From a virus: a stretch of 28,211 nt of DNA. Within the stretch, counting starts at the first letter, position 1. Each line of letters opens with the position of its first letter. Below are positions 1 through 28,211 of the stretch, in pieces. Position numbers and translations under genes: made by a program. The stretch spans positions 1-28,211 of the IMG/VR virus record IMGVR_UViG_3300017957_000051. The stretch is one strand, 5' to 3'. The notes below the pieces were generated by a model. The model was not told the origin of the DNA. It was given only the letters and a program-made list of their open reading frames with translations, and ran no database searches.

Positions 1-3000
1 ATCGCCAACTTCTAAATCTCTAATTTGCTGTTCGCATCTTAACAATGTTGCTACTTCATCGTTGTATTCAGTTTCTACTGCTTCGTATACATTTAAATCA
101 GTATTTGTATATTTGTATGTTTTCCACTCATTTAGATAATTTGTAATCCAAATGTTTTCATTTATTCTTAGGTCAAACACACTTAATTCAAAAATGCTTG
201 ACCAAGCATCGATAACATAAGACACTTGATCATTTCTTACATATCCGCTGTTGTAGGTATATGTATCATTTTCATTTTTAATTGGAAGAACTGTATGATC
301 ATAGTTTACATTTGATTTATAGACTTCACTTTGTGTAATTTCGTAAACCAAATCAGTTCTTGAAATGTTTTTGTTTTGTACAAGTTCAACAATCTGTGGC
401 TCAAGTCTATATTGTTTTTCATCAAGTCTATATTCTGTTTCAATAATATTATCAATAGCACCGTATTGACCTAGTCTTAATGCCCACTCTTCATAGAATT
501 CAACACTGTCTTTATCTGCTGCGCCAAGTGCATCAAACAGTTTTGTTAAACTGTTTTGAGAACCTTTTTCTTGAATCATACCTTGATAGAATTTGTATTG
601 GCTTACACTATCAGTTATAATATTTGCAAGATATTGTCTTGGCTGATAACCAATCAAGTGTTGTGCTAGTCGTTGCTGTTCACTATCAAAATTATCAGTA
701 TCTAAATCGTAAAAATCTGCAAACTGGTTTGTTTTATAATCCCAGTTTGGATACAGTTGACTTACAGGTTTTTCTGGCAATCTTCTCCAGTTGTCATCAT
801 TGAATAACTCTTTGCTGCTGTGATTTTTAAATGCACTGTAATAGTATTCTTTGTATTTTACAACATCACCAACTATGTAATCAGTATACGGTGTCCATTG
901 TGTAATTTTTGCTTCGTCATAGATAAAGCCTGGTATGCTTAAATTACCTGTCCAACCTTCGGTTCTATACCCAACAACTTTGATTCTGTCTTGTCTAACA
1001 CCACTTGTTTTGTCATAAATTACATCATTAAACACTGTTGTATTATCTAAAATTACAACGTGTTCAACTTGTACTAGCGGTAGTTTAATTAGATATACTC
1101 CACCGTCATATCCAATTGCAGAAATGCTAAAGTCAATATCTTTGTCTCTGTAAATATTTGTATAATTAGGATCTAATGCATCACCAGAACCACTTAAAAT
1201 ATTATAATCATAAAACGGGTCAAACAAGTTGTCAACTGTAAAATAAGGTCTAGAGAACGTACAATTATTAGCAACAGGAGATACTGCAAGGACAGTACCT
1301 TCTTTCCAGTTTTGTGTTACCCAGAACAAAAACTCTTTTGCTATCAATTTCATGTCTTCAACTTGTCCAGTGTCACTGTTTACATTTCTAAATACAAATC
1401 CTTGATTGGTCAAGTATGATTCGTATCCAAGCAAAAAGTCAACAACGTCTTGTACAGTTTTGTAAATTGTGCCGTAAGGTACTGTTACTTCCTGTTCTGT
1501 GTCAAAGTTTTTTCTAAGCAGTGCAGACTGACCACCTTTAATTGGCAAGTCTGCAAGTGCAGCAAATTTGCTCGAATCAAAAGAAGTTCCGCTCTCGTGA
1601 GTTGTAGTTGCTCTGTAATATTTTCCGTTGTAAAAAACAATACTGCCAATAGCATATGTTTTATTTTCATTCCATTCTACATATTCTTCGCTAATACCGC
1701 CAACTGTGATGCTTGTATCACTTTGAGTAATTTTAGATTGATATATTGTAAAGTATGGACTTTCTTTGTCATAACCTTTAACAATATAACCTGTTTCAAT
1801 TTTTTCAATAATAATACCGCTTAAACTTGGAGTATCTTGCACTGAACTCTTGTTTAAAATAATTTTATAGTTTTCGTCAGGAACAAACACACTAGATTTA
1901 TTCAATGGACTACGACTATCTAACACTAATTTTAATTTAGATTTGTCTCCAAAGCCACCCAATCTAAAATGTAATTTGTTGTTTAAATTTTGTAATTGAG
2001 TCTTGTATGTTTCATAACTTGCTTTTTTGTTAAACTTAACATAGTTTGCAATAAAGTTAACCAAGCCGCTTGTTAAAACAGTTTCAGTATCATCAGAACT
2101 TAAACTTGGAAAAACAATATCTGAAAGTTTAAGTCTTTTATTTGTTGGTGAATAAACTAGATTTCCGGCTAAGTCTTTTTTCATTCTGCTAAGGTCAAAA
2201 CATGCACCAATAACTTTAGATGGCGCACGAGTTACAAATGATTTTAAAACTGTGAATCTATATTCACTGCTTTTTCTCCATGCAGTTTCAACTGGGCTAA
2301 AATCTCCAAAAACAAAACTTGATCTTGTTGCTGGTAAACTGAAGTTAGTTGCTAATCCTGCTGCTAGAGGATCTAACAAAGAACCGCTTTCGTCTACAGG
2401 AATTTTGTTTGTCAACCAAGGTCTTGCAAATCGTTTATCAATTCTTAGTGCTTTACCAGGTTCTCTAACTGCTCCTTCTCTAATGTCAGTCCACATAACT
2501 GTGTTGTTAGATGTGTAAGGTGCAGCACCATATTCATCATCCCACCAAGATGGTTTGTTTGTAAATTCAAGCATTTCCCAAGGATGTGTATGAGGACGAT
2601 CTGTACCGTAATAGTAAAGATATATTCCTCTCCAATATCCATTTAAAGGATCACCTTCAAAATCAGTTGTTGCACTATAATTGTATGTAAACGGATTGTC
2701 GCTATCCCAAAAAGTATGAGAACTGTAATCCGGATTGCCTGCTCTTTCTAACCACTTGCTAAAATCAGTTAAGAAAGCATTTGTCGGATATGCTTTTCTT
2801 AATTCTTTATTTGTTTGGTTAGGTTTAAAATCATGATAATCAAATTTTTCCGGATCATATAGATTTTTTGTGTTGTTATAAATTCTAAGTTCTAATTCCA
2901 ACAATAAATCATCTCGATAGTCATTGTATGCTTTTGTTTGACTACCGTCGTGTCCTCTAATCATTTTTATTACACCAGAATTGTATGTGTCATCAAGGTA

Positions 3001-6000
3001 TATTTCTGGAATATAAAGAGGCATAATACCAAGTTTACTTGGTGTAGGAGGCACATAACTACCATTGGTATTTTCATACTCAACAACTTCTATTTCGTCG
3101 CCAATTTGTAAATCAAGTTTTACATTAACAAACTGATCTTCAAAAACATAATCAACATTGTGTGTTAGTTGATTACCGTTTCTATAAACCAATACAGACT
3201 TGTTTGAAATTGTGTCTAAACTGTATGAATTTTTTAAAGCAAAATACGCAGATCCTGTGTATTCTATTTCATGCAATGTAGTTGTACTTGCATTAAATGG
3301 AATCATATCACTGCTAAAGAATGGGAAACTAACTGTTTTATTCTTGGTAATTTCTTGCATAATTAAATCAACATGTTTACGTGTTTCTCCATCGTAACCA
3401 AGTGACTCGGCAGTGTAAATAAACTTATTTTTAAATTTAACATATTCGTCTGCTGCAAAATCAATTGCTTTAAACAAGTTTGCAGTTTTATCTACCATGT
3501 GATATGCTGCTAGATTGAATAAGCCTTCGTGTTGTAAAAACTTTGTACCATAGGCATTTACCATGCCTAAATCTCTTAAATTACTAGATCCAGGAAATGA
3601 TCCTTCAAATGTTCTTACATTGTCAACAATAGTGTCAACGTGTTGCGAAATCTCGCCTAATGTAAATGTATCAGGATCTGCATTTAGAGGATTGCTTTCA
3701 AAGTTTTTAGGAATTTCATAAAAGCCATTTGCATTTTTGTTTGCATTACTAAAACATTTTAAAATAACAATATCAGATGTATTTAAATTATTATTAAACA
3801 CAACTTGTTTTAAACCAAAAGAATCTACCAAAGTATAATCAGTGGTTATAAATTTCTTTACACCATTTACATAAACTTTAATATCTAAATCTTCAAGATC
3901 AGCACTATTGTCAAAAACATCAACATCAAAATTATTTGTTTGATTTTGATATTCTCTAATTACATATTGCTGTGTTTCTCTATATGTTTTAGTCCAACTA
4001 TTGATGTTTTTATAATTTCTATTTGCATCGTATTTTCTTAATAATGCAATATCAGTTTGTTTACTTGTATCTTCTAGTGTTATAGATTGATAAACAAAAC
4101 TTCCTTGGTTGTAATCAAAATTAAAAACAATATCGCCTACGTTTGCAATATTTTGGTATTTTAATGCAAAACCTAATTCTGTATCAACTGTTCCTGTACC
4201 TTCTGCATATGAAAATACTTTGTTACCAGCAAAGTTACTGTTTGGATATTCAACCTCATCAGTTAACGAAATGTTGTTTTCATCAAACATGTCAAATAGC
4301 GGAGGTTGATTAACTTTTGTTTTTTGTTGAGATTTGTACCATGCATTACCATCGTAATGATACATGTCACCTTTATTTTTTTCGCCTTCTAAAACTAAAA
4401 CACAGTCACCATCAACAGGATTAGTATCATCTGTTTCTATAAGTGCAATTTGTCTAGTTTTTTCAGTATCGCCTACGCCGTGATCGTGAAAATGTACTCT
4501 GTAAATTTTTCCCTGAACCATTGGATCAGTGTCAGCAGTAAACAGAACTCGCATACCTTCTGTTAATTCAACGTTGTCTATTAAGTAGCCGCCTTTGCCT
4601 TCAATAGTACTGAAAACATCTTTAGTCCAAGTATCAACTACGTTTACATTTGTTTTTGCATAGGTACCGTTGTTGTACAGTTTTATGCCGGCTTCAAATT
4701 CGATAATAGGACGTTTTGCTCTAAAATCTTGATCAAAGGTTGGTTCTAAACCTACTGCTTTTGCACTGGCAGCAATTACATCTTTGTGGAACCAACGGTT
4801 ATATCTACTCCAAGGGTTTCTATCTACACTTGCTCTATTAATTGTTATGTAATCTTTTGTTGCAGGAAAACTTGCAGCATCTTCCCAAGGAAATCTATCA
4901 AATCCTGTTTCACCAAAAGGAACAGGTTCAACGCTTGTAAATACCGCAGGAACTTCTAAATCGTTTTCGTTGATTAATCGAATTGCATTTCCTACGCCTT
5001 CTACATAGTAATAGCCTTCATTGTATTTTGCAGGTGTTGCATCTCCTTTGAAGTATACTTTCATACCATTGGAAAGTTTTGTTCCATTACCTGTGGTATA
5101 AGTTTTCTTGCCAATAATTTCAGCATCAACATCAATTTCACTGTTTTCATCAATAAAGTAAGCATTAATTAAGCCACTTACATTAATGTCTCTACTGCTG
5201 ATATAGTAAAAACTATCAGGAGCGTCAACTGGAACAGTAAATTCAATTACACCATTTTCAATATATTCATCAGTTGTTGGTATAAGGTCGCCAGCATCAT
5301 TATACACAAAGCGACTTACACCGTCATTGTAAACTACACTGTTGTTTTCTTGGTCAACACCTAACAATGGATCGTTATCATCAAAATCTCTTGTTAACGA
5401 GAAAGATATTGGATATCCAGGTGTATTGATTTCAAATCTGTATGTTTGTTCTTTAAATAATTTTAAAGTTGGATTTCTAGTTAATCCGTCAGGGCTAAAC
5501 AGATATGCTGTATTGTTGTCATCGGTTACAGTTTCAACTGTATAGGTACTAATTACTTCTTTGCTTTGTCCAACAATACCAATAGGCGCAGGTCCCATCG
5601 GTAGCCAATAATACTCACGATAGTTAGAAAATTTATCCCAATCAATATGAGGTGTCCAACTGTAACTTTGTTGTCTGTTTAATAAACTGTGATTACCTAA
5701 AGGACTTTTTAAAAACGATTGGATTTGTCCTATAAAGTCACTGTAATTTGCAAAAAAGTCAACATTGCCTAATTCGTTTTCATATAAAACGCTTGGTTCA
5801 AATTGATAATCTTCTCTATCCTTGGTAAAATCGTTTAGATAGGCATCGCCAGATCTATTTGCTTTAGCGTATTTTCTACCAACAAACGCATTAATTTTTT
5901 CTACTGCACCTTCGTTGATAAATTGATCAACTGTGCTTTGTAAAAACTTTTTGTTTGTATCAGTTCTAAAGTATTTTGGTAGAAAGTTTTCTGATTTGCG

Positions 6001-6057
6001 TTCTGGTTGTTTACCAGCCGGTAATTCAAAATCACGCTGATCTTTATCGTACGCCAT
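1..6057 (-). CDS. Giant virion/baseplate structural protein, partial (gp7 position)
   Basis: This reading frame is open from an ATG at 6057 to the left edge, so at least 2019 residues are visible and the C-terminus is missing. The start overlaps the gp6 stop by one base (TAATG) and has a GAAGGG ribosome site upstream. The N-terminus reads MAYDKDQRDFELPAGKQPER and is followed by SENFLPKYFRTDTNKKFLQS and a Trp/Tyr-rich stretch containing WDKFSNYREYYWLPMGP. Further on come NPWSRYNRWFHKD and, mid-protein, YWRGIYLYYYGTDRPHTHPW. From memory, such blocks occur in very large structural proteins of marine T4-like phages. Two short modules near residues 1455-1505 and 1717-1765 have the W..Y..G..V.Y...YY.A pattern of CBM5/12-type carbohydrate-binding domains. 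Its place directly after gp6 is that of T4 gene 7 (baseplate wedge), but it is about twice as long as T4 gp7. I am sure it is a virion protein and unsure of the gp7 equivalence. Confidence 0.8.
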   Translation of the reverse strand, partial: MAYDKDQRDFELPAGKQPERKSENFLPKYFRTDTNKKFLQSTVDQFINEGAVEKINAFVGRKYAKANRSGDAYLNDFTKDREDYQFEPSVLYENELGNVDFFANYSDFIGQIQSFLKSPLGNHSLLNRQQSYSWTPHIDWDKFSNYREYYWLPMGPAPIGIVGQSKEVISTYTVETVTDDNNTAYLFSPDGLTRNPTLKLFKEQTYRFEINTPGYPISFSLTRDFDDNDPLLGVDQENNSVVYNDGVSRFVYNDAGDLIPTTDEYIENGVIEFTVPVDAPDSFYYISSRDINVSGLINAYFIDENSEIDVDAEIIGKKTYTTGNGTKLSNGMKVYFKGDATPAKYNEGYYYVEGVGNAIRLINENDLEVPAVFTSVEPVPFGETGFDRFPWEDAASFPATKDYITINRASVDRNPWSRYNRWFHKDVIAASAKAVGLEPTFDQDFRAKRPIIEFEAGIKLYNNGTYAKTNVNVVDTWTKDVFSTIEGKGGYLIDNVELTEGMRVLFTADTDPMVQGKIYRVHFHDHGVGDTEKTRQIALIETDDTNPVDGDCVLVLEGEKNKGDMYHYDGNAWYKSQQKTKVNQPPLFDMFDENNISLTDEVEYPNSNFAGNKVFSYAEGTGTVDTELGFALKYQNIANVGDIVFNFDYNQGSFVYQSITLEDTSKQTDIALLRKYDANRNYKNINSWTKTYRETQQYVIREYQNQTNNFDVDVFDNSADLEDLDIKVYVNGVKKFITTDYTLVDSFGLKQVVFNNNLNTSDIVILKCFSNANKNANGFYEIPKNFESNPLNADPDTFTLGEISQHVDTIVDNVRTFEGSFPGSSNLRDLGMVNAYGTKFLQHEGLFNLAAYHMVDKTANLFKAIDFAADEYVKFKNKFIYTAESLGYDGETRKHVDLIMQEITKNKTVSFPFFSSDMIPFNASTTTLHEIEYTGSAYFALKNSYSLDTISNKSVLVYRNGNQLTHNVDYVFEDQFVNVKLDLQIGDEIEVVEYENTNGSYVPPTPSKLGIMPLYIPEIYLDDTYNSGVIKMIRGHDGSQTKAYNDYRDDLLLELELRIYNNTKNLYDPEKFDYHDFKPNQTNKELRKAYPTNAFLTDFSKWLERAGNPDYSSHTFWDSDNPFTYNYSATTDFEGDPLNGYWRGIYLYYYGTDRPHTHPWEMLEFTNKPSWWDDEYGAAPYTSNNTVMWTDIREGAVREPGKALRIDKRFARPWLTNKIPVDESGSLLDPLAAGLATNFSLPATRSSFVFGDFSPVETAWRKSSEYRFTVLKSFVTRAPSKVIGACFDLSRMKKDLAGNLVYSPTNKRLKLSDIVFPSLSSDDTETVLTSGLVNFIANYVKFNKKASYETYKTQLQNLNNKLHFRLGGFGDKSKLKLVLDSRSPLNKSSVFVPDENYKIILNKSSVQDTPSLSGIIIEKIETGYIVKGYDKESPYFTIYQSKITQSDTSITVGGISEEYVEWNENKTYAIGSIVFYNGKYYRATTTHESGTSFDSSKFAALADLPIKGGQSALLRKNFDTEQEVTVPYGTIYKTVQDVVDFLLGYESYLTNQGFVFRNVNSDTGQVEDMKLIAKEFLFWVTQNWKEGTVLAVSPVANNCTFSRPYFTVDNLFDPFYDYNILSGSGDALDPNYTNIYRDKDIDFSISAIGYDGGVYLIKLPLVQVEHVVILDNTTVFNDVIYDKTSGVRQDRIKVVGYRTEGWTGNLSIPGFIYDEAKITQWTPYTDYIVGDVVKYKEYYYSAFKNHSSKELFNDDNWRRLPEKPVSQLYPNWDYKTNQFADFYDLDTDNFDSEQQRLAQHLIGYQPRQYLANIITDSVSQYKFYQGMIQEKGSQNSLTKLFDALGAADKDSVEFYEEWALRLGQYGAIDNIIETEYRLDEKQYRLEPQIVELVQNKNISRTDLVYEITQSEVYKSNVNYDHTVLPIKNENDTYTYNSGYVRNDQVSYVIDAWSSIFELSVFDLRINENIWITNYLNEWKTYKYTNTDLNVYEAVETEYNDEVATLLRCEQQIRDLEVGD

Positions 6058-9000
6058 TAATTATACCCTTCACTCTGAGATGTACCTGTTGAAATTGTGT
6101 ATGTCGAACTTTCAATAACTTCGCCTGTGCTGCTAACAGAAGTTACAATGTTACCTTCTGCTTTTAGTCTGTCTGCTGTAATTGCACTAATTACTTCAAC
6201 ATCTGCAACTGTTGCTCCACTAATTAAAATTTCGTCGTTTTCTGATTTTAGTTCAAACAAACTACCAAAACTGCTTAGTGCGTTATCTGGTACTACCACA
6301 ATACTCACCAAGTCAGGTGCTACTTTTGTCATAATAAAGGCACTTAGTTCACTCCAATAAAATGTTTCACCAAAGTCCCAATTTTCTAAACTAAAATATT
6401 CGTTTATAGCATCAATAACACTTGCTTTTAATTCGTTGTCATTGATTACTCTGTTTTTGTTTTTAACTATTTTAAATGTTGCTTGCAAGTCTGTTTCTGC
6501 CTTGTCGCCAAATAATACTTTGTATTTTACAGGATGATAAATTAATTCATCGCTAATGCTTTTAATAGCATTAATCTTTTTACCATATGTTCTATACAAT
6601 TGATCACTGCTTGGAGGCAACGGTTTGGTTGTTGTAATACCTGCTAGATATTGTCTAAAACTAATATCATATTGTTTAGTTAACAAATAGGTATCGATTA
6701 TATTGCTGCTGCTTGGATCAATTCTTGCATTTTCGTCGCTTGCATGTACATATTGGAATTTAATATCATTGCGTCCAACATATGCTCTATAGTCATAAAT
6801 TTTTGTTCTAGTTCTATTAGCAGTATCAACTTGGTAAAAACTATCTGTATCAATAACATAATAGATAGGATTTCCTGGTGTAATAACGCTAGTTGATCTT
6901 TCTGCTTGCACAACTAGAATATTTTCACTATCTTGATTTACCCATTTCCAATATTCAGTGTCGTACTCTGTGAATTTTTTAATGAAAACATATTTTTCAG
7001 TTGGATTCACTGCTGGCACAACAATATTATCAAATAAATCTGGATCGTCTACTACACCGTCGTCGTCAACATCATTAAAAACTACTTCTACTTTTTTGCT
7101 GTTAACATAGCCAATATCATCTCTGTACTCTTTGCTTATTGCCCAATCTAAATCAGTCAGCATTGGAGATGTGCCATTTGAACTTGAAAAATCATTGTTG
7201 ATATTTAACACACTGATTTTGTCTCTAATAATTTTACCAGTTTTACTGTCATATATTTTTTTATTACTATCAAAATAAAATCTTATTTGATTATCACTTT
7301 CAAATATATAACGAGTTGTACGTGACGTAATGGTGTAATCAACACCGTTTGTTTCAAATAGCAATAACCAACTTCTATCAAGTTGTTGACCGCTAGTATC
7401 ACCAGTTAAACCAATGTTAAAACTATCTTTCAAGTTGACGTTATCTTGTGTAATTACCAACCATTCACGTAGTTCTCTGTCATATCTTAAACCAAATGTT
7501 CTAAATGCAAAAATCTGCTCAATCATCTCTGATTTAACTGAAGTTAAAATATCTCTTTTAAACTTGATTTTTACATCTGACAATAATGCTCCAGTAGGAA
7601 CTACATCATTAAACACAATAGGGCCTAATCCTGTTGTATCACTAACTTCTTGACCTTCGTTAAAAATGCTTACAACCTTAGTCCAAATATAAGATTTGTC
7701 ACCCAAGTTAGTTGGAGTACGGTTTTGCAAAGTATTGTTTTTGTCAAAGCATTTTCCAGTAGGTGCAACAAATTTTACCAAAGCACCTGTTTCAAAAAAT
7801 CTAAGAGGACCTTCGGTTGAAGTACCGACTGCATATCCAGTAATACCACTTGTTGCAACATCGTCATAATCTAAAAGAATACCTGTACTTCTATTTGTTT
7901 CACTGGTTGCTTGTTGCCAAGCAATATTTAAATCACTGTAATTTTGATCCAAGAAGTTGTCATAATAAAAGTTTCTAACATTATTATCATCTAAAATGTC
8001 TGTAACTGTAGTTTCAATTACTGCTTCAATGTCGGTTCTTGTGACAAAACTAAAACTGTATTTTTCGTCTTTTTCTTCTTTGTACAAAATACCGTCAGTG
8101 CCAAATAAATTAGTAGTGCTGTATTTTCCAGTACTATCACGTAGATCGTAATATCTGTTAATACCGCTACTTGTTCTGTTCACTGCTTTTGCTTTGATAA
8201 TATCTTGGCTAATACCCAATGGTCCAACGTTATAATCTTCTCCAGTGATTAATCTGTTTTGAGTATAATATGTACTAGGTGCATTGGTTTTAATGCTGTC
8301 AGTACTTTCACTACTTGCAGCATTATTAACACTGCTCTTTAGTGCAAACTGCATTGTTAAAGTTTCTGTTCTACCAATTGAACTTGTATAAAGAAGTGTT
8401 AATTTAATATTTTGTAATGCATCTGGTGTAATTGTATAATCTTGGTTTGTGCTTGTTCTATAATATGTTCTAAATGCACCGCTAGGTAATTCTCCAAAAA
8501 TACCGTCACTGAAAATCAAACTTATACGATCGTCTGTTCTAGTAAGAACACTAAAGATGTTTCTAATGTTTTTACTAATACTGTTATAGATAATGTTGTT
8601 ACCTTCAACAGCGTCAACTTTAGTCCATGCATCACCTTGGGTGCTGTCTGAATTCATGCTAAACAACCAAACATCTTCGTTGTTGATGTTTTGGGCATCT
8701 AAATCGATACGCTGATTAGGCACAGGCAGGTTAATAGTAAACTCGCCTTTTTGCAAACTACCTTGTCTAAAATGCATAAAGAAACCGGTGTTGCTGCTGC
8801 TTGCGCCTTGGCCGTTGTCTCTGTACAAAATACCAACTTGGTTACCTGGAATAGGCGGTTCTTCACGAACTTCGCCATCATATATGTCAGTGCTAACCAT
8901 TTCAAAATCAAGGCTTTTACCGTTTACTGTTTTCTTAAATGCAAAAACAGGAAACACACTAGCCAAGTTATTGAATTTGTATTTCTCGGTAGGAATACCT

Positions 9001-9539
9001 TCTACTAGTTCGCTTTTACGAGGTGTACCAAACTTGTTTGCTTGAGTAAATGCTGCATTGATTACATTGATAAATTGTTCATACCAATTTGAATTTACAC
9101 TGTCATTCCACTTGATAACTTTTGCTGCAAGATTCATACCATTGCTGTCTCTTACATTTTCAGTTGTTTGAACACTTGTAAGTTTTAGCAATCCATTTGC
9201 AGGTTGGTTTCGTGTTGGATTATAACTAATTAAACGTGCTAAACGCAATACGCTTTCTCTGCGTTCTGCTAACTCAAGGAAGTTTTCACGGGCATTGAGG
9301 TCTGTGCGAAAACTGATGTTTTGCCCTAGAAACGCAACCAAGTCGATTAACGCAAGGTATTCGCTTGATTCAATGTAATCATTAAAATCTTCTGGATAAT
9401 TTTGTCGTATGTAATTGATCATTGTACGACGAAGATTGTCAAAGTCATAACTTTTGAAATCAGCGTACTTGAAACTTTGATATATTGTTTGCCAATCTTC
9501 GGCTAATAATAATCTATTTTGTCTATCTGTTGCAGACAT
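6057..9539 (-). CDS. 6: Baseplate wedge protein gp6
   Basis: This is the T4 gp6 family (baseplate J-like), which forms the inner ring of the baseplate wedge and drives opening of the baseplate. The N-terminal signature is clear: a W..IYQSFKYADFKSYDFDNLR block, then YPEDFNDYIESSEYLALIDL, then a LNARENFLELAERRESVLRL segment. The protein is about 1160 residues against about 660 in T4, so it has large insertions. One near residue 828 is an acidic loop, DVDDDGVVDDPD, resembling a calcium-binding loop. I place the start at the ATG at 9539, because GAGGA lies 7 bases upstream of it. A GTG at 9545 is in frame but sits inside the ribosome site. A late promoter and an inverted repeat lie just upstream. 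The stop overlaps the next gene by one base. Confidence 0.93.
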   Translation of the reverse strand: MSATDRQNRLLLAEDWQTIYQSFKYADFKSYDFDNLRRTMINYIRQNYPEDFNDYIESSEYLALIDLVAFLGQNISFRTDLNARENFLELAERRESVLRLARLISYNPTRNQPANGLLKLTSVQTTENVRDSNGMNLAAKVIKWNDSVNSNWYEQFINVINAAFTQANKFGTPRKSELVEGIPTEKYKFNNLASVFPVFAFKKTVNGKSLDFEMVSTDIYDGEVREEPPIPGNQVGILYRDNGQGASSSNTGFFMHFRQGSLQKGEFTINLPVPNQRIDLDAQNINNEDVWLFSMNSDSTQGDAWTKVDAVEGNNIIYNSISKNIRNIFSVLTRTDDRISLIFSDGIFGELPSGAFRTYYRTSTNQDYTITPDALQNIKLTLLYTSSIGRTETLTMQFALKSSVNNAASSESTDSIKTNAPSTYYTQNRLITGEDYNVGPLGISQDIIKAKAVNRTSSGINRYYDLRDSTGKYSTTNLFGTDGILYKEEKDEKYSFSFVTRTDIEAVIETTVTDILDDNNVRNFYYDNFLDQNYSDLNIAWQQATSETNRSTGILLDYDDVATSGITGYAVGTSTEGPLRFFETGALVKFVAPTGKCFDKNNTLQNRTPTNLGDKSYIWTKVVSIFNEGQEVSDTTGLGPIVFNDVVPTGALLSDVKIKFKRDILTSVKSEMIEQIFAFRTFGLRYDRELREWLVITQDNVNLKDSFNIGLTGDTSGQQLDRSWLLLFETNGVDYTITSRTTRYIFESDNQIRFYFDSNKKIYDSKTGKIIRDKISVLNINNDFSSSNGTSPMLTDLDWAISKEYRDDIGYVNSKKVEVVFNDVDDDGVVDDPDLFDNIVVPAVNPTEKYVFIKKFTEYDTEYWKWVNQDSENILVVQAERSTSVITPGNPIYYVIDTDSFYQVDTANRTRTKIYDYRAYVGRNDIKFQYVHASDENARIDPSSSNIIDTYLLTKQYDISFRQYLAGITTTKPLPPSSDQLYRTYGKKINAIKSISDELIYHPVKYKVLFGDKAETDLQATFKIVKNKNRVINDNELKASVIDAINEYFSLENWDFGETFYWSELSAFIMTKVAPDLVSIVVVPDNALSSFGSLFELKSENDEILISGATVADVEVISAITADRLKAEGNIVTSVSSTGEVIESSTYTISTGTSQSEGYN

Positions 9540-9540
9540 T

Positions 9541-9586
9541 CGCACTTCCTCTACTAATACAATATTTATGAAATTTAAAAAGTGCG
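9541..9586 (-). repeat. Inverted repeat around the gp6 late promoter and ribosome site
   Basis: CGCACTT at 9541-9547 is the exact complement of AAGTGCG at 9580-9586, separated by 32 bases. In the minus-strand RNA the downstream arm overlaps the end of the gp6 ribosome site and the spacer before its ATG. The late promoter at 9563-9570 is in the loop, so only transcripts reading through from gp25 contain both arms. A role in translation control is inferred. Confidence 0.5.
9563..9570 (-). promoter_or_regulatory. T4-type late promoter for gp6 (CATAAATA)
   Basis: On the minus strand this reads CATAAATA, 7 of 8 matches to the T4 late consensus TATAAATA recognised by RNA polymerase with gp55. It lies 24 bases upstream of the gp6 ATG, in the only sizeable gap in this part of the baseplate block, which fits a short late leader of roughly 18 bases. 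Confidence 0.6.
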
Positions 9587-9590
9587 CAGT

Positions 9591-10034
9591 TTAAATTAAG
9601 CCGTTGTCCTTGTCAAATGTAAAGCGCAATTGTTCAGTAATATTGTACTCCAAATATGTTAATTCAGCATATATTTGAATACCATTTTCATAACTGTCTA
9701 CAACAATATCATTTGCCTGTACTCTAGGATCATGATTGATAATTGTGTTGACATTTTTTACAATTGCTTCTTTTAATGCATCAGTTAACGGCTCAAAAAG
9801 CACATCCCATACAATAGTTCCAAATGTAGGATTTTCTAGTTTTTCGCCAAGCCTAATATGAAAGTGATTAACAATATCTTGTTTGATTAAATCAATGTCA
9901 CGTATTTTCCATGTTTTAGTAGTAGGATTAACGGTACTAATACCTTTATAACTTTTATCCACAATAGGATTATTAGCCGACCTTGGTGAAGTCAGTTTTA
10001 AGTTTTTATAAAGATTTTTTTCTAATGTGCTCAT
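9591..10034 (-). CDS. 25: Baseplate wedge protein gp25 (GPW/gp25 family)
   Basis: This 147-residue protein matches the gp25/GPW family of lysozyme-like-named baseplate wedge subunits, which bind the sheath-proximal part of the wedge and start sheath assembly. The diagnostic stretch is in the middle: HFHIRLGEKLENPTFGT, then WDVLFEPLTDALKEAI, then HDPRVQANDI, corresponding to the family pattern of R-GER-x-P-x-FGT, LFEP and an acidic or HDPRV segment. Length is normal for the family (T4 gp25 is about 132). It starts 15 bases after the stop of the 693-aa gene, with AAGG upstream of ATG, and precedes gp6, as expected for wedge partners made together. There is no sign of truncation. Confidence 0.92.
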   Translation of the reverse strand: MSTLEKNLYKNLKLTSPRSANNPIVDKSYKGISTVNPTTKTWKIRDIDLIKQDIVNHFHIRLGEKLENPTFGTIVWDVLFEPLTDALKEAIVKNVNTIINHDPRVQANDIVVDSYENGIQIYAELTYLEYNITEQLRFTFDKDNGLI

Positions 10035-10049
10035 ATAATATTTACCTTG

Positions 10050-12131
10050 TTATTGCGGACCTGTTTTAAATACTCCTGCATTGGTTCTTCTTGCTCGTGC
10101 ATTATCAGTTTCGTCTATTGAAGTATTTGTTACTATTTCGGTTGGTTCCCAAGCACCGCGACGAATATGTGTCACATAGAAATCTCCATTAGTTAAACTA
10201 AATGGCAAGTCGATTATTTTTACACCAACATTTTCTTGGTTTCCACCAATAACTCTAATTTTGTTTTTTTCTTTATCAAATCCCCAATAAAATCCAATAT
10301 ATTTGCCGCCTGTTCTACTGTTGAAAATTACAATATCACCTTGCTTTGCAACGTTGTTGTTTCTAATATTAGTGTGATTTACCCTGTTACCATAAGAATA
10401 ATATGCTTGAGCACTCATTGACACAACTATAGGTAGTCCTGCTTTACTCAAAACGTAATTTACAAAAGCAGTGTGCCAACTGTATTCTCCACTATCGCCA
10501 TCTCTTGTAAAATCTTTTTGTCCACTTAACCTGTATGCTTCCATAATAAGAGGATTTGCACCTTCAGGCGGATCCGGAATTCTATCGTCTTCTCTAGGAT
10601 CTCTTTCACTGGGTTTTTGTCCGCTGTTTGCTCCTGACTTTGGTACCCAATCTTGTGATAACGATGTATTAAGCACACTGATTAATTTTTGGTATGGTGT
10701 ACCTTCGGGTGCTGGAGTACCATCATTTACCGGCGTCCTAGTATCATACTGTCTAATATCGCTGCCGCTGCGATGTCCTCTAGCACCATCATAACCAAAC
10801 CCAGGATCAGCAAGTCTTCTCAATGCTTGCAATTCAGGAATATTTGCTAAAGATCTACCAACAGGTCCAAATGCTGCTGCAAGTTGATCTACTACATCCG
10901 TAATGCCGCCGGCAATTTCTTTTCCTATGGCTACTAAATCTATAGATGCAATACTTTTAACAACGTTTCCTAAACTTAATTTATTGAATAATACTTTTGG
11001 ATCAAATTTAAACAAGTCATTTAAATTTGGTATATTATCTTTAAGTGAATCTCCTACGCCCGACAGCGTACTTCCAACTTCTTTAAACACACTGTTGAGA
11101 GATTGGCCAATATTTGCCAAAGATTGTATTGTTGTTCCTGCTACAAGATCTAATCCTTTGGTAACATCGGTAAGAACTTCGGCACCTGTTTTTATAAATC
11201 CATTTGCTAATTCAGTTGCTCCATCTAATATACCCGTTAAACCTGCAACATTACCTGGATTTAAAACTGGAGCAATAGCATTGCTAATAAGAGATGCTGT
11301 ACCTGCTAAACTTGGCGGCAATTCTTTTGTAATAGCATCTAATCTTGTTGTAATTTCTGATACTCTAGTAAGCGAAGGATTAGTTGCTAATTCGTCAGTT
11401 AATGCTTTGAATTCATCAGCAAGATCACCAAATGCTGCTTGTGTTTCTGCACTAGCACCTGGAGGGAATCCATTTCTAATAGCAGTTTCTAACGCAGGAT
11501 TTGCCAATGCTGCATTTACTGTAGTTTGATCGTAAACTGCTGCTGGCGAAAGGGCAGCAGATGCTGCTGCTTTTGTTGATGTATTTTCAGTGGCTGCTGG
11601 TGCTGCTGCTCTTGATGCTTGTGCGCCTTCGTCTACTGATGTAGTTTCATCTGTTTTTTCTTGTTCTCTAACAAGAGTATCAAGAATAAGAGCCGAAGAA
11701 ATTTCTGCTGCTGGTACTGCTTCTTGCGGTAAATTGATTGTACCATCTGCTGTTTCAAACGCACCGCCATCTACCCAAGAATCTTGTGTGCCATCGCCGT
11801 TGTTGTCAAAATATCCATTTCGCAAAGGCATTTCGGCATATTCAATTACTTCTTCGTTGGCAGCAAATTGATATTCTATTGCATAATAGATTATAATTCT
11901 ACCAGTTTGTCCTTGATAACTTTCATTAATTCTAGCAACAACTAAATTACCAGATTTTTTTTCAAAAGGACCGTCCCAGTTGTTTTTATCATTATTCAAT
12001 GTTAAAAGTTTATCATAGGTAATAATTGGATAGGAAGTATCTCCGCATAGGCCTTTGAACACAATTTCAAACTCGTCAGGATGAGTCCAAGGATAAATTA
12101 GATCTGGATCTACATAATTGTTATCGCTCAT
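10050..12131 (-). CDS. Baseplate-region protein with degenerate CHAP/NlpC-like amidase domain
   Basis: A 693-residue protein in the baseplate operon, overlapping the spike gene by 4 bases (ATGA). The N-terminal 120 residues contain a short acidic loop, DNNGDGTQD near residue 110, that resembles a dockerin-type calcium loop. Residues about 150-480 are rich in Ala/Ser/Leu with long amphipathic segments, and look like a linker or shaft. Residues about 520-660 resemble the TIGR02594 CHAP-like amidase fold: a W-x-x-AFVNYVL helix, SAQAYYSYG, GDIVIFNSR, GGKYIGFYWG, then a GGNQ motif. The catalytic Cys expected after Trp is His553, and the GHVGF-type His is absent from the segment at residues 608-617. 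The domain is therefore probably not an active enzyme and may bind peptidoglycan or serve as structure. The virion role is inferred from its position between gp5 and gp25. Confidence 0.75.
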   Translation of the reverse strand: MSDNNYVDPDLIYPWTHPDEFEIVFKGLCGDTSYPIITYDKLLTLNNDKNNWDGPFEKKSGNLVVARINESYQGQTGRIIIYYAIEYQFAANEEVIEYAEMPLRNGYFDNNGDGTQDSWVDGGAFETADGTINLPQEAVPAAEISSALILDTLVREQEKTDETTSVDEGAQASRAAAPAATENTSTKAAASAALSPAAVYDQTTVNAALANPALETAIRNGFPPGASAETQAAFGDLADEFKALTDELATNPSLTRVSEITTRLDAITKELPPSLAGTASLISNAIAPVLNPGNVAGLTGILDGATELANGFIKTGAEVLTDVTKGLDLVAGTTIQSLANIGQSLNSVFKEVGSTLSGVGDSLKDNIPNLNDLFKFDPKVLFNKLSLGNVVKSIASIDLVAIGKEIAGGITDVVDQLAAAFGPVGRSLANIPELQALRRLADPGFGYDGARGHRSGSDIRQYDTRTPVNDGTPAPEGTPYQKLISVLNTSLSQDWVPKSGANSGQKPSERDPREDDRIPDPPEGANPLIMEAYRLSGQKDFTRDGDSGEYSWHTAFVNYVLSKAGLPIVVSMSAQAYYSYGNRVNHTNIRNNNVAKQGDIVIFNSRTGGKYIGFYWGFDKEKNKIRVIGGNQENVGVKIIDLPFSLTNGDFYVTHIRRGAWEPTEIVTNTSIDETDNARARRTNAGVFKTGPQ

Positions 12132-15100
12132 GCGTCCTGTATTCCTTTTCTGGCTATGTTAATAAAGTAATCCGATGTTTCCCAATATCCTAACTCACCA
12201 TTCCATCCGTTTCCAGATATCTTTCCTAGTGTGTCTAAATGTATAGTTACGTTACCCATATAACTTTGTGCAAACCCAAATCCTCTACATCCAAACTTAA
12301 ATGCATGATATATTAAGTTATCCCAAATTTGATTGTTTTCGCCTCGGCCAGGAGAACTAAAGTTATAAGGAATCAGTGTGCCGCCAGGTAATTTCGATTT
12401 AGAAATATTCAAATCAGCAGCAAGACCGGTATCATGCCTTGTACTACCCGTACGGACCTGTATCCAGGTACCATTTTTAAGTATCCAGTAATCCTTGTTA
12501 TCTCTAGTAGTTTTACGTTGGCTACGAGGATATGATTGCCATTCTGCTTTAGACATTTGACCGCCACTGGTGATTTGTACATACACACCTGCTGCTGCGG
12601 CTGCTCTATTAAGTATGTCAATTAATCGTCTATCACAAGGAAGTCTTCTAACACCGGCACTGCCTTGGGCTTGATGCACTCTATCAACATCTTCAAGGTC
12701 ACCTTGAGTTGAACCAAAATCTGTAAATCTGCTGCGAGTCTTTAGTTGCTCATACGGATCTCCTGCTTCAAAACCCAACGCTGCTAATGCTTCTGGATCT
12801 ATTGTGACATCAGTAGTTTCGTTTTCTCCCGCTAACCCTTGTTTACTTTTTACAAGTGCTTCTTTAATAAAACTTGCAGGTTTACGTGCAGTCGACGGGT
12901 TTGGTCCAACACCACCGTAGTAAGCACTGTTTGCAGTGCCTGGTCCATTACGTTTTGTTTGAGCACCGTCAATCATCAATGGCATACTTGCCCACACTTT
13001 AGACAAACCGTAGCCAAACTCTTCGTCAGACATTTGGCCATCTTTCCATTTTTGTAAATTTCGCATTAGAGCAATTGCAAGTTTGTCTTGATTAGCAGGA
13101 GTCATTAAGTCGCCTCTGCTGCAAATTTTTCTGTCATCAATTAGATATTTTAGCGTTGGGTAGATAAACTGATATGCACCTGTGGCTGTGCTTGCAACAC
13201 TGTTTCTAATGCTTTTTTGCCATTCTAACACATCACCTATGCTCATTTGTGTAATCGGACGTTGTGGACGTATGTTTGTAGGAATACCTCCATAAACAAC
13301 ATCAAACGATCTAGGTTCGGCTGTGTCAATTTCACAAATTCTAATAGCAGCCAAAAGTGGTCCTAGTGTACCATTAAACTTATCAAACTCGGATGGATCA
13401 GGTATTGCTTCGATAGCCTTTTCAACAACATCAACAACTCTTTGATATGCTGCTGTTGTGGCATGAATTTTCATAGGATCCTGCGGATTAATATCTGCAC
13501 TAGTTAGATCGATTTGTCCATTTGCTGATACTTGATTTACAGCATTTCTAACATCATTATAATTTGCTGTATATCCAGCACTGCTATAAGTTGATGCATA
13601 AGGCCCGCTTAAATCAATATCTGGGAACACAACAAATATCACATAACAACCCTTTTGCAATAGCGGATCTACAATATCTTTTTGAATTTTATCTTTTGTT
13701 TGTGTCGGATCACTGTCCCAGTTATTGTTACCTGCTGATACAACAACTATTGTTTTTTCAGGAATTCTGCCAACTTGATTAGATGCAATTTGTTCAACAG
13801 TTGCACCTGACCTTGCAGAACCTCTATATCCGCCTATGTTAGCAATAAACTCAGCATGACTATCACCAATAGCATAAATTTGATCACGCTTAAGGTCACC
13901 AAAATCGCCAAGTGTTTCTTCTCCAAATTCGCCGTCAGTGGCAGGAGTATAGTTTTGCGATCCTGAATATCCGCCCCTATCAGAAGCAGTAGTTGATCCT
14001 TTTGTTGATCTAGAACCAATGTTTACAAAAGTGTCAGGAATTTGTTGTACAAAACTGTCTACACTTTCAACCCCTGCTCTAGTTTTTTCTGGAGTGTATT
14101 CTGCTGGATTGTTGCTTTCATGTTGCAACCACGGTTCGTGCTGTGGAATACGACTTGGAGTTTTAGCAATCAAACTAATAATAGGAGTATCTGGAGTAAC
14201 AGGATTAGGTTTTACTGCGGTTGCTGCAACAGACGCATCAATAGCACCAACTGCAATACTTGCAATTACCGCAGGAGTCGGGTTGGCCGTTGCTGCTCCA
14301 GTGGCAGTATTTCCAGCATCAATTTGAACCAATGCACCTTCAAGTTGTAAATTGCTACTTGCTTCTGCTATTAGTACACCGCCTGTGGTTTTTAAATCCA
14401 TTGTTTTACCAGTGATTTTTGCAGATCCAGTGCTTATAATATCCAATGAAGCATTAGCGTTAATTTTCATTGCACCTGTACTTGCTGCATCTAGTGTAGT
14501 ATCTGCTTTAACACTCATAGATCCTAAAGATGACAAATTAAATGAGGTGCCTGCTCTGTCTTGGATTGTAGCAGTTGCATTTCTCAATATGCTGGTAGCA
14601 AACTGGTTAATATTTCCACTTGTTTGTATTTTTAAATCAGCATTGCTTTTCATATGTGTATCGCCGCCGAAACTTTGAATATATGTGCTTTTGCCTTTTA
14701 TGTTTGCAGTAACTTTTGCACTTAAGAAAGCATCAGCATCTGATTTCAAATGCAATCCACCTTTGGCATAAACAAAGTACTCTTGGCTGTTTACATGAGA
14801 AGCATTTGTTTCTCTAAAATATTGCCCAACTTTTTCGTGCAACGATCCTTCAGTGCCAATGTGAATACCGCTTTTGCCTGACATGTTAACTTTTGCCGAT
14901 GCAGCCATATTAATGTTAGCACCACTACTTGTGATATTAATAGCATTAGCACCATCAATGCTGATTGCTTTACCACTGGACATAGCCATGTAACTGTCTG
15001 CTTTTGCTGTAAAACCTTTACCTGCAACAAATGCAGTATAATCCATACTGGTAAAATCTAAACTTTGTCCTGCTGTAGTTTTTACTTTTTCACCTGCATT

Positions 15101-16195
15101 TATGTTAATGTTGGCAGTTGCATCAAAGTTAATATCTCTATCAGCAGTAAAGTTCATATCTTGGCTAGAATGAATACTTACACTGTCTTCTGCATAAATG
15201 TCAATTTTACCATTGCTGGTCATTTCAATCCAAGCAGTACCTTTTGAGTTTGCAATGTAAATTAAATCTTCTGTGCTATGAAGCAAAATTTGAGCGCCGG
15301 TTCTGCTGCGAATTCTAAACAACTCGTTTGCAGGTCTAACAACATCGCCAGTTTCGTTTGTGTTTTCAACATCAACATATTCTTTAGGAGTTTCGCCTGG
15401 ATTTCCTACTCTTAAAATCTTGTCATCGCCGTCGTCCATAACAATGCTCCAGCCGCCTAAACGTGAACTAGGAACACTTGCTTCTTTACCTGTAGCACCA
15501 CGCCCGTGTCTTGGAGCACCATCACGTTTATCCATTGGCCCCGGAGTACTAATACCAAACACTTGACTTGGTACTTCGCGTCTAGCACTACTGCTTGTTA
15601 AACCGCGAATATCATCTTCAATTAAGCCTGCTTCGCTTAGACTATCTTCAAAGTCAGTGTTTACAGGTTTTGGAAATCTTGTTGGTTGAGTTTCGCCTTC
15701 AGGATTAACAATTGCTTTGTTGTATTCTCCAACTGGTAATTTTTGTCCTCTATCGTTATTAATAGTAGATACTCTACCATCCGGAATCATAAAGTTTACA
15801 AAATCATCTTGAATACAACCTACCCAGTATCCAAAATCTCTTGCACCTTCAACCATCATAACAAGAACTTTTGTTCCAATGTCTGGCGGAACACCCCAAA
15901 AACCGTATGCTTGTTGTGATTCGCTATAAGTGTTGTTAGATCCAACATTTTGTAGTGGTGTTTGCCCGCCGTAAGGGGTTGCACGATGTGCAGTAATCAA
16001 CTGGTTTGTTTCTTGATAATCGTTGCCTGCTTCTGTAATTTTTAAAAGCATAACTTTTAACGAACCCATAAACTTTTTGTCTAAATGACTTACAACACGA
16101 CCAACATAAATGCCGGCTGGAATTCCTGCACTTGCAACTGGTGCAGCATCTGATCGTCTAGTGTTTCTAGTTCGTCTGGTTGGGGGACCTGCCAT
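12128..16195 (-). CDS. 5: gp5-like baseplate central spike with three hydrolase-like domains
   Basis: This 1355-residue protein is the cell-puncturing spike of the baseplate hub. Residues about 24-137 form the gp5 OB-fold (IPAGIYVGRVVSHLDKKFMG; later FWGVPPDIGTKVLVMM). Residues about 250-635 are a repetitive beta-helix with short alternating repeats such as INFDATANININAGEKV. An SGNH hydrolase-like domain follows at about 768-935, with GDSH at 777-780, GNNNW at 822-826, and D906/H911. A muramidase or transglycosylase-like domain lies at about 945-1115, with Glu955 in ICEIDTAEPRSFDVVYGG and TGAYQF near 1006. The C-terminal domain, about 1165-1330, carries the M15 peptidase motif H1254-DTGLAA-D1261 and a late HLD. 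T4 gp5 has only a lysozyme domain, placed between OB-fold and helix, so this arrangement differs. It overlaps both neighbours (1 base and 4 bases). The spike assignment is firm; each enzyme call is by motif. Confidence 0.88.
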   Translation of the reverse strand: MAGPPTRRTRNTRRSDAAPVASAGIPAGIYVGRVVSHLDKKFMGSLKVMLLKITEAGNDYQETNQLITAHRATPYGGQTPLQNVGSNNTYSESQQAYGFWGVPPDIGTKVLVMMVEGARDFGYWVGCIQDDFVNFMIPDGRVSTINNDRGQKLPVGEYNKAIVNPEGETQPTRFPKPVNTDFEDSLSEAGLIEDDIRGLTSSSARREVPSQVFGISTPGPMDKRDGAPRHGRGATGKEASVPSSRLGGWSIVMDDGDDKILRVGNPGETPKEYVDVENTNETGDVVRPANELFRIRSRTGAQILLHSTEDLIYIANSKGTAWIEMTSNGKIDIYAEDSVSIHSSQDMNFTADRDINFDATANININAGEKVKTTAGQSLDFTSMDYTAFVAGKGFTAKADSYMAMSSGKAISIDGANAINITSSGANINMAASAKVNMSGKSGIHIGTEGSLHEKVGQYFRETNASHVNSQEYFVYAKGGLHLKSDADAFLSAKVTANIKGKSTYIQSFGGDTHMKSNADLKIQTSGNINQFATSILRNATATIQDRAGTSFNLSSLGSMSVKADTTLDAASTGAMKINANASLDIISTGSAKITGKTMDLKTTGGVLIAEASSNLQLEGALVQIDAGNTATGAATANPTPAVIASIAVGAIDASVAATAVKPNPVTPDTPIISLIAKTPSRIPQHEPWLQHESNNPAEYTPEKTRAGVESVDSFVQQIPDTFVNIGSRSTKGSTTASDRGGYSGSQNYTPATDGEFGEETLGDFGDLKRDQIYAIGDSHAEFIANIGGYRGSARSGATVEQIASNQVGRIPEKTIVVVSAGNNNWDSDPTQTKDKIQKDIVDPLLQKGCYVIFVVFPDIDLSGPYASTYSSAGYTANYNDVRNAVNQVSANGQIDLTSADINPQDPMKIHATTAAYQRVVDVVEKAIEAIPDPSEFDKFNGTLGPLLAAIRICEIDTAEPRSFDVVYGGIPTNIRPQRPITQMSIGDVLEWQKSIRNSVASTATGAYQFIYPTLKYLIDDRKICSRGDLMTPANQDKLAIALMRNLQKWKDGQMSDEEFGYGLSKVWASMPLMIDGAQTKRNGPGTANSAYYGGVGPNPSTARKPASFIKEALVKSKQGLAGENETTDVTIDPEALAALGFEAGDPYEQLKTRSRFTDFGSTQGDLEDVDRVHQAQGSAGVRRLPCDRRLIDILNRAAAAAGVYVQITSGGQMSKAEWQSYPRSQRKTTRDNKDYWILKNGTWIQVRTGSTRHDTGLAADLNISKSKLPGGTLIPYNFSSPGRGENNQIWDNLIYHAFKFGCRGFGFAQSYMGNVTIHLDTLGKISGNGWNGELGYWETSDYFINIARKGIQDA

Positions 16196-18717
16196 TAACG
16201 TCTTCTTCCTATGTTACTCAAATCATGTGTAATATTTTCAATACCACTTTTGATATTGTTTACATTTTTAACTACGCCGCCAATTGGCGATTTATTAATT
16301 GCATCTGATACTGCTGCTCTAGCAATACCTTCAATACCACCATTTAACAATCCTAATGTGTTATTAAGAGTGGCTTGTATATTTTTCACTTGCGAAAATG
16401 CACCAAACAAACCTTGTGCTAGTTGTTGTATTTGTTGACCGCCTAAAATATCTGCAAATTCAGTAATGCCTTTTTGCGAAAATGCAGTTGCAATTCTTTC
16501 TAATTCTTCTGCTTGTCGCAGCATTTGTTGGAATTCAAGTGTTCTGTTCGCTGCTTCGGTTGTTAAATTGCCAATTACCAAAGGCAAGTTACCAGATAGA
16601 TTTGCTTCAACTACACTGTTACTTGCTTCAACAGAACTATTAGTTTGGTTGGGCATACGTGCTAAATTTAACGTTTGTGTAAACATACCATTATCAAAGT
16701 TGTTTTGGAATGTTATAACTCTATATATTCCACTAAATGCATTACCAGGATCAATTTGTACTAAGTTTCCGTTATAGTCAACACCTGTTCTAAATTGTAT
16801 TAAAACATAAACTTCGTTTCTGCTAGGGTCGATTTTACCATCATTGGTAATGTTAGGATTACCTCCGCTTGGTGTAATAATATTGCCACAATCGCTATCC
16901 ATAAAATAATAAGGATCGCCCCATATTTTTAAATCTAAAACAACGTTGTCAACATCACTGTTTAAAATTGCTCTGTTAAATGTGTTTGCAACATCTCTAG
17001 CCGCTGTGTTTGCACCTGTGCCAGGGCTTTCGTTGCCTACACCTGTTATCCTACTTGTAGTACCTGCGTCAGACAAGTTTGAACCGCTGTTATTTCCTGT
17101 ATTTGGAACTGCTTGATTAGTTTGGCTTACTGTTGATACACCGCCGCCGCTGTTGTGCATGGTGTCATCTCTAGTTTGAGTCGAACGTCTTGCTAATTCT
17201 TTGTAAAAAGAGTTATCAATGTTAAATTCAAAGTTTATAATATCACTGTTTAAACCAGTGTATGTATATTGATATGTTTTTAATGCTTGTGCTATTTTTG
17301 GTTGATAGTTTTGATCTGACCATGCCGGTGCAATTCTACTTGCATCAATTTTATACGGAGTAACTCTATATATAAATTCGTATGAAGGTATGCCCGAGTT
17401 ACCAATTTCTGCCAAATTCCTAATGCGTGTTTCGCTGTGAATCTTAAACCACGAAACATTTCCATCCGAATCAGGCACTTGATTTATCAAGTTTAATCCC
17501 CATTCGCTTGACAAGATAATCATCGAAATCATTCTTTCAATTTTTGTTCCTTGTTCAAATGTAAATTCTCTAGTTGTTGCATCAATACTCAAAGTACCTC
17601 GAGTAAAAACTTCATCTCCTTGTACTTGATCGTCACCTTCATCAAACACAAAAGGTTCAATACCAAAAGGGTTATTACCAAAATCATCAAAATTGCTTAC
17701 AATAGCACTTTGTCCAATGTAGTTTACATTGCCGCCTGAGGCTAATGACGCTTGTTCAGTTCTTACAGCAACACGTTGATCGTTTGTACGTTGTCCTGGC
17801 AAACTTGCAACTGCGCCAGCAAGAGCAGGATCTACTTGTCCTGCACCAAACCCTGTTGTAATCGGTTGTCTATTTCTTTCTCGTTGTGCTTGTAAATCTG
17901 CTGTACTTCGAAACTCAGGAACTTCACTGCTACTGTTTGGATTAATAATATTTGTGTTAAGATTAGGAGGTGTAGTACCAGCACCAAAACTAGGATCTAT
18001 AGGAAATTCAATAATATATCGATTTCCACTAACCACACTGTTACTTGCTTCTAAATCTTCTTGTTGTCTATTAAGTTCATATACTAAACTTGTCTCAGTT
18101 TCTCCTGCTAACATGCTGTAAACTGTTTCGCCTGCTAACGTGATGTCTGTTTGAACTTTGCTAATTTCATCTGTAAATGCTTGGTGATTCCAAGGAATAG
18201 CAGTTACAGTGTAAACACTACCACTTTGGTCAACATTGAATGTAACATTTATCAATTTTAATGCTAGTGTATGTGGTGGTTCTTGATGTGTATTTCCGTC
18301 ATCATCAAATCCTACAAAATCGCATTGTAAACAAAACGGAACATCTAAATATCCACGTTGATTATTATATAATTGATCTGTTGCTAGTCTAATAGTTTGA
18401 AAAAACAAACCAACACTTAAAGGTTCGTAAACTTTAAACTCAATTTGAATATTATTTGCATTGCTTGTACCAGGGTTTGGAACAACCAAGTATTCAGAAT
18501 TAACATTATCAATGTAATATTCTACATTTACACCCAATGCTTGTTCAGCAAACGTAGTTACACTTTTATCTGGAAATCCGCCACTTTGAATAATAGTTAA
18601 ATCAGGACCATTTTGTCTATAAGTTTCAGGCTGATGAATATTTTGAGGTCCTATAACCCCAAATTTCCACCTATAATTGTAACTAGTATATTTGTGTAGA
18701 GGATTTGCTAGTGTCAT
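16195..18717 (-). CDS. Virion structural protein, possible gp27-like baseplate hub
   Basis: An 840-residue protein lying between gp53 and the gp5-like spike, with a 4-base ATGA overlap upstream and a 1-base TAATG overlap downstream. I do not recognise a named domain. The N-terminus (HKYTSYNYRWKFGVIGPQNI) leads into beta-rich sequence to about residue 200, then a Ser/Asn/Gly-rich low-complexity stretch. A second ordered region around residues 380-500 has a SSEWGLNLINQVPDSDGNVS segment. After another Gly/Ser-rich linker comes a beta-rich part with LKIWGDPYYFMDSDCG, and the C-terminal 150 residues are mostly helical. Such proteins accompany gp5 in marine T4-like phages. No separate gp27 is visible in the window, and the gene precedes gp5, so a hub role is plausible but inferred from position only. 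Confidence 0.6.
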   Translation of the reverse strand: MTLANPLHKYTSYNYRWKFGVIGPQNIHQPETYRQNGPDLTIIQSGGFPDKSVTTFAEQALGVNVEYYIDNVNSEYLVVPNPGTSNANNIQIEFKVYEPLSVGLFFQTIRLATDQLYNNQRGYLDVPFCLQCDFVGFDDDGNTHQEPPHTLALKLINVTFNVDQSGSVYTVTAIPWNHQAFTDEISKVQTDITLAGETVYSMLAGETETSLVYELNRQQEDLEASNSVVSGNRYIIEFPIDPSFGAGTTPPNLNTNIINPNSSSEVPEFRSTADLQAQRERNRQPITTGFGAGQVDPALAGAVASLPGQRTNDQRVAVRTEQASLASGGNVNYIGQSAIVSNFDDFGNNPFGIEPFVFDEGDDQVQGDEVFTRGTLSIDATTREFTFEQGTKIERMISMIILSSEWGLNLINQVPDSDGNVSWFKIHSETRIRNLAEIGNSGIPSYEFIYRVTPYKIDASRIAPAWSDQNYQPKIAQALKTYQYTYTGLNSDIINFEFNIDNSFYKELARRSTQTRDDTMHNSGGGVSTVSQTNQAVPNTGNNSGSNLSDAGTTSRITGVGNESPGTGANTAARDVANTFNRAILNSDVDNVVLDLKIWGDPYYFMDSDCGNIITPSGGNPNITNDGKIDPSRNEVYVLIQFRTGVDYNGNLVQIDPGNAFSGIYRVITFQNNFDNGMFTQTLNLARMPNQTNSSVEASNSVVEANLSGNLPLVIGNLTTEAANRTLEFQQMLRQAEELERIATAFSQKGITEFADILGGQQIQQLAQGLFGAFSQVKNIQATLNNTLGLLNGGIEGIARAAVSDAINKSPIGGVVKNVNNIKSGIENITHDLSNIGRRR

Positions 18718-19013
18718 TTTCCTAATACCGCATCAAGTGTTGTTTTTTGAGGTAATTTTATTCTCAGTCCAGGTACAAAATCAAAAACAGGATCTTTTAA
18801 ACTTTCCATGTTTCTAATTGTAAATACCCACCATAGTTTTGCACTGCCATAAAGGTCAAATGCAAGTAAATCTGGTCTGTAAGCATACTGTGGTTCTATT
18901 TCATATGTAATATCGTTATCAACTGCTGGTATGTTTCTTTTTTCGTATAGTTCTAAATAGTTTCGATTTAGGTTTGTAAGATAATACGGACTGTTTTTTT
19001 CATACTGAATCAT
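18714..19013 (-). CDS. 53: Baseplate wedge protein gp53
   Basis: This 99-residue protein matches the short form of the T4 gp53 family, a baseplate wedge subunit that joins wedges around the hub. The family signature is YAYRPDLLAFDLYGSAKLWW followed by VF.IRN and LKDPVFDFVPGLRIKLP. T4 gp53 is longer (about 196) and carries an additional LysM-like part; this protein holds only the core block, as I recall for marine relatives. Its ATG overlaps the stop of the upstream gene by one base (TAATG), and its stop overlaps the next start (ATGA), so it is translated as part of the chain. Confidence 0.93.
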   Translation of the reverse strand: MIQYEKNSPYYLTNLNRNYLELYEKRNIPAVDNDITYEIEPQYAYRPDLLAFDLYGSAKLWWVFTIRNMESLKDPVFDFVPGLRIKLPQKTTLDAVLGK

Positions 19014-19891
19014 TAGATAAACCCTCCGTCAGTTTTTTGTCCAATGTAATCACCATGAATAAACTTGCCTAAATCAAACTGTCTAGTTGCATCTCTGCTG
19101 AATGCAGGTGCAACTGTAATGTTCAACGTACTCAATGTTGGAACATATGTATATGTACCGCCTGCTATTTGATTATTTGACGAAGTTGACGACAATGAAC
19201 TAGCATCCAACGGTACTCTAATATAATCAACGTTGTTTGGCAAATCAATACTGAACATTTTTACAACAATAGGCATTCTGTCAAACATAAAATTACCATA
19301 GCCACTTAATGCTACACGTGGCGGTGGATGTCCTCTTAATTCTCCTTCGCCGTAAAACATTTTTGTAATGCTACGCATAAAATGCACAGCAGCAACCCAA
19401 TATCTTCCGTCTGCTTCATTCTCAACAGGGAACTCACCACTGATTGTAATGTCTTCTACCATGCTGTTTTCGTATACAGGATATGGATAGTTTGTGTGAA
19501 TCGGATGAAACATATTGTAATTGGCACTATGACTAACAAGTATTTGTGGAGTTGTTGGAAATACCATACTGTTATTACTGTATTTTAACGGATCTAACAC
19601 AGGTGAACCTGCAAAAGAACTAGGATTAGCAGGCAAATGTATCCTTACACGCCAGTCGTCGCCATCATAATTGTCAGACGAAATAAATCGACCTTGAGAT
19701 GCTACTCTTCTAGTAGGTGTTGCACCAGGTGATATGTTTCTACGTCTGTTTCCTGTCATCCATGCTATAGGATCAGATAAGTCTTCCAAGACTCGTTGTG
19801 CACCACTAGCAAAGTTTGATACATTACGTACAACATTTGAAGCATTGTTAACAACGTCTGATACTGTTTCAATAAAGTTAAAAAATCCCAT
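19013..19891 (-). CDS. 48: Baseplate tail-tube junction protein (gp48/gp54-like)
   Basis: First gene of the leftward baseplate block, 292 residues, with AAGGAG upstream of its ATG. It has a hydrophobic N-terminal helix (MGFFNFIETVSDVVNNASNV), then a beta-rich core with PTTPQILVSHSANYNMFHPI, TNYPYPVYENS, ISGEFPVENEADGRYWVA and ALSGYGNFMFDRMPIVVKMF. This pattern fits the T4 gp48/gp54 group, which caps the baseplate hub and starts the tail tube. Its place directly before gp53 supports the call. I cannot separate gp48 from gp54 by eye; only one such gene is present here. A weak late-promoter-like TATAAACT lies on the minus strand at 19933-19940, but I would not rely on it. Confidence 0.75.
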   Translation of the reverse strand: MGFFNFIETVSDVVNNASNVVRNVSNFASGAQRVLEDLSDPIAWMTGNRRRNISPGATPTRRVASQGRFISSDNYDGDDWRVRIHLPANPSSFAGSPVLDPLKYSNNSMVFPTTPQILVSHSANYNMFHPIHTNYPYPVYENSMVEDITISGEFPVENEADGRYWVAAVHFMRSITKMFYGEGELRGHPPPRVALSGYGNFMFDRMPIVVKMFSIDLPNNVDYIRVPLDASSLSSTSSNNQIAGGTYTYVPTLSTLNITVAPAFSRDATRQFDLGKFIHGDYIGQKTDGGFI

Positions 19892-19913
19892 GAATACTCC
19901 TTATAGTATTTAG

Positions 19914-19942
19914 TTGACAAAGATATGTGCGTAGTTTATAAT
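19914..19942 (+). promoter_or_regulatory. Consensus sigma70-type promoter for gp55
   Basis: TTGACA at 19914-19919 and TATAAT at 19937-19942 are both perfect consensus hexamers, separated by exactly 17 bases. The likely start is about 7 bases after the -10 box, giving a short leader with AGGAG before the gp55 ATG at 19966. It is suited to host RNA polymerase before phage factors appear. Confidence 0.85.
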
Positions 19943-19965
19943 AAATATAAAGTGTAGGAGAATCT

Positions 19966-20790
19966 ATGGCTAGACGAGTAAAATATCTTAACAACAAAGA
20001 CATGTTGGCTGAGATACACAAAAGTAAAATGAATTACAGCAGTTTTATTGAACCAGAATTTGCATACTATGATATCATTTTACCAAGTATTGATAAAATT
20101 AACATTAGAACTATTGCAGAAGCAAAACGTAACAAAGCAAAAAAACTTTCAACTATTGCTTATGAAGAAGCAAAAGCAGAAGGCAAACGTGTAAAAGTTG
20201 CCGACTGTGAAATTGACTATAAAACTATTGAAAAAAATGAATTGATTTTTAGAATCATGACATTTGATCACATTCCTGATGAACCAGGACGGAAAAAGAA
20301 TCCAAAAACAGTTGCAGATCGCAAAGTTAAGTTGCCGTTTCCACCTTTCCAGCATTACAAATTTGACGATGACGATAATTTGGTATGTGTCGGCAAGAGT
20401 CATTGGACAGGTGGTATGGAAAATGGTTACTTTAGTCTCGATCATGGCAGAGCAACAAATGAACTTGCTAAAATGTGGATGAAACTTGTTGATAGATATG
20501 CAACAAGAGGCAATGTGCGTGGTTACACATACAATGACGAAATGAAAGGACAAGCAATCCTTCAATTATCACAAATTGGTTTACAATTTGACGAATCAAA
20601 ATCTCAAAATCCTTTTGCTTATTACACTGCCGCTGTTACTAACAGTTTTGTACGTGTTATTAACCTTGAAAAACGAAATCAAAACATTCGCGACGACATT
20701 TTAGAAATGAATGACTTAAATCCAAGTTATACAAGACTACATCAAGGCGAATGGGAAGCAGCAGTTCGCAGAGAAGCCGAAAAAGAATAG
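19966..20790 (+). CDS. 55: Late-transcription sigma factor gp55
   Basis: This 274-residue protein is the phage sigma factor that directs RNA polymerase to TATAAATA late promoters. The C-terminal half carries the signature: a KMWMKLVDRYATRGN segment near residue 171, RGYTYNDEMKGQAILQL at about 185-200, FDESKSQNPFAYYTAAV at about 206-222, and NSFVRVINLEKRNQNIRDDI after that. This is a sigma70 region-2-like core. It is longer than T4 gp55 (185 residues). The N-terminal 120 residues (YLNNKDMLAEIHKSKMNYS and a Lys-rich helix) are, as I recall, usual in marine T4-like phages. It has its own sigma70-type promoter and ends just before the promoter for gp47. Late promoters found elsewhere in the window are its expected targets. 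Confidence 0.92.
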   Translation: MARRVKYLNNKDMLAEIHKSKMNYSSFIEPEFAYYDIILPSIDKINIRTIAEAKRNKAKKLSTIAYEEAKAEGKRVKVADCEIDYKTIEKNELIFRIMTFDHIPDEPGRKKNPKTVADRKVKLPFPPFQHYKFDDDDNLVCVGKSHWTGGMENGYFSLDHGRATNELAKMWMKLVDRYATRGNVRGYTYNDEMKGQAILQLSQIGLQFDESKSQNPFAYYTAAVTNSFVRVINLEKRNQNIRDDILEMNDLNPSYTRLHQGEWEAAVRREAEKE

Positions 20791-20791
20791 G

Positions 20792-20820
20792 TTGACTTTG
20801 TAAAAATTACCATTTACAAT
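20792..20820 (+). promoter_or_regulatory. Sigma70-type promoter for gp47/gp46
   Basis: TTGACT at 20792-20797 and TACAAT at 20815-20820 each have one mismatch from consensus and are 17 bases apart. The -35 box begins one base after the gp55 stop codon. The predicted start falls about 17 bases upstream of the gp47 start codon, so the leader is short but includes GGAG. Confidence 0.7.
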
Positions 20821-20844
20821 GTAAGTCTACACGGAGTATAAATT

Positions 20845-21858
20845 TTGTTTAACAAAGCAGCAGTTTTTACCGACATACACTTTGGTATGAAAGGTAATTC
20901 TCGCATTCATAACCAAGATTGCGAAGAATTTGTCGATTGGTTTATTGAAACCGCACAAGAACACGGTTGTGATACTGCAATTTTTTGCGGTGATTGGAAT
21001 CACAACCGTAACAGTTTAAATTTAACAACCATGGATGCAGGTATCCGCAGTTTAGAAAAACTAGGTGCAGCATTTGATAAGTTTTACATGTTTGCTGGCA
21101 ATCACGATTTGTATTATAAAGACAAACGTGATGTTAAAAGCACAGAATTTGCTAGACACATTCCAGGTGTAACTGTTGTGGAAGAAATTACACAAATTGA
21201 AGATGTTGCACTTGTTCCGTGGATGGTAGGCGACGAATGGAAAAAAGTTGCTGCTATGGATTGCAAATACATGTTTGGACACTTTGAATTACCAAGTTTC
21301 CTTATGAATGCTATGGTAAGGATGCCCGATCACGGCGAATTAAAAGCAGAAAACTTGACAAAACCTGAGTATGTGTTTACCGGTCACTTCCATAAACGAC
21401 AAAGTCAGAAGAATGTACACTACATTGGTAATGCATTTCCACACAACTATGCAGATGCATGGGACGACGAACGTGGTATGATGATACTCGATAGAGAAAA
21501 TTCAGCAGAACCAATGTATGTTAACTGGGCAGACTGTCCTAAATACCGCACAGTTAAACTATCACAGTTGATTGATGAGAAAGACACACTGATCAAAAGT
21601 AAAATGTATCTAAGAGTTACACTAGACTTGCCTATCAGTTTCGAAGAAGCAACTTTTATCAAAGAAACATTTATTAAAGAATATAATTGTCGTGAGATTA
21701 CACTTATTCCACAGAAGAGTCTCGAAGAAATAAGCACAGATCTTGACATTGAACAATTTGAAAGTGTTGATCAGATTGTTAGCAACGAAATATTAGCAAT
21801 TGACAGTGAAAACTTCAACAAGTCCTTGCTATTAGACATATACAACGGGTTAGAATGA
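20845..21858 (+). CDS. 47: Recombination nuclease subunit gp47 (SbcD/Mre11-like)
   Basis: The nuclease half of the gp46/gp47 complex, which resects DNA ends for recombination-dependent replication. At 337 residues it matches T4 gp47 (339). All metallophosphoesterase motifs are present: D10-x-H12 (TDIHFG), GDWNHN with D50 and H53, GNHD at 85-88, GHFELP, and GHFHK with H181 and H183. The start is a TTG: the first in-frame ATG would remove D10 and H12, and GGAG lies 8 bases before the TTG. It overlaps gp46 by 4 bases, so the two subunits are probably made in step. Confidence 0.95.
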   Translation: MFNKAAVFTDIHFGMKGNSRIHNQDCEEFVDWFIETAQEHGCDTAIFCGDWNHNRNSLNLTTMDAGIRSLEKLGAAFDKFYMFAGNHDLYYKDKRDVKSTEFARHIPGVTVVEEITQIEDVALVPWMVGDEWKKVAAMDCKYMFGHFELPSFLMNAMVRMPDHGELKAENLTKPEYVFTGHFHKRQSQKNVHYIGNAFPHNYADAWDDERGMMILDRENSAEPMYVNWADCPKYRTVKLSQLIDEKDTLIKSKMYLRVTLDLPISFEEATFIKETFIKEYNCREITLIPQKSLEEISTDLDIEQFESVDQIVSNEILAIDSENFNKSLLLDIYNGLE

Positions 21859-23633
21859 TTAAAATTAAAGATCTTACAGTAAAAAACTTTATGAGTGTGG
21901 GTAATGTTACCCAAGCAGTTGACTTTGATGAAGATCAACTAACTCTAGTGCTTGGTGAAAACTTGGATCAAGGTGGTGACGATAGTGGATCACGAAACGG
22001 TACAGGTAAAACAACCATTATTAACGCATTATCTTATGCATTGTACGGTCAAGCACTAACAAACATTAAACGTAACAACTTGATCAACAAAACCAACAGC
22101 AAAGGCATGTTGGTTACACTCAACTTTGAGAAAAACAACATACAATACCGCATTGAACGTGGTAGATCACCTAATGTACTCAAGTTTTACGTAAACGAAC
22201 AAGAACAATCACAAGAATTTGACGATAATAGTCAAGGTGATAGTCGTAAAACACAAGAAACTATTAACGATCTGCTGGATATGAGCCACGATATGTTTAA
22301 ACATATTGTAGCATTAAACACATATACAGAACCGTTCTTAAGTATGAGAACTAACGATCAACGTGCTATTATCGAACAGTTATTAGGTATAACAATACTA
22401 TCTGAAAAGGCAAACTTGCTAAAAGAACAAGTAAGAGTTACTAAAGATGCTATTACTACTGAAAATATGCGCATTGAAGCCATTAACAGCAGTAATGAAA
22501 AGATTCAAACCAGCATTGACCAACTTGTTAATAGACAAAAAGCATGGAAAAGCAAACAAAAGACTGATATTGAACGTTTAGAAAAGGGTATCAGTGAGTT
22601 AGAACAGTTGGATATTGAAAAAGAATTGGATAGCCACGACAAACTGCAAAATTGGAACGAACTTAACACTGCTATTGCTGCTTTAAACAAAGAAAAAGCA
22701 ACATTAGAGAGTGCTTTGATGCGAGCAACCAAGAGTGTAGAGAAAGCAGAGAAAGATATTGCTGATCTAGACGATGCAACTTGTTATACATGCGGTCAAG
22801 CACTACATGAAGACAAAAAAGCAGAGATTCTTGCAACAAAGACCAAAGATCTGCAAGATTCAATGGCATATCAAACAGAAGTTGGCGAAAAATACCGTAC
22901 AGTGCTGAATAATTTAGATGATATCGGTGATATCAACGGTAGACCGTCTACATTCTATGAAACTGCTAAAGAAGCATATGAACATAGAAACAACGTAGAT
23001 AACTTGCACAAAACTTTGGTAAGTAAAACGCAAGAAGAGGACCCGTACCAGGCTCAAATTGACGATTTAACTAACACAGCATTACAAGAAGTTGATTGGA
23101 CCACTGTAAATCAGTTGAACAATCTAAAAGAACACCAAGAGTTTCTCCTTAAACTCCTGACTAACAAAGATTCTTTTATTAGAAAGAAGATTATTGACCA
23201 AAACTTGGCATATTTGAATGCAAGGCTAACATATTACTTAGATAAAATAGGCTTACCACATCAAGTAGTGTTCCAAAACGACCTAGCAGTTGAAATTACA
23301 CAACTTGGACAGGACTTGGACTTTGATAACTTGTCAAGAGGCGAACGCAACAGACTAATACTTGGTCTTTCGTTTGCATTCCGTGACGTTTGGGAATCAT
23401 TGTATCAAAATATCAACTTGTTGTTCATTGATGAGTTGATCGATAGCGGTATGGACACTGCTGGTGTGGAAAATAGTATAGGCATACTGAAGAAAATGAC
23501 TAGAGAGCGTAACAAAAATGTGTTCTTGATTAGTCACAAGGATGAATTGGTAGGCAGAGTAAACAATGTGCTTAAAGTTATTAAAGAAAATGGCTTTACC
23601 ACATACGAAAATGATATTGAAATTGTAGAATGA
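21855..23633 (+). CDS. 46: Recombination nuclease ATPase subunit gp46 (SbcC/Rad50-like)
   Basis: The ATPase partner of gp47, 592 residues (T4 gp46 is about 560). Walker A is at residues 45-54 (GSRNGTGKTT). Two coiled-coil arms flank a zinc hook, C310-YT-C313. The ABC signature LSRGERNRL is near 493, Walker B LLFIDELIDSG is near 522, and the H-loop is ISHKDEL. The family-typical extended loop before Walker A (LDQGGDDSG) is present. The gene overlaps gp47 upstream and the next small gene downstream by 4 bases each, which makes one translation-coupled unit. Confidence 0.96.
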   Translation: MIKIKDLTVKNFMSVGNVTQAVDFDEDQLTLVLGENLDQGGDDSGSRNGTGKTTIINALSYALYGQALTNIKRNNLINKTNSKGMLVTLNFEKNNIQYRIERGRSPNVLKFYVNEQEQSQEFDDNSQGDSRKTQETINDLLDMSHDMFKHIVALNTYTEPFLSMRTNDQRAIIEQLLGITILSEKANLLKEQVRVTKDAITTENMRIEAINSSNEKIQTSIDQLVNRQKAWKSKQKTDIERLEKGISELEQLDIEKELDSHDKLQNWNELNTAIAALNKEKATLESALMRATKSVEKAEKDIADLDDATCYTCGQALHEDKKAEILATKTKDLQDSMAYQTEVGEKYRTVLNNLDDIGDINGRPSTFYETAKEAYEHRNNVDNLHKTLVSKTQEEDPYQAQIDDLTNTALQEVDWTTVNQLNNLKEHQEFLLKLLTNKDSFIRKKIIDQNLAYLNARLTYYLDKIGLPHQVVFQNDLAVEITQLGQDLDFDNLSRGERNRLILGLSFAFRDVWESLYQNINLLFIDELIDSGMDTAGVENSIGILKKMTRERNKNVFLISHKDELVGRVNNVLKVIKENGFTTYENDIEIVE

Positions 23634-23875
23634 TCGAAGATGACACTCACGATAAACTAATACTTGCTGTATTAGATTATTTTGCACTAAATGAAATCTT
23701 TCAACAACGTCCTGCGGAATTAAAACGCCGCAAGGTACGTAAAAAGTTGAGTGAAATTCAAAAGTTGTGCAAAGTTCGTCGTGATGAAATCATGGAAGAG
23801 CATATTAGAAGCATAGAAGACGGCAGAAAAAATAATAATCCAAAAAAGGCACGTGAGGTACTTGCAAAGAAGTAA
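23630..23875 (+). CDS. Small conserved-looking hypothetical protein downstream of gp46
   Basis: An 81-residue highly charged, helical protein whose ATG overlaps the gp46 stop (ATGA), so it is surely translated. I recognise no domain. The first half is mixed (LILAVLDYFALNEIFQQRP) and the second is Lys/Arg-rich (KRRKVRKKLSEIQKL and a basic C-terminal tail). A nucleic-acid-binding or gp46/47 accessory role would fit the position and charge but is a guess. It ends 7 bases before the GIY-YIG gene. Confidence 0.75.
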   Translation: MIEDDTHDKLILAVLDYFALNEIFQQRPAELKRRKVRKKLSEIQKLCKVRRDEIMEEHIRSIEDGRKNNNPKKAREVLAKK

Positions 23876-23882
23876 TTAATGT

Positions 23883-24308
23883 ATGAGTTGGACATACAAA
23901 GGTAAACAAATTGACACAATACCAGATGAGTACGAAGGATTTGTTTACTTGATTACCAACTTAACAGACAATCGCAAGTACATAGGCAAAAAATTAGCAA
24001 AGTTTAAAACAACCAAGCCACCACTAAAAGGCAAAAAGAACAAACGCAGAGGCCACAAAGAATCAGATTGGCAAACTTACTGGGGAAGTTCAGATAAACT
24101 TAATGAAGATGTACAAAATCTAGGCGAACAAAACTTTTCTCGTGAAATACTTTACTTTTGCAAAAGCAGAGCAGAAATGAGTTACATTGAAGCACGAGAA
24201 CAATTTGATAGGCGTGTATTAGAAACAGATGAATATTACAACGGCATCATCAATGTAAGAGTTGGTGGTTCACAAAAACTACGCCAGGCACTACTAGAAC
24301 ACAAATAG
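23883..24308 (+). CDS. GIY-YIG endonuclease (SegE-like)
   Basis: A 141-residue protein with a GIY-YIG nuclease core: FVYLITN near residue 21 stands for GIY, and KYIGKK near 34 for YIG. A very basic loop (GKKNKRRGHK) and SDWQTYWGSSDKL follow, then NFSREILYFCKSRAEMSYIE and a YNGIINVRVGG end. The overall pattern resembles the SegE-like family of T4-type phages. T4 Seg proteins are free-standing homing endonucleases. The protein consists almost only of the nuclease domain, with no obvious extra DNA-binding domain, so a repair or host-DNA role is also possible. It closes the gp47-46 transcription unit and is followed immediately by the large unannotated RNA-like region. Confidence 0.8.
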   Translation: MSWTYKGKQIDTIPDEYEGFVYLITNLTDNRKYIGKKLAKFKTTKPPLKGKKNKRRGHKESDWQTYWGSSDKLNEDVQNLGEQNFSREILYFCKSRAEMSYIEAREQFDRRVLETDEYYNGIINVRVGGSQKLRQALLEHK

Positions 24309-24784
24309 GCTACATAACGGACCCAATTGACGAAAGTCCTCCAAAATCCAGCCGAGGTAAGGCTCGTAGCCGGTGGTATGGAGTGTCCGCGTGAAGAAGT
24401 ATACGATAGGCTTTAAAAGATTTGGGCTCTGTGAAACAGATACAACCCAAGGGTAAGTGTTTTCGCTTGTTAGGGAATAACTGCCTTCCGTTGATATGAC
24501 GAATCTAGAGTAGGGGGATACAGGTCAACCGCCTCCGACAATAGGTTGCAAACTATATTTTAAGAATATAGTTTTGAAACTATTGAATCTCTTATAACAA
24601 GATGGCTGAAGCGACTCGAATAATGCGCAAAACCATGTTCGCCCGGCAACGGGCGAATTATGACTTCACAATCTGAATAATACTAAATGCATATGCTTAC
24701 GCATATGCCTTAACTAGTACTATTATCACAAACAAATAGTTCGTGTTGAGCGATAGCGATAACACAGATGAACGTTAGTTCATC
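24309..24784 (+). ncRNA. Candidate large structured RNA (no family recognised)
   Basis: No gene fits in 24309-24833; the sequence is unlike its coding neighbours and folds extensively. One 60-base segment, 24361-24420, has 30 G+C in an otherwise AT-rich genome. Visible stems, all read on the plus strand: CGGAC 24318-24322 with 24385-24389; GAC-GAAA-GTC at 24429-style loop position 24329-24338; CTCC 24339-24342 with GGAG 24380-24383, enclosing CGAG/CTCG at 24353-24356 and 24363-24366; TTGGG 24422-24426 with CCCAA 24446-24450, enclosing TCTG/CAGA; AAGTG/CGCTT at 24455-24468; a 10-bp stem at 24550-24574; an 8-bp GC-rich stem with a GCAA tetraloop at 24638-24657; and a long hairpin at 24676-24724. 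I tested by eye for tRNA, tmRNA, RNase P RNA, 6S and group I intron core motifs and found none. The strand is inferred from the flanking genes. The ends are uncertain. Confidence 0.5.
24767..24784 (+). terminator. Hairpin before the late promoter, possible weak terminator
   Basis: GATGAAC and GTTCATC form a 7-bp stem with a GTTA loop, followed by CTTAAATG. The weak T-run makes termination uncertain. Its left arm (GAAC, 24770-24773) can alternatively pair with GTTC at 24739-24742, so two folds compete. It lies 8 bases upstream of the late promoter and would separate the upstream RNA from the next gene. Confidence 0.35.
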
Positions 24785-24791
24785 TTAAATG

Positions 24792-24799
24792 TATAAATA
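24792..24799 (+). promoter_or_regulatory. T4-type late promoter (TATAAATA)
   Basis: A perfect 8 of 8 match to the T4 late consensus, 35 bases upstream of the ATG at 24834, giving an expected leader of about 28 bases that contains AAGGA. It marks the following gene as late and gp55-dependent. Confidence 0.85.
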
Positions 24800-24833
24800 A
24801 CTATAACAACTTTACACTTAAGGACTATTCGCT

Positions 24834-25535
24834 ATGCAAGTATATCAGATTATTGCTGAGGATCATGAAATTGATGAAGCAATTCCTTTTACTAAAAAAG
24901 CACGTATGATGAAGCAAGCCAAAAAGGCTGCTAAGGGTGCTACTAAAGATGAAGCACGTCAGATAGAAGTAGAACTACTGACTTATCTAAAAACATCAAA
25001 ACAGAAAGCAACTGCTGATGCTGTTTTGAAATACTTTGATCAAAAAGGTTTAGGTAATGTTGCTGCACCAATTGTCAAACAGTTCAAGACTAAAGGAAAC
25101 AAAGCAGCAGATAAAAGTGCTGCCCGTCAAGCAAAAGCACAGGCAGCAGGTGCAGCCGCAGCAAAACTAGGCGGCATGGCTAAAGTTGGCGCACAAAAAG
25201 CAGGTGCTGCAATTGGTAAAGCAGCAACAGCAGCAAAAAATGCAAGTGGTGTTGTTCCTGCAGGACAGTTGGGCGGAGCAAAGCCAACATTTAAAAGTGT
25301 AAGAGCAAATGCAAGCATGTACGAAGCAGAAGGTGAAGACATCTTGACAAAGCGTGAAGTGCGTAAAATTATCAGTGATGTTGTTGCAAAAGGTTACGGC
25401 GGCTCTGCTGGATTTGACAAGAGTAGATTTGCTCAAGACGAACCAAAAGCAAGTTTTAAGTCAAGTCAAACATCTCCTGATGTAGATGCAGCAATTGACA
25501 TGCTTACCAAAGCCGGTTACAAAATTAAAAAGTAA
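24834..25535 (+). CDS. Late-expressed basic Ala/Lys-rich protein, unknown function
   Basis: A 233-residue protein with a perfect late promoter and an AAGGA ribosome site. I do not recognise a family. The N-terminus (MQVYQIIAEDHEIDEA) is acidic, then residues about 20-85 are helical with many Lys. Residues about 85-145 are Ala/Lys/Gly-rich (AAAKLGGMAKVGAQKAGAA), resembling the composition of histone H1-like tails. The C-terminus is a more ordered block with ILTKREVRKIISDVVAKGYG and ends AIDMLTKAGYKIKK. Late timing and basic composition would fit an internal head or DNA-associated virion protein, or a prohead core component; that is inference. It ends exactly where the convergent gp51 gene ends, with no base between the two stop codons. 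Confidence 0.8.
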   Translation: MQVYQIIAEDHEIDEAIPFTKKARMMKQAKKAAKGATKDEARQIEVELLTYLKTSKQKATADAVLKYFDQKGLGNVAAPIVKQFKTKGNKAADKSAARQAKAQAAGAAAAKLGGMAKVGAQKAGAAIGKAATAAKNASGVVPAGQLGGAKPTFKSVRANASMYEAEGEDILTKREVRKIISDVVAKGYGGSAGFDKSRFAQDEPKASFKSSQTSPDVDAAIDMLTKAGYKIKK

Positions 25536-25730
25536 TTAAAAGAAAGGCTGCTGAGTTTTCTTAGCAGTCTCTAAATTTTCCTCAATCAGTTTACTCATAA
25601 CTTCTCGATCTTCGGGAGTTGTTTCATGCGCTTCAGTATAACTTAACCCTCCACGCATGTACCAACAGATTCTACTAAGGTCAAACTTGATTTGCTTGAC
25701 GGAATTGTCTAGGATCTTAACTTCTTCCAT
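25536..25730 (-). CDS. 51: Baseplate hub assembly protein gp51-like
   Basis: A 64-residue protein downstream of gp26 on the minus strand. Its core, LSRICWYMRGGLSYTEAHET, then PEDREVMSKLIEENLE and a K-T-x-x-PFF end, fits the short gp51-type hub assembly proteins that follow gp26 in marine T4-like phages. gp51 acts as an assembly catalyst rather than a virion part in T4. The ATG at 25730 has no strong ribosome site, and it lies in the loop of a 13-bp hairpin whose other arm covers the gp26 stop. Coupling to gp26 translation is therefore likely. Confidence 0.7.
   Translation of the reverse strand: MEEVKILDNSVKQIKFDLSRICWYMRGGLSYTEAHETTPEDREVMSKLIEENLETAKKTQQPFF
25548..25567. terminator. Hairpin in the convergent gene ends, possible bidirectional terminator
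   Basis: CTGCTGA and TTAGCAG form a 7-bp stem (one G-T pair) around a GTTTTC loop, inside the last codons of gp51 and 12 bases after the stop of the rightward gene. On the minus strand it is followed by a pyrimidine-rich run (CCTTTCTTTT). On the plus strand it is followed by TCTCTAAATTTT. It is placed where both transcripts should end. Confidence 0.45.
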
Positions 25731-25760
25731 GATTTCGTCAAGTGATAAAGTTAAGATCCT
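25711..25760 (-). repeat. Perfect 13-bp inverted repeat bridging gp26 stop and gp51 start
   Basis: AGGATCTTAACTT at 25711-25723 is exactly complementary to 25748-25760, with a 24-base loop. In the minus-strand RNA the 5' arm contains the gp26 stop codon and the loop contains the gp51 ATG, 5 bases before the 3' arm. The 3' arm encodes gp51 residues 3 onward. A translation-coupling role is inferred. Confidence 0.7.
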
Positions 25761-26614
25761 GAGGCGAAAAAATTTGATTGGTCAAAAGTAAATGGTAACT
25801 CAAATGTTTTTGGAGCACCAGATGCTTGTTCCTCTTCGGTAGTTGTAATTGTAAACGGTTTGATTTGAAATTTTTTTCTTTGTTCGTCAACGTGTTTCAA
25901 AATTGCTTTGTAAACTCCAGTATCTGCATTTTCTAAAAATTCTCTAATGTGTACAGGATTTACAACTGTTTCATCACCTATAGTAATACTTTTTACATTG
26001 TTAAAAATAGTTCCAATATTAATTTCAGTTAGTCTATTAAAACTTTCGTTAAATCTTGAAAGTTTATCAATTTCTGATAAGTCTTCGTTGTCAATAGTTC
26101 TAAACAACCGTTGTTCTTCAAAAGTTTTTAGTGCATTATCAGTGAATGATTTGTAGTTACCTGGTACAACTTCAAAAGTAAATTCGTTGTGTACACAAAC
26201 TGATTCATACGGTTGTGTAGTAATTTGATCTAGTAATTGTGTTAGGTCAACTTGAAATGCACGTTCTGAATTGGTGTTAGGAGTAGTAAATTCCATATCC
26301 ATCATTTGACCGTAAGTTGCAATCCTAATAGCAATAAGAATTGCGTCAATATCTATACTCGGAATGCTCCAACCTTTTTTGATATTGGGCATACAATTTT
26401 CAATAACACTCACTGTGCTTTGTCCATTTAACAATGCATCAGGTGTTTTGAACATGATTTCATCTTTAGCCGTCATAGCATAAACAGGAAACTCCATTGT
26501 TTCAGTTGGTTCTAATGTTCCCTGAGGGTAAAAAGCACCGTTGCTAGGCAATTTGATAAACAGTTTTGGTTGTCTAAAGTGCTTTGCTAACGGATTTGAA
26601 GACGTATTGTCCAT
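25751..26614 (-). CDS. 26: Baseplate hub protein gp26-like (T4 baseplate family)
   Basis: A 287-residue protein of the T4 gp26-type baseplate family. The N-terminal block is typical: HFRQPKLFIKLPSNGAFYPQ, then FPVYAMTAKDEIMFKTPDAL, LNGQSTVSVIENCMPNI and IDAILIAIRIATYGQMMDME. In many relatives a Cys-pair motif follows at the next position; here the segment FTTPNTNSERAFQVDL has no Cys, so a metal site is absent. The C-terminal half is helical (LFRTIDNEDLSEIDKLSRFN). It is longer than T4 gp26 (208). The start has GGAG 8 bases upstream and a perfect late promoter 42 bases upstream. gp51 follows after 20 bases. Confidence 0.85.
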   Translation of the reverse strand: MDNTSSNPLAKHFRQPKLFIKLPSNGAFYPQGTLEPTETMEFPVYAMTAKDEIMFKTPDALLNGQSTVSVIENCMPNIKKGWSIPSIDIDAILIAIRIATYGQMMDMEFTTPNTNSERAFQVDLTQLLDQITTQPYESVCVHNEFTFEVVPGNYKSFTDNALKTFEEQRLFRTIDNEDLSEIDKLSRFNESFNRLTEINIGTIFNNVKSITIGDETVVNPVHIREFLENADTGVYKAILKHVDEQRKKFQIKPFTITTTEEEQASGAPKTFELPFTFDQSNFFASGS

Positions 26615-26627
26615 TATATTTTCTCCG

Positions 26628-26635
26628 CATAAATA
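26628..26635 (+). promoter_or_regulatory. Probable late promoter for the tape-measure gene (CATAAATA)
   Basis: CATAAATA, 7 of 8 matches to the late consensus, 55 bases upstream of the TTG start at 26691. It faces the minus-strand late promoter at 26657-26664, so the two transcripts would start within a few bases of each other and run across each other's promoter. Confidence 0.5.
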
Positions 26636-26656
26636 ATGTATAGTATATATCTATCA

Positions 26657-26664
26657 TATTTATA
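26657..26664 (-). promoter_or_regulatory. T4-type late promoter for gp26-gp51 (TATAAATA)
   Basis: TATTTATA on the plus strand, a perfect TATAAATA on the minus strand, 42 bases upstream of the gp26 ATG. It gives a leader of about 36 bases that includes the GGAG site. Confidence 0.85.
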
Positions 26665-26675
26665 TGCGCATATAA
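26660..26675. repeat. Perfect 16-bp palindrome at the gp26/tape-measure divergent promoters
   Basis: TTATATGCGCATATAA is a perfect palindrome with a GCGC centre. It overlaps the last five bases of the gp26 late promoter and ends 3 bases before the tape-measure ribosome site. It could be a dimeric protein site or a small RNA hairpin; neither is shown. Confidence 0.5.
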
Positions 26676-26690
26676 CTTGGAAGTGTAAGT

Positions 26691-28211
26691 TTGGAAGAAG
26701 TTGAAATTAAGAATTATGGCAGGGGCGGTGTTGCCAGTGAAGCAACATTGCAATTACTGCTTGACGCAACTAGAAGCAATAGTGCAAGTGCTTCTGCGGC
26801 TGCAAGACAGCAGCAGCGTATTCAAGAAAACTATAACAAAACTCAAAAAGAAGGCGCTGGCATATTTAAAAAGACTGCTGATGCTGCAAAAGGACTTGCA
26901 AAAGAATTTGCAACAGGTGGTGACAGAGTTAGTGACTTTAGCAAACACATCCTTGGAACAAACAGTAGTTTACAAAGTTTAATTGATTATGCAGATGGTG
27001 CAGTTGATCAATTTAGAAGTTTAAGCAGTGTTGGTGCAGGATTTAACAACAGTATTTTTGACATGATTAAAACTGCTGGTACTGCTGGTATGCGTTTAGA
27101 TGAATTTTACAGAGTTGTTCAAGAAAACAGTGAAACACTACGTATGTTAGGTGGAAGTGTTACAAGAGGCGCAAAAGAATTTGCAGACTTGAGCAAAAGT
27201 GTTAGAGCAGGTGATTTAGGTCAACGTTTGTTTGATCTTGGCTTTACAATGAGCGATGTTAATGACGGAATGTTAACTTACATTAGTAACCAAGCATTGC
27301 AAGGTAGACTTGAACGTATGAGTCAAGCACAACTGATTAAAGGCAGCCAAGAATACCTTACAGAAATTGATGCACTTGCAAAAGCAACAGGTCTAAGCAG
27401 AGATGCATTAATGGATCAAACAAATGACTTGCAACAAAACGCAACGTTCCAATCTTTAATGGCAAGAGCCAGCGAAGAAGGTGCAGACAGTTTAAGCAAG
27501 AACATGGCTGTTGCTGCACAAATGTTACCAGGCTTTGCAGATGATTTAGTGCAAATCAGTAGAGGTACAGGCGGACTTACTGATTTAGGTAAAGCACTTA
27601 ATCAAGTTGATGGCGGACAAGCATTTATAGATTTAATGATGAATGCAGGAAATTTAGAACCAGATGCATTTATTAGACAAATGAGTGCGTTAGGTCCTCA
27701 AGTTGCTAATTCGATTACAAGTCAGTTTAGTCCAGAACAAATGAGATTACTGGAAGGAACTCCACTAGGAGCATTGTTTGATACATTAGTTGGCTTTAGA
27801 AGAATGGGCAACATGGATGCAGATGCAATGGTTGCTGAACAAAGCAGAAGCGATCGTATTACAAGTTTACTTGCAAACTTTGAAAGTGCTATCCAACGAT
27901 TTAGAAGTGGAATAATTGACAAACTACTTGAAAGCGAGTTTGGTACTAAAATTGGTGAGTTAGGTACTGCACTTGCTGATGCTGCCTCAGCAATGTTTGG
28001 AGAAACTGTTAGCGGCACAGACGGACCGGTTGGAAAAATGAGCGGTGCATTTGGTACAGCATTTAACAATTTGTTTGGACCGGAAGGCAAACTTACAATG
28101 GCAGTTGCATGGGCAACTAATTTAGTTAACGACATGACATCTAGTGAACAACCGTTTACTGTGTTTAAAGATCGAGTAGGCGAGTTAGGAACTAGATTAA
28201 AAAATTGGTTC
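26691..28211 (+). CDS. Tail tape-measure-like protein, partial
   Basis: An open frame of 507 codons that runs off the right edge, so the C-terminus is missing. The start is a TTG with GGAAG 7 bases upstream. The in-frame codons before it run back to a stop at 26673, and the next in-frame ATG is far downstream, near 27064, after clearly coding sequence (LEEVEIKNYGRGGVASEATL). The protein is Ala/Ser/Gln-rich and mostly helical: an N-terminal coiled-coil-like part (SNSASASAAARQQQRIQENY), FKKTADAAKGLAKEFATGGD, then LGTNSSLQSLIDYADGAVDQ and repeated helices with many Gly turns. This is the look of tape-measure proteins, which set tail length and fill the tail tube. Placement beside the hub genes gp26 and gp51 supports this. 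I saw no enzyme motif in the visible part. Confidence 0.65.
   Translation, partial: MEEVEIKNYGRGGVASEATLQLLLDATRSNSASASAAARQQQRIQENYNKTQKEGAGIFKKTADAAKGLAKEFATGGDRVSDFSKHILGTNSSLQSLIDYADGAVDQFRSLSSVGAGFNNSIFDMIKTAGTAGMRLDEFYRVVQENSETLRMLGGSVTRGAKEFADLSKSVRAGDLGQRLFDLGFTMSDVNDGMLTYISNQALQGRLERMSQAQLIKGSQEYLTEIDALAKATGLSRDALMDQTNDLQQNATFQSLMARASEEGADSLSKNMAVAAQMLPGFADDLVQISRGTGGLTDLGKALNQVDGGQAFIDLMMNAGNLEPDAFIRQMSALGPQVANSITSQFSPEQMRLLEGTPLGALFDTLVGFRRMGNMDADAMVAEQSRSDRITSLLANFESAIQRFRSGIIDKLLESEFGTKIGELGTALADAASAMFGETVSGTDGPVGKMSGAFGTAFNNLFGPEGKLTMAVAWATNLVNDMTSSEQPFTVFKDRVGELGTRLKNWF

What the first reader, a model, noticed from the sequence alone, without database searches (positions are those of the whole stretch)
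24309..24784. Large structured RNA candidate that matches no family I know
About 475 bases without a credible gene contain at least nine local stems, several with GNRA-type loops (GAAA, GCAA), nested in arms that look like multi-way junctions. GC content rises locally in an AT-rich genome, which is typical of structured RNA. It sits between a GIY-YIG endonuclease and a late promoter. Its size is in the range of the large ornate phage RNAs such as GOLLD and ROOL, but I cannot align it to them by eye.
Basis: partly seen in the sequence, partly recalled or inferred. Interest (0 to 1): 0.78.

Follow-up and report, generated by a model that had tools for sequence, protein, structure and literature searches.

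The report
New phage RNA with twin repeats
Uncultured marine and freshwater phages carry a roughly 375-letter folded RNA that matches no known family and holds two copies of a seven-letter word that mutate together, so the two copies almost certainly do the same paired job, with a partner still to be found.

Summary
The finding is real and better than claimed. Window 24309-24684 (+) encodes a large structured RNA. It matches none of Rfam's 4,227 families and nothing among 50,697 phage records at blastn sensitivity. IMG/VR yields over 200 distinct relatives, marine and freshwater, mostly at one locus (gp55-gp47-gp46-[GIY-YIG]-RNA-baseplate hub). They have two alternative pseudoknotted cores (A, the window's; B) between exchangeable 5' modules and analogous 3' ends. 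A 64-pair model on 31 diverse A sequences keeps 88% of pairs (39-50% when slid), and 42 pairs show compensatory changes. Type B behaves likewise.

The surprise is in the 3' end: a 7-nt direct repeat (window GAATAAT, 24618-24624 and 24675-24681), ACUC[N7]R...AUCU[N7], found in 191 of 192 relatives and perfect in 187. The 192nd, in an unrelated phage, has its own 10-nt pair. Of 54 substitution events in the repeat, 49 hit both copies identically on the same branch, while the flanks (CUC versus UCU) never change or converge. No complement occurs in the RNA or the phage genes tested. Gene conversion, tmRNA, a known intron and a decayed gene are excluded or disfavoured. Best reading: both loops pair with one trans partner (inferred, about 40%); the RNA family itself is near certain.

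The parts
24309..24395 (+). 5' module of the RNA; P1 24318-24322/24385-24389, P2 24339-24343/24379-24383, P3 24348-24373 with hairpin 24353-24366
   Evidence: helices 1-4: 78-95% of cells paired, with compensatory changes; significant pair 24340-24382; replaced by other modules in B types and in L018
24390..24405 (+). P4 hairpin CGU/ACG (weak support)
   Evidence: helix 5, 53% of cells paired
24422..24450 (+). P6 hairpin UUGGG/CCCAA with conserved loop CUCUGWGAAAMAG
   Evidence: helix 6, 94% paired; significant pairs 24424-24448 and 24423-24449
24452..24485 (+). P7 hairpin (GGUA/UGCC and UGUUUUC/GGGAAUA); its loop takes part in a pseudoknot
   Evidence: helices 7-8, 10 of 11 pairs with double changes
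24466..24601 (+). P12 pseudoknot CUUGUU (24466-24471) with AACAAG (24596-24601)
   Evidence: helix 9, 77% paired; significant pair 24470-24597
24490..24529 (+). P8 pseudoknot GUUGAU (24490-24495) with GUCAAC (24524-24529)
   Evidence: helix 10, 99% paired but nearly invariant, so only weak covariation support
24507..24592 (+). P9 AGAG (24507-24510) with CUCU (24589-24592), enclosing P10 and the variable hairpin
   Evidence: helix 11, 92% paired, all 4 pairs with double changes
24513..24536 (+). P10 hairpin GGGGG/CCUCC holding the most conserved stretch GGNTACAGGTCAACCGCCT (24516-24534)
   Evidence: helix 12, 100% paired; significant pair 24514-24536
24540..24585 (+). hypervariable hairpin cassette, from almost nothing to about 110 nt in relatives
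   Evidence: alignments
24618..24624 (+). repeat copy 1, GAATAAT, preceded by ACTC (24614-24617)
   Evidence: identity covariation with copy 2; concerted substitutions
24638..24657 (+). P14 hairpin UUCGCCCG-GCAA-CGGGCGAA between the two repeat copies
   Evidence: helix 13, 96% paired
24675..24681 (+). repeat copy 2, GAATAAT, preceded by ATCT (24671-24674); approximate 3' border of the conserved RNA
24689..24784 (+). poorly conserved 3' hairpins (24689-24708, 24743-24765, 24767-24784), probably terminator or processing signals
   Evidence: direct reading; variable in relatives
24792..24799 (+). T4-type late promoter TATAAATA in front of ORF 24834-25535
   Evidence: sequence; consensus known from T4
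23883..24308 (+). GIY-YIG protein gene directly upstream (PHROG_447), a neighbour and not required
   Evidence: present upstream in 144 of 164 relatives

Best explanation
The locus makes a stand-alone or 3'-UTR-derived RNA of about 375 nt, read on the + strand in the same direction as the gp47-gp46 genes. A pseudoknotted core (type A here, an alternative type B in other phages) and a 5' module fold into a scaffold. The scaffold presents two largely unpaired copies of one 7-nt word, ACUC[N7]R and AUCU[N7], about 58 nt apart. Shown here: the fold, the family, and the concerted evolution of the two copies. Inferred: both copies base-pair with the same partner strand outside the RNA, such as a host RNA or mRNA, a remote phage transcript, or DNA. 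When the partner changes, both copies must change. The RNA would then act as a two-site guide, decoy or clamp for that partner during infection.
For: RNA family: compensatory changes on A (64 pairs, 42 with double changes, 88% of cells paired against 39-50% slid, 0/500 shuffles) and on B (88.5% against 35-47%, 16 pairs with double changes); tree-based null test. Strand: G-U far exceeds A-C on + (501 against 92 for A), with better consensus energy on +. Repeat: 191/192 cores, 187 perfect, spacing 50-68. 29 of 32 (A) and 20 of 22 (B) substitution events at positions 1-7 are the same change in both copies on the same branch, and flanking events are not concerted. The repeat columns covary by identity with E<0.05 in A. 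Both copies tend to be unpaired (0.67 and 0.63 against 0.42). No complement covaries inside the RNA, which points to an outside partner. The invariant flank differences are Y/Y (CUC/UCU) and in most sequences R/R at position 8, so one partner strand could pair both sites through G-U.
Against: No partner was found: antirepeat plus RRR is at control level in nine phage records apart from the repeats' own opposite strand, and no conserved gene carries it across five partial genomes with four different repeats. Position 8 is U opposite G in 23 A sequences, which no single partner base pairs. No transcript data were available.
Confidence: 0.4

Rival explanations
1. The two copies are processing or joining sites of a ribozyme-like RNA. 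Cutting at CUC|repeat-1 and UCU|repeat-2 and joining the ends would remove the roughly 58-nt hairpin segment without changing the junction, and identity would be needed because one guide pairs both sites.
For: Sites 1 and 2 have different invariant flanks (CUC, UCU) around a free but identical word, as donor and acceptor sites would. The RNA has a multi-pseudoknot, ribozyme-like core. Identity rather than sequence is kept even in an unrelated phage (L201).
Against: No guide complementary to the word exists in the RNA. No Rfam self-splicing or self-cleaving family matches. The one joined-form sequence searched for is absent from viral DNA contigs, which tests only DNA and only one sequence variant.
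Confidence: 0.2
2. The two loops are a paired binding site for a protein (for example a phage RNA-binding repressor acting as a dimer) whose specificity drifts, so both sites drift together.
For: Two equivalent loops at near-constant spacing; position 6 is always A and position 5 always a purine.
Against: At least 20 different words including ACGAAAT, GTCGGAA, AGCTGAA and ACAGGAA; GAATAAT changes to GAATGAT in both copies between close relatives, which is fast for a protein to follow.
Confidence: 0.15
3. A cis-acting element: the structured 3' end of the gp47-gp46 transcript or the leader of the next (late) gene, controlling termination, decay or translation.
For: It lies directly after the operon and before a late promoter, with hairpins at its 3' side.
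Against: The downstream gene varies between phages while the RNA is kept. Relatives sit next to terminase or other genes. This does not explain the concerted repeat.
Confidence: 0.15
4. A DNA-level site: replication origin iterons, recombination sites or target-site duplications around a small insert.
For: Direct repeats sharing a 7-bp word resemble the overlap region of site-specific recombination sites.
Against: Compensatory pairing and a G-U bias fix the + strand as RNA. The repeats change in concert at positions 1-7 but not 8, and the flanks never homogenise. No excised form was seen for the one variant tested.
Confidence: 0.07

Closest known systems
GOLLD and ROOL (large ornate phage-associated RNAs)
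   Same: large, ornate, non-coding, carried by phages including lake phages, function unknown
   Different: no match to any Rfam model even at permissive thresholds; shorter (about 375 nt); two alternative cores; concerted direct repeat, which I know from neither
Two-piece (permuted) tmRNA of pelagiphages and OM43 phages (PMC9004378)
   Same: structured RNA in marine T4-like phages
   Different: no ARAGORN or Rfam tmRNA match; no conserved tag reading frame in the region
Group I introns with GIY-YIG homing endonucleases of T4-like phages
   Same: GIY-YIG gene next to a pseudoknotted RNA
   Different: no Rfam intron match; no interrupted gene; downstream gene varies; GIY-YIG absent from 20 of 164 relatives
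IS110 bridge RNA and RNA-guided transposon RNAs
   Same: paired guide-like loops within one structured RNA is the nearest idea for how it might work
   Different: no recombinase or transposon recognised near the locus; the loops are identical instead of addressing two targets
phi29 packaging RNA
   Same: phage RNA with two functionally linked loops that covary
   Different: pRNA loops are complementary to each other; these are identical

Membership tests
GOLLD, ROOL, OLE, HEARO and every other Rfam 15 family | covariance-model match at the gathering score | tested here: not met
   0 matches on the window and 13 relatives; permissive search gives only chance-like, mostly minus-strand hits
tmRNA | tRNA-like domain and tag frame | tested here: not met
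   ARAGORN 0 on the window and 16 relatives; no Rfam match
Group I or II self-splicing intron | conserved catalytic core recognised by the family model | tested here: not met
Group I or II self-splicing intron | in vitro splicing | not testable with these tools
   no transcript or bench data
tRNA array or isolated tRNA | tRNA gene called in the region | tested here: not met
   no tRNA called in the fetched stretches of five phage records
New structured-RNA class | compensatory base changes beyond what phylogeny gives | tested here: met
   (own R-scape-like test, not R-scape itself)
New structured-RNA class | expression as an RNA in infected cells | not testable with these tools
   no metatranscriptome or infection RNA-seq held

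The most novel reading that the evidence does not exclude
A previously undescribed class of phage RNA whose working part is a pair of identical programmable 7-nt seeds, held by interchangeable pseudoknotted scaffolds, that act on one co-evolving trans partner: an RNA-guided system of an unknown type.
Probability: 0.35. Interest if true: 0.92.

Novelty: categorically new. Interest (0 to 1): 0.82.

Why it matters
Large structured RNAs with strong covariation and no family are rare, and this one is common in uncultured aquatic phages and single-copy in the records checked. The concerted direct repeat is a precise clue to function: it says that some partner must see the same seven letters twice. 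That makes the long-open question of what large phage RNAs do testable, by swapping one or both copies.

Tried and rejected
Codon-plus-stop (bypass or tag) reading of the repeats: killed by ACGAAAT, GTCGGAA, ACAGGAA and AGCTGAA. Internal antirepeat or switch: no complement and no Watson-Crick covarying column. Partner elsewhere in phage genomes: none above control (incomplete genomes). Gene conversion: flanks CUC and UCU never mix and position 8 stays different while position 9 matches in A. DNA excision: the joined form of one repeat variant is absent. Pairing with phage tRNAs: no tRNAs called. Cultivated homologue: the A-core model finds nothing in the downstream-of-gp46 regions of Phosso, Deifobo or Atu_ph07; blastn against phage records finds nothing meaningful. 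GIY-YIG as a dedicated partner: missing in 20 of 164 relatives. Literature searches found no description; the library is open-access only.

Full report
Setting. The window is an unnamed virus record of T4-like type: gp55 (19966-20790), gp47 (20845-21858), gp46 (21855-23633), a small ORF, a GIY-YIG protein (23883-24308), the region in question, a late promoter TATAAATA (24792-24799) and an unassigned ORF (24834-25535), with baseplate genes on the minus strand. The region has no ORF of 50 aa or more, no tRNA or tmRNA, and no Rfam match.

Observation. GC is locally raised (43.6% against 35.9%). Folding energy is better than shuffles for the whole 476 nt (z -3.6 on +), but the core without the 3' hairpins gives only z -1.6, so energy alone is weak evidence. 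Comparative evidence was therefore sought.

Relatives. Searching IMG/VR with the neighbouring proteins gave 160 loci with a GIY-YIG match and 81 distinct downstream regions, most of them with about 400-550 nt before the next ORF. A and B differ in their core but share the position, a choice of 5' modules (L018 is an A core with a B-like 5' module; L111 and L113 are B cores with an A-like 5' module) and a 3' end of the same plan. Most relatives with enough flanking sequence keep the synteny gp55-gp47-gp46-(GIY-YIG)-RNA-orf64-baseplate hub. Divergent relatives (gp46 51-59% identical) keep it without the GIY-YIG gene. A few lie in other contexts: the ACGAAAT group, and L201 next to a terminase gene. 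Of twelve records searched with the A-core model, seven had exactly one copy, and the B-type records had none. No cultivated phage carries a recognisable copy; the closest gp46 proteins in isolates are at most 48% identical, in jumbo phages.

Structure. On 31 diverse A sequences a 64-pair model with two pseudoknots has 88.0% of cells paired (slid controls 39-50%), 42 pairs with changes on both sides, 316 such cells (slid 46-72) and a covariation score of 0.437 (slid 0.08-0.11), with 0 of 500 shuffles reaching any of these values. The model was drawn from these sequences, so the slid control alone flatters it. An independent test, an R-scape-like script with a substitution-shuffling null on a FastTree tree, gives E<0.05 for pairs 24424-24448, 24423-24449, 24470-24597, 24340-24382 and 24514-24536. 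Type B gives 88.5% paired against 35-47%, with 16 double-change pairs, and significant pairs for its pseudoknot helix and others. The plus strand is the RNA: in consensus helices G-U outnumbers A-C by 501 to 92 (A) and 1048 to 174 (B), and the consensus energy is better on +.

The direct repeat. In nearly every relative the 3' end reads ACUC[N7]R ... hairpin ... AUCU[N7]. The word is found in 191 of 192 cores with enough sequence, is perfect in 187, and has a spacing of 50-68 nt (median 58). The remaining case, L201, has its own 10-nt pair ATCATCAAGT with different flanks. Words include GAATAAT, GAATGAT, GGATGAA, AGATGAT, ACGAAAT, GTCGGAA, AGCTGAA, ACATGAA, ACATAAT, ACGTGAA, GTATGAA, GCATAAA and ACAGGAA. 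On trees, 29 of 32 (A) and 20 of 22 (B) substitution events at positions 1-7 are the same change in both copies on the same branch. Positions -3 to -1 never change, position 8 is never concerted, and beyond that changes are nearly all independent, except position 9 in A. This comb-like pattern is not what DNA gene conversion would leave. No complement of the word covaries anywhere in the RNA, and none was found above control in the phage genomes.

Interpretation. The simplest explanation of identity without an internal complement is that both copies meet the same partner outside the RNA. The flank differences (C/U, U/C, C/U and mostly G/A) are those that one partner strand could tolerate through G-U pairs, which is the basis for preferring a nucleic-acid partner. 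This is inference: the partner is unknown, position 8 is U against G in 23 A sequences, and no expression data exist. A processing or joining function of the two sites, a co-evolving protein, and a cis-acting role remain open.

Limits. The covariation test is my own approximation of R-scape. The genomes are fragments. The joined-form search tested a single sequence variant in DNA only. The literature library is open-access only.

Noticed in passing
L399:7410-8425 (Sinorhizobium phage Phosso) and L400:7186-8530 (Pseudomonas phage Deifobo, PA5oct-like): Cultivated jumbo phages have a 1-1.3 kb stretch without credible genes downstream of gp46; in Deifobo it lies before the baseplate hub, as in the window. 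Deifobo's folds better than shuffles (z -4.6 on +). It does not match the A-core model; it could be a different large RNA in a phage that can be grown.
   Followed up: partly
L185, L221, L428, L429, L431 (5' domain of type B): Some type B RNAs carry an insert with a tRNA T-arm-like hairpin (GGGTTCGAACC or close) in the 5' domain.
   Followed up: no
window 24540-24585 and the same place in relatives: Hypervariable hairpin cassettes, from almost nothing to about 110 nt; similar cassettes turn up in both A and B types, as if swapped as modules.
   Followed up: no
L406:1069-1440 (minus strand): A type A relative (105-kb record) carries manA and freshwater-2 RNA motifs next to each other.
   Followed up: no
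L394, L395 (Neomarinimicrobiota MAG contigs) and L396 (Gammaproteobacteria MAG): Bacterial genome bins hold phage-like contigs with the locus; L394 and L395 have a type B RNA, L396 a divergent A-like one with a GGTAATRAC repeat.
   Followed up: partly
L079:691-820: A third, A-like core subtype (GGTACCGGATAACCGCCTAC) with perfect repeats AGATAAT.
   Followed up: partly
L201:6890 and flanks: Type B RNA in an unrelated phage next to terminase genes, with a 10-nt repeat pair and no CUC/UCU flanks.
   Followed up: yes
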